The notes under the pieces: generated by a model
Database searches by the model: none
Told to the model about the DNA's origin: nothing
Seen by the model: the letters and a program-made list of their open reading frames with translations, nothing else
Shown here: positions 1-64,000 of the stretch, one piece after another
Position numbering within the stretch: position 1 is the first letter of the stretch
Layout of the letters: every line of letters begins with the position of its first letter
NCBI RefSeq assembly: GCF_014640075.1
Contig: NZ_BMGG01000003.1
Coordinates: 67,866 to 131,865 of the forward strand
Reading direction: 5' to 3'
Source of the DNA: Chelatococcus reniformis
GTDB lineage: Bacteria > Pseudomonadota > Alphaproteobacteria > Rhizobiales > Beijerinckiaceae
DNA: 64,000 bases
Program-made: the position numbers and the translations under genes

Positions 1-324
1 ATCCTTGAAGGCGATGAAGGCCTTCACCTTGCGCGCCGCGCACTCGCCGGCCGTGCCCGCATGCACACCGTGGCCGAGCCCCTCCAGCGTGCCCGCCGCG
101 GCGTCGAGCTGGCCCTCGTCCTCGATCTCGAAGGCCACCGTCTGGTCCTGCGGATCGCCTTCCACATAGCAGAGCGTATGGGCCCGGTCGTCGGAGCGCA
201 GGTAGAGCGCCTTGGCGCTGCGCTCCGCCACCTGCAAACCGAGGCAGCGGGTGGCGAACGCCTCCGCCTGCTCTAGGTCCGGCGCGCCCAGCCGCGCATA
301 GCTGACGTCCTTGAGCTCGATCAT
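1..324 (-). CDS. VOC-fold protein, N-terminal part (gene runs off the window)
   Basis: The 108 visible residues begin MIELKDVSYARLGAPDLEQA and form one beta-alpha-beta-beta-beta module of the vicinal-oxygen-chelate (glyoxalase / extradiol dioxygenase) fold. The sequence closely parallels the N-terminal half of the neighbouring VOC gene: both have ARLGAPDL/VRLGTDDL, a LGLQ motif and an RSDxRAHTL strand. The two are therefore probably paralogues from a tandem duplication. The start is the ATG at 322-324, preceded on the minus strand by an AGGAGACC ribosome-binding site. It lies 23 bases downstream of the next VOC gene on the same strand, so it is probably the last visible gene of the Rieske oxygenase operon. 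The C-terminal domain, which would carry metal ligands, is outside the window, so activity cannot be judged. Confidence 0.8.
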   Translation of the reverse strand, partial: MIELKDVSYARLGAPDLEQAEAFATRCLGLQVAERSAKALYLRSDDRAHTLCYVEGDPQDQTVAFEIEDEGQLDAAAGTLEGLGHGVHAGTAGECAARKVKAFIAFKD

Positions 325-347
325 GGCAGGGTCTCCTTGCTGTGCGC

Positions 348-1223
348 TCATCCGGCCGCGCCGGCGAGCTCGGGCACCTCGCTCGTGCTGCCCCAGGCGC
401 ACAGCGAGCCCGGCTCGGCCGCGAACTGGCGCGCCCGGTGCCGGCCCCCGTCGATGGTGGCCATGCCGTAGCCGTAGGCGAAGATCTGCCCCCCCGGCCC
501 CTGGAAGCGCACGAACACCTGGCCGGAGGCGGCCTCGCGCCCGGGCCCGTGCAGGACGCGCACCTGATGCTCCTGGAGAAAGTAATGGCTCTGCATCACC
601 GCATCGAAGCTCTCGACGGCGTAGGTGACGTAGACGATGCCGGGCCGGGCGGCGGGATAGAGCACGATACGGTGATGGGCGTCGTCGAACCCGAGGTAGG
701 TGACCTCGCCGGCCCGGTCGCTCACCGCGGCGCCCAGCAGCGCGGTCCACAGCGCCGTGTCGCGGGCAAGGTCGGTGCTGCGCAGGCCGACGCAGGCGAG
801 GCCGGTGATGGCGGCATCGCGGCTGCCGAAGTAGCGCCGGCCGCTGACGGCAGGGCGCAGCACGAGGTCGACGGCGAGCCCCTCGCCGATGGCGCAGATC
901 AGGGCGCGGCGCACGAAGCGGCGCTCGCACTCGGCCGCCGAGGCTTCGCGGCAGCCGTAGCCGGTTTGCTCCAGGGCGCCGGCCGCCGCCTCCAGCGCGG
1001 CCTCGTCCTCCAGTTCGACGCCGAGGCTCGCGCCCCGCTCGGTGGACAGCGCCAGCGTGTGGGCCCGCGCGTCGGAGCGGAACACCACGTCGCCGCCCCG
1101 CCCCTCCCCCCGCTGCAAGCCCACGATCTCAGTCGCGAAGCGGGCGCTCGCCTCGAGGTCGTCGGTGCCCAGGCGAACGTAGCACAGCTGCACGATCCGG
1201 ATCGGGTTCGGCATCGCCATCAC
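348..1223 (-). CDS. Two-domain VOC protein, extradiol dioxygenase-like, metal ligands apparently lost
   Basis: A 291-residue protein with two VOC modules (about residues 8-125 and 137-262), the architecture of 2,3-dihydroxybiphenyl 1,2-dioxygenase (BphC) type ring-cleavage enzymes. Those enzymes hold Fe(II) or Mn(II) with His, His and Glu in the second module. Here the first ligand position reads LACVGL where the family has a LGHVxL-type motif, and the last reads QIFAYGYG where the family has Glu before Tyr-Gly. Only the middle histidine (DDAHHRIVL) is evident. A conventional ring-cleaving dioxygenase is therefore doubtful; a binding or accessory role is possible. It starts two bases after the stop of the upstream Rieske oxygenase gene, so translational coupling is likely. 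Fold call strong, function uncertain. Confidence 0.75.
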   Translation of the reverse strand: MMAMPNPIRIVQLCYVRLGTDDLEASARFATEIVGLQRGEGRGGDVVFRSDARAHTLALSTERGASLGVELEDEAALEAAAGALEQTGYGCREASAAECERRFVRRALICAIGEGLAVDLVLRPAVSGRRYFGSRDAAITGLACVGLRSTDLARDTALWTALLGAAVSDRAGEVTYLGFDDAHHRIVLYPAARPGIVYVTYAVESFDAVMQSHYFLQEHQVRVLHGPGREAASGQVFVRFQGPGGQIFAYGYGMATIDGGRHRARQFAAEPGSLCAWGSTSEVPELAGAAG

Positions 1224-1224
1224 C

Positions 1225-2511
1225 TCAAGCCGCTGCCTGCTTGCTCACGGTCGGCGGCGGGAACATCCGTTCGTTCCACTGGGACCAGAAGGCGCGCATC
1301 TGCAGCTCGTCGTCGGCGGCCGGCCGCTCCTTCCCCATCCCCTTCGAGATATCGTTCCACTCAGCTTCCTTGTTGTTGGCGAAGCCGCGCTGGCAGTGCT
1401 CCAGCGCCTCCACATCGTCGGGCGTCGCAAAGCCGCCGGGGCCGAGGAATTCGAGGAAGTTGAGCAGCCGGTCCTTGCGTGCCCGAGCACTCTCTCCGAT
1501 CGGCGCCAGTGCCCACGCATTGATGACCATGTAATCGGCCGCGACCGGGTAATAGGTCCGCACGGTGATGGCCATGATGTCGTTGATGACCAGATTCGGG
1601 AAAATGAAGAGATTGCGGTTCATCTTGGCGATGCGGTCGGCGCGCGCCGCGCCGTGCAGCTCCACCAGACGGCCGTAAATGGTGTCGATCTCCCGGCGCC
1701 CCTCCTCGCCCCAGGCAGGAATCCACTGGGCCACCGGCCGGCCCCACGGGGCGGTGCCCTCGACGACGGCGTGACCGTTGCCGAGATCGCGCCCGTAACC
1801 CACCACGGGTACCTGCGTCGTGCCGCCGGTCGTATTCATCAAGTAGTCGAAGTAGGTGGCGTGGGTGGTGGTCGCGTGATAGCCGTCGATGCTGTTCTCG
1901 GTCAGCAGCTTCCAATTGGCCCGGATCGAATATTCCTGGGTGCCGCCGACGATCGTCATGCCTGCATCGGAATGGTCGCAGACGATATCGAGGTACTCCT
2001 TGGCGCCGGAAAGGTATTCATCGAGCGGAACGACGTGCCGGTCGAAGCAGACGAAGGCGAAGCCGCGGTAGCACTCGAAGCGCGGCACCGGCGTCATGTT
2101 CGATGTCTCGCGGGCCTTGAACCCTTCGGCATAGGAGGCCTCGCCCGGCTGGCTGCGCAGCCGGCCGTCGGCGCCGAACACCCAGCCGTGATAGAAGCAC
2201 TGGAAGGACTTGGCGTTGCCTTTGCGCTCGCGGCAGACCTGGGCGCCGCGGTGCGGGCAGGTGTTGAGCAAGGCGCGCAGTTCTCCCTTGCTGTCGCGGG
2301 TGAACAGGATGTTGCGGCCGGCCACGGAGCGGGTCAGGAAATCGCCCGGCTTGGGCAGCTCCGAATCGTGGCCGAGGTAGAGCCAGCAGCGCTCGAAGAT
2401 GCGCGCCTTTTCCGCCGTCCAGATGTCCGGATCGACGAAGTTGCGCCGCGCGACCTTGAAGAATTGCTGCCCCTCGTCGACCCAGATGGCCGGCTGTTCA
2501 CCGCGCTCCAT
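1225..2511 (-). CDS. Aromatic ring-hydroxylating oxygenase, Rieske alpha subunit
   Basis: A 428-residue large subunit of a Rieske non-heme iron oxygenase, which would add oxygen to an aromatic or related substrate using electrons from a separate reductase. The Rieske [2Fe-2S] ligands are Cys85-Pro-His87 (NTCPHRGAQ) and Cys105-Phe-Tyr-His108 (CFYHGW). The catalytic iron site is in the START-like domain: [13 protein letters not shown] supplies the bridging Asp209 and the ligands His212 and His217. I chose ATG 2509-2511 rather than the longer upstream frame because it follows an AAGGAGG-type ribosome-binding site and the extra residues look non-coding. It leads an operon with two VOC genes. No beta subunit, ferredoxin or reductase is visible, so the electron donor is elsewhere. 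Substrate unknown. Confidence 0.9.
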
Positions 2512-2913
2512 GATGTCCTCCCTCCTCCTTCGGCCACCCTGGGGCCGCACGCCCCGGACGGCGGGGAGCGCGACGACTGCCTCGACCGGACCGAGCGCAC
2601 CGCCCGCACAACACTGGAGCAAGCCCGCCACGGCAGGCTCGCACTCGCCTTGACACCAAACTTAAAAACAATGCATCTTGTTTGTAAAGCGGTATCCGGG
2701 TCGTCGATGTACCCACGTGGACAGCTGCTCAAGCCGACCTGAATCGGCCTTTGGGAGGATTGCCCTTGCGACGTGCCCCATGGCAGGGCCCGATGGCCCC
2801 TGCGCGCCCCGGCGGACGTGCCTTGCCGCCGGCGGAGCGGCCCCTCCCCATCGCCTTCGGTCGACGGCGACAGCAATGCCGGCGTCCCCGGCGCGCGATC
2901 GCGGGATAGGCCG
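2512..2913. other. Divergent intergenic region, Rieske operon / acyl-CoA ligase
   Basis: About 400 bases separate the two divergent start codons. A short AT-rich patch around 2655-2690 stands out from the GC-rich background and probably holds promoters for both directions. It contains a TTGACA hexamer at 2650-2655 followed by CCAAACTT; the same CGCCTTGACACCAA string occurs at 46291-46304, also in front of a catabolic gene. A 6+6 inverted repeat lies at 2666-2683. The reading frame of the ligase extends into this region, but the upstream codons look like non-coding sequence. Confidence 0.5.
2666..2683. promoter_or_regulatory. Inverted repeat, candidate operator in divergent promoter region
   Basis: AAACAA and TTGTTT are perfect mirror arms around a 6-base spacer (TGCATC). 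The site lies in the only AT-rich patch between the Rieske and ligase genes and next to a TTGACA hexamer, as expected for a repressor or activator site controlling both directions. The cognate regulator is not obvious; the nearest is the TetR gene at 5833-6471. Confidence 0.4.
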
Positions 2914-4419
2914 ATGAATGCAAGTGCTCAGATCGTCGTTGCAGGTGACACGTCGGTGGCGCGCCAGACCTTGCTCGACCGGGGCCGGCGCGCGGCGACG
3001 GCCCTCGATCGCATCGGCGTGCGGGAGGACGACAGCGTCGCGCTGCTCGTCCGCAATGATCCCGTCTACTTCGAGATCTTCCAGGCCGCCAACGCCCTCG
3101 GCGCCTACGTCGTGCCCTTGAACTGGCACAATACCGTCGATGAGCTCGACTATATCTTGTCGGATGCAGCGCCGCGCGTGCTGATCGGCGAGAGCGATCT
3201 GATCGCACGGGCACGCGCCGCGATCGAGGGCCGCGTCCCCGCCTTCGCGACCGGCGAGGGAAACGCCGAGCCTGCCGCGCCGGCGCAGCCGTGGAGCGCT
3301 TTTCGCGATCGCCATGCCCCCTGGTCGGGAGCGGCGCGTGCGGCGCGCGGCACGATGATCTACACCTCGGGCACGACGGGTCGTCCGAAGGGCGTGTGCC
3401 GCGGGCCGATGACGCCGGCGCAGATACAGGCCAACGCCCGCCTCCTGCAATCGATCTACGGCACCGAGCCCGGGATGCGCGCCCTCGTGTGCGGGCCTCT
3501 CTACCACGCCTCACCCGGCGCTTTCGCGCGCCAGGCGTTCCAGCACGCCGCGCTCACCGTCTTGCAGACGACGTTCGACGCCGAGGACCTGCTGCGCACC
3601 ATCGAGACCCACCGCATCAGCCATCTCACCATGGTGCCGACCATGTTCGTGCGGCTGTTGCGCCTGCCCGAGAGCGTGCGCTGCGGCTACGACATGTCCT
3701 CACTGCGCTGGGCGACGCACACCGGCGCCCCCTGCCCGCCCGAGGTGAAGCAGGCGATGATCGACTGGTGGGGCCCGGTCATTCACGAGACCTATGGCGC
3801 CACCGAGACGGGGCCCGCCGTCGGCTGCACCTCGGCCGAGTGGCTCGCCCACCGCGGCAGCGTCGGCCAACCCATGGCCGGCACGACGCTCCGCATCTAC
3901 GGCGAGGGCGCGCGCGCCCTCGGAACCGGCGAGGTCGGCGAGATCTACCTGCGCACCCAAGCCTACGCCGACTTTGCCTATCACGGCTTGCCGCACGAGC
4001 GGGCGCAGGTCGAGCGTGACGGGCTGATCACCTGCGGCGACGTCGGCTACCTGGACGCGGATGGATTTCTCTACATCTGCGATCGCAAGCGCGACATGGT
4101 CATCTCCGGCGGCGTCAACATCTACCCCGCCGAGATCGAGAATGTGCTCGTCACCTGTCCCGGCGTACGGGACTGCGCTGTCTTCGGCGTGCCAGACGCT
4201 GAGTTCGGCGAGGCGCTCGTCGCAGCGGTCGAGGCGGAGCCCGGTGCCCCGCCGACGGTCGACAGGATGGTTGCTCACCTGGGCGAGCGTCTGGCGCGCT
4301 ACAAGATTCCAAAAGTATTCGAGTTCCACCCGTCCCTGCCGCGCGAGGCCAGCGGCAAGCTGCTCAAACGCAAGGTCCGGCAGGCCTATCTCGATCGGCT
4401 CTCAGCCGCAGCTGCATAG
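2914..4419 (+). CDS. AMP-forming acyl-CoA synthetase / ligase
   Basis: A 501-residue member of the ANL (AMP-binding) superfamily, which activates a carboxylic acid as acyl-adenylate and transfers it to coenzyme A. The ATP-binding P-loop is at residues 150-160 (YTSGTTGRPKG), the A5 motif is YGATETG, the hinge region contains DRKRDMVISGG, and the C-terminal catalytic lysine is in PREASGKLLKR. The start is the ATG at 2914, which gives a normal family length; an in-frame upstream extension of 47 residues is low-complexity and lacks family similarity. It diverges from the Rieske oxygenase operon and is followed by a solute-binding protein gene, consistent with uptake and CoA activation of an aromatic or fatty acid. 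Substrate cannot be read from sequence. Confidence 0.9.
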   Translation: MNASAQIVVAGDTSVARQTLLDRGRRAATALDRIGVREDDSVALLVRNDPVYFEIFQAANALGAYVVPLNWHNTVDELDYILSDAAPRVLIGESDLIARARAAIEGRVPAFATGEGNAEPAAPAQPWSAFRDRHAPWSGAARAARGTMIYTSGTTGRPKGVCRGPMTPAQIQANARLLQSIYGTEPGMRALVCGPLYHASPGAFARQAFQHAALTVLQTTFDAEDLLRTIETHRISHLTMVPTMFVRLLRLPESVRCGYDMSSLRWATHTGAPCPPEVKQAMIDWWGPVIHETYGATETGPAVGCTSAEWLAHRGSVGQPMAGTTLRIYGEGARALGTGEVGEIYLRTQAYADFAYHGLPHERAQVERDGLITCGDVGYLDADGFLYICDRKRDMVISGGVNIYPAEIENVLVTCPGVRDCAVFGVPDAEFGEALVAAVEAEPGAPPTVDRMVAHLGERLARYKIPKVFEFHPSLPREASGKLLKRKVRQAYLDRLSAAAA

Positions 4420-4590
4420 GCGCGGCACTGCCCCGGTGTGGCGGTGCGGCCGGCCTCGCGCGATCGGGGCGGGCCGGTCTGCAACGGGGCAGATGCCGTC
4501 CCGGCCGCAAGAGCGCGCCCGGCCCGGTCGATACGGTCAACCAGCTCGACGTAACGCGGACGCAAGTTCCGCTGAAGGGAGGAGACGTAA

Positions 4591-5826
4591 ATGCCGGTCA
4601 AACTTGACAGACGCGGTCTGCTGCTCGGTGCCGGCACAGCTGCGCTCTACGGCCTGGGACAGCGCACGGCGATGGCGAAGAGCTACGGCCCCGGGGTAAC
4701 CGATACGGAGATCAAGCTCGGCACCACCTCCCCCTACAGCGGGCCGGCATCGGGCTTCGGCGTCTACGGACTGGCCCAAAGCGCCTATTTCGAGATGGTC
4801 AACGCCGGCGGCGGCATCAACGGGCGGAAGATCAACCTGATCTCGCTCGACAACGCCTACAATCCGCCAAAGGCGCTGGAGCAGACGCGGCGGCTGGTCG
4901 AGTCCGACAACGTCTTTGCCATCGCCGGCTTTCTCGGCACCGCGCCGAACACCTCGGTGCAGAAATATCTCAATGCCAAGGCGGTGCCGAGCCTGTTCCT
5001 CACCTCCGGCGCGGAACGTTTCAACGATCCGGCGAACTTCCCGTGGATCGTCCCGTTCTATCCGACCTATGTCGATCAGAGCGAGATCTACGCCAAGTAC
5101 ATCCTGCAGAGCCGGCCGAATGCGAAAATCGCGGTCCAGTTCATCAATGACGACCTGGGGCGCGATTTCGTCCGCGGCCTCAAGAAGGGGCTCGGTGCGG
5201 CGGCCTCCACGATGATCATCAAGGAGATCAGCCACGAACTGACGGAGCCGACGATCGAGCACCAGATCGTCGAGTTGCGCGCCACCGGCGCCGACGTGTT
5301 CTGCCAGTTCACCACGGCGAAGTTTGCCGCCCAAGGCATACGCAAGGCCGGCGAAATCGGCTGGAAGCCGATGTACGTGCTGGCGAGCGTCGCCTCGTCC
5401 ATCGGCGCAACGCTCGTTCCGGCAGGCCTCGACAATTCCAAGGGTGTCATCACCTGTCGCTGGGAAAAAATCCCGACCGATCCGATCACGGCCGCGGACC
5501 GGGACGTGAAGGATTACAGGGCCTTCCTCGATCGCTACATGCCCAGGCACAACGTCGAGGACAACACGACCGTTCCCGGCTACATCAACGCCCATATGAT
5601 CACGCAGGTACTCAGGCGGTGCGGCGACGATCTCACCCGTGAAAATCTGCTGAAGCAGGCCACTCATCTTCAGCGCGAGACGCCGCCCATGGTGATCGAC
5701 GGCATCCCCGTCTACAACTCGCCGACCGACTACCTCGCCTATCACGCGCTGCAGCTCGCCCGGTTCAACGGAACGGGGTGGAGCCCGCTCGGGCCGCCGA
5801 TCGCCATCGGCAGCGGTAAATCGTAA
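4591..5826 (+). CDS. ABC transporter substrate-binding protein, branched-chain amino acid/aromatic acid type, Tat-type signal
   Basis: A 411-residue periplasmic binding protein of the Leu/Ile/Val-binding family (Peripla_BP_6). The N terminus carries a twin-arginine-type signal, DRRGLLLGAGTAAL, ending near AMA-KSY, so export by Tat is likely. The mature protein starts with ITLGTTSPYSGPAS-like family sequence (IKLGTTSPYSGPASGFG) and has the GGGINGRKI motif. It stands alone: no permease or ATPase genes accompany it, so it must share a transporter encoded elsewhere or act as an orphan receptor. It follows the acyl-CoA ligase by about 170 bases, which suggests its ligand is the acid that the ligase activates. 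A GGAGGAG ribosome-binding site precedes the ATG. Confidence 0.88.
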   Translation: MPVKLDRRGLLLGAGTAALYGLGQRTAMAKSYGPGVTDTEIKLGTTSPYSGPASGFGVYGLAQSAYFEMVNAGGGINGRKINLISLDNAYNPPKALEQTRRLVESDNVFAIAGFLGTAPNTSVQKYLNAKAVPSLFLTSGAERFNDPANFPWIVPFYPTYVDQSEIYAKYILQSRPNAKIAVQFINDDLGRDFVRGLKKGLGAAASTMIIKEISHELTEPTIEHQIVELRATGADVFCQFTTAKFAAQGIRKAGEIGWKPMYVLASVASSIGATLVPAGLDNSKGVITCRWEKIPTDPITAADRDVKDYRAFLDRYMPRHNVEDNTTVPGYINAHMITQVLRRCGDDLTRENLLKQATHLQRETPPMVIDGIPVYNSPTDYLAYHALQLARFNGTGWSPLGPPIAIGSGKS

Positions 5827-5832
5827 CCGGTG

Positions 5833-6471
5833 TCAGGCCGACGGGAGGGCCAGGGCTTGGCGCACCATCTCGCAGAGCAGCGGCGGCAACTCGCGCTGCA
5901 CCTCGCGCAGGTCCTCCCCGAAGCGGCCGATCGTCATGCCGCGGATGGCGCCGAGGATCAGGTTGGCGTAGGCGTCGCAATCGAGGTCGCTCCGCACCTC
6001 GCCCAAGCGCCGCGCATCGAGAAGGTCGTCGCGAAAGCCCAGCCGCCAACGCTCCAGGAAGGCATCGATCCGCGGCTGCAGCTCCGGGAAGGCGTAGCGG
6101 GCTTCGACGATGATGGTCTGCAGCGCGGCCGCGCCGTCGGGGATGGTCCGGGCGCCGATGATGTAGGCTTCGGCCCGCGCCTTGAGTGCATCGAGGCCCC
6201 GCCGCCCGCCGGTCATCGACGCCACCGTCGTCTCGCACCACCGGTCCATCGCGGCGAGCAAGGTGTCGACCAGGCCGAACTTGCTGCCGTAGCGGACGAC
6301 GGGAAGACCGCTGCTGTATCCAGCCCTCACCCCGATCTCGGCCAGCGTCGTCGCATGCAGGCCGCGGCGGCCGATCAGATAAGCTGCCGCCCGCAACATG
6401 CGCCGGTCGGATTGTTCACGGCGCGCGGCCTGGGTTCGGCGCCTGAGCGGCTGGGTATCGACCTGTGTCAT
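5833..6471 (-). CDS. TetR family transcriptional regulator
   Basis: A 212-residue TetR-type repressor. The N-terminal helix-turn-helix spans about residues 25-70, with TTLAEIGVRAGYSSG followed by the YGSKFGLVDTL region. The ligand-binding C-terminal domain is not assignable to a specific inducer. I chose the ATG at 6469-6471, which has AGGA seven bases upstream, instead of a TTG six bases earlier that would sit on top of that site. It diverges from the nitronate monooxygenase / acyl-CoA dehydrogenase operon and probably represses it and itself through the palindrome at 6515-6536. The 3' end converges with the solute-binding protein gene, six bases apart. Confidence 0.9.
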   Translation of the reverse strand: MTQVDTQPLRRRTQAARREQSDRRMLRAAAYLIGRRGLHATTLAEIGVRAGYSSGLPVVRYGSKFGLVDTLLAAMDRWCETTVASMTGGRRGLDALKARAEAYIIGARTIPDGAAALQTIIVEARYAFPELQPRIDAFLERWRLGFRDDLLDARRLGEVRSDLDCDAYANLILGAIRGMTIGRFGEDLREVQRELPPLLCEMVRQALALPSA

Positions 6472-6514
6472 TGGCAAATCCTAGCATTTGCCGCGCCCCG
6501 CGACAGCTCCATCT

Positions 6515-6536
6515 ACTTGCTTTCTAGAAACTAAGT
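6515..6536. promoter_or_regulatory. 22-bp palindrome, probable TetR operator
   Basis: The left half ACTTGCTTTCT mirrors the right half AGAAACTAAGT with two mismatched positions per half; the core TTTCTAGAAA is a perfect 10-bp palindrome. It lies between the divergent TetR gene and the nitronate monooxygenase gene, 44 bases from the first start and 52 from the second, the usual place for the operator of a divergent TetR gene. Size and symmetry fit a TetR dimer site. Confidence 0.6.
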
Positions 6537-6587
6537 TTATAGCATTCGGGCAAGGCTCGCGGCGGCGACGAGCCAAGGGAGAGACGC

Positions 6588-7724
6588 ATGAGGACCCCCG
6601 TCTGCGATCTGCTTGGCGTCGACTTCCCGCTGTTCGCCTTCAGCCATTGCCGGGACGTGGTCGTCGCGGTCAGCAAGGCCGGCGGCTTCGGCGTGCTTGG
6701 CGCCGTCGGCTACAGCCCCGACGAGCTGGAAGCGGAGCTGCGCTGGATCGATGACAGGGTCGGCGGCCGGCCCTACGGCATCGATCTCGCCATTCCCGAG
6801 AACATGTCCGTCAAATACGAGCAGGGCCTCACCAGCAGCAGCCTCAAGCAGCGCATCCCGCCGCAGCATCACGCCTTCGTCGACGCCCTGCTGCGCCGGC
6901 ACGGCATCGACCCGTATTCCGCCGCCCCCTCGGACGAGGATCGGGCGGTCGGCCTCATGCATGACACGGCCGAGAGGTGCATGGACGTGGCGTTCCGGCA
7001 CCCGATCCGTTTCATCGTCCAGGCGCTCGGCCTGCCGCCGCAGTCGATGATCGATCGCGGGCGCGCCGCCGGCGTCCCGGTCGGCGCGCTGGTCGGATCG
7101 GCCGAGCATGCGATCCGCCAGGTGGAGATGGGCGTCGACGTCATCGTCGCCCAAGGCACCGAGGCGGGCGGCCATTGCGGCGAGGTGTCGACCATGGTGC
7201 TGGTGCCCGAGGTCATCCGGGCCGTCGCCGGGGTCGGCGCCAAGCACACGCCCGTGCTCGCCGCAGGCGGGATCGTATCCGGCCGCCAGATGGCGGCGGC
7301 CATGACCATGGGGGCGGACGGGGCCTGGACGGGTTCGGTCTGGCTGCCGACCGTCGAATCCGAAATCTCCCAGGTCATGCGCGAGAAATTCCTCGCGGCG
7401 CGCTCGCGCGACACGGTCCGTTCGCGTGCGAGTTCCGGCAAGCTCGCGCGGCAGCTCCGCTCGGCCTGGACCGAAGCCTGGGAGCAGCCCGACAGCCCCG
7501 GCTATTTGCAGATGCCGTTCCAGCCGATGCTGACGGCCGCCGTTATGCAGCGGGCCACCAAAGCGGCCGAAGCCGGCAGCGAGAGCGCCCGTCAGCTCGT
7601 CAACTATTACGTGGGCCAGGGGGTCGGACTACTGGACGACATCAAGTCGGCCCGCACCGTCGTCCAGGAATTCATGGAAGATTACGCCGCAGCACTCGAG
7701 CGCGTGCAGACCCTGTCCGCCTAA
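6588..7724 (+). CDS. Nitronate monooxygenase family flavoprotein
   Basis: A 378-residue TIM-barrel FMN enzyme of the 2-nitropropane dioxygenase / nitronate monooxygenase family. Typical features are the N-terminal PVCDLLGVDFPLFAF, the AGGFGVLGAVGY loop, IVAQGTEAGGHCGE carrying the conserved glycine-rich flavin loop and active-site His, and the phosphate-binding AAGGIVSGRQMAAA. Family members oxidise nitronates, but many homologues in catabolic operons act on other substrates, so the reaction is uncertain. The AGGGAGAG ribosome-binding site supports this start. It is the first gene of an operon with two acyl-CoA dehydrogenase genes, under probable control of the divergent TetR gene. Confidence 0.88.
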   Translation: MRTPVCDLLGVDFPLFAFSHCRDVVVAVSKAGGFGVLGAVGYSPDELEAELRWIDDRVGGRPYGIDLAIPENMSVKYEQGLTSSSLKQRIPPQHHAFVDALLRRHGIDPYSAAPSDEDRAVGLMHDTAERCMDVAFRHPIRFIVQALGLPPQSMIDRGRAAGVPVGALVGSAEHAIRQVEMGVDVIVAQGTEAGGHCGEVSTMVLVPEVIRAVAGVGAKHTPVLAAGGIVSGRQMAAAMTMGADGAWTGSVWLPTVESEISQVMREKFLAARSRDTVRSRASSGKLARQLRSAWTEAWEQPDSPGYLQMPFQPMLTAAVMQRATKAAEAGSESARQLVNYYVGQGVGLLDDIKSARTVVQEFMEDYAAALERVQTLSA

Positions 7725-7741
7725 ACCGACGAGAGGCCACC

Positions 7742-8959
7742 ATGGACTTCAACCTTCCCGGCGAAGACGACCCCCGTCGCCGCGAGATTCGCGCCTGGCT
7801 CGAGGCCAACCCTAGTCCCACCTACCGCCAACTGGCCGAGCGGGGCTGGACGGCGCCCAACTGGCCGGCGCCGTGGGGCCTGTCGGCAGGGCCGGAGCTG
7901 GTCGTCATGCTGGACGAGGAGCTCGAGCGGGCCGGCATCCGCCACCCTCATCAGCTCAACGCGATCGCTCTCAATCAATGCGGCCAGTCGCTGCTGACAT
8001 GGGGCACGGAGGAGCAGCGGCAGCGCTTCCTGCCGCCAGCACTCGCCTGCGAGGAGCGATGGTGCATGCTGTTCAGCGAGCCGTCCGGTGGCTCGGACCT
8101 CGGCAACCTGCGCACCACCGCGCGCCGGGTCGGCGACGACTACGTCATCAACGGCCAGAAGATCTGGAATTCCCATGCCGACATCTCGCAGATCGGCGTC
8201 ATCATCGTGCGCACCGACAGCGCGGTACCCAAGCACAAGGGTCTGTCCGTCTTCATCCTCGACATGAAGACCCCCGGCGTGACCGTGCGACCGATCGTCG
8301 ACATGAGCGGCGAGGTGAACGAATACAACGAGGTGTTTCTCGAGGACGTGCGGGTACCGGCTGCCCACCGGCTCGGCCAGGAGGGCGACGGCTGGCGCAT
8401 CGTGGTCGAGCAGCTGCAGACGGAACGCCAGGGCATGACGATGCCAGGCGCCGTCTGGGGCTCCGGCCCCACGGCGCGCGAACTCCTCGACGGGCTGATC
8501 AGGACCGGCCGCATCAAGAACCCGCTGATCCGCGACGACGCGGCCAAGCTGTTCATCGAGGGCGAGCTGCTGCGCCTGCTCACCTACCGGCACCTGAGCA
8601 ACAAGATCAACGGCAAGCCCGCGGGCGTCGAAGGCAACCTTGGCAAGATGATCGCCTCCCCGCACGGCCAGCGCCTCAGTGACCTTGCCAAGCGCAGCCA
8701 GGGCGCTGCCGGCATGGTCAAGAACAGGGACGTGCTGCCGCTGCCCGACAAGCACTACGGCCTGTTCGACAACTGGGACTACGCCTACTGGTTCAGCCCT
8801 GCGGCGACCCTCGGCGTCGGCACGCAGGAGATTCTCAAGAACACCGTCGCCGAACGCATCCTCGGCTTGCCGCGGGATCTGGATCCGACGGCGGCTACCC
8901 CCTTCAACCAGATCAACAGGCCGCAGGTGGCGCCCGCGCGCCTGGCCGCCGAGCGGTAG
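7742..8959 (+). CDS. Acyl-CoA dehydrogenase family protein, first of a pair
   Basis: A 405-residue acyl-CoA dehydrogenase, an FAD enzyme that introduces a double bond into acyl-CoA thioesters. Recognisable elements are LFSEPSGGSDLGNLRT in the FAD/substrate loop, INGQKIWNSHAD, and TERQGMT in the helix where isovaleryl- and long-chain-type enzymes carry the base. The N terminus (MDFNLPGEDDPRRREIRAWL, then NWPAPWG) is typical of the larger subunit of heteromeric FadE-type pairs. The ATG at 7742 lies 17 bases after the monooxygenase stop, with GAGAGGCC upstream. Another acyl-CoA dehydrogenase gene follows directly, so the two may form an alpha2beta2 enzyme; that is inference from family precedent. 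Confidence 0.9.
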   Translation: MDFNLPGEDDPRRREIRAWLEANPSPTYRQLAERGWTAPNWPAPWGLSAGPELVVMLDEELERAGIRHPHQLNAIALNQCGQSLLTWGTEEQRQRFLPPALACEERWCMLFSEPSGGSDLGNLRTTARRVGDDYVINGQKIWNSHADISQIGVIIVRTDSAVPKHKGLSVFILDMKTPGVTVRPIVDMSGEVNEYNEVFLEDVRVPAAHRLGQEGDGWRIVVEQLQTERQGMTMPGAVWGSGPTARELLDGLIRTGRIKNPLIRDDAAKLFIEGELLRLLTYRHLSNKINGKPAGVEGNLGKMIASPHGQRLSDLAKRSQGAAGMVKNRDVLPLPDKHYGLFDNWDYAYWFSPAATLGVGTQEILKNTVAERILGLPRDLDPTAATPFNQINRPQVAPARLAAER

Positions 8960-9005
8960 CGGTCCGGCGAGCGCCACAGCCACCACGTTCCGAGGGAGAC
9001 GCTCC

Positions 9006-10112
9006 GTGAACTTTACGCTCAGTGACGACCACCTGGAGCTGCGGGATGCAGCGCAAACCTTCCTCGACAAGGAAGTCGACCTGAGGCCCCTGCTCGTCCC
9101 CGGCGCCACCGCCACCGACGCCGGCTATGACACGCTCTGGCGCAAGATCGCCGAGCTCGGCTGGCCGTCGCTCATCGTGCCTGAGACCTACGGCGGCCTC
9201 GGCATGAGCTACATCGACCTTGCCATGGTCGTGGGCGAGATGGGCCGCACATTGGCGCCCTGCCCCTTCTTCGGCACGCTCGCCGGCACCTGGGCGATAC
9301 TCCGGGCCGGTTCGGAGGACCAGCGCGCGCGGCTGCTCGGCCGCGTCGCCGGCGGCGAGGCCAAGCTCGCTTTGGCCTTGACGAGCATGGACGGCGCCAT
9401 AGGCGAGAGCGTCGCGGCCACGGCCGACGGCAGCAATCACCGGCTGACGGGAACGGCCTGGTACGTCGTGGATGCGGCCGCCGCCGATCAGATCGTCGTG
9501 GCCGCCCGCCTCGACGGACGGCTGAAATTCTTCGTGGTCGAGGCCAAGGCCGCGGGCGTCGCGATCGCCCTGCTCGATTGGCGCGACATCACGCGCCAGG
9601 TCGGCACCGTCACGCTCACGGGCGCGCTCGGCGAGCTGCTGACGGGCAGCGACGACCAGACCTGGCCCTGGGTGCGCGATCGCCTCTATCTCACCCTCGC
9701 CGCCGAAAGCGCTGCCGGGACTCGCGTGGTGCTGGACGACGCTGTGACCTACGCCAAGGAGCGCATGGCCTTCGGCCGCCCGCTCGGCGCCTTCCAGGCA
9801 ATCAAGCACCAGCTCGCCGAGCTCGCCGGCCAGGCGGAGTGCGCGACTGCGGCGGTGCACTACGCCGCCTGGGCACTCACTGAGGACGATGCACGAGCTC
9901 CCCTGGCAGCGGCCATGGCCCAAAGCTACGCCAGCGACGCCTATCGCGACGCGACCTACCGGAACGTCCAGGTATTCGGCGCCATCGGCTTCACCTGGGA
10001 GATGAAGAACCACCTCTATTACAAGCGGGCGCGCTGCAACGCCGAGCTGCTCGGGCCGCCGGCGCAGCAACGGGAGGAGGTCATCCAGCTGCTCGAGCGT
10101 CAAGCGGCTTGA
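9006..10112 (+). CDS. Acyl-CoA dehydrogenase family protein, second of a pair (GTG start)
   Basis: A 368-residue protein with acyl-CoA dehydrogenase domains: N-terminal helical DDHLELRDAAQTFLDKEV, a GWPSLIVPETYGGLG loop, the central beta domain, and a C-terminal helical domain with YAKERMAFGRPLGAFQAIKH. The start is a GTG at 9006 preceded by GAGGGAGA. The helix around LAAESAAGTRVVLDD is typical of the smaller subunit in heteromeric FadE pairs, which may lack the catalytic glutamate. It follows the upstream dehydrogenase by 46 bases and is the last gene of the operon. The pair probably oxidises one acyl-CoA intermediate of the locus. Confidence 0.88.
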   Translation: MNFTLSDDHLELRDAAQTFLDKEVDLRPLLVPGATATDAGYDTLWRKIAELGWPSLIVPETYGGLGMSYIDLAMVVGEMGRTLAPCPFFGTLAGTWAILRAGSEDQRARLLGRVAGGEAKLALALTSMDGAIGESVAATADGSNHRLTGTAWYVVDAAAADQIVVAARLDGRLKFFVVEAKAAGVAIALLDWRDITRQVGTVTLTGALGELLTGSDDQTWPWVRDRLYLTLAAESAAGTRVVLDDAVTYAKERMAFGRPLGAFQAIKHQLAELAGQAECATAAVHYAAWALTEDDARAPLAAAMAQSYASDAYRDATYRNVQVFGAIGFTWEMKNHLYYKRARCNAELLGPPAQQREEVIQLLERQAA

Positions 10113-10429
10113 GATAGGCCCCCGCGCGAACGGCCGCCGGCGTCCAAATCGGTTTGGCGACTGCTCTTGCGCTTTCCCGACAGCCGCGGACAGGGCGAAG
10201 AGCTGAACGGGTGGACTATTGGCGGGCCAACATCATCCAAGCTAAGGCAATGTGAAGGCCTGATATTTCACTTGTCCGGGATGAGCGAGCGGCTCGCGCC
10301 GGCTGGCGTGCGGGCGAGCCGCCGCTCAGATGACATTTGCAGGCGACCTCCTGATTTGGCATCAGGGGGCGAACCGCCGCGGCGGGTGTATGATGCTTGG
10401 CCGCCGCTGACCCGCGGCGGCCGCCGGGA
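10113..10429. other. Intergenic region upstream of a TetR gene
   Basis: No gene is supported here. The stretch has a perfect 6+6 hairpin or operator at 10350-10366 and a perfect 12-bp GC palindrome (CCGCCGCGGCGG) at 10374-10385, both within 80 bases of the TetR start. Around 10200-10280 the sequence is less GC-rich (CATCATCCAAGCTAAGGC, TGATATTTCACTTG), which may hold the promoter. No clear terminator follows the acyl-CoA dehydrogenase stop. Confidence 0.5.
10350..10366. promoter_or_regulatory. Inverted repeat upstream of TetR gene, candidate operator
   Basis: CCTGAT and ATCAGG form perfect arms around TTGGC, 64 bases before the TetR start. Position and symmetry fit an autoregulatory site; a weak transcript hairpin is the alternative. 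Confidence 0.35.
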
Positions 10430-11239
10430 ATGTCGATGCCGAAGTCTGGGACCGTGTCGGAGAAGCCTGTTCCCCCCTCCCGGTCGGTCGACCCCGCCAG
10501 ACGTATCGAGAACGGTTCCAAATCCGGGGGAACGCCCCCCGGGGCGCCGGCGGCGCGTACCCGCAAGCGCCGCCGGACCCAGGCGGAGCGCAGCGAGGCG
10601 ACACAGAAGAAGCTGCTGGATGCGGCGGTGCGGCTGCTGCGCCAGAGTGGCTTCGGCGGGCTGCGCACCAGCAAGGTGGCGGAACTCGCAGGCGTCTCCG
10701 AGGGCGCGCAATTGCATCACTTCCCGACCAAGCGGGACCTGTTCGTTGCCGCCCTGAACCATCTCAACCAGAATTTTGCCGCTCACAGCCGGCAACTGGC
10801 CAAACAGGCGGAGGCATCGCGGGACCCGATCGCGAGCATCATCGACGACGCGCACCACTTCTTCTTCAGCGATTTCTTCTTCGTTGAGCTGGCGGTGGCG
10901 ATGGGCGACGCCGACATTCGCGACGTGCGCCGCGAGGCGTACGAAGCGTCCCGCACCAGCCGGTTCGCGGTCGAGGCGGCGTGGCTGGACGCGCTCGTCG
11001 CCCACGGCATTCAGCCCGACATCGCCGGTGATGTGCTGACCCTGACGATCAGCATCGTCCGCGGCTTCGCCGTCCGCTCCTTCCTCGACAACGATCAGGA
11101 GCGCTTCTCCCAACTCTATCGGGTCTGGCGGGAGATCGTCGGCAGCTATCTGGCGAGGCATGGTGCCACGGAGATCGGGCGGCGCGACGACATGCAGGCG
11201 GGCGTGCCGCATCGTGCGCGCTCCGCTCGGAGCCGATAG
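10430..11239 (+). CDS. TetR family transcriptional regulator
   Basis: A 269-residue regulator with an unusually long, basic, probably disordered N-terminal tail of about 50 residues (rich in Pro, Ser and the TRKRRRTQ cluster) before the TetR DNA-binding domain. The helix-turn-helix is in GFGGLRTSKVAELAGVSEGA followed by QLHHFPTKRDLFVAAL. The ATG at 10430 is preferred; an ATG at 10436 and a TTG at 10397 are alternatives. The C-terminal segment DIAGDVLTLTISIVRGFAVR reappears in decayed form about 1.3 kb downstream (12359-12489), which points to a former paralogue. Its target is not clear; the DUF4436 gene follows about 110-175 bases later on the same strand. Confidence 0.88.
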   Translation: MSMPKSGTVSEKPVPPSRSVDPARRIENGSKSGGTPPGAPAARTRKRRRTQAERSEATQKKLLDAAVRLLRQSGFGGLRTSKVAELAGVSEGAQLHHFPTKRDLFVAALNHLNQNFAAHSRQLAKQAEASRDPIASIIDDAHHFFFSDFFFVELAVAMGDADIRDVRREAYEASRTSRFAVEAAWLDALVAHGIQPDIAGDVLTLTISIVRGFAVRSFLDNDQERFSQLYRVWREIVGSYLARHGATEIGRRDDMQAGVPHRARSARSR

Positions 11240-11414
11240 GTCTCGCAAAGCGGCAACGCGATGATCGTGAACCGAGGCGCCGACGGGCCCAGCATGGCTA
11301 CACATCGCGCCGTGCACACGGCATCGGCCTCCTCGGGGTTAGCGCATGCCAGGCTCGCCGCGAGATGATAAGCGGAGCCCGGCGGCCTCAATCCGCAACG
11401 GACGGCATGACGTG

Positions 11415-12350
11415 ATGGAAAGTGCGACGCGCGAAGCCGCGAGCGAAGAGCCTGAGGAGGAAGCCCCGCCCGCCGCGGCGGACAAGCCCGCTCGCCGCAG
11501 GCTGCGGCGCGGCCTTCTGCTCGTCGCACTCTTGGTGCTCTGCGCCGTCGGCTACGGTCTAGTGCTCCAGCGCTTCGATATTTCGGAAGTGCCGATCGAG
11601 GCGCAATTCGGAGCCCCGATCGATGAGGCCGGTCTCGTTCTCTCCTTGCTGCCCGTTGCCATCGACTCGACCCAGGAGACGATGCAGATCCGGATCAGCG
11701 TGACGCCGCCGCCCTCGCCAAGCGGTCCGCGTGCCGCCATCGCAACGCGCGACCTCACGCTCAGGCTGCACCGCGACACCTTCGTCGAGCATATCCCGAT
11801 CCGGGCGCAACAGCCGCTTCCCGAGTTGACCCGCAACTTCGACCTCAATGATGGCAGCATCCGCTTCTATCCCGTCGATCGCTTCTCCGCTTCGGTGCAC
11901 CTGAGCGTCGTGGAGAAGGGGCCCGGCGGCAGCGAGCGTGCACTGCCCCTTCACGTCAAGATGTGGGAGGGCATCCTCGGCTTCACCGTTCACGGCGAAC
12001 AGGCGGCGCCCATCGATCCGCGGGATCTCAACTTGAGCTTCAGCGTCCGGCGGACCGGCGCGGTCAAGTTCTTCAGCATCACCATCTACGCGGCCATGGT
12101 CGTTCTCACCCTGTGTGCCCTTTCCATCGGAAGCCTCGTCTTCATCGGCTTCCGCAAGATCGAAGCGACGTTGGTCGGGGCCATGGGCGCCATGGTCTTT
12201 GCGCTGCCGGCGCTGCGCAACGCGTTGCCCGGCGCCCCTCCCCTGGGCATCCGCGCCGACGTGCTGGTGTTCTTCTGGGCCGAGATCGGCGCCGTCGTGG
12301 CGCTCTCGCTGTTCATTGCCGCCTGGGTCCGTCGCGGCTCGCGGCCGTAG
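11415..12350 (+). CDS. DUF4436 family membrane protein
   Basis: A 311-residue protein with an acidic N-terminal cytoplasmic segment, one transmembrane helix (RGLLLVALLVLCAVGYGLVL), an extracytoplasmic beta-rich domain of about 170 residues, and three C-terminal membrane helices. The last part contains ALPALRNALPGAPPLG, the hallmark of the DUF4436 family, whose function is unknown. The family is best known to me from actinobacteria, so an alphaproteobacterial copy is a little unusual. Start choice is open: an ATG at 11346 in the same frame would add 23 residues, and neither has a strong ribosome-binding site. Neighbouring TetR gene and TetR remnant do not explain its role. Confidence 0.75.
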   Translation: MESATREAASEEPEEEAPPAAADKPARRRLRRGLLLVALLVLCAVGYGLVLQRFDISEVPIEAQFGAPIDEAGLVLSLLPVAIDSTQETMQIRISVTPPPSPSGPRAAIATRDLTLRLHRDTFVEHIPIRAQQPLPELTRNFDLNDGSIRFYPVDRFSASVHLSVVEKGPGGSERALPLHVKMWEGILGFTVHGEQAAPIDPRDLNLSFSVRRTGAVKFFSITIYAAMVVLTLCALSIGSLVFIGFRKIEATLVGAMGAMVFALPALRNALPGAPPLGIRADVLVFFWAEIGAVVALSLFIAAWVRRGSRP

Positions 12351-12358
12351 GCGGCAGG

Positions 12359-12489
12359 CAGGGCATCCCGCGCGACCTGGCCAGCGACGTCCTGACTGCC
12401 AACGATCAGCACCGTCCGCAGCTTCGCCGTCCGCTCCTTCCTCGACGACGATCCGCGGCGCTTCGCGCGGCTCGACCGGGGTCGTGCAG
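12359..12489 (+). pseudogene. TetR C-terminal remnant, frameshifted
   Basis: The translation GIPRDLASDVLT followed, after a one-base shift, by TISTVRSFAVRSFLDDDPRR aligns with GIQPDIAGDVLT and TISIVRGFAVRSFLDNDQER of the intact TetR protein encoded at 10430-11239. At the DNA level CTTCGCCGTCCGCTCCTTCC is identical in both places. The N-terminal helix-turn-helix is missing, and the frame breaks around 12403-12410. The third-base differences show that it is a diverged paralogue rather than a recent duplicate. It therefore looks like the tail of a second, decayed TetR gene. Limits are approximate. Confidence 0.7.
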
Positions 12490-12820
12490 GAGCCCGTCTC
12501 CGACGCGCACAAGGCAGACTGCTAGCTTGGCGAAGGAGCCGACCGGACAGGCTCAGCCGCTGACTAGCCCTGTCGCGGTTCATCGCGGTCTGGATCGGCT
12601 GCGATTCGCGTCCGCGAGAGCGGCAGCTGAGACCGTGAAGATCATCCACCGCAGCCGGTGGAAGCGGCCCCGCTCGCCCGACTGTGACTGAGTTGCCGCA
12701 CGGATCGCTCACGGCAATCGCTACGCGAACTCTGCCTTGACGGCAACTCGCGGCCCGATATGGTCCCGATCCTTCCTGGAACACGGAAGGGTCGCGTCGA
12801 CGCCGATTAGCGCGGAACGT

Positions 12821-12838
12821 AAATATCCTGGAATATTT
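12821..12838. repeat. AT-rich near-palindrome upstream of RTX gene
   Basis: AAATAT and ATATTT are perfect arms around CCTGGA. It opens the AT-rich leader of the RTX gene, about 180 bases before its start, where a regulator or a nucleoid protein of the H-NS/MucR type could bind. No cognate regulator is identifiable. Confidence 0.35.
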
Positions 12839-13014
12839 CAAATGCCGGCGGAGATAGATTTAATACGTTACCATTATTCTGGATAAGACAGTATACTAAA
12901 GTATTAATTTTTGTCATGTTGAAGTCGATAAAAATCACGTTTACCAAAAACTCATGGGCACCGCTTTGGACAACCGTCGCGTCGGTAAGTGCCTAATCTG
13001 CCAGGAGCCAGATT

Positions 13015-15057
13015 TTGCCCGCAACAGTTGAAGAAGTCCACACCACTCGCGCGATCGCGGCCGCTGATGTGGTCGTTAGCGAGCAGTATGGCTATACCCT
13101 TTTTGTCGCACGGCTGGACAAGGCTGCGACTACGGCGACGACCATCGCCTACACGACCGTCGACGGGACTGCGAAGGCAGGTGTGGACTACGGGGCCACA
13201 TCGGGTATCTTCACTATTCCTGCGGGTTCGATGGGTGCTGATGTATTCATTCCGATCATCAGTGATGAACTCAAGGAAGAAGATGAGACATTTGAGATAA
13301 TTCTTTCGGATGCGAGCGGCGCCCAGTTCCCGGACGGGGCCACGACATTGAAGGCAACGGTCACGATCCGCGACGACGATAGACTCGTCGGTGGCGATGG
13401 GGACGACACGATCTATGGCAGCGCTTGGGGCGACACGGTCACCGGCGGGGGAGGCAATGACGTCCTCTATGGCGGCGTTGGCGATGATACCCTCGAGGGC
13501 GGGGACGGCGACGATGCCCTTTATGGCGGGGGCGGCATTGACAGGCTCTACGGCGGCGGCGGCGGCGATTTGGTCGATGCAGCTGATGGCTGGCGCTACG
13601 GCGGCGACGGCGATGATGTCATCGGAGGAGCCGATGGCTGGCGCTATGGCGGAGCCGGCGACGATGTCATCGTAGGAGCCGATGGCTATCGCCATGGCGG
13701 AGCCGGCGACGACCTCATCGGAGGAGCCAATGGCTATCGCTATGGTGACGATGGCAACGATACCCTGTGGGGCACCAACGGCTACTTCGACGGTGGAAAC
13801 GGCTTCGACTTCATCACCTACGACTTTGCCTCCGCGGCGGTCTCGGCTGAGCTGGGGGGATTCGGTGAGATCGGCCCCTTGGGAACGGGGCAGTTCCTGC
13901 ACCACATCGAGAACATCGAAGGTCTCATCGGTTCGAAGTTCGACGATCAATTGATCGGTGACGCGGCCGACAACCAGCTGCTCGGCAACGATGGCAACGA
14001 TACGCTCTCGGGCGGAAACGGCAGCGACGTGCTGAGCGGCGACAACGGCCGCGACACGCTCCTGGGCGGAGCCGGCGCCGACGAATTGGACGGCGGCGAA
14101 GGCACCGACTACGCCGTTTACGACACCTCGATGGCCGCGGTCTCGATCCGCCTCGACCTCGGCACGGGCGCGGGCGGCGATGCGGCGGGTGACACGCTGG
14201 TCAACATCGAGGGGCTGGTGGGCTCGGCCTTCGCCGATACCCTGATCGGCAACGACGGCGCCAACACGCTGGTCGGCAACGATGGGGCCGACACGCTCCA
14301 GGGCCTTGGCGGCGCCGATGCCATGGCCGGTGGCAACGGCGACGACATCCTGCTCGGCAACGACGGCGGCGACGCCATGGACGGCGGCGTCGGGCAGGAC
14401 TTCATCTCCGGCGACGGCAGCAACGACACGCTGCTCGGCGGCATCGGCGACGATTTCGTGCGCGGTGGCAGCGACGGCGACTGGCTCGACGGCGGCGCCG
14501 GGCTCGACTTCGCGCTCTACGACACCTCCGCGGCGGGCATCGCCATCCGCCTCGACATCGGCGCCGGCCTCGGCGGCGATGCCACCGGCGACACGCTGAG
14601 GGGAATCGAGGGGGTGGTCGGTTCGAGCTTCGACGACGCGCTGCTCGGGAGCATCGGCAACGACCAGCTGCTCGGCGGCGACGGCGCCGACACCCTGGCC
14701 GGCGTTGCCGGCAACGACCTGCTGAGCGGCGGCGGCGGCAGCGACCTGCTGCTGGGCGACATGGGCGCCGACGTGCTGACCGGGGGCGCCGGCGCCGACA
14801 CCCTCATCGGCGGCGCCGGCGCCGACATTTTCTACCTCGCCGCCGCCGACAACGCGGTGGGGATCTTCGACGTCGTCACCGACTTCCAGGCCGGCGAGGA
14901 CCTGATCTACCTGCAAGGCTGGAACCCGGCCACGCTGGCCGCCGTCGACGTCGACGGCAACGCCGTGCTGACCACCACCGACTCCGGCTACATGACCGGC
15001 GTCGTCTTCGTCGGCGCCACCGCGGCTCAAGTCATGGATCAGGTGCTGCTGCTCTGA
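13015..15057 (+). CDS. Calx-beta / RTX (hemolysin-type calcium-binding repeat) protein
   Basis: A 680-residue acidic, glycine-rich secreted-type protein. Residues about 10-120 form one Calx-beta domain (TTVDGTAKAGVDYGATSG, ending VTIRDDD). From about 125 to 640 it is built of RTX nonapeptides of the GGDGDDTI / GGNGDDIL kind, which fold as calcium-loaded beta rolls. Three larger modules starting DFITYD, DYAVYD and DFALYD separate the RTX blocks. The C-terminal DFQAGEDLIYLQG region resembles type I secretion signals. The start is a TTG at 13015, eight bases after CAGGAG; no ATG is available nearby. No HlyB/HlyD/TolC-like exporter is adjacent; the RND pump downstream is a different class. There is no catalytic domain, so adhesion, surface-layer or matrix roles are more likely than toxin activity. 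Confidence 0.88.
   Translation: MPATVEEVHTTRAIAAADVVVSEQYGYTLFVARLDKAATTATTIAYTTVDGTAKAGVDYGATSGIFTIPAGSMGADVFIPIISDELKEEDETFEIILSDASGAQFPDGATTLKATVTIRDDDRLVGGDGDDTIYGSAWGDTVTGGGGNDVLYGGVGDDTLEGGDGDDALYGGGGIDRLYGGGGGDLVDAADGWRYGGDGDDVIGGADGWRYGGAGDDVIVGADGYRHGGAGDDLIGGANGYRYGDDGNDTLWGTNGYFDGGNGFDFITYDFASAAVSAELGGFGEIGPLGTGQFLHHIENIEGLIGSKFDDQLIGDAADNQLLGNDGNDTLSGGNGSDVLSGDNGRDTLLGGAGADELDGGEGTDYAVYDTSMAAVSIRLDLGTGAGGDAAGDTLVNIEGLVGSAFADTLIGNDGANTLVGNDGADTLQGLGGADAMAGGNGDDILLGNDGGDAMDGGVGQDFISGDGSNDTLLGGIGDDFVRGGSDGDWLDGGAGLDFALYDTSAAGIAIRLDIGAGLGGDATGDTLRGIEGVVGSSFDDALLGSIGNDQLLGGDGADTLAGVAGNDLLSGGGGSDLLLGDMGADVLTGGAGADTLIGGAGADIFYLAAADNAVGIFDVVTDFQAGEDLIYLQGWNPATLAAVDVDGNAVLTTTDSGYMTGVVFVGATAAQVMDQVLLL
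13585..13776 (+). repeat. Four 48-bp in-frame tandem repeats in the RTX gene
   Basis: Units begin at 13585, 13633, 13681 and 13729, each 48 bases (16 codons). They translate as DGWRYGGDGDDVIGGA, DGWRYGGAGDDVIVGA, DGYRHGGAGDDLIGGA and NGYRYGDDGNDTLWGT, with a partial fifth unit (NGYFDGGNG). The period of 16 differs from the 9 or 18 of normal RTX repeats because each calcium-binding GGxGDDxI motif alternates with an aromatic-basic DGWRYGG-like loop. The first three units are close at DNA level, which suggests recent tandem duplication. Confidence 0.85.
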
Positions 15058-15239
15058 GCCGAGGGCGGCCGCGGAGGTGCCGGCGCGGCGCGGGGGCGGT
15101 TCCCGGAAGGGCACGGCTAGGCCCCCGCGTGCGCCACCACCTTTCCGATGCGTGCGCTGCCCCCACGATGCCCCTGCTCGCCCGGCCGGCAGCCACCCGG
15201 CGGCCGCGACGATCCGCCGGTCCGTCCACGGTCCTGCCC

Positions 15240-18200
15240 TCACGCGTGCTCAAGCTCCCGCGTCGGCGCATGGGGTGCGACCACCGGCGCGTGGCTCGCG
15301 TCTCCATGCTGCGTGAGCGGCCGGTTGCCGGTGAGGCGCCGGAGCAGCACGTAGAACACCGGCGTCAGGATCAGGCCGAAGGCGGTGACGCCGATCATCC
15401 CGAAGAACACGGCTACGCCCATGGCCTGGCGCATCTCGGCGCCCGCGCCGGTGGACAGCACCAGGGGCAGCACGCCCATCACGAAGGCAAGCGACGTCAT
15501 CAGGATCGGCCGCAGCCTGAGCCGGCTCGCCTCGATCGCCGCGGCGACCGGCGAGCGCCCCGCGAACTCGAGTTCGCGTGCGAACTCGACGATGAGGATG
15601 GCGTTCTTGGCCGAGAGCCCCACCAGCACGATCAGGCCGATCTGGGTGAAGACGTTGTTGTCGCCCCGCGTCAACCAGACGCCGGTCATGGCGGCGAGCA
15701 GCCCCATGGGCACGATCAGGATGATGGCGATGGGCAGGGTCAGGCTCTCGTACTGCGCCGCCAGCACCAGGAACACCAGCAACAGCGCCAGGGGGAACAC
15801 CCAGATCGCGGAATTGCCGGCGATGAACTCCTGATAGGTCAGCTCGGTCCATTCGAAGTCGAAGCCCTTCGGCAGCGTCTCGGCCGCAATGCGCGCAGCC
15901 GCGGCCTGCGCCTGGCCCGACGAGAAGCCGGGTGCGGCGTTGGCGTTGATATCCGACGCCAGGAAGCCGTTGTAGCGCATGGCCCGCTCCGGGCCGGAGC
16001 TGGAGCGCACCTTCAGCAGTGCCGACAGCGGCACCATCTCGCCCGATGCGGCACGCACCTTGAGCTGGCCGATGTCGTCGGCCCGCGCCCGGAATTTGGC
16101 GTCGCCCTGCACCCGCACCGAGTAGGTGCGCCCGAATTTGTTGAAGTCGTTGACGTAGTAAGAGCCGAGATAGATCTGCAACGTATCGAAGACATCGGTC
16201 ACAGGGATTCCGAGCTGGCGCGCCTTGGTGCGGTCGATGTCGGCGGTGAGCTGCGGCACGTTCACCTGGAAGCTGGAGAACAGGCCGGCGAGCTCGGGGG
16301 CCTGGTTTGCCTTGGCCATGAAGGCCTTGGTGGCCTGGTCGAGCGCCTCATAGCCCAGGCCCGCCCGGTCCTCGATCTGCAATTTGAAGCCGCCGATGGT
16401 GCCGAGCCCCTGCACCGGCGGCGGCGGGAACATGGCGATGAAGGCCTCCTGGACGGCCCCGAACTTCTGGTTGAGCTGCTGGGCGATCGCCGGCCCGCTG
16501 AGCTCCGGCGTCTTGCGCTCCTCGAACGGCTTCAGTCCGGCAAAGACGATGCCGGAGTTGGAGCTGTTGGTGAAGCCGTTGATCGACAGGCCCGGGAAGG
16601 CGATGGCGTTCTCGACGCCCGGCTGGGCGAGCGCGATGTCGCTCATGCGGCGGATCACCTCCTCGGTCCGGTCGAGCGTGGCGCCGTCGGGCAGCTGGGC
16701 GAAGCCCACCAGATACTGCTTGTCCTGCGCCGGCACGAAGCCGCCGGGAACCTGCTTGAACAGCACCACGGTAACCCCGACGAGCGCGATGTAGACGCCC
16801 ATGACCACGGTCTTGCGCGAGATCGCCCCGCGCACGCCCTTTCCGTAGACCCCGGAGGCGCGCGCGAAGGCGCGGTTGAAGCGGCGGAAGAACCAGCCGA
16901 GCAGTCTGTCGAGCAGGCGGGTGAGCCCGTCCTTGGGCTCGTCGTGGCCCTTCAGCAGCAGGGCCGCCAGCGCCGGCGACAGGGTGAGCGAGTTTATGGC
17001 CGAGATCACCGTCGAGATGGCGATGGTGAGCGCGAACTGCTTGTAGAACTGCCCGGTCAAGCCGCTGATGAAGGCGAGCGGCACGAAGACGGCGACCAGC
17101 ACCAGGGCGATGGCGATGATCGGGCCGGAGACCTCCCGCATGGCCTGGTAGGTCGCCTCGCGCGGCGCCAGGCCCGCCTCGATGTTGCGCTCCACGTTCT
17201 CCACCACGACGATGGCATCGTCGACGACGATGCCGATGGCAAGCACCAGCCCGAACAGGGTGAGGGCGTTGATGGAAAAGCCGAAGACGTGCATCACCGC
17301 GAAGGTGCCGATGATCGACACCGGCACGGCGAGCAGCGGGATGATCGAGGCGCGCCACGTCTGCAGGAACAGGATGACGACGAGCACCACCAGCGCCACC
17401 GCTTCCAGCAGCGTGTGGATGACCGCTTCGATGGAAGCCCGTACGAACTGGGTCGGGTCGTAGACGATCGAATAGTCGACGCCCTCGGGCATGTTCTTCT
17501 TGAGTTCCGCCATGGTGCGGCGGACCTCGTTGGAGATCTGGATGGCGTTGGAGCCAGGCGCCTGGAAGATCGGGATCGCCACCGCGGACTTGTTGTCGAG
17601 CAGTGAGCGCAGGGCGTACTCGGCGGCGCCCAGCTCGATGCGGGCGACGTCACGCAGGCGGGTGATCTCGCCGCCGGCGCCGGTCTTGACGACGATGTCG
17701 CCGAACTCCTCCTCGCTCGCCAGGCGGCCTTGCGCGTTGATGGACAGCTGCAGGTCGAGGCCCGGCACGCTGGGCGAGGCGCCGACGACGCCGGCGGCCG
17801 CCTCCACGTTCTGGGCCTGGATCTCCCGGACGATATCGCCGGCCGACAGTCCATGCTCGGCCACGCGCTGCGCGTCGAGCCAGACGCGCATGGAATAGTC
17901 GCCGGAGCCGAACAGCTGCACCTGGCCGACGCCGTCGAGCCGCGCCAGGCGATCCTTGACGTTCAGCACCGCGTAGTTGCGCAAATAGGTCATGTCGTAG
18001 CGCCCGTTGGGCGACAGCAGGTGCACGACCATGGTGAGATCGGGCGCACTCTTGATCGTGGTGATGCCGAGCTGGCGCACCACGGCCGGCAGCCGCGGCT
18101 CCGCCTGGCTGACGCGGTTCTGCACCAGTTGCTGGGCCTTGTCGGGATCGGTGCCGAGCTTGAAGGTCACCGTCAGCGTCATCAGCCCGTCGGTCGTCGC

Positions 18201-18449
18201 CTGACTGGACATGTAGAGCATGTCCTCGACGCCGTTGATCTGCTCTTCGATCGGCGTCGCCACCGTCTCGACAATGACCTTCGGATTGGCGCCGGGGTAC
18301 TGCGCGCGCACCACGACCTGGGGCGGCACCACTTCCGGATACTCCGAGATCGGCATCACGCGGAGCGCCAGAAGGCCCCCGAGGAAGATAAGGACCGAAA
18401 GAACGCCGGCGAAAATCGGCCGGTCGATGAAGAATTTCGAGAGGTTCAT
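15240..18449 (-). CDS. RND multidrug efflux permease, HAE1 / MexF-AcrB type
   Basis: A 1069-residue inner-membrane pump of the hydrophobe/amphiphile efflux-1 family. It starts MNLSKFFIDRPIFAGVLSVL, the canonical first helix, and has the proton-relay motif in helix 4 (GIVVDDAIVVVENVER with the Asp-Asp pair), two large periplasmic loops with the porter domains, and the second set of helices with GLSAKNAILIVEFAREL. It works as a trimer with a periplasmic adaptor and an outer-membrane channel to export drugs or solvents. The adaptor gene lies 149 bases upstream on the same strand. No TolC/OprM-type channel gene is in the window, so a shared channel must serve. The operon is probably controlled by the divergent LysR gene, as in mexT-mexEF arrangements. 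Confidence 0.95.
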   Translation of the reverse strand: MNLSKFFIDRPIFAGVLSVLIFLGGLLALRVMPISEYPEVVPPQVVVRAQYPGANPKVIVETVATPIEEQINGVEDMLYMSSQATTDGLMTLTVTFKLGTDPDKAQQLVQNRVSQAEPRLPAVVRQLGITTIKSAPDLTMVVHLLSPNGRYDMTYLRNYAVLNVKDRLARLDGVGQVQLFGSGDYSMRVWLDAQRVAEHGLSAGDIVREIQAQNVEAAAGVVGASPSVPGLDLQLSINAQGRLASEEEFGDIVVKTGAGGEITRLRDVARIELGAAEYALRSLLDNKSAVAIPIFQAPGSNAIQISNEVRRTMAELKKNMPEGVDYSIVYDPTQFVRASIEAVIHTLLEAVALVVLVVILFLQTWRASIIPLLAVPVSIIGTFAVMHVFGFSINALTLFGLVLAIGIVVDDAIVVVENVERNIEAGLAPREATYQAMREVSGPIIAIALVLVAVFVPLAFISGLTGQFYKQFALTIAISTVISAINSLTLSPALAALLLKGHDEPKDGLTRLLDRLLGWFFRRFNRAFARASGVYGKGVRGAISRKTVVMGVYIALVGVTVVLFKQVPGGFVPAQDKQYLVGFAQLPDGATLDRTEEVIRRMSDIALAQPGVENAIAFPGLSINGFTNSSNSGIVFAGLKPFEERKTPELSGPAIAQQLNQKFGAVQEAFIAMFPPPPVQGLGTIGGFKLQIEDRAGLGYEALDQATKAFMAKANQAPELAGLFSSFQVNVPQLTADIDRTKARQLGIPVTDVFDTLQIYLGSYYVNDFNKFGRTYSVRVQGDAKFRARADDIGQLKVRAASGEMVPLSALLKVRSSSGPERAMRYNGFLASDINANAAPGFSSGQAQAAAARIAAETLPKGFDFEWTELTYQEFIAGNSAIWVFPLALLLVFLVLAAQYESLTLPIAIILIVPMGLLAAMTGVWLTRGDNNVFTQIGLIVLVGLSAKNAILIVEFARELEFAGRSPVAAAIEASRLRLRPILMTSLAFVMGVLPLVLSTGAGAEMRQAMGVAVFFGMIGVTAFGLILTPVFYVLLRRLTGNRPLTQHGDASHAPVVAPHAPTRELEHA

Positions 18450-18598
18450 GGCGCGGCCTCGAGCTGCGAAGGTGGCGTAAGCAGAGCTTCCCCGTTCGCA
18501 GCGCTGACCGGCGCTGCGTCGATGGCTGCTTCACGCAGGCAGAATTCGGCGGACGACTTGCCGCTGGGCCCGTCGTCCGCTCGCTTAGTTGTTCGACG

Positions 18599-19834
18599 CT
18601 AGCGCTGGGCGACGGTGGTCGGCTTGGCCGCCGCGGCGAAGCGGGCATCCATCGCCACCATCTGCGGGTTCACCAGCGCGCCGGGGCGCACGCGTTGCAA
18701 GCCGTTGACGACGATGCGCTCGCCCGGCTTGAGTCCGGCGGTGATGGCACGCAGGCCGTCGATGGGGGCGCCGAGGGTCACCTCGCGGTAGACGGCCTTA
18801 TGATCGTCGCCGACGACGAGCACGAAGCGCTTGTTCTGGTCGGTGCCGATGGCGCGCTCGTCGACCAGCAGCATGGGCTCGGTTTTGGGCTGGCCCATAC
18901 GCAGGCGGGCGAACTGGCCGGGGATCAGCTGCCCGTCCGGATTGTCGAAGAGGGCGCGGACACGGATGGTGCCGTTGCGCGCATCGACCTGGTTGTCGAT
19001 GAGCTGCAGCTTGCCGCGATAGGGCGTGCCGTCGGTGGCGGCTGTGCCCATCTCGACCGGAATGCGGGCGACGGCCAGGTGGGGGTCGGCCGGGTGCGCG
19101 CCGGCCTGGCCGACGAGCGTCCGCAGGGCGCGCGCCACCACGTCCTCATCGGCGCTGAAGCTGGCATAGATCGGGTTGATCGAGACCAGACTGGTCAACA
19201 CGGGGGCCCCGGCGCCGGCATCGACGAGATTGCCGACCGTCACCTCGATGCGCCCGACGCGCCCCGAGACGGGCGCCCGCACCTGGGTGTATCCCAGGTT
19301 GAGCCGGGTCGTCTGCAGGGCAGCCTCCGCGCCGCGCACATTGGCGGCCGCCTCACGTGCCGCATTCTCGCGCTGGTCGATTTCGCGCGGCGTGACGATA
19401 CGGGCGCCGAGCAGTTGCTGACCGCGATCGAGGTCGCTCTTCGTCAGCGTCACGCGCGCCTTGGCCGCGACGAGTTGCGCCTCCGCCCTGTCGACCTCGG
19501 CGGCGTAGGGGGCCGGATCGATGGTGAACAAGAGGTCACCCTGCTTGACCAGGGCGCCCTCGCGGAAATGCACCGCCTGCACCGCGCCGGCGACGCGCGG
19601 CCGGACCTCGACCCGGTCTATCGCCTCCAGGCGGCCCGAGAATTCGCTCCAGGTCACGGCGTCACGCCGCTCGACCACGGCGACCGAGACCGGCGTCGCC
19701 GGCTCGGCCTTGGTGGCGGGCTCCTCGGCGGTGGCGACGGCGACGGGCGAGGCGATAAATTGGGCTGCGCCGAAGCTCGCCGCCAGCACGGCCGCGAGTG
19801 CGGCGCTACGTCGGAAACGGGAGTTGGTTGTCAT
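18599..19834 (-). CDS. RND efflux periplasmic adaptor (membrane fusion protein)
   Basis: A 411-residue HlyD/AcrA-type adaptor linking the RND pump to an outer-membrane channel. It has a positively charged N terminus (TTNSRFRRSAAL) and signal helix, a biotinyl-lipoyl-like domain split around an alpha-hairpin (VRPRVAGAVQAVHFREGALV and later VSGRVGRIEVTVGNLVDAG), and the beta-barrel and membrane-proximal domains with GQFARLRMGQP. No lipobox cysteine is evident after the signal helix, so anchoring is by the uncleaved helix or the protein is soluble. The start is ATG 19832-19834; the longer upstream frame overlaps the previous gene region and looks non-coding. It lies between the hydrolase-fold gene, 19 bases upstream, and the permease gene. 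Confidence 0.93.
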   Translation of the reverse strand: MTTNSRFRRSAALAAVLAASFGAAQFIASPVAVATAEEPATKAEPATPVSVAVVERRDAVTWSEFSGRLEAIDRVEVRPRVAGAVQAVHFREGALVKQGDLLFTIDPAPYAAEVDRAEAQLVAAKARVTLTKSDLDRGQQLLGARIVTPREIDQRENAAREAAANVRGAEAALQTTRLNLGYTQVRAPVSGRVGRIEVTVGNLVDAGAGAPVLTSLVSINPIYASFSADEDVVARALRTLVGQAGAHPADPHLAVARIPVEMGTAATDGTPYRGKLQLIDNQVDARNGTIRVRALFDNPDGQLIPGQFARLRMGQPKTEPMLLVDERAIGTDQNKRFVLVVGDDHKAVYREVTLGAPIDGLRAITAGLKPGERIVVNGLQRVRPGALVNPQMVAMDARFAAAAKPTTVAQR

Positions 19835-19853
19835 GGGATCGGGCTCCGTTCGG

Positions 19854-20690
19854 TCAGGCCCCAGCGGCCGCCGCGGAGCGGCGGGGCGTGGGGACAATGC
19901 TCTTGAAGAACTCAACGAAACTTTCGCGCAGCCGATCGGCGAACGGCGCCGCCGTCAGCGACGGCGCGCGCAGCGAGGAGGGCCAGCCGGTAGGGGCGGC
20001 GAACTCCTCCTGCCGGGCCGGGACACCGGCCTGGCGCAAGCGTTCGGCATAGGCCTGGCACTCGTCCCGCATGGGATCGTCGGCCGCGGTGACGAGGAGC
20101 GCCGGCGCCACGCCCCCGAGACGGGAGGCATTGCTGGGAGCGGCATATGGGTGGGCGGCCCGCTCGGGGGCGCCGAGATAGGCGTCCCAGCCGTCGGCCC
20201 AACAGCAGCCCACGGGGCCGGCATCGGCCATGCGCAGGGAGCGCGTGCCCAAGCAGGGGTCGAGCATCGGCCCGACGAGGATCTGGCCGGCAAGCTGGGG
20301 CCCCTGCCGGTCGCGGGTGACGAGGGCGAGGGCTGCGGCAAGATTGCCGCCGGCCTCCTCGCCGGCGACGACGAGGCGCGACGAACGACGGCCGATGCGC
20401 CCGCGCAGGCGATCGAGCATCTTCAACACCATGAAGAGATGCTCCAGGGCCTGGGGAAACGGATGGCGCGGCGCCAGCGGGTAGTCGGCCGACAGGACGT
20501 GGGCGCCCGCCTCGGCGATCAGCCGAGCGATGCCGTCGGCCTCGGCGGCCGAGCCTCCGACGAAGCAGCCGCCGTGCACGTGCAGCACGACCGGAGCGGT
20601 TGATTTGGCGCTGCCGCTGGGCTGATGCAGGCGCGCGCCGACGGGGATGCCGTCGACGATCAGCTCTTCATCGGTGGACGTGATCATCAT
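19854..20690 (-). CDS. Alpha/beta-hydrolase fold protein lacking the catalytic serine
   Basis: A 278-residue protein of the hormone-sensitive-lipase-like alpha/beta-hydrolase group. The oxyanion motif HGG is present (HVHGGCFVGG, residues 38-46). The nucleophile elbow, normally GDSAGG, reads GEEAGG at residues 110-115, so Ser is replaced by Glu112. The acid residue region TAADDPMRDE is intact, but the usual HGF histidine motif appears as TGW (residues 234-236). Two of three catalytic residues are therefore missing, and I expect no ordinary esterase activity. The DNA reads GCCGGCGAGGAGGCCGGC on the coding strand, so this is not a translation slip. It is the first gene of the RND operon, directly downstream of the LysR-controlled divergent promoter, suggesting a non-catalytic ligand-binding or regulatory role. 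It could also be decaying. Confidence 0.85.
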   Translation of the reverse strand: MMITSTDEELIVDGIPVGARLHQPSGSAKSTAPVVLHVHGGCFVGGSAAEADGIARLIAEAGAHVLSADYPLAPRHPFPQALEHLFMVLKMLDRLRGRIGRRSSRLVVAGEEAGGNLAAALALVTRDRQGPQLAGQILVGPMLDPCLGTRSLRMADAGPVGCCWADGWDAYLGAPERAAHPYAAPSNASRLGGVAPALLVTAADDPMRDECQAYAERLRQAGVPARQEEFAAPTGWPSSLRAPSLTAAPFADRLRESFVEFFKSIVPTPRRSAAAAGA

Positions 20691-20750
20691 GGCCCGGCTC
20701 TCGTCCCACCCGCGACCATTGTGCGGTGCGGGATAACGAGGTCGGAGGTA

Positions 20751-20770
20751 ATTCGCGTCTAGATGCGAAT
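20751..20770. promoter_or_regulatory. 20-bp near-perfect palindrome, candidate operator
   Basis: ATTCGCGTCT is followed directly by AGATGCGAAT. The halves are mirror images except for one base pair (G/T) per half. It lies about 60 bases from the hydrolase start and 76 from the LysR start. Tight, spacer-free symmetry is more like a TetR/MarR or phage-type site than a classical LysR T-N11-A box. Confidence 0.5.
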
Positions 20771-20775
20771 AAAGT

Positions 20776-20817
20776 GCTCAATTTTGACCACACTGTTTCC
20801 ATGTGGGAATAATGAGC
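20776..20817. promoter_or_regulatory. Long interrupted dyad, probable LysR binding site
   Basis: The inner arms CCACA and TGTGG (20788-20792 and 20802-20806) surround nine bases; the outer arms GCTCA and TGAGC extend the same symmetry out to 20776 and 20817. Total span is 42 bases, centred about 50 bases before the LysR start. Interrupted dyads of this size are typical LysR recognition boxes. Confidence 0.55.
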
Positions 20818-20845
20818 CATCCATTTGCCTTTGCGGATCAAATCA

Positions 20846-21757
20846 ATGGACCAGATGGCGGCACTCCGCGCCTTCGTGCGCGTCGTCGAAGCGGGCAACT
20901 TCACTCGGGCCGCGGCGTCGCTGGCGATGCCCAAGGCGACCCTGACCAAGCTGGTCCAAGGCCTCGAGGCGCACGTGCGCACGCATCTCCTGGCGCGCAC
21001 CACGCGGCGCGTGACGGTCACGCCCGACGGCGCCGCCTATTACGAGCGGGTGGTGCGGCTGCTGACCGAACTCGACGAGCTCGACAGCACCATGTCATCG
21101 CAGCAAGCAAAGCCGAGCGGGCGTCTGCGGATCGACACCAGCGCGCTGGTGGCCGTCCACATCCTCATCCCGGCGCTGCCGAACTTCCACGCCCGCTACC
21201 CCGACATCCAGGTCGACCTCGGCGTCACCGACCGGGCCGTCGATCTCGTCGGAGAGAATGTCGACTGCGTGCTCAGGGCGGGCGACATCGTCGACCAGTC
21301 GCTGATCGCTCGGCGCATCGGCCAGTTGGCCTTCGTCACCTGTGCCGCCCCGGGCTATCTCACGCGCTACGGCGAACCGCGGCATCCGCGAGAGCTGGAA
21401 GGCGACCACTTCACCGTCAGCTATTTCAGCGCCCGCACCGGACGGAACGTGCCTCTGGAGTTCGTTCGCGACGGCGAGCACATCGAGATCTACGGCCGCC
21501 ATCGCGTCGCCACCAACGACGGCAACGCCTTCGTCGCCGCGGCCGTGCACGGCTATGGCATCGCCCAGGCGCCGGCGTTCATGGCGGAGCGCCTGATCGA
21601 AACCGGCGAGTTGATGCCCGTGCTGTCCGACTGGAGTGCAGACGGCGTACCGATCCATGTGGTCTATCCGCCCAACCGCCACCTCTCCAACAAGCTCAGA
21701 GTCTTCGTCGACTGGGCGGCTGACCTGTTTGCGGTTGATGCGCCTTCGTCGCGCTGA
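20846..21757 (+). CDS. LysR family transcriptional regulator
   Basis: A 303-residue LysR-type regulator. The N-terminal winged helix-turn-helix is MDQMAALRAFVRVVEAGNFT with RAAASLAMPKATLTKLVQGL, followed by the linker helix and an effector-binding domain of periplasmic-binding-protein fold (residues about 90-300). The ATG at 20846 gives the standard N terminus MDQMAAL; a TTG at 20825 would add seven residues. It is divergent from the RND efflux operon and is its likely regulator, acting on the dyads in the 155-base gap. The effector is unknown. Family members usually activate the divergent operon and repress themselves. Confidence 0.92.
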   Translation: MDQMAALRAFVRVVEAGNFTRAAASLAMPKATLTKLVQGLEAHVRTHLLARTTRRVTVTPDGAAYYERVVRLLTELDELDSTMSSQQAKPSGRLRIDTSALVAVHILIPALPNFHARYPDIQVDLGVTDRAVDLVGENVDCVLRAGDIVDQSLIARRIGQLAFVTCAAPGYLTRYGEPRHPRELEGDHFTVSYFSARTGRNVPLEFVRDGEHIEIYGRHRVATNDGNAFVAAAVHGYGIAQAPAFMAERLIETGELMPVLSDWSADGVPIHVVYPPNRHLSNKLRVFVDWAADLFAVDAPSSR

Positions 21758-21899
21758 CATCCGACCGTCCCATCGGTATTCGACAATACGTGGGCTGAAC
21801 TGCCGCCGTTGCCTTTGGCGGGGCCATGGCCGCTCGGCCGTCGATCGAATGGCCGCCGAACAGGCTCCGCCGCAGCCTGGCTTGCCTCCGTGCCTATAG

Positions 21900-22958
21900 C
21901 TATAGCCGCAGGCCGCCGTCGATGAAGCCCAGAGCCCGCTCGAACAGGCCGATGGTGGCATTGTGCAGCCGCAGGCCGACGTCCATGCCGGCCTTGCCGG
22001 CGAAGGCGCGGGCGTGGGTGCCCTCCTGGAGGATGCCGAGCTTGTAGCAGCCGAGCACCGCGTGCCAGGCGACCCCCGACGTGTCGCGGCGGCTCCGCGC
22101 CGCATAGTGGGCGACCAACTCGCGTGCGGTGGGAAAGCCGTCCCACGGCTCCGTTCCCACCGTGCCGGGCGTCGGACCGGACGGCTCGGGCCACGTGGCC
22201 AGCAGCCAGCCCAGGTCCGTCAGCGGATCGCCGATGGTGGCGAGCTCCCAGTCGACGATGGCGGCAAGCTCGGGTCCGTCGGGCCGGAACATCACGTTGG
22301 AGAGGTGATAGTCGCCGTGGATGATACCGGGATCGAACGTCGACGGCCGATGCTCCTCCAACCAGCGGCCGACGTCGTCGACGCCCGGAATATCGCCGTA
22401 GCCCGGCCAGCCCTCATAGCTGCTGTAGCTCTCCAGCTGCCGGCGCCAGCGCCCGACCTGCCGCTCGAGAAAGCCATCGAGCTTGCCGAAATCGCCGAGA
22501 CCCACCGCGAAGAGGTCGACCTCGCCCAGCGTGGCGATGCCGCCGGCGAGCTCCAGGCCCATGCGGTGGCGCATGGCGGCATCGCATGCGTGCGGCTCCG
22601 GCAGCGTGCCGGCGGCGTTGATGCCGTCCACGGGCTCCATGACGTAGAAAGCGCAGCCCAGCACATCGTCGCTGGCGCAGGCGGCGATGAGGCGCGGATG
22701 CGGTACGTCGGTCTCCGCCAGCGCCGCGAGCACGCGCGCCTCGCGGCGCGAGATGTCGTTGCCGTTCATCACCGAATGGCGCGGCGGCCGGCGCAGCACG
22801 TAGGAACGCCCGCCCCGCCTGAAGAACAGCAGGAGGTTCTGCGTGCCACCGGCAATGCGGCGCATTTCGGTGAGTGGGCCCTCGCCAAGGCCCTCGGCAT
22901 CGAGCCAGGCCACCAGCGCCCGCTCGTCGACGAGTGCCGCGATCTCGTTTGCGTCCAC
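21900..22958 (-). CDS. Phosphotransferase family protein, ACAD10/11-like kinase fold
   Basis: A 352-residue aminoglycoside-phosphotransferase-fold kinase (APH family). The nucleotide-binding region includes RIAGGTQNLLLFF and YVLRRPP; the catalytic loop is IIHGDYHLSN (residues 212-221) and the metal-binding DWE follows at 236-238 (VDWELATIGDPLTDLG). Proteins of this subgroup are found with acyl-CoA dehydrogenases; the fused mammalian relatives ACAD10/11 phosphorylate 4-hydroxyacyl-CoAs. A role in hydroxyacyl-CoA catabolism is therefore a reasonable inference; antibiotic resistance is unlikely. The gene follows an SDR gene by 10 bases on the same strand, so the two are co-transcribed. Confidence 0.85.
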   Translation of the reverse strand: MDANEIAALVDERALVAWLDAEGLGEGPLTEMRRIAGGTQNLLLFFRRGGRSYVLRRPPRHSVMNGNDISRREARVLAALAETDVPHPRLIAACASDDVLGCAFYVMEPVDGINAAGTLPEPHACDAAMRHRMGLELAGGIATLGEVDLFAVGLGDFGKLDGFLERQVGRWRRQLESYSSYEGWPGYGDIPGVDDVGRWLEEHRPSTFDPGIIHGDYHLSNVMFRPDGPELAAIVDWELATIGDPLTDLGWLLATWPEPSGPTPGTVGTEPWDGFPTARELVAHYAARSRRDTSGVAWHAVLGCYKLGILQEGTHARAFAGKAGMDVGLRLHNATIGLFERALGFIDGGLRL

Positions 22959-22968
22959 GCGCCGGCTC

Positions 22969-23781
22969 CTACAAGGCGTGAGCCATGGCCGCCTTCAGCC
23001 GATCGAAGCGGCGCTCCAGGAACGTCTCGGTCTCCTTATGGGTGATGATGTAGAGGTCGTTCCGCTTGATGGAGTCCACCACCAGATCGCCCACGCCCGC
23101 GACCGGAAGCGTGCGGCCTTCGAGCGATCCGCTCTCCTTGTCCGGATAGACGATCGGCGTGCTCCCGCCGAGCTCCGCCGGCCGGTTGCGGAAGCTCTCG
23201 TCGATGCGGGTCTCCACGCGCATCGGGCACAGGACCGAGACGCCGATGCCGTGGCGCTTGACGTCCTTGGCCAGACATTCGGCCATGGCCACCACAGCGG
23301 CTTTCGATACCGAATAGGGCCCGAGGTCGCGGTTGCTGATGAGGCCGGCGAAGGAGGCGGTGAACAGCACGTGGCCGCCCTGCCCCTGCGCGATCAGGCG
23401 CGGCACGAACACCTCGACGCCGTGAATCGGCCCCCAGACGTTGACGCGCATGGTCCAATCCCAGTCCGCATGGGTCATGTCCTGCATGGGACCGAAGACG
23501 GCGACGCCGGCATTGTTGAAGACGATGTGCACGGCGCCGAAGTGGTTCCAGGCGGCATCAGCCAGCGCGGCGACGGAGTCGCGATTGCTGACGTCGGCGC
23601 GGACGCCGATCACCTCGGCACCGGCCGCCTTGAGCTCGGTCACGGCCTTGTCGAGCGCGGGCGCTTCGATGTCGGCCAGCACCAGCTTGGCGCCCTGACG
23701 CGCCAGCGACCGCGCGGTCGCCAGGCCGATGCCGCTGGCACCCCCGGTGATGACCGCAACCTTGCCCTCGATGATGTCCAT
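22969..23781 (-). CDS. Short-chain dehydrogenase/reductase (SDR)
   Basis: A 270-residue classical SDR. The NAD(P) motif is TGGASGIG near the N terminus, NNAGVAVFG marks the central strand, and the active site has Ser in TASFAG and the YSVSK tetrad (Tyr-x-x-x-Lys). An acidic residue after the second strand (LADIEAP) favours NAD over NADP. It is the first gene of a two-gene operon with the phosphotransferase gene. Upstream, a TTCTAGAA palindrome at 23827-23834 lies about 50 bases before the start and may be part of a regulator site. Substrate unknown; the partner gene suggests a hydroxyacyl or alcohol intermediate. Confidence 0.9.
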   Translation of the reverse strand: MDIIEGKVAVITGGASGIGLATARSLARQGAKLVLADIEAPALDKAVTELKAAGAEVIGVRADVSNRDSVAALADAAWNHFGAVHIVFNNAGVAVFGPMQDMTHADWDWTMRVNVWGPIHGVEVFVPRLIAQGQGGHVLFTASFAGLISNRDLGPYSVSKAAVVAMAECLAKDVKRHGIGVSVLCPMRVETRIDESFRNRPAELGGSTPIVYPDKESGSLEGRTLPVAGVGDLVVDSIKRNDLYIITHKETETFLERRFDRLKAAMAHAL

Positions 23782-23876
23782 GGATCCTCCGCCTGCCGTC
23801 TCTTCCGCGCGGCTCGCCGGGTTCGTTTCTAGAACACGTTATGCCGCGGTGGAAAGCGGCGGGCGCGGGAACCGCC

Positions 23877-24929
23877 TCACCGGCGGAGGTCGAAGATCAG
23901 CGGGCCGCCGTCGCAAAGGCCGTCCGACAAGACGGCCACGCGGTAGCGGTCGGGCGTCTCGGCGAGCACTGCCATGGCCTCGGGCTTCGGCCGCTTGTCG
24001 CATTTGCGGCGCTCGATATCGCCGAGATCAAGAGCGGCGAGCAACTTCGGCACCGCCGGCCCGCCGGCCGGGGCCGAGCCCTCCCAGAGCGACACGGTCC
24101 AGGCGATGCGCGCATTCTTCTCGTCATCGGGTCCCGCCAGGATCAGGATGCCGTCCTTCACGGCGACGAGGTCGCGGATCCCGCGACCCCGGCCGACCCG
24201 GACGGACGCCAGGAGGGGGTTCACGTCGCCCCCCTCGAAGAGCCGCGTCGCGTCGACCGACAAGACGTAGGCGGCCTCGCCCACTGTTGGCTCGCGAAAG
24301 CCAAAGAACAGTCGCCCATCCCTGGCAGCCATGCCTTCGATGTCGACACCGCCCTCGCCCGGGCAGCGGCCGACGTGCGGCGCCAGCGCCGGCAGCGCGG
24401 CCATGATCTCGCCGAGCCGGCGTGTCGGCGTCTCCTCCGCCGGGCTGCGCAGCGGCAGAAAGGTCACGGGGTCGACGCGGAACCGCAGCACCTGGCCACT
24501 GTCCGGGTTGACCTCGCAGCCCCCGCGCTTTCGCGCGTGCGAGCCGGTGACGTAGACGTAGTGGCCATCGCTCGCCGCCGCCTCGGCGTCGAGTTCCTCG
24601 CCGCCCGACAGCAGGACGATGGGGGTGAGCTCGGCCGTGTAGCTGCGCTCTCCCAGCGTGACGGCGCGCGCCTCGATGCCTTCGTCGAAAACAACGATGC
24701 AGCCCAGTGGACCGGGTCGCGCGCTCGGGCAGGCGATGCCGCTCAGCGCCCGCCGCGACTCGCGCACGTCCTTCCGCGATCCCTCGAACGCGAAGCTGCC
24801 CTCGGCATCGAGAGGCCCGGCAATCGGCCTCAGCCCGTCGGCACCGGCAGCCACGCCGCACCAGGCCAGCAGCGGCATGGCCAGAGCGATCGCTGCGATG
24901 CCAACCCTCCGGATCCACCTTGCATGCAT
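23877..24929 (-). CDS. DUF3616 family exported protein
   Basis: A 350-residue protein with an N-terminal signal peptide (RWIRRVGIAAIALAMPLLAW, cleavage near GVAAGA-DG). The mature part contains LDAEAAASDGHYVYVTGSH, VDIEGMAARDGRLFFGFREP and GIRDLVAVKDGILILAGP, which are the repeated strands of the DUF3616 family, probably a beta-propeller. Function is unknown. I chose the ATG at 24927-24929 because it directly precedes the signal peptide and has GGGAGA upstream; a frame that extends 32 residues further lacks similarity. It diverges from the small DUF1330 gene with 137 bases between. Confidence 0.8.
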   Translation of the reverse strand: MHARWIRRVGIAAIALAMPLLAWCGVAAGADGLRPIAGPLDAEGSFAFEGSRKDVRESRRALSGIACPSARPGPLGCIVVFDEGIEARAVTLGERSYTAELTPIVLLSGGEELDAEAAASDGHYVYVTGSHARKRGGCEVNPDSGQVLRFRVDPVTFLPLRSPAEETPTRRLGEIMAALPALAPHVGRCPGEGGVDIEGMAARDGRLFFGFREPTVGEAAYVLSVDATRLFEGGDVNPLLASVRVGRGRGIRDLVAVKDGILILAGPDDEKNARIAWTVSLWEGSAPAGGPAVPKLLAALDLGDIERRKCDKRPKPEAMAVLAETPDRYRVAVLSDGLCDGGPLIFDLRR

Positions 24930-25066
24930 GTCCGCGTCTCCCGTCCACAACGCCGAGTCATGGGTCCTCGGACGCGCCTGCGCTGGATTTGAAGTTCCCG
25001 AGCGTGAATGCGATGAAAGAGGCAATCAACGTCGAGGGTCGCCTCGCCTGAGGGAGGAAGCAAGCC

Positions 25067-25369
25067 ATGTCCGCCTATGCCATCTTCATCCGCGACCGCA
25101 TGATCGACCCGGATGAGATGACCACCTACTCCGAGCTCGCCCGCAAGGCGCGCGGCGACAATCCGCCCAAGCTGCTCGCCCTCTATGGCGCCCACGAGAC
25201 GCTCGAGGGCCTCGCGGCGGACGGGGTCGTGCTCCTCGAATTCCCCGACATGGCGGCTGCCAAGGCCTGGTACAACTCGCCCGCCTACCAGGAGGCGCTG
25301 AAGCACCGCAAGCGGGGCGCCGACTACCGCGTCGTCCTGGTCGAGGGCTTCACGCCGCCGCCCGCATAA
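25067..25369 (+). CDS. DUF1330 family protein
   Basis: A 100-residue protein of the DUF1330 family, a ferredoxin-like alpha/beta fold related to dimeric alpha-beta barrel proteins. Conserved parts are YAIFIRDRMIDPDEMTTY, the LEGLAADGVVLLEFPD strand and AKAWYNSPAYQEALKHRKRG. Function is unknown. The start has a strong GAGGGAGGAAG ribosome-binding site. It converges with the DUF1697 gene; the stop codons are 9 bases apart and the bases between form a GGCAGCTGCC palindrome at 25370-25379, too short to be a convincing terminator. Confidence 0.88.
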   Translation: MSAYAIFIRDRMIDPDEMTTYSELARKARGDNPPKLLALYGAHETLEGLAADGVVLLEFPDMAAAKAWYNSPAYQEALKHRKRGADYRVVLVEGFTPPPA

Positions 25370-25378
25370 GGCAGCTGC

Positions 25379-25894
25379 CTACGCCGCCGCCATGGCTGCA
25401 AGCTTGGCCACAGTGTTCATGTTGCGGGCGGTGCCAGCCTTGGCGGCCGGGATCTTCAGCTTGGAGCGGCCCATGCCGGCCGCGCCGTAGCGCACGTAGA
25501 TCTCGCGGCGGCCGAGCGACAGCTCTTCGTCGGCCGCGCGGCCGCTGACGCCGTCCAGCATCGCCGGGGTCGACGCCTCGTCGAGGAAGATGACGGCGAC
25601 GCGGTTGCCCGGCGCATCGGGGAACGGGTTGTCGGCGACGATTGCCGCCATCTCGGCCGAGCTGCGCACGGCGACGCCGATCGCGCGCCCGGCGTGCGCC
25701 TTCAGGCCCGCCTCGAGGGCCGCCCTCACCTGTCGCTCCGGGCCTCTACTGACGAACACCACGTTGCCGCTGGCGATATAGGTGCGCACGTGCGCAAGAC
25801 CGGCCGACTCGCAGATCGCCTTCAGGTCGGCCATGGCAAGGGTCGTGCTGCCGCCGAGATTGACGGCGCGCAGGAGCGCCACGAACGCACCCAT
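25379..25894 (-). CDS. DUF1697 family protein
   Basis: A 171-residue DUF1697 protein: it begins MGAFVALLRAVNLGGSTTLA, the family signature, followed by DLKAICESAGLAHVRTYIAS and GNVVF. C-terminal GRSKLKIPAAKAGTARNMNT is also conserved. The function is not known; it is soluble and has no signal. The start at 25894 gives the normal family N terminus. It sits 23 bases downstream of the restriction endonuclease gene on the same strand and may be carried in the same transcript, but a functional link to restriction is not supported. Confidence 0.88.
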   Translation of the reverse strand: MGAFVALLRAVNLGGSTTLAMADLKAICESAGLAHVRTYIASGNVVFVSRGPERQVRAALEAGLKAHAGRAIGVAVRSSAEMAAIVADNPFPDAPGNRVAVIFLDEASTPAMLDGVSGRAADEELSLGRREIYVRYGAAGMGRSKLKIPAAKAGTARNMNTVAKLAAMAAA

Positions 25895-25917
25895 CTCTGC
25901 CCTCCCCCCGCGCTGCC

Positions 25918-27003
25918 TCAGCCGGTTCCGCCGAACTCGCTCAGCAGGCGCGCGCCACCGGAGCGCTTGCCGTCCAGCGCAATCAGATGCTCCGGCTCGC
26001 TCACGCACCATGCAAACGAGCCCCAGGCCAGGTTGGGCATGGCCTTTTTAAACGCCCCGGCGTTGCGGTCCTGGAAGGCGGTGACGAAGGCAACCTGGCT
26101 GTGCTTGAAGCCGGCCGACGTCACCAACTCGAGGAGCGCGCTTCGCCTCGCCTCGGTGATCGGCCCATCGGTCGCCACCGCCTCGACGAACGTCAGCAGG
26201 GGCTCCGCGGGCGCGAGGTCGACGAGGATGGTGTCGGGCAGCAGCTTGTCCGTCCGGATGGCGAGGCGCAGGGATTGCGCCAACTCGTCGTCGCGCTGGA
26301 TGACCTTGTTGCCGCTCTCGGAGATCCACAGCACCGCCGGATCTCCCAGGAAGCGGGGGGCGAAGACCTCGACCACCGCCTTGGTGATGATGGACGATGG
26401 ACCGGCCTCCATCTGCCGCGACTCGCCGTTGGGCAGCGTGACCAGCACTCTCGACTGGGCGGCGACGAGCGAACGCTGCTGAAGGCGCACGCGCGCCAGC
26501 GCCCCGGCCGAGAGCGAGCGGTCCTGCCAGGCGCCGATCGCCACCGCCAGCGGCTCGTCCGCCAGGCCCGGATCGAAGAGCGAGGCAAAGCCGGCCTGCA
26601 AGGCGTAGCGGCCCTTGGAGGAGGTGGTGGCAAGGCCAGGCCGCGTCACCACCGCGCCGATGCGCACCAGGCCGTCGCGCAGCGTCTCGTCGCGGATGGG
26701 CTCGCGCGTATTGTCCTGGAACCAGCGATCGGCCGGCGCCACGAAGCCCGGCTTCTCGACGGCGACCGTGTAGGCCAGCCGATCCGCGTCCCCCTGGCGG
26801 GCCGCCTGCCCGTCGCCCATGCGGTAGACGTGTTTCGGCCCGATCCAGCGACCGGCGCCCTCGGTCGCCCCGACATACAGCATCGCGAACACGGTCCGCG
26901 CCGCCATCTCGCGCGTGCAGTAGCCGCGCTGGGGCGTGCCCTCGGGGAAGATCGCCTGGAGGCGCCTATGGATCTCGCCGATATCAGGAAGGGACGGCAG
27001 CAT
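25918..27003 (-). CDS. Type II restriction endonuclease, BsuBI/PstI family
   Basis: A 361-residue protein whose C-terminal half matches the BsuBI/PstI restriction endonuclease domain: ESGNKVIQRDDELAQSL, LLPDTILVDLAPAEPLLTFV, EAVATDGPITEARR, VAFVTAFQDR and WGSFAWCVSEPEHLI. The N-terminal half is a helical and mixed domain typical of the family (IHRRLQAIFPEGTPQRGYCT). BsuBI and PstI cut CTGCAG; whether this enzyme keeps that specificity cannot be read directly. It is co-oriented with an adenine methylase gene and overlaps its end by 20 bases, so methylase is made first. The site CTGCAG is present in the window (for example 1300-1305 and 8414-8419), so the host DNA would need protection if the specificity is conserved. 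Confidence 0.88.
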   Translation of the reverse strand: MLPSLPDIGEIHRRLQAIFPEGTPQRGYCTREMAARTVFAMLYVGATEGAGRWIGPKHVYRMGDGQAARQGDADRLAYTVAVEKPGFVAPADRWFQDNTREPIRDETLRDGLVRIGAVVTRPGLATTSSKGRYALQAGFASLFDPGLADEPLAVAIGAWQDRSLSAGALARVRLQQRSLVAAQSRVLVTLPNGESRQMEAGPSSIITKAVVEVFAPRFLGDPAVLWISESGNKVIQRDDELAQSLRLAIRTDKLLPDTILVDLAPAEPLLTFVEAVATDGPITEARRSALLELVTSAGFKHSQVAFVTAFQDRNAGAFKKAMPNLAWGSFAWCVSEPEHLIALDGKRSGGARLLSEFGGTG

Positions 27004-28777
27004 CGCCCCGTGCGTAGGCCGCCGCGATCACGCTGTCGAGCGCCTTTGCCGGCGCGCCGGCGGCGACCAGCTTCGCCAGTCTGGCCATCACGGTCGGCGC
27101 CGGCAGCGGCAACTCCTCCAGCTCGAAGGCCGAGACGGCGACCGAGCCGTTGATGCAGCGGAATGCGGCGTCCACCGCCGCGTTGTTGAGCAGCGCCGCG
27201 ATGACCGCTGCCGGCGCGCGGGGGTCCGGCCCGAGTGCGCGCACCATGTTCAGATGGTTCTCGACGACGACGCCCCCGTGCTGGCCAATGAACGCTTCCG
27301 ACATCTCCGCCGCGATCAGACGCCGCGGCTGCTCCTTGGCGGTCGTGCGCTGCACGAGGACGCAGGGCCGGGTCACAATCAGCCACTTGTCTCGAGGCAG
27401 CCGGGCCTCGAACCAAGGGGCGTGATTGCGCTTCTCGCTCCGCCACACGAACTGGCCGCTACTCGTCACCGATTCGGCCCAGACCACGGGATAGCAGCCC
27501 CCCTTGTGCGCGTGCTGGAGCCGATCCTTGAAGCGGTTCCACACCAGCGGCCCGGTCGACACGCCATAGCCGTAGTCGGCCAGCCGATGCCGCATCGCGC
27601 GCAGCCGCCGCGTCAGAGCGACCTGGTCGGGCCGGCGCGGCAGCAGCCAGGGCGCCTCCGGCTCGGCCGGCAACGCGAAGCCTCCAGCCGTATGGAGCGC
27701 CGTGCCGCCCTGCGCAATGAAGCCGACCTTGCCCGATCGCGCTGCTCCGCCTCGCCGATAGGTGGCGAGGATGGTCTCCTGAAGCACGTCCTCGAACACG
27801 CCTGCGCGCTCATGCACGAAGGCCACCGCGATCGGCGGCGCTTGGGCGGCCAGAAGCCCGCGGAGGGATTTGTAGTAGAGGCCGGAAAGCATGGACGTCG
27901 GTGTCACGAAAGCGATCACGCCGCCCGGCCTCGTCCAGCGCAGCCCTGCATCGGTAAACAGGCCGTAGAGGTTGGCGTGGCCGTAGACGCTGCGGCTGAA
28001 GCACGCCCGCCGCTCCGGCGCCAGGGTCACGCGTCCGTAGGGCGGATTGCCGATCACCAGATCGAAGCGGCCGATGTCCCCCGGTGCCATCCCGAGGCTG
28101 TCCCTAACCTCGACGATTCTCGGCGCCGGCCGTCCCGCCGCCCGGATCACGTCTGCGAGCACCAGCTCCACGCTCGCCTGCGCCAACCAGGCACCGAACG
28201 GATCCAGCTCGAAGCCGTGTAGACGCACACCGATCTGCTGGAGCACGAATGCCGGATCGGAGCCTTCGAGCGCCGCCACCATGCGCAGCGCAGCCGCCGC
28301 TAGGAACGCACCGCCGCCGCAAGCGGGGTCGAGAATGCGCGCCGAACGCCAATCGATCGAGGCGTCGTCTGCCATGGCCAGCAGCCGGTCCACCAGTTGC
28401 GGGGGCGTATAGAAGATGCCGTGGGAGGCGCGGTAGGCCGCCGGCAGGGCGGTGGTGTAGATGGTGCCGGCCAGAAAACCTGCCTGCCGCGGCTCGGCCT
28501 TCGCGAGTGAATGGCCGTAGGCCATGGCCGCGCTCAGGGCGTCCGGTGCCAGCGTCAACAGCTCGACGTCCTGTGGCCGGCCCGCCGCCTGTGGCAGGTC
28601 GGCGATATCGCGGCAGGCCTGCACGACCGCCAGGGTAAAGCTGCGCGCGAAGGCGAGACGGTGGCTCTCGGCTATCTGGCGTGAGAGCGCCCTGGCGATG
28701 TCGTGGTCGAGCGTCTTGATGACGGCACTGGCGGACTGCCGCTCTGCCCCGCGCTCAGCGCTGGCTCGCTTCCCCAT
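26984..28777 (-). CDS. Type II N6-adenine DNA methyltransferase, PstI-type
   Basis: A 597-residue N6-adenine methyltransferase. Motif X-like GIFYTPPQLV is at residues 120-129, AdoMet-binding motif I (DPACGGGAF) at 150-158 and catalytic motif IV (NPPYG) at 244-248, an order typical of gamma-class enzymes with a C-terminal target-recognition domain. It precedes and overlaps the BsuBI/PstI-family nuclease gene, so it should protect the host by methylating the same site, presumably the A of a PstI-like sequence. The N-terminal 110 residues are helical and resemble the leader found in other large methylases. No C-protein regulator is seen; order and overlap may suffice to control timing. Confidence 0.9.
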   Translation of the reverse strand: MGKRASAERGAERQSASAVIKTLDHDIARALSRQIAESHRLAFARSFTLAVVQACRDIADLPQAAGRPQDVELLTLAPDALSAAMAYGHSLAKAEPRQAGFLAGTIYTTALPAAYRASHGIFYTPPQLVDRLLAMADDASIDWRSARILDPACGGGAFLAAAALRMVAALEGSDPAFVLQQIGVRLHGFELDPFGAWLAQASVELVLADVIRAAGRPAPRIVEVRDSLGMAPGDIGRFDLVIGNPPYGRVTLAPERRACFSRSVYGHANLYGLFTDAGLRWTRPGGVIAFVTPTSMLSGLYYKSLRGLLAAQAPPIAVAFVHERAGVFEDVLQETILATYRRGGAARSGKVGFIAQGGTALHTAGGFALPAEPEAPWLLPRRPDQVALTRRLRAMRHRLADYGYGVSTGPLVWNRFKDRLQHAHKGGCYPVVWAESVTSSGQFVWRSEKRNHAPWFEARLPRDKWLIVTRPCVLVQRTTAKEQPRRLIAAEMSEAFIGQHGGVVVENHLNMVRALGPDPRAPAAVIAALLNNAAVDAAFRCINGSVAVSAFELEELPLPAPTVMARLAKLVAAGAPAKALDSVIAAAYARGDAAVPS

Positions 28778-29202
28778 GCCGCCACCCTACTCCCATCACC
28801 CGCCTGCCGGCCTCGTCGGAACATATCAAGAACATGCGCGGTGTCCACAGGAGGTGCGTTGTAGCGTGATTCCGCGGGACATCGATCGTCATAGCGGGGG
28901 CCATGGACACACATTTCGGATGGAGTGCCGGCCTCGGAACGGGCACCGGCGCCGGGATGCTTCGGGTGCGAAGGGCGGCTCTCCGCAATCGGGATCGGCA
29001 ACCGGCCGCGGACGGGGGATCCGAGCGGGCGCCGGCCCCTAACAGGAGCACAGCAGACGGAGCCCCCAGGGTCATCCTACCCGGACAGGTAGGTACACAG
29101 TCGGGCCCGGCGGGCCCTTAATCATGCGACGCGACGCAACACAGCACCGCCAGACGACGTCACCGGCAGGACTTCCCCGGACGTCGCGAGGGATCAAAGA
29201 CC
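28778..29202. other. Intergenic region between restriction-modification and urease operons
   Basis: A 425-base divergent spacer. I see no convincing gene: short frames on either strand lack ribosome-binding sites and family similarity. Near its end, GGGCCC occurs twice around GGC (29103-29117) and is followed by TTAAT, a possible hairpin about 85 bases before ureA. The rest presumably holds the methylase promoter (near 28800-28870) and the urease promoter. No NtrC- or NikR-type site was recognised by eye. Confidence 0.5.
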
Positions 29203-29514
29203 ATGCATTTGACCAACCGCGAGGAAGAACGGATCCAGATCTGGGCGGCCGCCGAAATGGCGCGCCGTCGGGTGGAGCGGGGCATCCGACTCAATTACCC
29301 GGAGACCGTGGCGCTGATCTGCGACGAGATCCTGGAGCGGGCGCGGGAAGGCAGCATCCCCATGCTGACCGACATGATGGAATACGGGGCGACCCTGCTC
29401 AAGCGCGAGCACGTCATGGAGGGCGTGGCCGACATGCTGACCATCCTCCAGGTCGAGGCGCTGTTTCCCGACGGCACCAAGCTCGTCACCGTCATGAACC
29501 CGATCCGCGGCTGA
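29203..29514 (+). CDS. ureA: Urease gamma subunit
   Basis: A 103-residue urease gamma subunit, the smallest structural subunit of the nickel enzyme that hydrolyses urea to ammonia and carbamate. The family signature runs through [39 protein letters not shown] and GAREG-like [20 protein letters not shown], ending [20 protein letters not shown]. It differs from common proteobacterial UreA in details such as [13 protein letters not shown] in place of LTPREKDKLLIF. First gene of the seven-gene operon ureABCEFGD. Confidence 0.95.
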
Positions 29515-29567
29515 CCATCGCGCGTCCCGCGATCCAGCCTCCGTCTATGCACCTCTGGAGCCCGGAC

Positions 29568-30086
29568 ATGCCCGCCAAGTGGACCCGCCCGCCACTGCCC
29601 ACATCGGTGATCGCAGCGGAAGCTTTCGATGTCGGCGAGCCCGGCAAGTGCGGCGTCATCGATTTCGGTCCGGACGAGATCGAGATCAACGCCGGCCGCC
29701 CGACGCTGGAACTGGTGATGGTCAACACCGGTGACCGCCCGATCCAGATCGGCGCCCACTACCACATCGCCGAGTGCAACCGCGCTATGGCCTTCGATCG
29801 CGCCGCCGCCTTCGGCATGCGCCTCGACATCCCGAGCGGCACCGCCGTGCGCTTCGAGCCGGGCCAGAGCCGCAAGGTGCAGCTGACCACCTACACCGGC
29901 CGCCAGGTCGCCTACGGCATGAACAACATGACCAACGGCACCGTGCGCTCGGAGATCATCAAGCAGCAGACGGTCCAGCGGCTGAAGGCGGCCGGCTACT
30001 GCTTCGAAGGCGAACGCTTCCCCGTCGCGACGCCGCCGGACACGCGCTACGGCGCGCCGAAGCCGGCCGACTCGTCGAAATCCTAA
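29568..30086 (+). CDS. ureB: Urease beta subunit, C-terminally extended
   Basis: A 172-residue beta subunit, longer than the roughly 100-residue stand-alone UreB of most proteobacteria. The core is recognisable: [40 protein letters not shown] and [20 protein letters not shown]. The common SHFHFFEVN motif appears as AHYHIAECN. About 50 residues follow the core (from [20 protein letters not shown] to the end) and have no counterpart in standard UreB. An N-terminal extension of about 20 residues is also present. I chose ATG 29568, with GGAG eight bases upstream; an ATG at 29547 is an alternative. It lies 53 bases after ureA. Confidence 0.92.
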
Positions 30087-30117
30087 GGCCCGCAGCGCAC
30101 GGCCCGGAGACGATACC

Positions 30118-31830
30118 ATGAGCATGAAGCTGTCGCGGCCCGAATACGCCGTGCAATACGGGCCGACCACCGGCGACAAGATCCATCTGGCCGACACCGG
30201 GCTCGTCGCCGAGATCGAGCACGACTACACCACATACGGCGACGAACTGGTGTTCGGCGGCGGCAAGACCATCCGCGACGGCATGGGCCAGGCCTCCAAG
30301 TGGAAGGCGAGCGACGGCGCGCTCGACCTGGTCGTCACCAACGCCGTCATCATCGATCCCGTCCTCGGCGTCATCAAGGCGGACATCGGCATTCGTGACG
30401 GTCTGATCGTCGGCATCGGCAAGGCCGGCAACCCGGACACGATGAACATCACGCCGGGCCTGATCGTCTCGCCCAACACCGACATCCTGTCGGTGGAAGG
30501 GATGATCGTGACGCCGGGGTTCGTCGACATCCATCCCCATTTCGACAGCGTCCAGCAGCTCTACGAATACCAGTCGGCCGGCTTCACCACGGTGATCGGT
30601 GGCGGCTCCGGCCCGAAGACCGTCGGCATCGAATGCCCCGGCGTCTTCAACCTGCACCGCATGCTGGAGGCGATGGCCGAGATCCCGCTGAACTTCGGCA
30701 ATTTCGGCAAGGGCAACTCGGCCTCCAAGGGCTCGCTGGTCGAGCAGGTGGTGCTCGGCGGCGCCACCGGGCTCAAGATCCATGAAGACTGGTCGTCGTC
30801 GCCTGCGGCCATCGAGACCTGCATGGATCTGGCCGACGAGCTCGATTTCCAGGTGCAGGTCCACGCCGATACGCTGAACGAAACCGGCTATTACGAGGAT
30901 ACGCTGGCTGCCATCAACGGCCGCGTCATGCACATTTACCACGCGGAAGGCGCCGGCGGCGGCAACGCGCCCGACATCATGCGCTGCGTGATGGAGCCGA
31001 ACTGCCTGCCCAGCTCGACCAACCCGACCAACCCCTTCTCGATCAACACGTACGATGAAGAAATCGATATGTTGATCACCTGCCACAACCTCAACAAGCA
31101 GGTGCCGACCGACATGGCCTTCATCCAGGGCCGGGCGCGGGCGGAGACTATGCGGGCCGAGGACGTGCTGCACGATCTCGGCGCCATCAGCATGATCGGC
31201 TCCGACAGTCAGGGCGTCGGCCGCGCCGCCGAGAGCGCGCAGCGGGCCTTCCAGCTCGCGGCCGTCAACAAGGTGCGCTTCGGCCGGTTGCCGCAGGACG
31301 GCATCGGCAACGACAACTTCCGCATCCAGCGCTACCTCGCCAAGGTGACGATCAACCCGGCCATCACCTTCGGCGTCGACAGCTACGTCGGCTCGATCGC
31401 GCCGGGCAAGCTCGCCGACCTCGTATTGTGGCGGCCGAAGTTCTTCATCGCCAAGCCCGAGACGTCGGTGAAGGGCGGTTTCATCTCGCATGCGGTCATG
31501 GGCGACCCGGCGGGCTCGCTGATGACCTGCCAGCCGCTGAAGTACCGGCCACAATACGGCTCGCTCGGCGCCAACCCGTCGCGCACGAGCTATTCCTTCG
31601 TCACCCAGGCGGCGCTGGACGCCGGCCTCGCCGGGCGGCTGCGCACCCACCAGACGCTGATGCCGGTGAAGCGCACGCGCACGATTTCCAAACGAGACAT
31701 GATCCACAACAACGTGATGCCCAACATCGAGATCGATCCGGAGACCTACAACGTCTACATCGACGGCGAGCGCATCACTGTGAAGCCGGCAAAGACCTTG
31801 CCGCTGACCCAGCTCTTCTACTTCCGGTGA
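30118..31830 (+). CDS. ureC: Urease alpha (catalytic) subunit, divergent type
   Basis: A 570-residue urease alpha subunit. The nickel ligands are present: HPH in FVDIHPHFDS (usually HIH), the carbamylated Lys in GLKIHEDW, His in QVHADTLNETG, His in MHIYHAEGAGGG, and Asp in GSDSQGVGR. The flap cysteine and histidine are kept (LITCHNL, usually MVCHHL). So the active site appears complete. Outside it the sequence is clearly divergent: a shortened or changed stretch after the HPH motif (DSVQQLYEYQSAGFTTVIGG), and a C terminus LPLTQLFYFR instead of LPMAQRYFLF. It starts 31 bases after ureB. Confidence 0.95.
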   Translation: MSMKLSRPEYAVQYGPTTGDKIHLADTGLVAEIEHDYTTYGDELVFGGGKTIRDGMGQASKWKASDGALDLVVTNAVIIDPVLGVIKADIGIRDGLIVGIGKAGNPDTMNITPGLIVSPNTDILSVEGMIVTPGFVDIHPHFDSVQQLYEYQSAGFTTVIGGGSGPKTVGIECPGVFNLHRMLEAMAEIPLNFGNFGKGNSASKGSLVEQVVLGGATGLKIHEDWSSSPAAIETCMDLADELDFQVQVHADTLNETGYYEDTLAAINGRVMHIYHAEGAGGGNAPDIMRCVMEPNCLPSSTNPTNPFSINTYDEEIDMLITCHNLNKQVPTDMAFIQGRARAETMRAEDVLHDLGAISMIGSDSQGVGRAAESAQRAFQLAAVNKVRFGRLPQDGIGNDNFRIQRYLAKVTINPAITFGVDSYVGSIAPGKLADLVLWRPKFFIAKPETSVKGGFISHAVMGDPAGSLMTCQPLKYRPQYGSLGANPSRTSYSFVTQAALDAGLAGRLRTHQTLMPVKRTRTISKRDMIHNNVMPNIEIDPETYNVYIDGERITVKPAKTLPLTQLFYFR

Positions 31831-31834
31831 GGCC

Positions 31835-32377
31835 ATGGTGATCATCACATCGATCATCGGGCGCCTGCCCGAGATGGGCTGGACCGAAACCGTCGACTGG
31901 GTCGAGCTCACCTCCGAGGAGCGCGCCAGCGCTCACTTCGTGACGGAGACCGAGGCCGGTCGGCCGATCCGCGTCTCGCTCGAGCGTGGTGTCGAGCTTC
32001 AGGATGGCGACGTGCTCGCCGTCGATGGCGACATCGCCATCGCAATTCGCGCCAAGCCGGAGCACCTGCTGCTGGTGCGGCCGGGAACGGACCCGATCCT
32101 GTGGTGGGCCGCCTGCTATCAGCTCGGCAACTTTCACCGGCCGGCACGCTTCCTCGCCGACGGCATCCTCACCCCCGACGATCCGCTGGCGGCGCAGATG
32201 CTGCGCGCTCTGGGCCTGGCGGCCGAGCGCGTCCATGTGCCCTTTGTCGGCCGCCGCTTCGGAGCCGCCGGCGCCCACCACCATCTCCACCACGATCATC
32301 ACCATGACGGCGCGACGCCGCACGATCATGCCCATGGTGGTCACGCTCACGACCACCCCGGACACCGGCATGGCTGA
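31835..32377 (+). CDS. ureE: Urease accessory protein UreE, nickel metallochaperone with His-rich tail
   Basis: A 180-residue UreE that delivers nickel to the urease apoenzyme. The N-terminal peptide-binding domain and C-terminal metal-binding domain are recognisable (KPEHLLLVRPGTDPILWWAA, then CYQLGNFHRPA in place of the usual HLGNRH). The last 35 residues are a histidine tail with 16 His (blocks HHHLHHDHHHDG and HDHAHGGHAHDHPGHRHG), which should bind several nickel ions and may act as a store. It starts four bases after ureC with GAGG upstream, implying translational coupling. Confidence 0.92.
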   Translation: MVIITSIIGRLPEMGWTETVDWVELTSEERASAHFVTETEAGRPIRVSLERGVELQDGDVLAVDGDIAIAIRAKPEHLLLVRPGTDPILWWAACYQLGNFHRPARFLADGILTPDDPLAAQMLRALGLAAERVHVPFVGRRFGAAGAHHHLHHDHHHDGATPHDHAHGGHAHDHPGHRHG

Positions 32378-32389
32378 GGGCGGGCGGTG

Positions 32390-33097
32390 ATGGGGCTCCG
32401 CACCAGCAACGGCGGCGACGGGCTCCTCGCGCTGCTGCAGATCACCAACGCGGCGTTCCCGACCGGCGCCTTCACCCACAGCCTGGGGTTCGAGACCTGG
32501 ATCAGCGACGGCGCCCTCGCCAGCGCTGCGCAGGCGCAGACCTCCTGCCGCGATTGGCTGCGTTTCAACCTGGCGACCTGCGATGCGGCCGGCGCCGCCC
32601 TCGCCCACCGCTGCGCCGCGATGGACGACCGGGATGGGCTCATCGCCGTCGATACGCAACTGGGCGCCCTGAAGCTCAGCCGCGAGGCGCGCCAGGCCTC
32701 GGCCATGACCGGCGCGGCCCTCGCTGCGGCCGGGCGCGCCGTCTTCGCGCTGCCGAGGATGAGCGAGGTCGAGCGCCTGATCGGCGAGGGCGCCTGTCAG
32801 GGCCACCACGCGATGGTCTACGGCGTGCTCGCCAGCGAGTTGCGGCTGACGGAAGACCAGTGCGTGGTCAGCTATCTGTGGTCGGGATTGTCGAGCCTGA
32901 TCGGCGTCATCCAGCGCCTGCTGCCCATGGGCCAGGCGGACGCGCAGCGCATCATCGCCGATGCCGCGCCCCTGATCGAGCGCTGCGCCGAGATCGCCCG
33001 CACGCGTGATCTCGCCACCATGGCCACGGCCTATGCGGCGCTCGATGCCGCATCGATGCAGCATGAGCGCCTGCCGACCCGGTTGTGCATCTCATGA
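32390..33097 (+). CDS. ureF: Urease accessory protein UreF
   Basis: A 235-residue all-helical UreF, which forms the activation complex with UreD and UreG and controls the UreG GTPase. Signature stretches are LLALLQITNAAFPTGAFTHS, LGFETWISDG, and SSLIGVIQRLLPMGQADAQR. The start is ATG 32390; a GTG one codon earlier is also possible. It follows ureE by 12 bases and precedes ureG by 45. Confidence 0.92.
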   Translation: MGLRTSNGGDGLLALLQITNAAFPTGAFTHSLGFETWISDGALASAAQAQTSCRDWLRFNLATCDAAGAALAHRCAAMDDRDGLIAVDTQLGALKLSREARQASAMTGAALAAAGRAVFALPRMSEVERLIGEGACQGHHAMVYGVLASELRLTEDQCVVSYLWSGLSSLIGVIQRLLPMGQADAQRIIADAAPLIERCAEIARTRDLATMATAYAALDAASMQHERLPTRLCIS

Positions 33098-33142
33098 CCG
33101 GGACCACACGGCGCCGGTGAACGATCCAAAGAGGAGCAGAGC

Positions 33143-33757
33143 ATGCGCAGACCCGTCCGCCTTGGCATTGCCGGCCCTGTCGGTTCCGGCAAGACGACGC
33201 TCCTCATTCAGCTCTGCCGCGAGTTCGGCAGCCGCTGCTCGATCGCCGTCATCACCAACGACATCTTCACCCAGGAGGATGCCGACATCGTCGTGAGCAG
33301 CGGCGCCATCGATGCGGAGCGGGTCATCGGGGTGGAGACCGGCGGCTGCCCGCATACGGCGATCCGTGAGGACGTGTCGATGAACATCTACGCCGTCAAC
33401 GAGCTGACGCGCCGCTTCCCCGACCTCGAGCTGATCCTGATCGAAAGTGGCGGTGACAACCTGGCGGCCACCTTCAGCCCCGAACTCGCCGACAGCCACA
33501 TCTACGTCATCGACGTCGGCGAAGGCGAGAAGATCCCCCGCAAGGGAGGACCGGGCATCACCCGCTCGCCGCTGCTCCTGATCAACAAGATGGACATCGC
33601 CCCCCACGTCGGCGCGGACCTCGCCGTGATGGACCGGGACGCCAAGCGCATGCGCGCCGGCAAGCCCTACATCTTCACCAACATGAAGACCGGTGCGGGG
33701 CTGGAGGCTGTGACCACCTGGATCGAGCACAGCGTGCTCATGTCGGACGCGGCGTGA
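33143..33757 (+). CDS. ureG: Urease accessory protein UreG, GTPase
   Basis: A 204-residue SIMIBI-class GTPase that powers nickel insertion. The P-loop is GPVGSGKTT near residue 12, the metal-binding CPH motif is in [13 protein letters not shown], the switch region has [17 protein letters not shown], and the guanine-specificity motif is NKMD. An AAGAGGAG ribosome-binding site precedes the ATG. Its stop overlaps the GTG start of ureD by four bases (GTGA), so both proteins are probably made in coupled fashion. Confidence 0.95.
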
Positions 33758-34623
33758 GACCAGCGATGGACGTCGTCCTTCCAGACCCCGCCTGGATCAT
33801 CGGCAAGCATGCGTTGCTCAATCTGCATGTGGTGCAACGCAACGGCCGCACCGAAATCGATCCGAAGAGCTGGCGCATTCCCTATCAGTGGCAAGGCTGC
33901 CACTATCAGGATCACGACGACCAGCCGTTCTTGCTCACCATCAACAGCGGCGGCGGCTTTGTGGAGGGGGATGCGGCCGACCTCTACGCCACCATGGAAG
34001 CAGGCACGCGCGCGCTGATCACCACGACGGCGGCGAGCAAATTCTACAAATGCCCCCAGGGGGCGACCTCGCGCGAGACCATACGGCTCAAGGTCGGCGA
34101 GCGGGCGCTGCTCGAATATCATCCGGACGAGGCGATCCTGTTTGCCGGCTCGCGCGTCGAACGGCGCACCGTGATCGACCTGGAGCCGAGCTCGCGCCTG
34201 TTCGCCACCGATATGATCGCCGCCGGCCGCGTCCACTACGGCGCCGGCGAGGCGTTCCAATTCAGGGCGCTGCGCTCGGAGTTCGAGGTTCGCCTGGCCG
34301 GCCGGCCCGTGGTGCTGGACCGCCTCATCGCCGAGGACGGCGAGGAGGTCGACGCGCTGCAGCGCCTGTGGGGCGGCGCCTCACACCTGGCAACCGTGGT
34401 CGCTGTCGGCGCGGAGTTGCCCGACCGCATCGAGCGGACACTGGATGAGGCGCTCGCGACCTGCTCCGTCGCCACCTCCGGTGCCAGCCGCATGGGCAAC
34501 GTCGTCGTCTGCCGCATCCTGGGTGCGGAGGCCTGGGCCTGCCACGAGGCAGTCTTCCGCTGCTGGAGGGCGCTGCGCCCGCATCTTGCCGGCAAGCCGG
34601 CCCGGCCGATCCGCAAGTGCTGA
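33754..34623 (+). CDS. ureD: Urease accessory protein UreD
   Basis: A 289-residue UreD (UreH) scaffold that binds the urease apoenzyme together with UreF and UreG. Recognised from [35 protein letters not shown], and [20 protein letters not shown]. The start is taken as the GTG at 33754 that overlaps the ureG stop; the ATG at 33766 is an alternative. Its place at the 3' end of the operon differs from the usual proteobacterial ureDABC order and matches ureABCEFGD layouts known from Bacillus-type operons and the second urease locus of Brucella. Confidence 0.92.
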
Positions 34624-34814
34624 GCTGCTGCCGCGGCAGGCGTCGGCAGAGGAATGGCACCCGAATTGCATTCTGTCGGCTGTCCATAGCGAGCGGCTTG
34701 TCGCGTGCAACCGGTAGATGTCGACGGGCGGATAGAAGACGGCACATGCGCGCCAAGTTCTGACATTTTCCGCTTCTCACCGTCACCGCTGCGCCGATGG
34801 ATCTTGCTCGATGA

Positions 34815-35600
34815 ATGGCCTCCAGGGAGCCGGAGTCTGCCGTCATGCTCAGGATCAATGCAGCGCGCCTGCCCGATAATCTGAAGGAGCGCGTCGCTGC
34901 GTCGACGTGTTTTAGTGACGCCCTGGATACGTTGAGGGAGCTGACGGGCGATCTCGGCTTCACCCAGGTGCTCTACGCCTACCTGCCGATGCGGCCGCGG
35001 CTGCCGAACGGCGAATGGCTGCCGCTGAAGCTCAACGTCCGCGACTTTCCCGATGGCTTCGACGAGGGATGGAGCCGGTTCATGACCGTCGATCCCTATT
35101 ATCGCGCCTGCTTCGAGGGAACGCTGCCGATCGATTGGACCGAGGTGCAGGCGAGCCAAGAACTCAGCTCCACCCAACGGGAGGCCTGCGGCTATCTCGG
35201 CGATTTCGGGCTGTCGCGCGGCACCACGGTGCCGGTCCATCTGCCATTCGGCCGTTTCGCCGTGATGAGCGCCATCGTCGACCGCTCGACCGCCAATTGG
35301 GACGATATCCGCGACACGACGCGCGAGTCGCTGTTCCGCCTCATGCACGTGTTCACCAAGGTGATCCACGACATGCGCTTCGAGGACCAGATCGAGACCG
35401 TGCGCTGCACCCGGCTGACGCCGCGCGAGATCGAATGCCTGCGCTGGGCCTCAGCCGGCAAGACCTCCGGCGACATCTCCATCATCCTCGACCGCTCGCT
35501 GGAAACGGTGCGGCTGCACATCAAGAACGCCATCGCCAAGCTCGACGCCACCAACCGCAGCCAGGCCATCGCCAAAGCCGTGCATCTGGGCCTGATCTAG
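34815..35600 (+). CDS. LuxR family regulator with autoinducer-binding-type domain, no cognate luxI
   Basis: A 261-residue protein with an N-terminal acyl-homoserine-lactone-binding-type domain (about residues 30-180) and a C-terminal GerE/LuxR helix-turn-helix (LTPREIECLRWASAGKTSGD followed by ISIILDRSLETVRLHIKNAI). In the ligand domain the VDPYYR and IDWTE pieces match the conserved Asp-Pro and Trp positions of TraR/LuxR, and GLSRGTTVPVH matches the family Gly. No LuxI synthase occurs in the window, so this is a LuxR solo. Two starts are possible: 34815 and an ATG at 34845 that has a better-placed GGAG. It lies 190 bases after the urease operon on the same strand and converges with a transporter operon. 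Confidence 0.88.
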   Translation: MASREPESAVMLRINAARLPDNLKERVAASTCFSDALDTLRELTGDLGFTQVLYAYLPMRPRLPNGEWLPLKLNVRDFPDGFDEGWSRFMTVDPYYRACFEGTLPIDWTEVQASQELSSTQREACGYLGDFGLSRGTTVPVHLPFGRFAVMSAIVDRSTANWDDIRDTTRESLFRLMHVFTKVIHDMRFEDQIETVRCTRLTPREIECLRWASAGKTSGDISIILDRSLETVRLHIKNAIAKLDATNRSQAIAKAVHLGLI

Positions 35601-35630
35601 TCGCACTTCACAGCGGTTTTGAGCTTGAGT

Positions 35631-35722
35631 CGATGGATGGTCGGATCAAGCCATGACGGAGTGCAGGACGAAGAGCCTTTATTTTCAACGTCATGGTCGG
35701 GCTTGACCCGACCATCCATCCG
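35631..35722. repeat. Palindromic repeat element, copy 1
   Basis: The ends are inverted copies: GATGGATGGTCGG with ATCAAGCC near the left end, and the complement of GGTCGGGTCAAGCCCGACC at the right, with about 30 AT-richer bases between. On the minus strand it translates as MDGRVKPDHD, a peptide pattern repeatedly seen in spurious frames from alphaproteobacterial intergenic repeats. It lies between the convergent LuxR gene and transporter ATPase gene and may end transcription from both sides. Confidence 0.75.
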
Positions 35723-35780
35723 CTCGAAAGCCCGATCGGCTGCCACGACGCGCAAACGCTCATGAGCCGCGCCACCTAGT

Positions 35781-36494
35781 TCAGATGGCCAAGTACCGCT
35801 GGGCCACGTCCGGGTCGGAGAGCTCGCCCGGCGCGATGCGCGCAATGATGGCACCCTTGTCCATGACCAGGCAGGTGTCGGCCACCGCCTGGATCAGCGC
35901 CAGGTTCTGCTCGACGATCATGATCGCCAGGCCCACCTCGTCGCGCAGACGGCGGACGATGAGGCCGATCTCCTGCACGATGCTCGGCTGGATGCCCTCG
36001 GACGGCTCGTCGAGCAGCATGATGCCGGGGCGCCCGGCGAGGATGCGGCCGATCGCCAGTTGCTGCTGCTCGCCGCCGCTCATGGAGCCCGCCAGCTGCG
36101 ACAACCGCTTGCCGAGGATGGGGAAAAAGGCCAGCGCCCGCTCCAGGTCGGGACTGGCGGCCCGGCCGACGCCGGCGCCCAGGGCCAGGTTCGCGGCCAC
36201 CGTCATGCGCGTGAAGATGCCCCGCCCCTGCGGCACATAGCCGATGCCGAGGCGGGCGCGTTCGGCCGGGCCGAGGCGCGTGACGTCGGCGGCGCCGAAG
36301 CTGATGCTGCCGGACGCCGCCGGCAGGGCGCCGATGATGGTCTTGATTAGCGTGGTCTTGCCCACGCCATTGCGGCCGATGACGGCCGTGATCTCCGCCG
36401 GGCGGACGGCGAGCGAGACGTTGTTGACGATCTGCACGCGGCCGTAGCCCGAGGTGAGCGACGCGATCTTGAGCTCCACGGGGCTCCCCTTCAC
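35781..36494 (-). CDS. ABC transporter ATP-binding protein, LivF/UrtE type
   Basis: A 237-residue ATPase of the hydrophobic amino acid / amide uptake family. Walker A is GRNGVGKTT (residues 40-48), the signature is SGGEQQQLAIGR (139-150), and Walker B is IMLLDEP (158-164). The YVPQGRGIFTRMTV stretch is typical of the LivF branch. It is the last gene of the minus-strand transporter operon and overlaps its upstream ATPase gene by four bases (ATGA). Together with the second ATPase and two permeases it would energise uptake of the ligand bound by the protein at 39432-40718. Confidence 0.92.
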   Translation of the reverse strand: MKGSPVELKIASLTSGYGRVQIVNNVSLAVRPAEITAVIGRNGVGKTTLIKTIIGALPAASGSISFGAADVTRLGPAERARLGIGYVPQGRGIFTRMTVAANLALGAGVGRAASPDLERALAFFPILGKRLSQLAGSMSGGEQQQLAIGRILAGRPGIMLLDEPSEGIQPSIVQEIGLIVRRLRDEVGLAIMIVEQNLALIQAVADTCLVMDKGAIIARIAPGELSDPDVAQRYLAI

Positions 36495-37261
36495 AGGCTG
36501 CCGAGGTAGATGCGGCGCACGTCCGCATCGGCGGCGATTTCGTCGAAGCTGCCCTGGGCGAACAGCTTGCCGTAGTGGAGCACGCTGGTGCGCGCGGCGA
36601 GCGCCCGGATGAACGTCATGTCATGCTCGATGACGACGATGGTCACCCCGTGGGCGTTGAGATCGCGGATGATGGCGGCGGACTTGTCGGTCTCCTCCAC
36701 CGACATGCCGGCGGTCGGCTCGTCGAGCAGCAGCACGGTGGGATCGGAGGCCATGGCCATGGCGATGGCGAGCCACTGCTGCTGGCCGTGCGACAGCTCC
36801 TTGACCAGGCGCGTCTCGGTGCCGCTGAGGCCGATGCGGGCGAGCAGCGCGGCGACCCGGCCCGGGATCTCGCCGACGCCGTGGTGGCGCCGCAGGGGCA
36901 CGAACAGGTTCTGGTAGACGGTGAGATCGGAGAAGGCGCGGATGTTCTGGAACTTGACGGACAGCCCGAGCCGCGCCCGCCGGAACGCTGGCAGCCGCGT
37001 GATGTCGCTGCCCCGGTAGTGGATGGTTCCCGAGGTCGGACGGTCGGTGCCCATGAGGGTCTTGAAGAACGTGCTCTTGCCGGCTCCGTTGGGCCCGAGC
37101 ACGCAATGGATCTCGCCGTCGGCGATGGCGATCGACAGGCCGTTCAGGGCGCGGATGCCGCCGAACACCTTGTGCACGTCGCGCACGTCGAGGATCGGCG
37201 GCGCGGCCGTTCCAGCCGGCTGCGCCGCTGCCAGCCCCTGTGCCCGCGGGACCGCGTTCAT
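36491..37261 (-). CDS. ABC transporter ATP-binding protein, LivG/UrtD type
   Basis: A 256-residue ATPase. After a 20-residue Ala/Pro-rich leader comes VHKVFGGIRALNGLS, then Walker A GPNGAGKST (residues 56-64), the LivG-type insertion NIRAFSDLTVYQNLFVPLRR, an atypical signature LSHGQQQWLAIAM (His in place of the second residue, as in UrtD proteins), and Walker B VLLLDEP followed by TAGMSVEE, also UrtD-like. These two UrtD-like features favour a urea or amide transporter. The start is the ATG at 37259-37261, overlapping the permease stop by four bases. Confidence 0.92.
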   Translation of the reverse strand: MNAVPRAQGLAAAQPAGTAAPPILDVRDVHKVFGGIRALNGLSIAIADGEIHCVLGPNGAGKSTFFKTLMGTDRPTSGTIHYRGSDITRLPAFRRARLGLSVKFQNIRAFSDLTVYQNLFVPLRRHHGVGEIPGRVAALLARIGLSGTETRLVKELSHGQQQWLAIAMAMASDPTVLLLDEPTAGMSVEETDKSAAIIRDLNAHGVTIVVIEHDMTFIRALAARTSVLHYGKLFAQGSFDEIAADADVRRIYLGSL

Positions 37262-38394
37262 GGCTTCAACTCCTGCACGCCGTAGACCGCGGGCGCCTTG
37301 CGTCCGACGCCGCGCAGCCGCGCCCGGAGCCGACCGATGCCGGTGCCCAGCGCGATGAAGGCGCCCTCCGGCGCCGCCAGCATGGCGCCCACCAGAATGA
37401 AGCCCAGCATCAGGAGCGAGATCTCGCCCCAGGTCGCGAGCTCGATCGAGAGCCAGCTGAGCACCATGGTGGCGACGATGACGGCCGTCAGGTCCTTGCG
37501 GCCGCCGACCGCAACCCAGATCACCACCAGGATATTGGCACCGACGCTGAAGCCGTCCGGATGGATGTAGGTGCCCCAGGCGGTGTAGAGCGTGCCGGCG
37601 AGGCCCGCGATCGCCGCCGACAGGCAGAATGCGCCGAGCTGCACCAGACGCACGTCGTAGCCGAAGGTCTCGGCGCGCTCCGGATCCTCGCGCACGGCGA
37701 CCAGCACGTAGCCGAAGCTGGAGTTCACGACCCATCGGAGCGCGAGGTAGACGGCGATGCCGATGCCGAGCACCAGCCAGTAGAAGCTGGCGCCCCGGCC
37801 GTCGAACTCGGCGACCGCCTCGCCGAAGCCGAGGATGATGCTGGGTAGCTGCGGATCATTGGCTGTCGCCGGGCTCAGGCCGTTCATGCCACCGAGATAA
37901 GCGGCGCCCATGGTGTAGCTCGGATCGGCGGTCTGACGCATGAACAGGCCGAGCAGCAGCGATGTGACGAGCATGAGGATGGCGACATAGACGCCCTTCA
38001 GGCGGCTGAAGAACATCAGCGCGCCAACGACCGCGGCGAACAGCGCCGGCGCCGCGATGCCGGCCAGGATGGCGACGTTGGTGTTGCCGTGGCGCTCGAT
38101 CAGGTTCATCGCGACGATGCCGTAAGCGTAACCGCCGATGCAGTAGAAGGCCGCCTGGCCCAGGCTCAGGATGCCGCAGAAGCCCCAGATGAGGCACAGG
38201 CTGAGCGCCAGGATGGCGGAGATGATGAAATTGCTCGCCGTGATCACCTGGTAGCGCGTGCCGATGAACGGCAGCAGCACCAGTGCCACCACGATGATGA
38301 GCCAGCAGGCCCAGAAGAAGCGGCTGTTGCCGAGCGTCTGCTGGCCGTTGAAGGGGGCGAGCAAGCGCCCGAACGGCTTGGCGGGTTCACGCAT
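37258..38394 (-). CDS. ABC transporter permease, LivM/UrtC type
   Basis: A 378-residue inner-membrane permease with about ten predicted helices. It has the LivM-type conserved segment LSLCLIWGFCGILSLGQAAF and the GYVLVAVREDPERAETFGYD coupling loop that contacts the ATPase. An N-terminal extension of about 40 residues precedes the first family-typical helix and is normal for UrtC-type members. Third gene of the operon; starts 3 bases after the LivH-type gene ends. Confidence 0.92.
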   Translation of the reverse strand: MREPAKPFGRLLAPFNGQQTLGNSRFFWACWLIIVVALVLLPFIGTRYQVITASNFIISAILALSLCLIWGFCGILSLGQAAFYCIGGYAYGIVAMNLIERHGNTNVAILAGIAAPALFAAVVGALMFFSRLKGVYVAILMLVTSLLLGLFMRQTADPSYTMGAAYLGGMNGLSPATANDPQLPSIILGFGEAVAEFDGRGASFYWLVLGIGIAVYLALRWVVNSSFGYVLVAVREDPERAETFGYDVRLVQLGAFCLSAAIAGLAGTLYTAWGTYIHPDGFSVGANILVVIWVAVGGRKDLTAVIVATMVLSWLSIELATWGEISLLMLGFILVGAMLAAPEGAFIALGTGIGRLRARLRGVGRKAPAVYGVQELKP

Positions 38395-38397
38395 GGC

Positions 38398-39288
38398 TCA
38401 CCTCTGCGTCGCGCGCGTGCGGCGCCGCTCGAGAAAATCGGAGATGCCCGAGGGCATGACCAGCAGCGCCAGGAAGGCGGCCGCCATCACCGAGACGTAG
38501 CCGACGTATTCGTTGAACACGTTCGACGTGATGGTCTGCACGCCGGCGAGATAGAGCCCGGCATAGGCAAGCCCCAGGATCGGGCTGGCGCCGCCGCCGA
38601 CCACCACGGTGATGAAGGCCATGGGCGTGTAGTTCTGGCCGAAGAAGGGCGAGATCGTCGCCGTCATGGCGAACATGGCGCCGGCGATGCCGCCGAGCGC
38701 GGCGCCCAGGCCGAAGGTCAGCATGTAGACGCGGCGGGTGTCGATGCCCAGGGCCCGCGCCATGGCCGGGTTCTCCATGGTGGCCTGGGCCCGCTCGCCG
38801 AGCCGGGTCCAGCGGAAGATCGCCCAGACGCCGCCGATGAGGACGAGCGCGGCGGCGAACATGACGAGGCGGTAGACGCCGAAGGCGAAGGGGCCGACGC
38901 TGAAGCTGCCGAGCGGCGTCGGCATATTCATCACCGACGGGCCGAGCAGCAGCAGCGTGCCCTGGGAGATGATCAGGCTGATCCCCCAGGTGACGACCAG
39001 GGACGACAGCAGCTGGTTGTAGAAGTGGCGGATCACGAGCTGCTCGATGATCACGCCGGCGAGCCCGGCGCCGAGCCCGGCCAGCACGATCGCCACCAGC
39101 ACCGGCGCGCCCGCATGGAAGGCCGAGACCGCGACGTAGGCACCGATCATCATCAGCTCACCGTGCGCCATGTTGATGACGCCCATCATGCTGTAGATGA
39201 GAATCAGGCCGACGCCGGCAAGCAGCAGAAAGCCGAAGTTGTCGAAGTATTGGTAGATCCAGCTGACGATCTGGCCTGCCGTTTCCAT
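38398..39288 (-). CDS. ABC transporter permease, LivH/UrtB type
   Basis: A 296-residue permease. FGFLLLAGVGLILIYSMMGV followed by INMAHGELMMIGAYVA is the LivH family signature near the N terminus, and the coupling loop ATMENPAMARALGIDTRR is conserved. I set the start at 39288 (METAGQIVSWIYQYFDNFGF); a longer frame runs into the upstream palindromic repeat and translates it as VAGLDPAIHQRN, which is not real coding sequence. It follows the binding-protein gene with a 143-base gap filled by that repeat. Confidence 0.92.
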   Translation of the reverse strand: METAGQIVSWIYQYFDNFGFLLLAGVGLILIYSMMGVINMAHGELMMIGAYVAVSAFHAGAPVLVAIVLAGLGAGLAGVIIEQLVIRHFYNQLLSSLVVTWGISLIISQGTLLLLGPSVMNMPTPLGSFSVGPFAFGVYRLVMFAAALVLIGGVWAIFRWTRLGERAQATMENPAMARALGIDTRRVYMLTFGLGAALGGIAGAMFAMTATISPFFGQNYTPMAFITVVVGGGASPILGLAYAGLYLAGVQTITSNVFNEYVGYVSVMAAAFLALLVMPSGISDFLERRRTRATQR

Positions 39289-39313
39289 GCCTGTTTCCAA
39301 TGAGTCGTTTCTC

Positions 39314-39406
39314 TGATGGATGGCCGGGTCAAGCCCGGCCACGACATTGCAGCGTGAACCGCCCCCTGCCCGCGTCACGGCCGGGCCTGGCCCGGCCATC
39401 CCGTCA
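39314..39406. repeat. Palindromic repeat element, copy 2
   Basis: TGATGGATGGCCGGG at the left end mirrors CCCGGCCATCCCGTCA at the right end. The left arm also contains its own hairpin, GGCCGGG and CCCGGCC around TCAAG (39322-39340). It fills the gap between the substrate-binding protein gene and the first permease gene. Such a hairpin could slow mRNA decay and raise the yield of the binding protein over the membrane subunits. Same family as the copy at 35631-35722. Confidence 0.75.
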
Positions 39407-39431
39407 GCGGGAGCAAGGAGCGGTCCAGGCC

Positions 39432-40718
39432 TCAGGGCGCCTTGAAGTAGCTCTGCCACTTGGGATTGTCGGAGGGCAGGAACTGCCGGCCGGGTGCCTT
39501 CTTGGTCATGTCGACCCCGACATCGGTGAGGAACGTCGGCTCGTTGACGCCGAGCTCGGTGATCAGCTGCAGCTGATGCTTGTCATCGACCTTGAACAGG
39601 TAAGTCGGCATGGCGGCGTGGTGCTGCGAGCCGCGCAGGGTCCAGGGACCGCCCGGCGCATCGGGCAGCGACACGTCGCTTTCCAGCGCCTTGATCACCG
39701 CGTCCGGTGCGGTGGTGCCGGCCTTCTTCCAGGCCTCAGCCATGGCCTTCACCGCCACGTAGCCGAAGGCGGCGTGCTCGTTGACGTAGACGACGTCCGG
39801 GAACATGGCGCGGATCTTGGTGGCAAAGGCCTTGCTCGCCTCGCCCGGCACGTCCTCGATGTAGCCGGGCGGCACGTACATGTTGGCGAGCGAGGGCGGC
39901 GCGAAGCGCTTATGCTCGTAGCCGTCGGAGATGGTGACGTTCGACCACATCGGCGTGACGAGGCCCGCGGCCTGCGCCTGCGGGTAGAACTGCGCGTGCT
40001 CGGCACCGACCAGGCAGTGCACCTGGAAGTCGGGCTTGACCCGCTTGATCTTGTCGATGGTCGATTGCCACTGCGACACGCCGAAGGGGAAATACTCCTC
40101 CATCTCGATCTTGCCACCATACAGCCCGGCGGCGACGCGCACCCACTGGCCGATGGCGCGGCAGAAGTTGTAGTCCGCGCCGATGAAGGTCATGCGCGGT
40201 CCCATTTCCTTGATCATGGCCTTGAGCGCCGGCAAGACCTGCTGCTCCGGCGTCGGCCCCGAGAAGAACGAATACTTGTCGGCGATGCCGCCTTCGCCCT
40301 GGTTGTTGTGCCAGTAGATCACCTTGTTGCGCACCACCTCCTTGCGGGCGGCCTCGCGCTCGGCGCCGGTATAGCCGGCCATCACCACGTCCGCCTCGTC
40401 GTTGAAGACACAGCGCTGGGCGAGCTCCTGGTAGCGCTTCACGTCGGACTGGCCGTCGTAGGAGACGAGCTTGATCTTCTTGACCGCGCCGTCGACCTTG
40501 ATGCCGCCGGCATCGTTGATCTCCTTCACGGCGAGCTTGTAGCCGTAGGTCTTCGGCGTCGACATCAGCGAGAAGTCGCCCGACAGATCGTCGATCGTGC
40601 ACAGCACGATGTCCGACTTGGCGGCCGCCGCCGGCGTGGCCGTGAGGGCGCCGACGAACCCCAGGGCGCAGGCGAGCGCTGCCCCTGCGCATTTCAACCG
40701 GTACAGGCTGGTGATCAT
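39432..40718 (-). CDS. ABC transporter substrate-binding protein, urea/short-chain amide (UrtA/AmiC) type
   Basis: A 428-residue periplasmic binding protein with a clear signal peptide (RLKCAGAALACALGFVGALT, cleavage near PAAAA-KSD). Mature features GPTPEQQVLPALKAMIKEMG, FIGADYNFCRAIGQW and EEYFPFGVSQWQSTIDKIKR match the urea/short-chain amide group rather than the Leu/Ile/Val proteins. First gene of the minus-strand transporter operon, about 5 kb from the urease operon, so urea or amide import feeding urease is plausible but unproven. Start is taken at 40718; an ATG two codons upstream has a ribosome-binding site too close to work. Confidence 0.88.
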   Translation of the reverse strand: MITSLYRLKCAGAALACALGFVGALTATPAAAAKSDIVLCTIDDLSGDFSLMSTPKTYGYKLAVKEINDAGGIKVDGAVKKIKLVSYDGQSDVKRYQELAQRCVFNDEADVVMAGYTGAEREAARKEVVRNKVIYWHNNQGEGGIADKYSFFSGPTPEQQVLPALKAMIKEMGPRMTFIGADYNFCRAIGQWVRVAAGLYGGKIEMEEYFPFGVSQWQSTIDKIKRVKPDFQVHCLVGAEHAQFYPQAQAAGLVTPMWSNVTISDGYEHKRFAPPSLANMYVPPGYIEDVPGEASKAFATKIRAMFPDVVYVNEHAAFGYVAVKAMAEAWKKAGTTAPDAVIKALESDVSLPDAPGGPWTLRGSQHHAAMPTYLFKVDDKHQLQLITELGVNEPTFLTDVGVDMTKKAPGRQFLPSDNPKWQSYFKAP

Positions 40719-41216
40719 GGTCATTCCCTCTGGCCGAAAGCCTGCGGCCCCGCTCGCAGAGCGGGTGCATGGCGTTGAGCTTAGAAGGCGAGCCGGAGGT
40801 GCAAAGCTACCCGAAATGGGAGGGGCGCAGCGGCCACGCCGGTGCGTGGGCCGCACCGCGTTCGACGGCATGCGCGGCCGTTGGCCGGCCGTGCTGAAGC
40901 GGATGGAGCCGGCGCCGAAGACCCACCGCCTGAGCCGCGGCAGGTCGCATCGCGATGGCATTGCTGCCGATGCAGGGGCTGCACGCCGCAGCTAAGACTT
41001 TCGACCAAGACAGCATGGTCACGGCCGCCGCCGGCCGCCGCTGTCGCCAATGAATCGCCGCAGAAGCCTCGCCGCTGACGGCCCGCTTAAGCTTACGCCA
41101 GTAGCACGCGCAGGCGCTTGACAGCGCAACCGCGCGCAGCCCACTCTCCCGTGCGAAAATATAACAAATACCAAACCACACGGCAGATGTGGCTGGCAGC
41201 AATGGGAGAGAAGCTG
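40719..41216. other. Divergent region between two transporter operons
   Basis: About 500 bases between the start codons of two oppositely oriented binding-protein genes. It is GC-rich except for 41150-41185, where GCGAAAATATAACAAATACC suggests the promoter of the plus-strand operon; a TTGACA hexamer lies at 41118-41123, too far upstream of TATAAC to pair with it directly. I see no gene. Regulatory sites for both operons should lie here, but no strong palindrome was found by eye. Confidence 0.45.
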
Positions 41217-42443
41217 ATGATGAGATTCATCAAACCCTTCATCATGCCTGCCGTCGCTTTGGCGGCCTGGGGAACCGCCCTGCCCGCATCGGCGCAGGAC
41301 AAGGGGCCGATCCGCATCGGCGTGCCGACGGCGATCCAATTGCAGATCGGCCGCGACACGCAGACGGGCGTGCGCATGGCCATCGACGAGATCAACGCCA
41401 AGGGCGGCGTGCTCGGACGCAAGCTGGAGATGGTCGTCGCCGACGAGACCGAGAACCCGGAGCAGGGCATCGCGGCCATCAAGAAGCTGACCGCCGACGA
41501 GAAGGTGGACGTGATGATCGGCGGCTATACCAGCGGGGTGACGCTGGCGCAGTTGCCCCACATCGCCCGCTCCAAGACTATCTACATGGAGGTCGGCGCC
41601 GCCTCCCCGGCCATCACCCAGCGTGTCAAGTCCGACTACGACAATTACAAGTATATCTTCCGCAGCTTCCCCATCAACGCCGCCCACCAGGCGCGCGGCC
41701 TCGTCGACTTCATCAGCGGCATGCTGAAAGACGAGATGAAGATCCAGAACATCGCCATCGTCGGCGAGAACGCCAAATGGGTACAGGATCTGGTGCCGAT
41801 CTTGAAGAAGGGCGCCACCGAGGCCGGCGCCAATGTCAAGCTGTCGGAGTTCTTCGACACCTCGACCTCCGATTTCTCGCCGCTGCTGGCCAAGGTGAAG
41901 GACAGCGGCGCGCAATACCTGATCGTCATCCTCTCCCACGCCTCGTCCGACATCTTCGTCAAGCAGTGGTACGACGCGCGCTTCCCGATCCCGATCGGCG
42001 GCATCGACGTGAAGGGCCAGGACCAGGACTTCTTCAGCCGCGTTGGCGGCAAGGCGATCAGCGAGACGGTGGGCAACTTCGCCGTGCGTGCACCGCTCAC
42101 CGCCAAGACCCTGCCGTTCTGGGACGCCTTCGTGAAGGCCGCCGGTACCGCCCCGGTCTACACCGGCGTCGGCGGCTACGACGCCGTGCACATCTATGCC
42201 GAGGCGGTTGAGCGGGCGAAGAGCCTGGAGCCCGACGCCGTCATCAAAGAACTGGAGAAGACCGACTACACCGGCGTTGCCGGCAAGATGGTCTTCGACG
42301 AGACCCACGACGTGAAGGCCGGGCCGGGCTTCGTCAACCTGCTGTTCGCGCAGTGGCAGGCCGACGGCAAGCGCGAGGTGGTGTGGCCCAAGCAGATCGC
42401 CACCGGCAAGATGATCCCGCCCCCCTGGATGCAGGTGCAGTAG
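41217..42443 (+). CDS. ABC transporter substrate-binding protein, branched-chain amino acid type
   Basis: A 408-residue periplasmic binding protein. The signal peptide is RFIKPFIMPAVALAAWGTAL with cleavage near SAQ-DKG. The mature protein begins IRIGVPTAIQLQIGRDTQTG and has INAKGGVLGRKLEMVVADE, typical of the Leu/Ile/Val-binding family. GGGAGAG precedes the start; either of two adjacent ATG codons (41217, 41220) could be used. It heads a complete five-gene transporter operon. It differs strongly from the binding protein of the divergent operon, so the two systems probably take up different compounds. Ligand unknown. Confidence 0.9.
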   Translation: MMRFIKPFIMPAVALAAWGTALPASAQDKGPIRIGVPTAIQLQIGRDTQTGVRMAIDEINAKGGVLGRKLEMVVADETENPEQGIAAIKKLTADEKVDVMIGGYTSGVTLAQLPHIARSKTIYMEVGAASPAITQRVKSDYDNYKYIFRSFPINAAHQARGLVDFISGMLKDEMKIQNIAIVGENAKWVQDLVPILKKGATEAGANVKLSEFFDTSTSDFSPLLAKVKDSGAQYLIVILSHASSDIFVKQWYDARFPIPIGGIDVKGQDQDFFSRVGGKAISETVGNFAVRAPLTAKTLPFWDAFVKAAGTAPVYTGVGGYDAVHIYAEAVERAKSLEPDAVIKELEKTDYTGVAGKMVFDETHDVKAGPGFVNLLFAQWQADGKREVVWPKQIATGKMIPPPWMQVQ

Positions 42444-42474
42444 GCCGCCCGCCGCCCGCCGCCCGCTGACCGCC

Positions 42475-42500
42475 GCAGCCCGCCCGCCCCGGCGGGCTGC
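42475..42500 (+). terminator. Strong intercistronic hairpin after the binding-protein gene
   Basis: GCAGCCCGCC and GGCGGGCTGC are perfect 10-bp arms around a six-base loop. There is no T-tract, and the permease gene starts 27 bases downstream, so it is more likely a partial terminator or an mRNA-stabilising hairpin that favours the binding protein over the downstream genes. Just before it, GCCGCCC is repeated three times. Confidence 0.6.
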
Positions 42501-42526
42501 CCCACCCGCCAGCCACGCCGGTCCTC

Positions 42527-43381
42527 ATGCTGCAAATCCTCGTCTATGGCGCCGTCATCAGCGCCATCTACGCGATGCTGTCGGTCGGCTTCACGCTGAT
42601 CTTCGGCGTCGCCCGGATCCTCAACCTGGCGCACGGCTCCTTCTATGCGCTGGGCGCCTATGCCGCTTATTTCCTTACCTCCGTCGCCGGGCTGCCGCTG
42701 CTGCCTTCGGCCGTCCTCGCCGTGCTCTTCGTCGCCGGCTTCGGCGTCGCCATGGAGCGGTTCTTGGTGCGGCCCCTGCGCAAATCGCAGCTCGCCGTGC
42801 TGATGATCACGCTCGCGGTGTCGCTCGCCGTGGAGCAGGCGCTGCTCATCACCTTCGGCTCCGAATACCGCAACGTGCCCTCCTTCGTCGCCGACAAGGT
42901 CACCGTCGTCGGCGTCGACATCTCCGGCCAACGGCTGCTCGCCCTCGTCGTCAGCGTGCTGGTGCTGCTGGGGCTCTGGCTGTTCATCCAGCGCACGCGC
43001 CTGGGCGCCGCCATCCTCGCCATCTCGCAGGACCCCGAGGCGGCCCGCTACATGGGCATCCCGACCGACCGCATCTTCTCCACGGTGATGGCGATCTCCG
43101 CCGGCACCGCGGCGTTGGCCGGCGTGCTCGTCGCCCCCTTCCTCACCGTCCAGCCCAGCATGGGCCTGCTGCCCATGGTCAAGGCCTTCGCCATCGTCAT
43201 CGTCGGGGGCCTGGGCTCCATCCCCGGCAGCATCGTCGCCTCGCTCATGCTCGGCTATTCGGAGACCATCGTGGCCTATCTCATCTCCTCGTCGTGGACG
43301 GAGCTCGTCTCCCTGGTCGCCATCGTGGTGACGCTGATCATCAGGCCGGCGGGCCTGTTCGGCCGCCGGGCGGCGTTCTGA
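42527..43381 (+). CDS. ABC transporter permease, LivH type
   Basis: A 284-residue inner-membrane permease. Family signatures are YAMLSVGFTLIFGVARILNL followed by AHGSFYALGAYAAY, and the EEA-like coupling loop AISQDPEAARYMGIPTDRIF. About eight predicted helices. Second gene of the plus-strand transporter operon; the next permease gene starts two bases after its stop. Confidence 0.92.
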   Translation: MLQILVYGAVISAIYAMLSVGFTLIFGVARILNLAHGSFYALGAYAAYFLTSVAGLPLLPSAVLAVLFVAGFGVAMERFLVRPLRKSQLAVLMITLAVSLAVEQALLITFGSEYRNVPSFVADKVTVVGVDISGQRLLALVVSVLVLLGLWLFIQRTRLGAAILAISQDPEAARYMGIPTDRIFSTVMAISAGTAALAGVLVAPFLTVQPSMGLLPMVKAFAIVIVGGLGSIPGSIVASLMLGYSETIVAYLISSSWTELVSLVAIVVTLIIRPAGLFGRRAAF

Positions 43382-43382
43382 C

Positions 43383-44305
43383 GTGAAGGTCCGAGCCATC
43401 GATATCGGCGGCGCCATCGGCGCCGTCGCCCTCCTCGCGCTCGCCCCGGTGCTCGGCAACTCCGGCTATCTCACCGGCGTGCTGACGCTCTGCGTCATCT
43501 ATGCCATCTGGGCGGCGAGTTGGGACTTCATGTCGGGCCTCACCGGCCGCGAAAATTTCGGCCACGCGCTGTTCATCGGCGCCGGCGCCTACACCGCCGG
43601 CTTCCTCGCCACCGTCTATTTCGCCAACCCGTGGTGGAGCCTGCCCCTGTCGGTCGTGGTGGCGATGGCCTTCGCCGTGATCGTCGGCTTCCCCACCCTG
43701 CGCCTGCGCGGGCCCTATTTCGCCCTCGCCATGCTCTCCGCCGCCGCCATCATGCAGCGGCTGATGCTGATCTTCTGGGAGCAGACCGGCGGCGAGGAGG
43801 GCCTCTACGGTCTGGAGCCGCTGATCAATTCGCCGCTGCACTATTACTGGTTCGTGCTGGCGGTGATGGTGGTCACCGCAGCCGTGCTGATGCTGCTCGC
43901 CCGCTCCCATTGGGGCCTCATCCTGCGCGCCATCAAGGGCGACGAGGCCACCTGCCAGGCGGCCGGCATCAACGTCACCTTCTACAAGATCGCCTCGCTG
44001 ATGATCAGCGCCGCCTTCGCCGGGCTCGGCGGCGCTCTCTACGCCCACTATCAGCTGCAGGTGAGCCCGCCGCTGTTCTCGGTCATCACCTCGATCACCA
44101 TCATCATCATGGTCTATGTGGGCGGCATGGGCTCGATCTGGGGGCCGGTTCTCGGCGCCATCCTGCTGACCTTGCTCACCGAGATGCTGCGGGGCTTTGG
44201 CGAATACCGGCTCTGGATCTACACGCTGGTGCTGATGCTGATCCTGTTCTTCCTGCCTGGCGGGCTGGTCGCGCCGCTGTGGCGGCGGCTGACCGGAGCG
44301 CGCTC

Positions 44306-44309
<4 letters not shown>
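43383..44309 (+). CDS. ABC transporter permease, LivM type (GTG start)
   Basis: A 308-residue permease with the LivM motif AASWDFMSGLTGRENFGHAL and the coupling loop RAIKGDEATCQAAGINVTFY. It uses a GTG start immediately after the livH-type stop and overlaps the following ATPase gene by four bases, consistent with translational coupling through the operon. Confidence 0.92.
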
Positions 44310-45788
<1,479 letters not shown>

Positions 45789-45807
45789 GCGGCGACGGAT
45801 GGGCCGC

Positions 45808-45829
45808 GGCTCGTCCGCGGGGGCGAGCC
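45808..45829 (+). terminator. Possible hairpin after the transporter operon
   Basis: GGCTCG and CGAGCC pair around ten bases (with further CC/GG pairing inside), 20 bases after the last transporter gene. It lacks a T-tract, so it would be a weak or Rho-assisted terminator. Confidence 0.35.
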
Positions 45830-45893
45830 ACACCCATTGCGTCCAGGTCCGCGGAGTGGGAGGCTCGCGCGAGTGGCCTTTGCCGGAGGGCCC

Positions 45894-46298
45894 ATGCGCA
45901 TCCACACCCTCGACCACCTCGTGCTCTGCGTCGCCGACGTCGCCGCGACGTGCGCCTTCTATGAACGCGCCCTCGGTTTGGAGCCGCGCCAGGAACGGCC
46001 GGGCAAATGGTCCCTGCACTTCGGCGCCCACAAGATCAGCCTGCAGGACGCCGCGGCGGCCCCGTCCATCGCGCGCGACACGGTGCCCGGCAGCGGCAAC
46101 TTCTGCCTCATCACCGACACACCGATCGCGACGGTCATCGAACACCTCGGCCGGGAGGGCGTCGCCATCACCGACGGTCCCGGCGAGCGCGCCGGCGCCA
46201 CGGGCCCGATCCTGTCGGTCTATTTTCGCGATCCCGATGGAAACCTGGTGGAGGTGAGCAATCGGTTGCCGCCCGCGCAAGCCACGTCCCCGCCTTGA
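45894..46298 (+). CDS. VOC family protein (glyoxalase-like)
   Basis: A 134-residue single-gene VOC protein with two half-modules, beginning MRIHTLDHLVLCVADVAATC. His in LDHLVL, Glu in the last strand (NLVEVSNR) and FRDPDGNLVEVS are the conserved metal-binding and family features, so unlike the VOC proteins at the start of the window the ligands appear intact. Related proteins include glyoxalases and thiol transferases such as fosfomycin-resistance enzymes; the substrate cannot be inferred. The start at 45894 follows CCGGAGGG. It stands alone between the transporter operon and an SDR gene. Confidence 0.85.
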   Translation: MRIHTLDHLVLCVADVAATCAFYERALGLEPRQERPGKWSLHFGAHKISLQDAAAAPSIARDTVPGSGNFCLITDTPIATVIEHLGREGVAITDGPGERAGATGPILSVYFRDPDGNLVEVSNRLPPAQATSPP

Positions 46299-46324
46299 CA
46301 CCAATCCTGACATCCATCATGTAT
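46295..46324 (+). promoter_or_regulatory. Candidate sigma70 promoter upstream of SDR gene
   Basis: A perfect TTGACA at 46295-46300 is followed after 17-18 bases by CATGTAT (46318-46324), a plausible -10 element. The same CGCCTTGACACCAA string lies before the ligase/Rieske region at 2647-2660. The start of transcription would be about 50 bases before the SDR start, and the -10 overlaps the dyad at 46308-46348, as expected for repression. Confidence 0.5.
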
Positions 46325-46348
46325 CCTCCGCAAACATGATGGCGGTCA
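46308..46348. promoter_or_regulatory. Large dyad over the SDR promoter, probable operator
   Basis: The arms TGACATCCATCATGT and ACATGATGGCGGTCA are 15 bases each, match at 13 of 15 positions and are 11 bases apart. The dyad covers the -10 region of the SDR promoter. The TetR gene two positions downstream (47256-47885) is a candidate regulator. The core ATCATGT/ACATGAT also resembles the operator upstream of the dehalogenase TetR gene at 60812-60829, with the arms in opposite order. Confidence 0.55.
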
Positions 46349-46384
46349 TGAATAGGTGCGGCCGCCGGGTGCAAGGAGCGTCCC

Positions 46385-47173
46385 ATGAGCGACCGTCCCG
46401 CCGTGCTGATCACCGGTGCCTCCTCGGGCATTGGCGCCGTCTATGCCAATCGCTTCGCCAAGCGTGGGCACGATCTCGTGCTGGCGGCGCGCGACAAGGG
46501 GCGCCTCGATGCCCTGGCCGAACGGCTCCGCAATGAGGCGGGCGTCGCGGTCGACGTGGTCAAGGCCGATCTCACGGCGGCGGCGGATCTGGCGGGGCTG
46601 GAAGCACGGCTCGCCGACGATGCCCGCATCGGCATTCTCCTCAACAATGCCGGCGCCAGCATTCCCGGCACCTTCGCTACCCAGGGCGCCGGCGCCGTCG
46701 CCGACCTCATCGCGCTCAACGTGACGGCGCCGACGCGGCTTGCCGCCGCCGTCGCGCCGCGCTTTGCCGCGGCGGGCACGGGCGCCATCATCAACATCGG
46801 CTCGGTCGTGGGGCTCGCGCCGGAGCTCGGGCTGACCGTCTACGGCGCCACCAAAGCTTTCATCCTCTACCTGAGCCAGGGCCTTCAGCTCGAGCTCGGA
46901 TCCAAGGGCGTCTACGTCCAAGCCGTCCTGCCCGCCGCGACGCGCACTGAAATTTGGGAGCGCTCGGGCCGCGACATCAACACGGTGCAGAACCTGATGG
47001 ATGTCGGCGAGCTCGTCGACGCGGCCCTCGTCGGCTTCGACCGGCGCGAGGCCGTCACCATCCCGCCGCTGCCGGACGCCGGCCAGTTCGAGGCCTTCGA
47101 CGCCGCCCGCAAGGCCATGCTGCCCAACCTCGGCCAGCCCCGCGCGGCTGCCCGCTACCGCGCCGCCGCCTAG
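46385..47173 (+). CDS. Short-chain dehydrogenase/reductase (SDR)
   Basis: A 262-residue classical SDR. TGASSGIGAVYANRFAKRGH is the cofactor motif, with an Arg after the second strand (LAARDKGRL) that favours NADP. NNAGASIPG, Ser in NIGSVVGLAPE and YGATK complete the active site. Members with this sequence pattern (LQLELGSKGVYVQAVLPAAT) are usually annotated as oxidoreductases of the DltE/YqjQ group. AAGGAG lies before the start. It is followed 82 bases later by a TetR gene; the two probably form one regulatory unit. Confidence 0.9.
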   Translation: MSDRPAVLITGASSGIGAVYANRFAKRGHDLVLAARDKGRLDALAERLRNEAGVAVDVVKADLTAAADLAGLEARLADDARIGILLNNAGASIPGTFATQGAGAVADLIALNVTAPTRLAAAVAPRFAAAGTGAIINIGSVVGLAPELGLTVYGATKAFILYLSQGLQLELGSKGVYVQAVLPAATRTEIWERSGRDINTVQNLMDVGELVDAALVGFDRREAVTIPPLPDAGQFEAFDAARKAMLPNLGQPRAAARYRAAA

Positions 47174-47216
47174 GGATCCGCCACAAAGCGGTTGGAGCGC
47201 GGCCGCGGCCGGGGCA

Positions 47217-47250
47217 GAACGGACTTGCTCATTCTCTAGCGAGTCCGTTC
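47217..47250. promoter_or_regulatory. 12+12 bp dyad directly before a TetR gene
   Basis: GAACGGACTTGC and GCGAGTCCGTTC match at 11 of 12 positions and flank a 10-base spacer; the TetR start lies 6 bases downstream. An autoregulatory operator is the simplest reading. The same structure could also form a strong hairpin ending the SDR transcript and hiding the TetR ribosome-binding site; both are possible. Confidence 0.5.
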
Positions 47251-47255
47251 GCTTC

Positions 47256-47885
47256 ATGCCGGTGTCCCCCCGCAAGCCCCGCCCCCGGCTCAAGAAGGCC
47301 GCCTATCATCACGGCAGCCTGGAGAGCGCCCTCCTCGCGATCGGCACCGAGTTGATCGACGCCGAGGGCCCGGGCGCGCTGACGCTCAAGCGTGTGGCCG
47401 AGCGGGCGGGCGTCACCGCCAGCGCCGTGCAGCACCCGTTCAAGGACAAGGAGAGCATGCTGGCGGCAATCGCCGCCGGCGCATTCCGCGAGCTCGAAGC
47501 GGAGCTCAAGGGAGCTGCGCGGCAGGCCGAGGGCGCGGAGGCGTGCCTGCGCGCCCTGCTCGGCGCCTACGTGAGGTTCGCCTGCCACCGGCCGCTCAGG
47601 TTCCAGTTCATGTTCGAGGCGCGCTTCCTCGACGGCGAGCGCCACCCGGCCTCCGCCAATGCCAGCCTGGACTGCTACGATCTGCTGCGGCGGGCGGTCG
47701 CCGACTACACGGGCCAGCCGGTGCGCCTGGGCGCGCTCACCGCGTGGTCGCTGGTGCATGGCCTGTCGGCCATCCTGACCAGTTCGCGTATCCCCCCCGG
47801 CGAGCAGGTCCCCGACAGTTTGGACGAGGTGGTGGCGATCGTCTTTGATCTGTTGGTGCACGGCCTCGGCAATCACGGGGGCTGA
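47256..47885 (+). CDS. TetR family transcriptional regulator
   Basis: A 209-residue regulator. The helix-turn-helix is GALTLKRVAERAGVTASAVQ followed by HPFKDKESMLAAIAAGAF, and the C-terminal domain belongs to the WHG group of TetR ligand domains (SLVHGLSAILTS with Trp-Ser-Leu-Val-His-Gly). The ATG at 47256 is six bases after a long dyad and lacks a clear ribosome-binding site, which may mean low or controlled translation. Likely target is the SDR gene upstream and its own gene. Confidence 0.9.
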   Translation: MPVSPRKPRPRLKKAAYHHGSLESALLAIGTELIDAEGPGALTLKRVAERAGVTASAVQHPFKDKESMLAAIAAGAFRELEAELKGAARQAEGAEACLRALLGAYVRFACHRPLRFQFMFEARFLDGERHPASANASLDCYDLLRRAVADYTGQPVRLGALTAWSLVHGLSAILTSSRIPPGEQVPDSLDEVVAIVFDLLVHGLGNHGG

Positions 47886-48087
47886 GCCCCGCCTAGCGGG
47901 CTACATCGCACCGCGAAATCTGCACACAGCCCAAACCTATGGGCCAAAATGTCAAAAAAATAAACAATTTCAGTAAATTAATAATCTTGTTGACGAACAG
48001 ATTTGTCCACCATAGCGTCCTATCCACGGGCGGCGCCAGCGACGTCCAAACGCTGCTCCGCCCGCGCCGCCCACGGGAGGACCGACG
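47886..48087. promoter_or_regulatory. AT-rich promoter region of the carotenoid oxygenase gene
   Basis: Within an otherwise GC-rich region, 47935-48010 is strongly AT-rich (GTCAAAAAAATAAACAATTT, then AATTAATAATCTTGTTGACG). A TTGACG hexamer at 47990-47995 with CATAGCGT about 17 bases downstream could be the promoter. The gene starts about 70 bases later and has a CGGGAGGACC ribosome-binding site. Confidence 0.45.
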
Positions 48088-49440
48088 ATGCAGACCGCGA
48101 CCGCCGCGCCGTCACCGGCGCCCTATTGGCTCAAGGACACCCTCGCCCCCGTCACCGCGGAGCTCACCAGCTTCGACCTGGAGGTCGAGGGCGCCATTCC
48201 CGACGAGTTGACGGGGCTCTACGCCCGCAACGGCGCCAACCCGCGCGAGGGCCACTCGGGCCACTGGTTCCTGGGCGACGGCATGCTGCACGGCGTCTCG
48301 CTGCGCGGCAGCAAGGCCGAGTGGTACCGCAATCGCTGGGTCCGCACGCCGCGCTTCGCCGGAGAGCCCGTGCAGTCGCCGTTCGACATCCGCAACAGCC
48401 TGGCCAACACCAGCGTGGTCTCCCACGCCGGGCGCATCCTGGCGCTGGTGGAGAACGCGCTGCCCATGCTCATGGGCCGGGAACTGGAGACGCTCGGCTT
48501 CGAGGACTATGGTGGCAAGCTCGCCACTTCCTTCACCGCCCACCCCAAGATCTGCCCGGCAACCGGCGAGATGCACTTCTTCGGCTATGCGCTGCGCCCG
48601 CCGTTCCTGACCTATCACGTGGTCGATGCCGACGGCGCTCTGCGCCGCAGCGTCGAGATCCCAGTCAAGGGCGCGACCATGGTGCATGATTTCGCCCTCA
48701 CCCGCGGCCACCTGATCTTCATGGACCTGCCGGTCGTCTTCGATCAGGCCTTGGCCGTGCGCGGCACCATGCCGTTCGCCTGGAACGACAGCTACGGCGC
48801 GCGGCTCGGCATCCTGCCGCGCGGCGCCGGCATCGAGGCGCTACGCTGGGTCGAGATCGAGCCGTGCTACGTCTTCCACGTGGCCAACGCCTTCGAGGCG
48901 GCTGACGGCAGCATCGTCGTCGACGTCGCCTGGTACGACGAGTTGTGGCGCGGCGGCCCGTCTGAGGTGAGCTTCGAGCCCGCCAGGCTGAAGCGCTGGA
49001 CGATCGCCCCGGGCGCGAGCAAGGCCAGCGAGCAGTTCCTCGACGACCGCGCCGTCGAGTTTCCGCGCGTCGATGACCGGATTGTCGGCGCCCCCCACCG
49101 TTTCGTCTATGCGATCGACGCGGGGCGCCCGGACGACGGCGGGCTCGTCGCCGGTGGGTTCGACACCTTGCGCAAGTACGACACGGTGAGCGGCGGCTAC
49201 CAGGAGCACGTCTTTACCGGCAGCGTGCCCAGCGAATTCGTGCACGTCGGCGCGCGCGACGGGGCGGCCGAGGACGACGGCTGGCTGATGGGCTTCGTCT
49301 ACGACCGCGCCCGCGCCGCCAGCGACTTCGTCATTCTCGATGCGCAGAATATTGCCGCCAAGCCGGTCGCCCGCGTGCGGCTGCCGGGCCGCGTACCCCA
49401 GGGCTTCCACGGCAACTGGATGGCGGACGCGCCGGCTTGA
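48088..49440 (+). CDS. Carotenoid oxygenase family protein (RPE65/CCD fold)
   Basis: A 450-residue member of the carotenoid cleavage / lignostilbene dioxygenase family, a seven-bladed beta-propeller that holds Fe(II) with four histidines. They are visible as His152 (AHPKICP), His200 (MVHDFALT), His264 (VFHVANAFE) and His441 (GFHGNW). The N-terminal LYARNGANPREG and the HWFLGDGMLHG motif are also conserved. Substrates in the family are carotenoids, apocarotenoids or stilbenes; in a catabolic context such as this a phenylpropanoid or stilbene substrate is possible. No carotenoid-synthesis genes are in the window. Single gene; a hairpin follows the stop. Confidence 0.92.
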   Translation: MQTATAAPSPAPYWLKDTLAPVTAELTSFDLEVEGAIPDELTGLYARNGANPREGHSGHWFLGDGMLHGVSLRGSKAEWYRNRWVRTPRFAGEPVQSPFDIRNSLANTSVVSHAGRILALVENALPMLMGRELETLGFEDYGGKLATSFTAHPKICPATGEMHFFGYALRPPFLTYHVVDADGALRRSVEIPVKGATMVHDFALTRGHLIFMDLPVVFDQALAVRGTMPFAWNDSYGARLGILPRGAGIEALRWVEIEPCYVFHVANAFEAADGSIVVDVAWYDELWRGGPSEVSFEPARLKRWTIAPGASKASEQFLDDRAVEFPRVDDRIVGAPHRFVYAIDAGRPDDGGLVAGGFDTLRKYDTVSGGYQEHVFTGSVPSEFVHVGARDGAAEDDGWLMGFVYDRARAASDFVILDAQNIAAKPVARVRLPGRVPQGFHGNWMADAPA

Positions 49441-49451
49441 GCGAGCGGTTG

Positions 49452-49479
49452 GATGGCCGGCTCAGACCGGCCACCCATC
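49452..49479. terminator. Bidirectional hairpin between convergent genes
   Basis: GATGGCCGG and CCGGCC with ACCCATC form a stem around CTCAGA between the ends of the carotenoid oxygenase and the nitronate monooxygenase genes. It shares the GGATGGCCGG end with the palindromic repeats at 35631 and 39314 and may be a shortened member of that family. It probably ends both transcripts. Confidence 0.5.
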
Positions 49480-49519
49480 AAACTGAAGAAAATCCGGGCT
49501 GCGCCGCCGGGCACTGGCC

Positions 49520-50533
49520 TCACTCGGCCGCGGCCAGCGTGTGGACGGGCGGCAGACGCGGCTCGCGGACGATGCGGAAACGCTCGGCGCGGTTGGTCAG
49601 CCGCGCCTCCGCCTCGGCCACCACCCGTCGCACCACCTCGGCGGCCGGCGGCACGTCGTTGACGAGGTCCACCGCCTCGCCGACGATCAGCGCGGCGATG
49701 CTGAAGTCGTTGTGCGCGCGCGCCTCGTCGTACCGGGCGCCGACCTCCTCGCGGCGCTGCATCAGCTCGCCCTCGCGCCCGCGCCATGCCTCCGAAAAGC
49801 CGTTGCGCAGCACGCGCCCCGTGTAGGGCGCCGGCCATACCCGGTCGCGGGCGATGTCGAACAGGATGCCACGCGTGGTGTCGTCGCCGCTCGCCGCCAC
49901 GATGCAGCCCTTGGCGGCGCCGGAGGCCGCCGCCTCCTGGGTGGCGTAGAAGCGGGTGCCGAGCAGCACGCCGTCGGCGCCCAACATCAGCGCCGCGGCA
50001 AGGCCCCGCCCGTCGGCGATGCCGCCCGCGGCGACCACCGGCACGCCGGGGATGGTGTCGACGACGGCGGGTACGAACGGCATGGTGCTGCGCGACATGC
50101 CGTGGCCGCCGGCCTCGGCCCCCTGCGCCACCAGGATGTCGGCACCGTGCACGGCGGCGTGGAGCGCTTGCTCCAACGTCTGCACCTGGCAGATCAGCAG
50201 AGCGCCGGCCTCCTTCACCTTGGGGGCGTGCGGGCCGACGTCCCCGAAGGACAGCATGATGGCGGCCGGCCGGCGCTTCAACGCGACGTCGAGCAGATGC
50301 GGTTGCTTCGCCAGGCTCCAGGTGATGAAGCCGACGCCGACGCGCGCACTCCCCGCCGCGTCCATCTCCCGCTCCAGCCACGCCTGATCCCCGTAGCCGC
50401 CGCCGATGATGCCGAAGCCACCGGCCTGGCTCACCGCCGCCGCCAGCTGACCGTCCGCGATCAAATCCATGGGGGCGAGCAATATCGGATGCTTGATGCC
50501 AAGCAGCTCCGTTGCCCGTGTTGCAATCGCCAT
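49520..50533 (-). CDS. Nitronate monooxygenase family flavoprotein
   Basis: A 337-residue FMN-binding TIM-barrel protein of the nitronate monooxygenase family, paralogous in fold to the one at 6588-7724 but clearly distinct. Features are PILLAPMDLIADGQLAAAVS, AGGFGIIGGGY, ILVAQGAEAGGHG with the active-site His, and AAGGIADGRGLAAALMLGAD. Single gene, convergent with the carotenoid oxygenase gene. It might detoxify alkyl nitronates or act on another substrate. GGGAGCC lies upstream of the ATG. Confidence 0.9.
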   Translation of the reverse strand: MAIATRATELLGIKHPILLAPMDLIADGQLAAAVSQAGGFGIIGGGYGDQAWLEREMDAAGSARVGVGFITWSLAKQPHLLDVALKRRPAAIMLSFGDVGPHAPKVKEAGALLICQVQTLEQALHAAVHGADILVAQGAEAGGHGMSRSTMPFVPAVVDTIPGVPVVAAGGIADGRGLAAALMLGADGVLLGTRFYATQEAAASGAAKGCIVAASGDDTTRGILFDIARDRVWPAPYTGRVLRNGFSEAWRGREGELMQRREEVGARYDEARAHNDFSIAALIVGEAVDLVNDVPPAAEVVRRVVAEAEARLTNRAERFRIVREPRLPPVHTLAAAE

Positions 50534-50992
50534 CCCCCGGCTCCCTTCGTCAAGCCTTACCTTGGGGAGCTTGCGCGCTTTTATCTCGGCCGTCTACCTC
50601 AGCGGGCGAGCGCAGGACGTAGGTCATCGGCGCCTGCTCCGCCACTAAGCTGTATTCTCCTATAGTGCAGCCGACCCAAGCGTCCGTCCCACCCGGGGTC
50701 TCAAATTTCATATAGTTTATTCAAATACTTATGATAATTCGGCAGCGCATGATTTGCCGGCTTTTAAATCCGGACATTTTCTGTGAATTGTGGCGGCAAC
50801 CGGAAGCTTCATCCTCGAATCGCCAGAGCCCGCCTATCGCTGCGGGCTCGAACGCCGCCCCTTCCTGCTACCGGCGCATTGCCGATCCATACGGCGAAGG
50901 GCGCCCGTCGCGGCTGTGAGGTCGGTCCGGGCCCCTCCCACGGAGGCGCGGGGCGGATAGACTGTCTCCGACAAGGTACCAAGGAGGCCGCC
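50534..50992. other. Divergent intergenic region, monooxygenase / SDR
   Basis: About 460 bases with no supported gene. From about 50640 to 50790 it is AT-rich (CTGTATTCTCCTATAGTG; TTTCATATAGTTTATTCAAA; ACTTATGATAATTC), probably holding promoters for both directions. The SDR reading frame can be read back into this region, but the ATG at 50993 with its AAGGAGG site is the convincing start. Confidence 0.5.
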
Positions 50993-51820
50993 ATGGCGGA
51001 CACGACACGCACCGCGCTCGTCACCGGCAGCACCGACGGGGTCGGCCGGCTGGTGGCGGAAGGGCTCGCGGCCCAGGGCCTGCGGGTGCTGGTGCACGGG
51101 CGCGACCACGCGCGCGGCGAAGCCGTTGTGGCCGCCATCCGCCAGGGGGGCGGCCGAGCCGACTTCCTCGCCGCGGACCTTGCCTCGCTGGCGGCCGTGC
51201 GCGACCTCGCCGCTGCGGTCACGGCGACGACCGGGCGGCTCGACATCCTCGTCAGCAACGCCGGCATCGCCACCGGCGGCCGGCCCGAGCGACGGTTGAG
51301 CGCCGACGGCCACGAACTCACCTTCGCCGTCAACTACCTCGCCGGCTTCCTGCTGACGCGCCTGCTGCTGCCGCTGATCGCGGCGAGCGCGCCGGCGCGC
51401 ATCGTCAACGTGGCCTCCGCCGGCCAGCAGGCCATCGACTTCGACGACGTGATGCTGGCGCGCGGCTACAGCGGCGTGCGCGCCTATTGCCAAAGTAAGC
51501 TGGCCCAGATCCTCTCCACCATCGATCTCGCCGAGGAGCTGTCCGGCTCGGGCGTGACCGTCAACGCCCTGCACCCGTCGAGCTACATGAACACCACCAT
51601 GGTGCGCCTCGCCGGCGTCGAGCCGTGGAGCAAGGTCGAGGACGGAGCGGCGGCGATTCTCAACCTCGCAGCGGGGCCGGCTCTCGATGGCCGCAGCGGC
51701 CTCTATTTCAACGTGCTCGCCGAGGCCAGGGCCGATCCCCAGGCCTACGACGCCGACGCGCGCAAGCGCCTGCGCCAGCTCAGTTTCGAGCTGATCGGGC
51801 TTATCGATTCCCACTCCTGA
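50993..51820 (+). CDS. Short-chain dehydrogenase/reductase, retinol-dehydrogenase-like
   Basis: A 275-residue SDR with cofactor motif TGSTDGVG (instead of the usual TGxxxGIG), VSNAGIATGG, active-site Ser in NVASAGQQ, and YCQSK as the Tyr-x-x-x-Lys pair. An Arg in VHGRDHARGE favours NADP. The length and pattern resemble the retinol dehydrogenase / WW-domain oxidoreductase group. AAGGAGG precedes the ATG. It is followed after 12 bases by an aldo/keto reductase gene, so a two-gene carbonyl-reducing operon is likely. Confidence 0.9.
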   Translation: MADTTRTALVTGSTDGVGRLVAEGLAAQGLRVLVHGRDHARGEAVVAAIRQGGGRADFLAADLASLAAVRDLAAAVTATTGRLDILVSNAGIATGGRPERRLSADGHELTFAVNYLAGFLLTRLLLPLIAASAPARIVNVASAGQQAIDFDDVMLARGYSGVRAYCQSKLAQILSTIDLAEELSGSGVTVNALHPSSYMNTTMVRLAGVEPWSKVEDGAAAILNLAAGPALDGRSGLYFNVLAEARADPQAYDADARKRLRQLSFELIGLIDSHS

Positions 51821-51832
51821 GGATTTTGATCC

Positions 51833-52768
51833 ATGAAATATCGCAAGCTTGGTACAAGCGGCCTTGACGTGTCCGAGATCTCTCTCGGCTCGTGGCTGAC
51901 GTACGGCGTCGGCATCGAGAGGGATCTGGCGCGCGCTTGCGTCGATCGCGCCTTCGATCTCGGCATCAACTTCATCGATACCGCCAACGTCTATGGCCGC
52001 GGTGCGGCCGAGACGGTGCTGGGCGAGATCCTGGCCGGGCGGCCGCGCCACTCCTACGTGCTCGCCACCAAGGTTTTCTTCCCCATGAGCGAGACGGACA
52101 GCGGTCTCTCGCGCGCACAGATCCTCAAGCAGATCGACGCGTCGCTGACGCGCCTCAAGCTGGACTATGTCGACCTCTATCAGTGCCACCGCTACGACCC
52201 GCAGGTCCCGCTGGAGGAGACCATGGCGGCGCTGAGCGAGGTCGTGCGCCAAGGCAAGGCGCGCTATATCGGCTTCAGCGAGTGGAAGCCGGAACAGATC
52301 GCGGCCGCCTTCGCGGTCCCCGGCGTCGAGCGCTTCGTGTCCAGCCAGCCGCAGTATTCGCTGTTGTACCGGCGCATCGAGGCCGAGACGATCCCGCTCT
52401 CGGAGAGTCACGGCGTCTCGCAGATCGTTTGGTCGCCGCTGGCGCAGGGGGTGCTGTCGGGGAAGTATCTGCCAGGCGCCCGACTGCCCGAGGCGACGCG
52501 TGCGGCGAACGAGATCATGGGCAATGCGATGCAGAACTGGCTGAAGCCCGAGATTCTGGAAAAGGTGCAGCGTTTGCGACCGCTGGCGGCCGAGGCGGCC
52601 TGCACGATGAGCCAGTTTGCCCTCGCCTGGGTGCTGCGCCAGCCCAATGTCGCCTCCGCCATCGTCGGAGCGAGCCGCCCCGAACAGCTCGACGAGAACG
52701 CGGCCGCCTCCGACATCGTCGTGCCGCCCGAGCTCTTCAGCCGCGCCGAGGCGATCGTCGCGTCGTGA
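51833..52768 (+). CDS. Aldo/keto reductase
   Basis: A 311-residue (alpha/beta)8 barrel NADPH-dependent reductase. The tetrad is visible: Asp in FIDTANVYG with its Tyr, Lys in LATKVFFPM, and His in YQCHRYDP. C-terminal SAIVGASRPEQLDENAAASD is the cofactor-binding end. Sequence resembles the AKR subgroup of potassium-channel-beta-like and YghZ/YajO proteins. Co-transcribed with the upstream SDR; both could reduce reactive aldehydes or ketones. TGAGGA lies before the start. Confidence 0.92.
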   Translation: MKYRKLGTSGLDVSEISLGSWLTYGVGIERDLARACVDRAFDLGINFIDTANVYGRGAAETVLGEILAGRPRHSYVLATKVFFPMSETDSGLSRAQILKQIDASLTRLKLDYVDLYQCHRYDPQVPLEETMAALSEVVRQGKARYIGFSEWKPEQIAAAFAVPGVERFVSSQPQYSLLYRRIEAETIPLSESHGVSQIVWSPLAQGVLSGKYLPGARLPEATRAANEIMGNAMQNWLKPEILEKVQRLRPLAAEAACTMSQFALAWVLRQPNVASAIVGASRPEQLDENAAASDIVVPPELFSRAEAIVAS

Positions 52769-52832
52769 GTTCAGTGACGGTGACGGCTCCCTATCATCCG
52801 TCCGGGAGCCCCGCCTTGCAGCCCCGGCGGGC

Positions 52833-54845
52833 TCAGAAGACGATGTCGTCCGGGCCCCGGATCGGCCGGGCGGAGGCCGCGGCGGTGGTCTCCACGCTGC
52901 CCATGCGGTCCATGCTGCGCAGCCGGCCGAAGTCGAGGCCGGTCAGTTGCTCGATCAGCGCGATGGGGCGCTGGAACACCCGCGCTTCGTCGACCGTGTA
53001 GGGGTTGTAGCGGGCCGCCTCGAACAGCGGCGCGATGGTCGCCGACTGCTCGACGACGAAGCCGGTGACCGAGGCCGTGCCGTCCGGGCGCTTGAACACC
53101 GCGATCTTCCAGAACGACCACGGGATCAGCCAGGGGCCGCCGCGCAGGCCCTCGCCGTAGAAATCGTCGTCCGGCCGCAGGATCGGCCCGGTCATCACCG
53201 ACACCTTGTGCTCGCGCTGGTCGGCGCGTGCCAGCACGAAATCCTCCAGGTTGCCCCAGGTCTCGCTGTTGTAGACATGCTCCTGGGGCGCGGCGTTGGT
53301 GTAGTGATAGGTGTCGGCCGCCGCCCGGTCGGCCACCGCCTGCGGCCCCCAGACCGGGTCGAGACGGCGCACCAGATGGCCGCGGTCGATCTGGATGCCC
53401 TTGCCCGGCACCTGGCCGTAGACCTCGGCCAGCGTCTGCTGGCTCGCCGGCAGCCGCTTGTCGCGGCGCCAGCCGGGGCTGGTGCTCGTCGATGTGAGCT
53501 CGTTGCCGGCGATGTTGACGGCCGTCCACACCGCCAGCCGCCGCTCGGCATGCATGGCCAGGCTGAAGTGGGTGTAGTCGAAGACGGTCTTGCCGGTGTC
53601 GCTGTTCTTGGCCAGCGGCCTGCGGAACCCGCGGCCGGCCTTGGGCAGCGGCACCGGAAGGTCGGCGCCGAGGAAGCCCGGATCGAAGCCGAGCGAATCG
53701 GCGAAGGCCGGGTCGGTGAAGCGGGTGGTCTCGAAGGCGGCGGCCTCGGGCACGCCCGGCAGCGTCTGCCATGGCTTGGGCTCCGCCGCCCCCGCCGCGG
53801 CCCGGCGCGGCGGCAGTGCGGTGCGCGGCTCGAGCGACAGCATCGTCATGATCTTGGCCGCGTCGGCATTGAAGGGCGCGGCCGCCTTGAGGTCGGCCCA
53901 GATGGCGCTGATGCGCACGCCCTCGTTGGCGACCCAGGACTTGGCGTCCTCGCCGGCCGCCTCCGTCCAGATGCCGCCGCGCCGGTCCAGCGGCTCGCCG
54001 CGGTCGTTGCGGTCGACGATCGCGAGATGGTGGATCGCCACCAGGTCCCACTGGTCGTTGAACACCGGCGAGCCCGAGGAGCCCCGCTCGGTGTCGGCGG
54101 TATAGTGGATGAAGGCCGACGGAAGGTGCGGAAACTTTGCGCCGTCGAGGGTGATGATGCGGTTCTCGCGCACCACCACCTGCTTGGTGCCGCCATCCGG
54201 GTGCTGGATGATCGATACGTGCTCGCCGGCGATGCCCTTGCCGCTCATCGGGATCAGCGGCAGCACGCCGAAATCGGTGACCGGCGTGCCGTCGTGGGCC
54301 ATGGGCGAGATGGCGACGATGGTGAAGTCGAGACTTGCGCTGGTGTAGAAGGCGTTGAGCGGCACGAGCGGAAAGATGCGGCCGCGCCGCTCGACGAAAT
54401 TGCTGTCGAGCTCATAGTCGAACTCCGCCAGGCTGCGGCTCGCCGTCTCCGCGTCCGGCAGCACGTGATTGTTGGTCACCAGCAGCCCCGGCGCCGCGAG
54501 GAAGCCCGTGGCGTAGTCCGGCGGCCCGCCGGCCAGGCCCAGCGTCTTGATGCGGCACACGGCGTGGGCGGCGGCGAGACCGCGGGCGAAGAAATTGACG
54601 CTGACGATGTCGCGGCGGCCGATCACCCGCTCGAGCGCGTTCGGATCCTTGCGGCTGATCAGCCCGAGCCGAACCGCGATGCGGTCGGGCCTGTCGGTGC
54701 CGAAGAGCTTGGCGGCGGTGGCCGGAGCCACTTGAGCTGCCAGCCGCGCCGCGTCGGCGACCTTCTGGCGGGCGACCGCATCCTTGGCCGCCTCCACCAG
54801 CTCACGCTGCACCGCCACATCCTGCTGCGTATCGATGCGGGCCAT
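52833..54845 (-). CDS. Trypsin-like protease fused to DNA/RNA non-specific endonuclease
   Basis: A 670-residue two-enzyme protein. Residues 1-100 are helical and of no known fold to me. Residues about 105-280 are a trypsin-like serine protease: His127 (VTNNHVLP), Asp173 (SLDFTIVA) and Ser257 (ERGSSGSPVF). Residues about 420-640 are a NucA/EndoG-type nuclease with DRGHLVRR (catalytic His489) and the metal-binding Asn region TNAAPQEHVYNSETW. A Pro/Ala-rich linker separates them. There is no signal peptide or membrane helix, so it appears cytoplasmic. The start is ATG 54845, followed by ARIDTQQ. Protease and nuclease in one chain suggest self-processing or target-triggered nuclease release. It lies 93 bases downstream of a ParD-like gene. 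A nutrient-scavenging enzyme exported in another way is the alternative. Confidence 0.85.
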   Translation of the reverse strand: MARIDTQQDVAVQRELVEAAKDAVARQKVADAARLAAQVAPATAAKLFGTDRPDRIAVRLGLISRKDPNALERVIGRRDIVSVNFFARGLAAAHAVCRIKTLGLAGGPPDYATGFLAAPGLLVTNNHVLPDAETASRSLAEFDYELDSNFVERRGRIFPLVPLNAFYTSASLDFTIVAISPMAHDGTPVTDFGVLPLIPMSGKGIAGEHVSIIQHPDGGTKQVVVRENRIITLDGAKFPHLPSAFIHYTADTERGSSGSPVFNDQWDLVAIHHLAIVDRNDRGEPLDRRGGIWTEAAGEDAKSWVANEGVRISAIWADLKAAAPFNADAAKIMTMLSLEPRTALPPRRAAAGAAEPKPWQTLPGVPEAAAFETTRFTDPAFADSLGFDPGFLGADLPVPLPKAGRGFRRPLAKNSDTGKTVFDYTHFSLAMHAERRLAVWTAVNIAGNELTSTSTSPGWRRDKRLPASQQTLAEVYGQVPGKGIQIDRGHLVRRLDPVWGPQAVADRAAADTYHYTNAAPQEHVYNSETWGNLEDFVLARADQREHKVSVMTGPILRPDDDFYGEGLRGGPWLIPWSFWKIAVFKRPDGTASVTGFVVEQSATIAPLFEAARYNPYTVDEARVFQRPIALIEQLTGLDFGRLRSMDRMGSVETTAAASARPIRGPDDIVF

Positions 54846-54938
54846 GACGCCTCCAGCCGCTCCCCCCAATGGGCCGGACTGCCCGTCGAGCGGTCGTCCC
54901 TACTGGAGCAGAACTGCGCCCGGCATGCCACGGCGTTT

Positions 54939-55280
54939 TCAATCGTGGCGCGCACAAGTCGAGCAGGCAGGCTGCGGGGATGCCCGTGCTTCATGCGCTG
55001 TCACAGTCTTCGCATGAAGAGCTGAAAGCCGCTTCCGGATCTGGCCGCCGGTCACAACGGGCCGTCCATCATTGACTGAACGATAGATTTGGTTGCGGAT
55101 CGACGCCATGCGCTCTGCATATTCTTCGCGCTCGCGCTGCCGTACCCTTACGGCATCGCGTAGGGCTTCGCTCGTCGAGGCAAACTCGCCGCTCGCGACG
55201 CTGGCACGCAGCGCCTGCCCCAGCTCCGGCGTCATCATCGCACTGATCTCGTCCGGGCTCTGACCCGATTGGTCCTCCAT
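54939..55280 (-). CDS. ParD/CopG-like ribbon-helix-helix protein, no toxin partner seen
   Basis: A protein of up to 113 residues with the ribbon-helix-helix antitoxin pattern MTPELGQALRASVASGEFAS followed by TSEALRDAVRVRQREREE, as in ParD. Type II antitoxins of this kind bind DNA with the first part and neutralise ParE with the C-terminal part. Here the C-terminal part (RNQIYRSVNDGRPVVTGGQI onward) is followed by 30 extra residues. No parE-like toxin gene lies before or after it. The next gene on the strand is the protease-nuclease fusion. The start may be 55280 or the internal Met-Met at MMTPELG. It may be an orphan antitoxin, a repressor of the nuclease gene, or the leftover of a broken module. 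Confidence 0.65.
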   Translation of the reverse strand: MEDQSGQSPDEISAMMTPELGQALRASVASGEFASTSEALRDAVRVRQREREEYAERMASIRNQIYRSVNDGRPVVTGGQIRKRLSALHAKTVTAHEARASPQPACSTCARHD

Positions 55281-55347
55281 GCAAATGAGGCAGCATAACT
55301 GGGATCCGATATCGTCGACCGCGCAAGCCTGAGATCGAACGCGCGGC

Positions 55348-55962
55348 TCATTCCCCCGCCGCCTCGTCCGCCCGCTCCGCCTCCACGAGGTAGCGCAGCG
55401 GCCCCGGGGTGACGGCGTCGAGCGGCCAGCAGGTCGACAGCACGAGATGGTGCCCCGGCGCCGCCGCATCGATGCCGGAGGCGTCCCACGTCACCACGCG
55501 CGTGCCGGTGACGCGGAAGCGCGCAACGACACCGTCGCGGCGCGTCACGCGGATCTCGTCGCCGCGCCGCATCTGCCCCAGAAAGGCGAACTGGGTGTCG
55601 CGGTGGGCGGCGTAGACGGCCGTGCCGGGCTCGCCCGCGGCCGGTGTGCCGCTGACGTGGCCCGGCCCGAAGGCCAGCGCCTGGCCGCTGACGCTCTCCA
55701 GCGCGATGCTGCTTCGGCCGAGCCGCGGGACCGCGATGCGAGCCACCGGCCAGCTGTCCATCCAGGGCCAGGGCTTGACCGGCTGGCCGCTGGCGAGCGA
55801 GGCGGTGAAGGCCCGCTCGAGCAGCACCTGGGCCAGCGCCGCCTTGGCGTGGATCCACAGACCCTGACCGGCGAACCACAGCCCCGCCAGGACGAGGGTA
55901 GCGGCGAGCGCCACCCTCGGGTTGATGCGGCGGCGCGGCGCCACGGCAGCGGTGGCGGTCAC
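55348..55962 (-). CDS. Class GN (Gram-negative) sortase
   Basis: A 204-residue sortase transpeptidase with an N-terminal membrane anchor (ALAATLVLAGLWFAGQGLW) and catalytic His120 (YAAHRDTQF), Cys178 (LSTCWPLD) and Arg190 (GPLRYLV). Sortases attach surface proteins in Gram-positives; the proteobacterial class works with a single adjacent substrate. Its start overlaps the stop of that substrate gene by four bases (ATGA), so both are made in fixed proportion. It would act on the periplasmic side of the inner membrane, cutting the LPTTA-type signal of its partner. The acceptor nucleophile is unknown. Confidence 0.92.
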   Translation of the reverse strand: MTATAAVAPRRRINPRVALAATLVLAGLWFAGQGLWIHAKAALAQVLLERAFTASLASGQPVKPWPWMDSWPVARIAVPRLGRSSIALESVSGQALAFGPGHVSGTPAAGEPGTAVYAAHRDTQFAFLGQMRRGDEIRVTRRDGVVARFRVTGTRVVTWDASGIDAAAPGHHLVLSTCWPLDAVTPGPLRYLVEAERADEAAGE

Positions 55963-58295
55963 GCCGGCCTCCGCCGCCGGCCGGCACCGGAGGCCAGGAC
56001 TGCCAGCCCGAGACCGAGCAGGACGAGGCCCGCCATCAACCGGAGCTCGGCGTCGGTGGCCGTCGTCGGCAGCACCACGCCCTGGGACGGCGAGGCGACG
56101 GCCGCCACGACGGCGCCGCGCGGCGGCAGCGGCCTGGTGGGCCGAGCCACCCGGCGCGCATCGAAGATGCCGTCCGGATCGCCGTGCTCCGCACGACGCT
56201 CCACCGGCGCCCTGCGCTCCGGCCCGGGCTCGCCGGCCGGCCCGAACACCTTGTCGAAGTCCCAGCCGGCCGGCAGCTCGAGCGGCACGTCGGCGCGGGT
56301 GAGCGGCACGTCGAGCGCGCGGCTCGGCGTCTTGTCGACGGCCACCAGGCTGGTCAGGCGCGTCACCAGGTGATGGTCGAGGGCGAGCGCCAGCACCGCT
56401 TTGTCGGCCTCGTCCTGGGTCATGCGGTTCATGGCGCGCGCCACCTCCGCGTCGTCGATCTTGCGCCGCGCCCAGACCTTGGAGAGGCCGCGGCCGGCCG
56501 CCGCTTTGTCGATCGGCAGGCTGAGGCTCCAGGGCGTGTCGCCGATCCGGCCGGAGATCGCGAGGGTGCCGGCGGCGCCCCCTTTGCCGAGCTTGGCCGC
56601 CAGCACCAGCGGCTCGCCGCGGTAGAGGTCCGGCACCGAACCCGGCGTCAGGTCGGCGTCCGCTGTCGAGAGTTGCGCCTCGATGTCGGTCACCGCCGGG
56701 TTCTCCAGCTTCTGCACCAGCGCCTGCATGCGCTCCTGCACCTGCCCGCCGGTGCTGATCGCCGTGAAGGTGCCGCGGCCGAGCTCGGCCGCACGCCGCA
56801 TCAGATAGCCGTTCGGGGCCGAGCCGATGCCGACCATGAACAGGCGCGAGCGGCCGCGCGTCCGGGCGATGGCTTCGAAGATCTGCTGCTCGTTACCGAT
56901 CGCGCCGTCCGTGAGAAAGACCACCTGGCGCAGGTGGCTGGTCTCGTGCGGCCGCGTATCGCTCAAGGCCGCCTTCAGCGGCGCCAGCATCTCGGTGCCA
57001 CCGCTGGCCTCGAGGCGCAGGACGAAGGCCTTGGCCTGCCCCAGATGCTCGGCATCGGCCGGCACCGTGTCGTCGAACAGCCGGGTCATGGTGTCGTCGA
57101 AGCGGATGACGTTGAAGCGGTCGGCCGGCCGCAGACGGTCGAGTGCGTAGATGAGGCTGGCCTTGGCCTGCTGCATCGACGGCCCGCCCATGGAGCCGGA
57201 ATTGTCGATGACGAAGGTGACGTCGCGCGCCTTGGGAGCGGCTGCGGCATCGACGGCCGGCGGCGTGACGAAGGCGAGGAGATAGTCGTCCTTGCCGACA
57301 CGCTCGCGGAACAGCCCGACGGACGGCAGCTTGCTGGCGGTCGGCGTCCAGGTCAGCTCGAAGTCGCGGTCCGCCGGCACGGGGCCGGCGAGCGCCACCG
57401 TCCGCGTGTCGGGCGCAGGCTGCTCGACCGTCACCTGGTGCGTGGCGCTCGCGACCTCCGCCAGCGGAAAGCCCGCCGCCAGGCGCACCGTCAAGGTAAC
57501 GGGCAAGGTGATTGGGTTATCGGGCGGATCGGTGCGCGGGTCGGTGACCGGCGGCTCGATGCGGGCCCGATCCGGCACCGGATCGGAGCCCCAGCCGCTG
57601 CCGCCGTCGTCGAAGCGAACCTGCTGGGCGACCGGAGCCGGGTTGTAGCGCGGGGCCACCACCAGCGGCACCTTGAGCGAGAAGCGGCCGTCGGCCTGCC
57701 GCACCGGCTCCTGGTACTCGATCTGCACCACCACGCTCTCGCCGGGTCCGATATTGGCGACCGAGTTGGTGAAGATGTTGGGCCGTTCCTGCTCGGTCAG
57801 CGCGGCCTTGCGGCCGTCCGCGCGGGCCGCCTCGTAGACCTCTCGCGCCTTCTTGCGCTCGGCGATGTCGGCGACGATGACGCGCTTGCCGACCACCATC
57901 TTCATGGAGTCGACGGCGCTCCCGTCCGAGAGGGGATAGACGTAGACGCCCTCGATCCAGCCGTCGGTCGGGTTGCGGAAGACCTGCGTGACCCGGGCAC
58001 GCGCCGTTGGTCCGCTGACGGCGATGTCCACGTCGGTATCGACACGGATCGCCTCGATGTAGCCCTTGCTGGTCTTGACCAGCAGCGAGCCGCTGCGGGC
58101 CGTGTCGGGGCTGATCGACGGGACCGGCGGCGGCGGATTGGTCGCACGCGCGCCGGGGCTGGCGGCAAAGAAGGCGACGACCGCGATGCCGGCGGCCGCG
58201 GCGGCTGAGGCAAGGCTTGCCAGGCGCAGGGCCGGATACGCGGTGAGCCCGGCGGCGGACGCGCGCGCTCCGGGGCTGTTGGGGGCGATGGACAT
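55959..58295 (-). CDS. Marine-proteobacterial-type sortase target protein, VIT and vWA domains
   Basis: A 778-residue exported protein. An N-terminal membrane segment (ASLASAAAAAGIAVVAFFAA) is followed by a VIT domain (about 65-200; RVTQVFRNPTDGWIEGVYVY), then a von Willebrand A domain with a complete MIDAS DxSxS (Asp364, Ser366, Ser368 in FVIDNSGSMGG), and a C-terminal sorting signal: LPTTATD (742-748), a hydrophobic helix and the RRRR tail. The architecture is that of inter-alpha-trypsin-inhibitor-like proteins coupled to class GN sortases. A CTGGAGA site supports the start. The sortase gene is the next in the operon, and an HTH regulator diverges upstream. Confidence 0.92.
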   Translation of the reverse strand: MSIAPNSPGARASAAGLTAYPALRLASLASAAAAAGIAVVAFFAASPGARATNPPPPVPSISPDTARSGSLLVKTSKGYIEAIRVDTDVDIAVSGPTARARVTQVFRNPTDGWIEGVYVYPLSDGSAVDSMKMVVGKRVIVADIAERKKAREVYEAARADGRKAALTEQERPNIFTNSVANIGPGESVVVQIEYQEPVRQADGRFSLKVPLVVAPRYNPAPVAQQVRFDDGGSGWGSDPVPDRARIEPPVTDPRTDPPDNPITLPVTLTVRLAAGFPLAEVASATHQVTVEQPAPDTRTVALAGPVPADRDFELTWTPTASKLPSVGLFRERVGKDDYLLAFVTPPAVDAAAAPKARDVTFVIDNSGSMGGPSMQQAKASLIYALDRLRPADRFNVIRFDDTMTRLFDDTVPADAEHLGQAKAFVLRLEASGGTEMLAPLKAALSDTRPHETSHLRQVVFLTDGAIGNEQQIFEAIARTRGRSRLFMVGIGSAPNGYLMRRAAELGRGTFTAISTGGQVQERMQALVQKLENPAVTDIEAQLSTADADLTPGSVPDLYRGEPLVLAAKLGKGGAAGTLAISGRIGDTPWSLSLPIDKAAAGRGLSKVWARRKIDDAEVARAMNRMTQDEADKAVLALALDHHLVTRLTSLVAVDKTPSRALDVPLTRADVPLELPAGWDFDKVFGPAGEPGPERRAPVERRAEHGDPDGIFDARRVARPTRPLPPRGAVVAAVASPSQGVVLPTTATDAELRLMAGLVLLGLGLAVLASGAGRRRRPA

Positions 58296-58468
58296 GTTCG
58301 TTCTCCAGGATGAACGGGCCTTAGCCTGCTCACGGGGAATGCTCCGCCCGGAGCCCGATCGGCGCGACGATCATGTTCGGCCTTGTTCGGCAGCGCACCG
58401 CCGCGCCAGTCCTTGCTGGTGCACGTTGCGTCCGCTTATGTGAGGTTTTGTGCGGTTCGAGGCGGGCA

Positions 58469-59236
58469 ATGGCTTTTCCCGACGGCGACTATCCCGAGGC
58501 AGAGGGGCGCGCCCTGGCGGACGCGGTGCGCGAGGCGCTGGCACGGCGCCGCATCTCCCGCCAGACCCTGGCCGACGAGGCCAAGATCAGCATCTCGACC
58601 TTGGAGAAGGTGCTGTCCGGCCGCCGGCCGTTCACGCTCGCCACGGTGATTCGGCTGGAGGAAGCCCTGGGCGTGCGGCTGCGCGACGGCCTCGGCCGCA
58701 CCCAGCCGGACAAACCCGCCATCGTCGGCCTGGCGGCGGACGAACTGGGAGCCTATGCGCGCGCCGCGGTGTCGTGGATCGAGGGCAGCTATCTGACGCT
58801 GCGGCCATCGTTCGGCATGCAGGGCGCCGTCTACGCCTACCTCACCCAGATCACCTGGGACGAGCGGTCCTCATGCCTCGCCTTCCGCGAGGCGGAGCGG
58901 CTCGATGCCGCCTTCACCCAGGTGGGCTTCGTTTCCATCCCCCACCAGTCCGGCCACATCTACCTGGTGACCAACCGGCACGGCCAGCACCGGCTGGCGA
59001 TCCTGGGGCGGCCGACCATCGAGGGCGCCATGTACGGCATCCTGACGACGCTGCAGGCCGGCCGCGGCTCGCAGCTGACGCCGGTGGCCGTGCCGCTGGC
59101 GCTGGTGCCCTTGGCCCGGCTGACGGGCAGCCCGGCGTTCGGCCGGGTCGCGGCCGACGCCCCCTGCCACGAAGCCTATCGCCGCCACGTCGCGCGCGTC
59201 ACCGAGGACATGTTCGCCGTATTCCCGGAGCGCTGA
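58469..59236 (+). CDS. HTH (XRE-type) regulator with long C-terminal sensor-like domain
   Basis: A 255-residue protein. Residues about 12-70 hold an XRE-type helix-turn-helix (LARRRISRQTLADEAKISIS then TLEKVLSGRRPFTLATVIRL). The remaining 185 residues do not match a domain I can name; they are mixed alpha/beta with a Trp-Ile-Glu-Gly-Ser-Tyr region and a GQHRLAILGRPTIEGAMYGI strand, probably ligand-sensing. It is divergent from the sortase operon by about 170 bases and is its most likely regulator; class GN sortase loci often have a two-component pair instead, so this would be a variation. Start at 58469; a frame extending 32 residues upstream looks non-coding. Confidence 0.8.
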   Translation: MAFPDGDYPEAEGRALADAVREALARRRISRQTLADEAKISISTLEKVLSGRRPFTLATVIRLEEALGVRLRDGLGRTQPDKPAIVGLAADELGAYARAAVSWIEGSYLTLRPSFGMQGAVYAYLTQITWDERSSCLAFREAERLDAAFTQVGFVSIPHQSGHIYLVTNRHGQHRLAILGRPTIEGAMYGILTTLQAGRGSQLTPVAVPLALVPLARLTGSPAFGRVAADAPCHEAYRRHVARVTEDMFAVFPER

Positions 59237-59259
59237 GATGTGCCGAGGCCTCGGCCGGC

Positions 59260-60144
59260 TCAGGCCAATGAGCGGAGGAAGGAAGCCGTCGCCTGGCCGA
59301 TCTCGTCCGGGCTGTCCTCCTGGATGAAGTGGATTCCCTTCACCGTCACCTCGGTCTGGTTGGGCCAGGTGCGGCAGGCCTCCCGTGGCCGGCCGGTCAG
59401 GATCGAGCCGGGCTCGGCATTGATGAACAGCTTGGGGATCGGGCTCTGTGCGAGGAAGCGCCCGTAGTCCGCCACCACCTCGACGACGTCCTTGGGTTCA
59501 CCCTCGATCGGGATCTGCCGCGGCCAGGTCAGCGTGGGGCGGCGGTCTTCGCCCGCCGTCGCGAACGGGGCGCGGTAAACCGCCATTTCCGCCTCGCTCA
59601 GTGGCCGCAGCACCGATCCGGGCAGCACGCGCTCGACGAAGACGTTCTTGTTCAGCACCATCTCCTCGCCGCCCTCGCCGCGGAAGCCCTGGAACACCCG
59701 GCGGGCATTCTCCGGCCAGTCGGCCCAGGTGACCGGCTGCACGATCGCCTCCATGTAGACGATGCCGCGCACGCGCTCCGGGTGCTGGCGGGCCCAGTCG
59801 AAGCCCAGCGCCGAGCCCCAGTCGTGCAGCACCAGCACGACCTTGTCGCCGAGGCCAAGCTGATCCCAGAGCGCGAAGAGGTGCTCACGGTGCTCGCGGT
59901 AGGTATAGCGCCCGGGCCCGGAACCCGGCAGCTTGTCGGATTGGCCCATGCCGATCAGATCGCACGCCACCAGGCGTCCGAGGCCGGCGCAATGGGGCAT
60001 GACATTGCGCCAGAGGTAGGACGAGGTGGGATTGCCGTGCTGGAACACGATGGCATCGCCTTCGCCCTCGTCGACGTAGGCCATGCGCCGGCCCAGGACG
60101 GTCGCGTATTTGGTCTCGCCGAAACGTTCAGCCGAAATGGGCAT
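59260..60144 (-). CDS. dhaA: Haloalkane dehalogenase, LinB type
   Basis: A 294-residue haloalkane dehalogenase (HLD-II, LinB-like) that hydrolyses carbon-halogen bonds of haloalkanes to alcohols and halide. Residue numbers coincide with LinB: nucleophile Asp108 ([11 protein letters not shown]), halide-binding Trp109 and Asn38 ([12 protein letters not shown]), acid Glu132 (YMEAIVQP) and His272 ([13 protein letters not shown]). The match is close along the whole length, for example [20 protein letters not shown]. Residue 177 is Ser (LPGSVLRP) where LinB has Leu at the tunnel mouth, so substrate preference may differ. It follows its own TetR gene by 15 bases with a strong GGGGAGGAGAG site, so the two are co-transcribed. 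Part of a dehalogenation cluster. Confidence 0.93.
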
Positions 60145-60159
60145 GCTCTCCTCCCCGCT

Positions 60160-60774
60160 TCATCGTGATGCACCGCTCGGCGCCGGCGCCGGGCCGGACG
60201 CCAGCCGCGCCGCGGCTTTGCGGCAGGCCTTGAGAATGGCGTCCGAGAGCGCCGGATCGGTCACGCCACGCGCCATCGACAGCCCGCCGATGCAGAGCGC
60301 CAGGAAGGCGATGGCATCCTCCTGGCGGGCTGCCCTATCCGGCACGGGCGGCTCGCACGGCTCCGCGAGCCGCGCGAGTGTCTGGAGCAACTCGGCTTCG
60401 TAAGCCCTCCGCAACGGCCGTTCGCTGCGCGGGATCTCGCTGGCGAGCGCCGAAAACCCGCAGCTCGTGGCGCGGTCGTCGCGGTGGGCGGGGTTGAGAT
60501 AGCGTCGCGCCAGGCGCTCGATCCGCTCGGACCACGTCTCCTTGCGCGACGTCCTGAACCAGAGCCGCCGACCCGACGTCAGGGCGGCCTGGAAGGCGGC
60601 TACGAGCAGGTCCTGTTTGTTGGCGAAATGCGCATAGAAGGCGCCATGGGTCAGCCCGGCGGCCGTCATGACCTCCGCGATCGAGGCCCCATCGACACCG
60701 TCGTCGCGCAGCCTCGCGCCTGCGACTTCGAGAATGCGGGCGTGGGCATTCGCTTTGGCATCTCGTCGGCGCAT
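60160..60774 (-). CDS. TetR family regulator of the haloalkane dehalogenase gene
   Basis: A 204-residue TetR/AcrR-type repressor. The helix-turn-helix is DGASIAEVMTAAGLTHGAFY followed by AHFANKQDLLVAAF, the LTHGAFYAHF pattern of the TetR_C_16/YcdC-like group that often controls detoxification genes. It is the first gene of an operon with the dehalogenase gene. Two palindromes with the same ATGAT-N4-ATCAT core lie 38-84 bases upstream of its start, the expected autoregulatory operators. Inducer unknown; a halogenated substrate or product is a reasonable guess. Confidence 0.92.
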   Translation of the reverse strand: MRRRDAKANAHARILEVAGARLRDDGVDGASIAEVMTAAGLTHGAFYAHFANKQDLLVAAFQAALTSGRRLWFRTSRKETWSERIERLARRYLNPAHRDDRATSCGFSALASEIPRSERPLRRAYEAELLQTLARLAEPCEPPVPDRAARQEDAIAFLALCIGGLSMARGVTDPALSDAILKACRKAAARLASGPAPAPSGASR

Positions 60775-60811
60775 GTGGGCCGCCTCCAGCTCGGTCGGCC
60801 GCTACCGATCC

Positions 60812-60829
60812 ACATGATACCCATCATGT
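60812..60829. promoter_or_regulatory. TetR operator, proximal copy
   Basis: ACATGAT and ATCATGT are perfect arms around ACCC, 38 bases upstream of the TetR start. The centre is 24 bases from that of the second palindrome, about two helical turns plus a little, so two dimers could bind side by side. Same ATGAT-N4-ATCAT core as the distal copy. Confidence 0.65.
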
Positions 60830-60830
60830 C

Positions 60831-60858
60831 AATTCGTATGATATCTATCATACGAATT
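60831..60858. promoter_or_regulatory. TetR operator, distal copy: perfect 12+12 palindrome
   Basis: AATTCGTATGAT and ATCATACGAATT are perfect 12-base arms around ATCT. It is the most perfect palindrome I see in the window and lies within the AT-rich promoter patch upstream of the dehalogenase TetR gene. Core shared with the proximal copy. Confidence 0.7.
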
Positions 60859-60896
60859 CAGGCACGAGAGCCGTCGCTGCAACCGCGGCGCAAGGC

Positions 60897-61646
60897 TTAG
60901 GGGCTGTCGGCCCAGCGCCCCGGCACGGCGGACAGTTCGGCCAACGAGCCGATGACCACGTCGGCCGCCTCCCCGCAGGTTTCCGCCTGGCTGCGGAGGG
61001 CCTTGAACAGCGCGGCAGGCCCGACGGTCCCGCTCCCTGTCAGCGCCTGCCGCAGCGCCGTTGGAGTGACCCGCTCGATGCGCGCCACGTGGAAGCCGAA
61101 GCTCTTGGCGCCACACACGTCAAATCCATTGGACGAGACGAAGACGACCTCGTCCGGCAAAACGCCAAGCTGCTCCTGAACGACCTCGTAGGCGCGCGGA
61201 TCCGGCTTGAACGCCCGCTTGCCGTCGACGCTCAGCACCGCATCGAGGTGGGGCTGGAGGCGCGACTGGCTCACGAGGGCCGCCAGCATTGCCGGGCTGC
61301 CGTTGGACAGGATGGCGCGCCTATAGCCGGCGAGCGCCGCCAGCGCGGCTTCCGCGTCGGCGTAGGGACTCAGGGTGTTGTAGGCATCGGCGACGACGGC
61401 AAGCAGATCCTCGTTGGCAGCCAGCCCGAGGGTTCCGAGGGTGTAGGACAGGGAATGGCGCGTGACCGTCCAGAAGTCCTCGTAGCGGCCCATCATCGAG
61501 CGTAGCCAGCTGTATTCCAACTGTTTCAGCCGCCAGACTTGGGTGATGTAGTCGCCGTGGCCGGGGAACGCGGCGTCGATCGCCCCGGCGACCGACTGCA
61601 CGTCGTAGAGCGTGCCATAGGCGTCGAACACGAAGGCCTTGATCAT
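60897..61646 (-). CDS. L-2-haloacid dehalogenase (haloacid dehalogenase type II)
   Basis: A 249-residue HAD-superfamily enzyme that hydrolyses L-2-haloacids to D-2-hydroxyacids. The nucleophile is Asp8 (FVFDAYGTLYDV) with Thr12; Arg39 (QVWRLKQLEYSWLRS) is the halide-binding arginine of the type II group; Ser114-Asn115 (ILSNGSP), Lys147 (FKPDP), Tyr153, Ser171, Asn173 and Asp176 (VSSNGFDVCGAKSFGF) complete the active site, all in the positions known from L-DEX-type enzymes. It overlaps the stop of an upstream TetR gene by four bases. Next to a haloalkane dehalogenase, it completes a route from a haloalkane through a haloacid to a hydroxyacid. General HAD phosphatase activity is unlikely given these residues. 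Confidence 0.9.
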   Translation of the reverse strand: MIKAFVFDAYGTLYDVQSVAGAIDAAFPGHGDYITQVWRLKQLEYSWLRSMMGRYEDFWTVTRHSLSYTLGTLGLAANEDLLAVVADAYNTLSPYADAEAALAALAGYRRAILSNGSPAMLAALVSQSRLQPHLDAVLSVDGKRAFKPDPRAYEVVQEQLGVLPDEVVFVSSNGFDVCGAKSFGFHVARIERVTPTALRQALTGSGTVGPAALFKALRSQAETCGEAADVVIGSLAELSAVPGRWADSP

Positions 61647-62290
61647 GTCCCCATCCTGCTGCCAACTGCGCCGCCATCGTCAGCACGGGCGGCGATGCCG
61701 TGCAAGACGAACGCCAGGTATTCGTCGACGATCACCTGCAAGGGAGCGGCGCCCTCCGCGTCGTACCAGCGCCCGAGCCCGTTGAAGGCATCGAACAGGG
61801 CGATCGCCACGGCGCGCGTGTCGCAGCGCCGGATCGAGCCGTCGCCGATGCCATCCCCGATCATCGCACGCACCGAGAGGTTGAGCGCCCGGCGCCCGCC
61901 GACGTGCTCCTGACGCAGCGGAGGAGCGAGGTCGCGCGGCTCGGTCAGCACCAGGCAACGGCCGAAGTCCTGGCAGATCACCTCGGCATAGATGCGAAAG
62001 AATCGAACGAGCCGGTCGAGGCCGCTCAGGTCGGCGTCGTCGGCGTCCTCGAGCACGCCCCGCAGGGCCTCCGCCGCCATCTGCCCGCAGGTGAACAGCA
62101 GCTCGTCCTTGCTCCTGGCATAGTAATACAGCGCCGGTTTGGTCACGCCGAGCTCTTCGGCCACGTGATCGAGCGTCGCGGCATGATAGCCGAGCCGATT
62201 GAAGGTGCGGGCGGCGGCGCGAAGCACCTCGAGCTTGCGCTGCTCGTAGCGCGGCCCCGGCGCCGCCTTCAGCCTGCCCCGCCCTGCCAT
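61643..62290 (-). CDS. TetR family transcriptional regulator
   Basis: A 215-residue regulator. The helix-turn-helix is GYHAATLDHVAEELGVTKPA followed by LYYYARSKDELLFTCGQMA. The C-terminal domain resembles the TetR_C_17/KstR2-like group that binds acyl-CoA ligands, an inference from pattern only. The start at 62290 follows the reading MAGRGRLKAAPG; the frame extends further upstream without support. It overlaps the haloacid dehalogenase gene by four bases and diverges from an acyl-CoA dehydrogenase gene; the palindrome at 62382-62405 lies between and is the likely operator. Confidence 0.9.
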   Translation of the reverse strand: MAGRGRLKAAPGPRYEQRKLEVLRAAARTFNRLGYHAATLDHVAEELGVTKPALYYYARSKDELLFTCGQMAAEALRGVLEDADDADLSGLDRLVRFFRIYAEVICQDFGRCLVLTEPRDLAPPLRQEHVGGRRALNLSVRAMIGDGIGDGSIRRCDTRAVAIALFDAFNGLGRWYDAEGAAPLQVIVDEYLAFVLHGIAARADDGGAVGSRMGT

Positions 62291-62381
62291 CGCCTCGCCT
62301 GCACGCCCCTCGACATCGCCCCGCCTGCGGCAGCGAAAAGCTGCCGCCGGGAGGCTTGACTCTCGCACGGTCTCGGCTCAA

Positions 62382-62405
62382 TTTCTACTGACCAGAAAGT
62401 AGAAA
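62382..62405. promoter_or_regulatory. 8+8 bp palindrome abutting the acyl-CoA dehydrogenase start
   Basis: TTTCTACT and AGTAGAAA are perfect arms around eight bases, and the right arm ends exactly at the ATG (62406). It sits in the AT-rich gap between the divergent TetR and acyl-CoA dehydrogenase genes, about 90 bases from the TetR start. A TetR dimer there would block both transcription and ribosome access to the dehydrogenase start. No ribosome-binding site other than AGAAAGTAGA overlapping this repeat is visible. Confidence 0.6.
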
Positions 62406-63575
62406 ATGGAAACGCCCGTGGCCGACATCGAGTCCCCCTGGATGACGGAAGACCTGCGCATCCTGCGCGACCAGGTGCGCCGCTTCCTCGAGCGCGAATT
62501 CGTCCCGCACCGGGAGCGGTGGGACCGGCAAGGCGTCGTCGATCGCGACGCCTGGCGCCAGGCCGGGGCGGCCGGGCTGCTCTGCGCCAGCATTCCGGAG
62601 GCCTACGGTGGCGGGGGCGGCACGCGCGCCCACGACGTCGTGATCCAGGAGGAATTCGGCCGGGCCGGGCTCGCGGGCGGCTTCGGCACCGGCAACGGCG
62701 TCCACTCCAACATCGTCGCGCATTACATTCTGGCCTACGGCACCGAGGCGCAGAAACACCGCTGGCTGCCAGGCATGGGGAGCGGCGAGATCGTCGGCGC
62801 CGTCGCCATGACCGAGCCGGGAACCGGCTCCGACCTCCAGGCCGTGCGCACCTCCGCCCGGCGTGACGGCGACGCCTATATCGTCAACGGGCAGAAGACC
62901 TTCATCAGCAACGGGCAGACGGCGGACCTCATCCTCGTCGTCGTCAAGACCGATCCGTCGGCCGGCGCCAAGGGCGTCTCGATCGTCGGCGTCGAGGCGG
63001 CAAGCGCGCCGGGCTTTCGCCGCGGCCGCAACCTCGAGAAGGTCGGCATGCATGCCCAGGACACCTCGGAGCTGTTCTTCGACGACGTACGCGTGCCGGC
63101 CGAGAACCTGCTCGGCGAGGTCGAGGGCCAAGGCTTCAAGCAGCTCATGGTACAACTCGCCTGGGAGCGCCTGTCCTGCGCCTTCGGCGCCGCCGTCGCC
63201 ATGGAGCGGGCGGTCGAGCTCACGTCCACTTACGTGAAGGAGCGAACGGCTTTCGGTCAACCGCTCATGAGCTATCAGAACACGCAGCTCAAGCTCGCCG
63301 AGGCGAAGACGCAGGCCGTCATCGCGCGCACCTTCGTCGACGAGCTCATGGTGCGCCTGCTCGCCGGCGCGCTCGATCCGACGACGGCGGCGATGGCCAA
63401 GTGGTGGACGACGGACGCCCAGTGCCGGGTTGTCGACGAATGCGTGCAGCTCTTCGGCGGCTACGGTTATATGACCGAATATCCAATTGCCCGCATGTAT
63501 GCCGATGCTCGCGTTCAGAAAATTTATGCGGGAACGAACGAAGTCATGAAGCTTCTGATCGCGCGGACACTCTAA
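62406..63575 (+). CDS. Acyl-CoA dehydrogenase, isovaleryl/long-chain type
   Basis: A 389-residue acyl-CoA dehydrogenase. AMTEPGTGSDLQAVRTSA and VNGQKTFISNG form the FAD/substrate region. The C-terminal KIYAGTNEVMK lacks Glu at the medium-chain position, but Glu254 in the LAWERLSCAF helix lies where isovaleryl-CoA and long-chain enzymes place the catalytic base, so it should be active. It has no separate Shine-Dalgarno spacing because a palindrome abuts its start. It is followed after 38 bases by a thiolase-like gene, together forming the start of a beta-oxidation-type operon that runs off the window. Confidence 0.92.
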   Translation: METPVADIESPWMTEDLRILRDQVRRFLEREFVPHRERWDRQGVVDRDAWRQAGAAGLLCASIPEAYGGGGGTRAHDVVIQEEFGRAGLAGGFGTGNGVHSNIVAHYILAYGTEAQKHRWLPGMGSGEIVGAVAMTEPGTGSDLQAVRTSARRDGDAYIVNGQKTFISNGQTADLILVVVKTDPSAGAKGVSIVGVEAASAPGFRRGRNLEKVGMHAQDTSELFFDDVRVPAENLLGEVEGQGFKQLMVQLAWERLSCAFGAAVAMERAVELTSTYVKERTAFGQPLMSYQNTQLKLAEAKTQAVIARTFVDELMVRLLAGALDPTTAAMAKWWTTDAQCRVVDECVQLFGGYGYMTEYPIARMYADARVQKIYAGTNEVMKLLIARTL

Positions 63576-63613
63576 ACGTCTGGAAATATATCTCAATCGT
63601 ACGGGAGAGTCGT

Positions 63614-64000
63614 ATGTCGAACGAAGTCAGAATCGCAGGGGTGGGGATGATCCCCTTCACGAAACCGGGGGCCAGCGAGGCCTACAACATCATGGGCGAG
63701 AAGGCTGCCGCAGCCGCCTTCAAGGACGCCGGCCTGCCTTACGACGCGGTCGAGCAGGTCTATGTCGGCTACGTCTACGGCGACTCGACCGCCGGCCAGT
63801 CCGCCGTCTACCGCCTTGGCCTGTCGGGCGTGCCGATCATCAACGTCAACAACAACTGCTCGACGGGTTCCTCGGCGCTGTTCCTGGCGCGCCAGGCGGT
63901 CGAAACCGGCGCCGTGGAATGCGCGCTGGCCCTGGGCTTCGAGGAGATGCGGCCGGGCGCCCTCGGCTCGATCTTCACCGACCGACCGAACCCGATGGAG
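63614..64000 (+). CDS. Thiolase / lipid-transfer (SCP-x type) protein, N-terminal part (runs off the window)
   Basis: The first 129 residues of a thiolase-fold protein, starting MSNEVRIAGVGMIPFTKPGA. The nucleophilic Cys is in VNNNCSTGSSALFLARQAV, the pattern of the SCP-x/lipid-transfer-like thiolases. GYVYGDSTAGQSAVY is a typical loop. It follows the acyl-CoA dehydrogenase by 38 bases with a GGGAGAG site and would release acetyl- or propionyl-CoA at the end of a beta-oxidation round. The remainder, including the catalytic His and second Cys, is outside the window. Confidence 0.88.
   Translation, partial: MSNEVRIAGVGMIPFTKPGASEAYNIMGEKAAAAAFKDAGLPYDAVEQVYVGYVYGDSTAGQSAVYRLGLSGVPIINVNNNCSTGSSALFLARQAVETGAVECALALGFEEMRPGALGSIFTDRPNPME

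Follow-up and report, generated by a model that had tools for sequence, protein, structure and literature searches.

We report that a 64,000-nucleotide stretch of Chelatococcus reniformis DNA (hereafter, the window) encodes a single protein carrying both a trypsin-like protease and a NucA-like nuclease, and we propose, with moderate confidence, that it is a stand-alone, single-chain NucA-trypsin (System 3) conflict protein of the cytoplasm whose protease would control its own nuclease. We favor this reading for the following reasons (L and G numbers are our labels for loci and genomes): Both active sites are strongly conserved, and no export signal was seen by hydropathy in any of 22 aligned fused homologues. 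The same architecture is presented as a predicted conflict system in passages of Kaur et al. 2020 (PMC7159879). A related fusion in genome G010 is clustered with Trypsin_2, EAD1-trypsin, STAND-like, and lysozyme-like genes, and related Trypsin_2 modules also occur in fusions with candidate effectors of other kinds, namely Endonuclease I (L004), an endonuclease/exonuclease/phosphatase domain (L010), and an alpha/beta hydrolase (L047, a match under the cut-off). Finally, close relatives are encoded within multi-hydrolase clusters, several of which are on rhizobial plasmids.

A protease and a nuclease on one chain

The reverse-strand open reading frame at 52833-54845 comprises 670 codons plus a stop, with an ATG at 54845. 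We place the start there because a GGAGG lies just upstream and because homologues start alike: Their N-termini (MARID, MARVD, MAKID) align with that of the window protein, and the L022 homologue has a GTG at the matching place, followed by AHID. The fused gene is present in one copy in the window genome. Comparison with its two closest genome-contig relatives gave a dN of 0.18 and a dS of 1.10 (L021) and a dN of 0.20 and a dS of 1.83 (L022), with dS near saturation in both, and the gene is under purifying selection; the fastest-evolving part is residues 1-70, for which five comparisons to the window copy gave dN values of 0.45-0.69. We conclude that the open reading frame is real and that the original prediction was right to see two enzyme domains in it. 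The features, all on the reverse strand, are as follows.

52833..54845 (-), fused trypsin-like protease/Endonuclease_NS protein, 670 aa, single copy (translation, Pfam)
54850..54854 (-), GGAGG just upstream of the ATG, likely ribosome-binding site (read from the sequence)
54639..54845 (-), residues 1-69, variable N-terminal extension, helical in part, with no family match (Pfam, model, dN)
54552..54638 (-), residues 70-98, conserved segment that contains helix 83-94 and runs into the first strand of the protease, candidate dimerization element (alignment, model, comparison with FAM111A)
54033..54512 (-), residues 112-271, Trypsin_2 protease domain with H127, D173, and S257 (Pfam E=2.6e-20, alignment)
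53715..53831 (-), residues 339-377, disordered Pro/Ala-rich linker (pLDDT <50 in the AlphaFold2 model)
53718..53738 (-), residues 370-376 (AFETTRF), candidate processing site (clade alignment, inference)
52926..53594 (-), residues 418-640, Endonuclease_NS (NucA/EndoG-like) domain (Pfam E=1.5e-38, fold search)
53376..53387 (-), residues 487-490, DRGH nuclease motif (alignment)

Pfam recognized Trypsin_2 and Endonuclease_NS in the window protein and nothing more at E 0.1, and NCBIfam gave no match at the same threshold. PADLOC gave weak matches to the protease part only (RT-Protease_XI, E=5.2e-05), which we set aside. Conservation was assessed in a 22-member alignment consisting of the window copy and the fused relatives from our genome surveys that have single matches across both domains. 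Plasmid copies, the G010 fusion (L097), the interrupted L104 copy, L096 (trypsin plus Endonuclease I), and fusions whose protease the profile missed, such as L048, fall outside this set. The protease triad H127/D173/S257, correctly called complete at the outset, is present in all 22 members. The nuclease motif is likewise complete, at D487-R488-G489-H490, although its histidine had been numbered 489 and is residue 490. H490, N517, N526, and E534 are invariant (22/22), and D487 is present in 19 of 22.

Among the best 50 Foldseek matches listed, those to the nuclease are EndoG, EXOG, NucA, and Serratia nuclease. Anabaena NucA, Serratia nuclease, and EndoG/EXOG share both the fold and the active-site motif with the window protein. 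The secreted NucA/Serratia-type nucleases have a signal peptide, whereas the window protein shows none by hydropathy and is fused to a protease. The prediction that it carries no export signal was borne out by hydropathy for the window protein (N-terminal KD19 maximum 0.76 and whole-protein maximum 1.22, with neither signal peptide nor membrane segment) and for all 22 aligned homologues, in which the highest 19-residue mean was 1.74, at residue 474 of L094, and did not exceed 0.99 near any N-terminus.

A protease-only profile search returned V8/Spl glutamyl endopeptidases, FAM111A, and exfoliative toxins, and the FAM111A protease domain was the highest-ranked protease among the best 50 fold matches listed. 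These closest solved relatives by fold and profile, FAM111A and V8/Spl, have no attached Endonuclease_NS domain, unlike the window protein; V8 and Spl proteases are secreted. T252 (21/22) and H272 (22/22) line up with V8 positions that we take to be S1-pocket residues, and D251 (22/22), six residues ahead of the catalytic serine, presumably occupies the place of the trypsin S1 aspartate. The pocket thus points two ways, since T252 and H272 resemble glutamyl endopeptidases and D251 suits Arg/Lys, so that either Glu or Arg/Lys is possible at P1.

The AlphaFold2 model (mean pLDDT 74.8, pTM 0.45) predicts both enzyme domains mostly well and agrees with the predicted Pro/Ala-rich linker. Its placement of the two domains relative to each other is not trustworthy, and therefore the model cannot tell an exposed nuclease site from a covered one. 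Where the linker ends, all seven close members aligned keep the motif FE[ST]TR[FY]. It holds both Glu and Arg, so as a candidate cleavage motif it would suit either P1; its conservation is confined to the close clade, and it could instead be structural. A different, short strand-like linker motif (e.g. SITIPLNITVSL) was found by regular expression in four of the 22 members (L024, L080, L085, L092), with variants discernible by eye in about twelve. Because none was seen in the window clade, we dropped this beta-strand-like motif.

The N-terminal region had been described as a 100-residue helical domain. This holds in part: Residues 1-80 are mostly of low pLDDT, and residues 1-70 are the fastest-evolving part, whereas residues 70-98 are conserved, at positions including E72 and V96, and run straight into the protease.

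Spread and genomic context of the fused gene

In a draw of 397 genomes from the order, 52 matched the fused protein at E 1e-20, and 16 of the 397 had a single match across both domains. The latter count is a lower bound for fusions, as the G010 fusion, for example, matches over its nuclease part only. Matches were found in 34 genomes of a phylum draw (397 genomes, overlapping the order draw) and in 17 of 100 genomes of the first survey; the window genome is included in all three samples. In our counts, L006 stands for L084 of the same genome, and the near-identical L103 and L114 are one locus. Neither of two congeners of the window genome has the fused protein. The closest genome-contig matches are in Bradyrhizobium (74% identity), Phyllobacterium (74%), and a planctomycete MAG (53%), while a family-mate homologue is only 41% identical, a contrast that points to horizontal transfer. 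We conclude that the window copy is patchily inherited. In g78, the genus of Bradyrhizobium record G394, four genomes share one syntenic site, which looks vertically kept.

Plasmids also carry the gene. In PLSDB, 89 plasmid records matched at E 1e-20, and in 26 the match spans 80% or more of the protein. By type, 34 of the 89 plasmids are conjugative, and the five records at 60-80% identity (67-74%) are all rhizobial. On a plasmid of Rhizobium sp. 007 (L104:9854-11976), protease and nuclease are annotated apart in different frames, which we read as an interrupted copy. Phage records gave no match at E 1e-8, a scan of IMG/VR with alignment A2 gave 121 pattern hits of which none was confirmed, and a viral fold library gave general protease and nuclease matches only.

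The window gene is surrounded by a class GN sortase and its target, an aldo/keto reductase, an SDR, and a FabK-like enzyme. No defense or effector gene was recognized among the neighbors scanned, and the sole defense match nearby was a weak one, to a helix-turn-helix protein. At E 1e-60, searches of the two congeners recovered neither the flanking aldo/keto reductase nor the sortase target, so no empty site was available for comparison. The sortase adjoins a marine proteobacterial sortase target protein (VIT-VWA; 55348-58295 (-), both above the NCBIfam cut-off). Between the sortase and the fused gene lies a small ParD-like open reading frame (54939-55469 (-); TIGR02606 E=1.5e-05, below cut-off), for which no partner toxin was recognized, and a haloalkane dehalogenase is encoded at 59260-60144 (-) (NF002938, well above cut-off).

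One or a few neighbors were scanned with a readable result at 14 loci of the 22-member set. Nine of these look ordinary (window, L021, L085, L086, L090, L091, L092, L094, L095) and five look effector-like (L022, L023, L080, L088, L089). The evidence is weaker for three of the five: The L080 neighbor is alpha/beta-hydrolase-like by eye, with no Pfam match, and the L088 patatin and the L089 endonuclease/exonuclease/phosphatase are under cut-off. The remaining eight loci are L024, L079, L081, L082, L083, L006, L093, and L087; L079, L081, L082, and L083 are syntenic with one another, and the one neighbor scanned at L087 gave no match.

The close clade (at least 53% identity) comprises nine records at eight non-redundant loci: window, L021, L022, L023, L102, L103/L114, L104, and L109. 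At four of the eight (L022, L104, L109, L103/L114), the gene immediately upstream of the fused gene encodes an S1/P1 nuclease. At L023, a trypsin/S1-P1-like fusion lies ~270 bases upstream (Pfam S1-P1 E=0.0027, under cut-off; PADLOC "trypsin-like," E=4.3e-35), and the window, L021, and L102 showed no S1/P1 gene. For rough comparison, 3 of 20 fusion-carrying genomes, which are not the plasmid-bearing species themselves, have S1/P1 genes (four copies). Also near the fused gene are PLD-like genes (L022, L102, L103/L114, L109), pYEATS (L022, L102), patatin (L102, and L022, where it is cut by the locus end), and DUF2278 (L022, L109). The linkage to S1/P1, phospholipase, and pYEATS genes, at several loci on rhizobial plasmids, hints at a broader multi-hydrolase island. 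Such an island has no mention in the section 32 text of Kaur et al. 2020 (PMC7159879), and a literature search on the pYEATS and S1-P1/DUF2278 contexts found nothing useful.

System 3 and the proposed control of the nuclease

As set out in passages of Kaur et al. 2020 (PMC7159879), System 3 combines Endonuclease_NS with a trypsin-like peptidase, fused or in one operon; it is mostly alphaproteobacterial, is associated with a multicellular habit, and is predicted to serve immunity or cell suicide, deploying the NucA nuclease through a proteolytic cascade. Effectors coupled through EAD1 (not required) and a nearby STAND NTPase with a Death-like domain are described there as optional. The idea recurs in a 2021 paper from the same group (PMC8195603, in the part available). 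We found no experimental test of NucA-trypsin systems in the open-access literature. The window protein has the NucA domain, with conserved active-site residues, and the peptidase, fused and with its triad intact, and its genome, we infer, fits the alphaproteobacterial distribution. It is thus a new member of an already predicted kind, the architecture being in print and the idea not new. Of the optional features, EAD1 (PF19955) was absent from the window genome search, and no STAND, lysozyme, or second trypsin gene was recognized among the neighbors scanned, so that the window copy stands alone. EAD1 was found in one of 20 fusion-carrying genomes, G010, which served as the positive control, and not in the other 19, among them the window genome. 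G010 and the window genome share a GTDB family. The trypsin-Endonuclease_NS fusion of G010 (L097:4528-6906) sits in a cluster that also holds a Trypsin_2 gene, a STAND-like gene whose AAA_16 match (32.2 bits) falls just short of the 32.6 cut-off, a lysozyme-like gene whose match is likewise below cut-off, and, ~9 kb from the fusion, the EAD1-trypsin gene, with EAD1 over its cut-off.

Control of a nuclease by a trypsin-like protease has an experimental precedent. Excerpts of Tuck et al. 2025 (PMC12799240) report that variants of Hachiman and AVAST contain an MBL-fold pro-nuclease that a trypsin-like protease switches on, that forced dimerization of the Hachiman protease causes potent toxicity, making protease oligomerization the trigger, and that nuclease-protease pairs occur in Hachiman, AVAST, Lamassu, and DRT. 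These pairs and the window protein both couple a trypsin-like protease to a nuclease. In the excerpted pairs, however, the MBL-fold pro-nuclease comes from a separate upstream gene, whereas the window protein carries Endonuclease_NS on the same chain, and no MBL-fold gene was found among the window neighbors scanned. Moreover, their protease is fused to a defense protein (HamA, Avs, or LmuA), whereas no such domain and no sensor was recognized in the window protein.

We postulate that protease-controlled release of the nuclease is the most likely working, on the strength of family context and of analogy with the pair of Tuck et al. (PMC12799240, excerpts), a different trypsin-like/nuclease pair in which proteolytic activation was shown. 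The protein would stay in the cytoplasm, and in resting cells the nuclease would be kept inactive, either because it is joined to the remainder of the protein or because protease activity is low. Infection or damage would bring proteases together, perhaps via the conserved helix before the protease, and these would then cut the linker near FE[ST]TR[FY], in cis or in trans. Once released, the NucA-like nuclease would degrade DNA and RNA, and the cell or the invader would be killed. Linker cutting is possibly how the protease controls its own nuclease. The dimerization step is modeled on FAM111A, the highest-ranked fold match, which dimerizes via its N-terminal helix and needs to do so for substrate cleavage (PMC10920703, in part). 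Judged by its position, window helix 83-94 may be an equivalent element (the fold search gives no residue ranges). Counting against the proposed trigger, the same part of that report describes FAM111A autocleavage as independent of dimerization, and counting against the proposed site are the restriction of its motif to the close clade and the two-way signal of the S1 pocket.

The conflict or suicide role first suggested for the protein fits its family, the printed prediction, the System-3-like cluster of G010, and the multi-hydrolase clusters, several of them on rhizobial plasmids. Against it stand the absence of any recognized defense or effector gene beside the window copy, the ordinary look of nine of the 14 scanned loci, the failure to find EAD1 in 19 of 20 fusion genomes, and the seemingly vertical retention of the g78 site. 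The original prediction had named housekeeping neighborhoods without defense genes, coupled with a lack of self-cleavage, as grounds for rejecting this role; neighborhoods of that sort were found at the window and in part of the homologue set. If the proposed control is true, a trypsin-like protease unleashing an EndoG-like nuclease would parallel apoptotic nucleases. With both enzymes encoded by one gene, this member offers about as simple a construct as there could be for testing a protease-unleashed nuclease in bacteria.

Alternatively, protease and nuclease could attack molecules of the cell or invader in parallel, leaving their own linker uncut, under the control of a further partner or of expression. 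The two intact active sites, the flexible tether, and the lack of a recognized inhibitor gene nearby agree with this, as does the pairing of related protease modules with quite different partners. We nonetheless regard it as unlikely because a constitutively active cytoplasmic Endonuclease_NS should be toxic, and because a precedent for proteolytic activation exists, for another nuclease (PMC12799240, excerpts).

A housekeeping role in repair of DNA-protein crosslinks, with a FAM111A-like protease to strip off the protein adducts and an EXOG/EndoG-like nuclease to trim the DNA, would account for the best fold matches (FAM111A protease domain and EndoG/EXOG, among the best 50 listed) and for the placement among ordinary genes at nine of 14 scanned loci, together with the mutual synteny of four further loci. 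Fold-level likeness to FAM111A and EndoG says little on function, however, and the patchy spread (a single two-domain match in at least 16 of 397 order genomes, and in 0 of 2 congeners), the plasmid carriage, and the clustering with S1/P1, PLD, and patatin genes render this role very unlikely. Least probable of the readings weighed here is a dimerization-dependent FAM111A-like protease and EXOG-like nuclease that process crosslinks, spread by plasmids among rhizobia, and form no immune switch. Delivery into other cells by a secretion system or contractile device, to which the type I secretion operon near plasmid relative L112 and the occurrence of Endonuclease_NS domains in antibacterial toxins might point, is highly improbable given that hydropathy finds no signal peptide or membrane segment in 22/22 homologues and that no delivery or immunity gene was recognized beside the window gene.

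Further genes near the fused relatives

A conserved protein of ~300 residues recurs near fused genes, including in plasmid clusters (L022:4962-5864, L102:14032-14940, L103:8359-9273, L109:8963-9898, L110:18517-19389; 47-57% identity to the L022 copy). It had no Pfam match and no meaningful PDB sequence match; by motif it looks CYTH-like, a likeness that neither search supported. Relatives of the endonuclease/exonuclease/phosphatase kind lie near fused genes at L089:6777-7886, L088:16026-17696, L103:22484-23680, and L107:5293-6390, and a domain of the same kind is the one fused to the related protease in L010. At L088, the gene immediately upstream of the fused one encodes a membrane patatin-like protein (10230-13286, under the Pfam cut-off), and farther out is a gene whose product reads like a serine recombinase.
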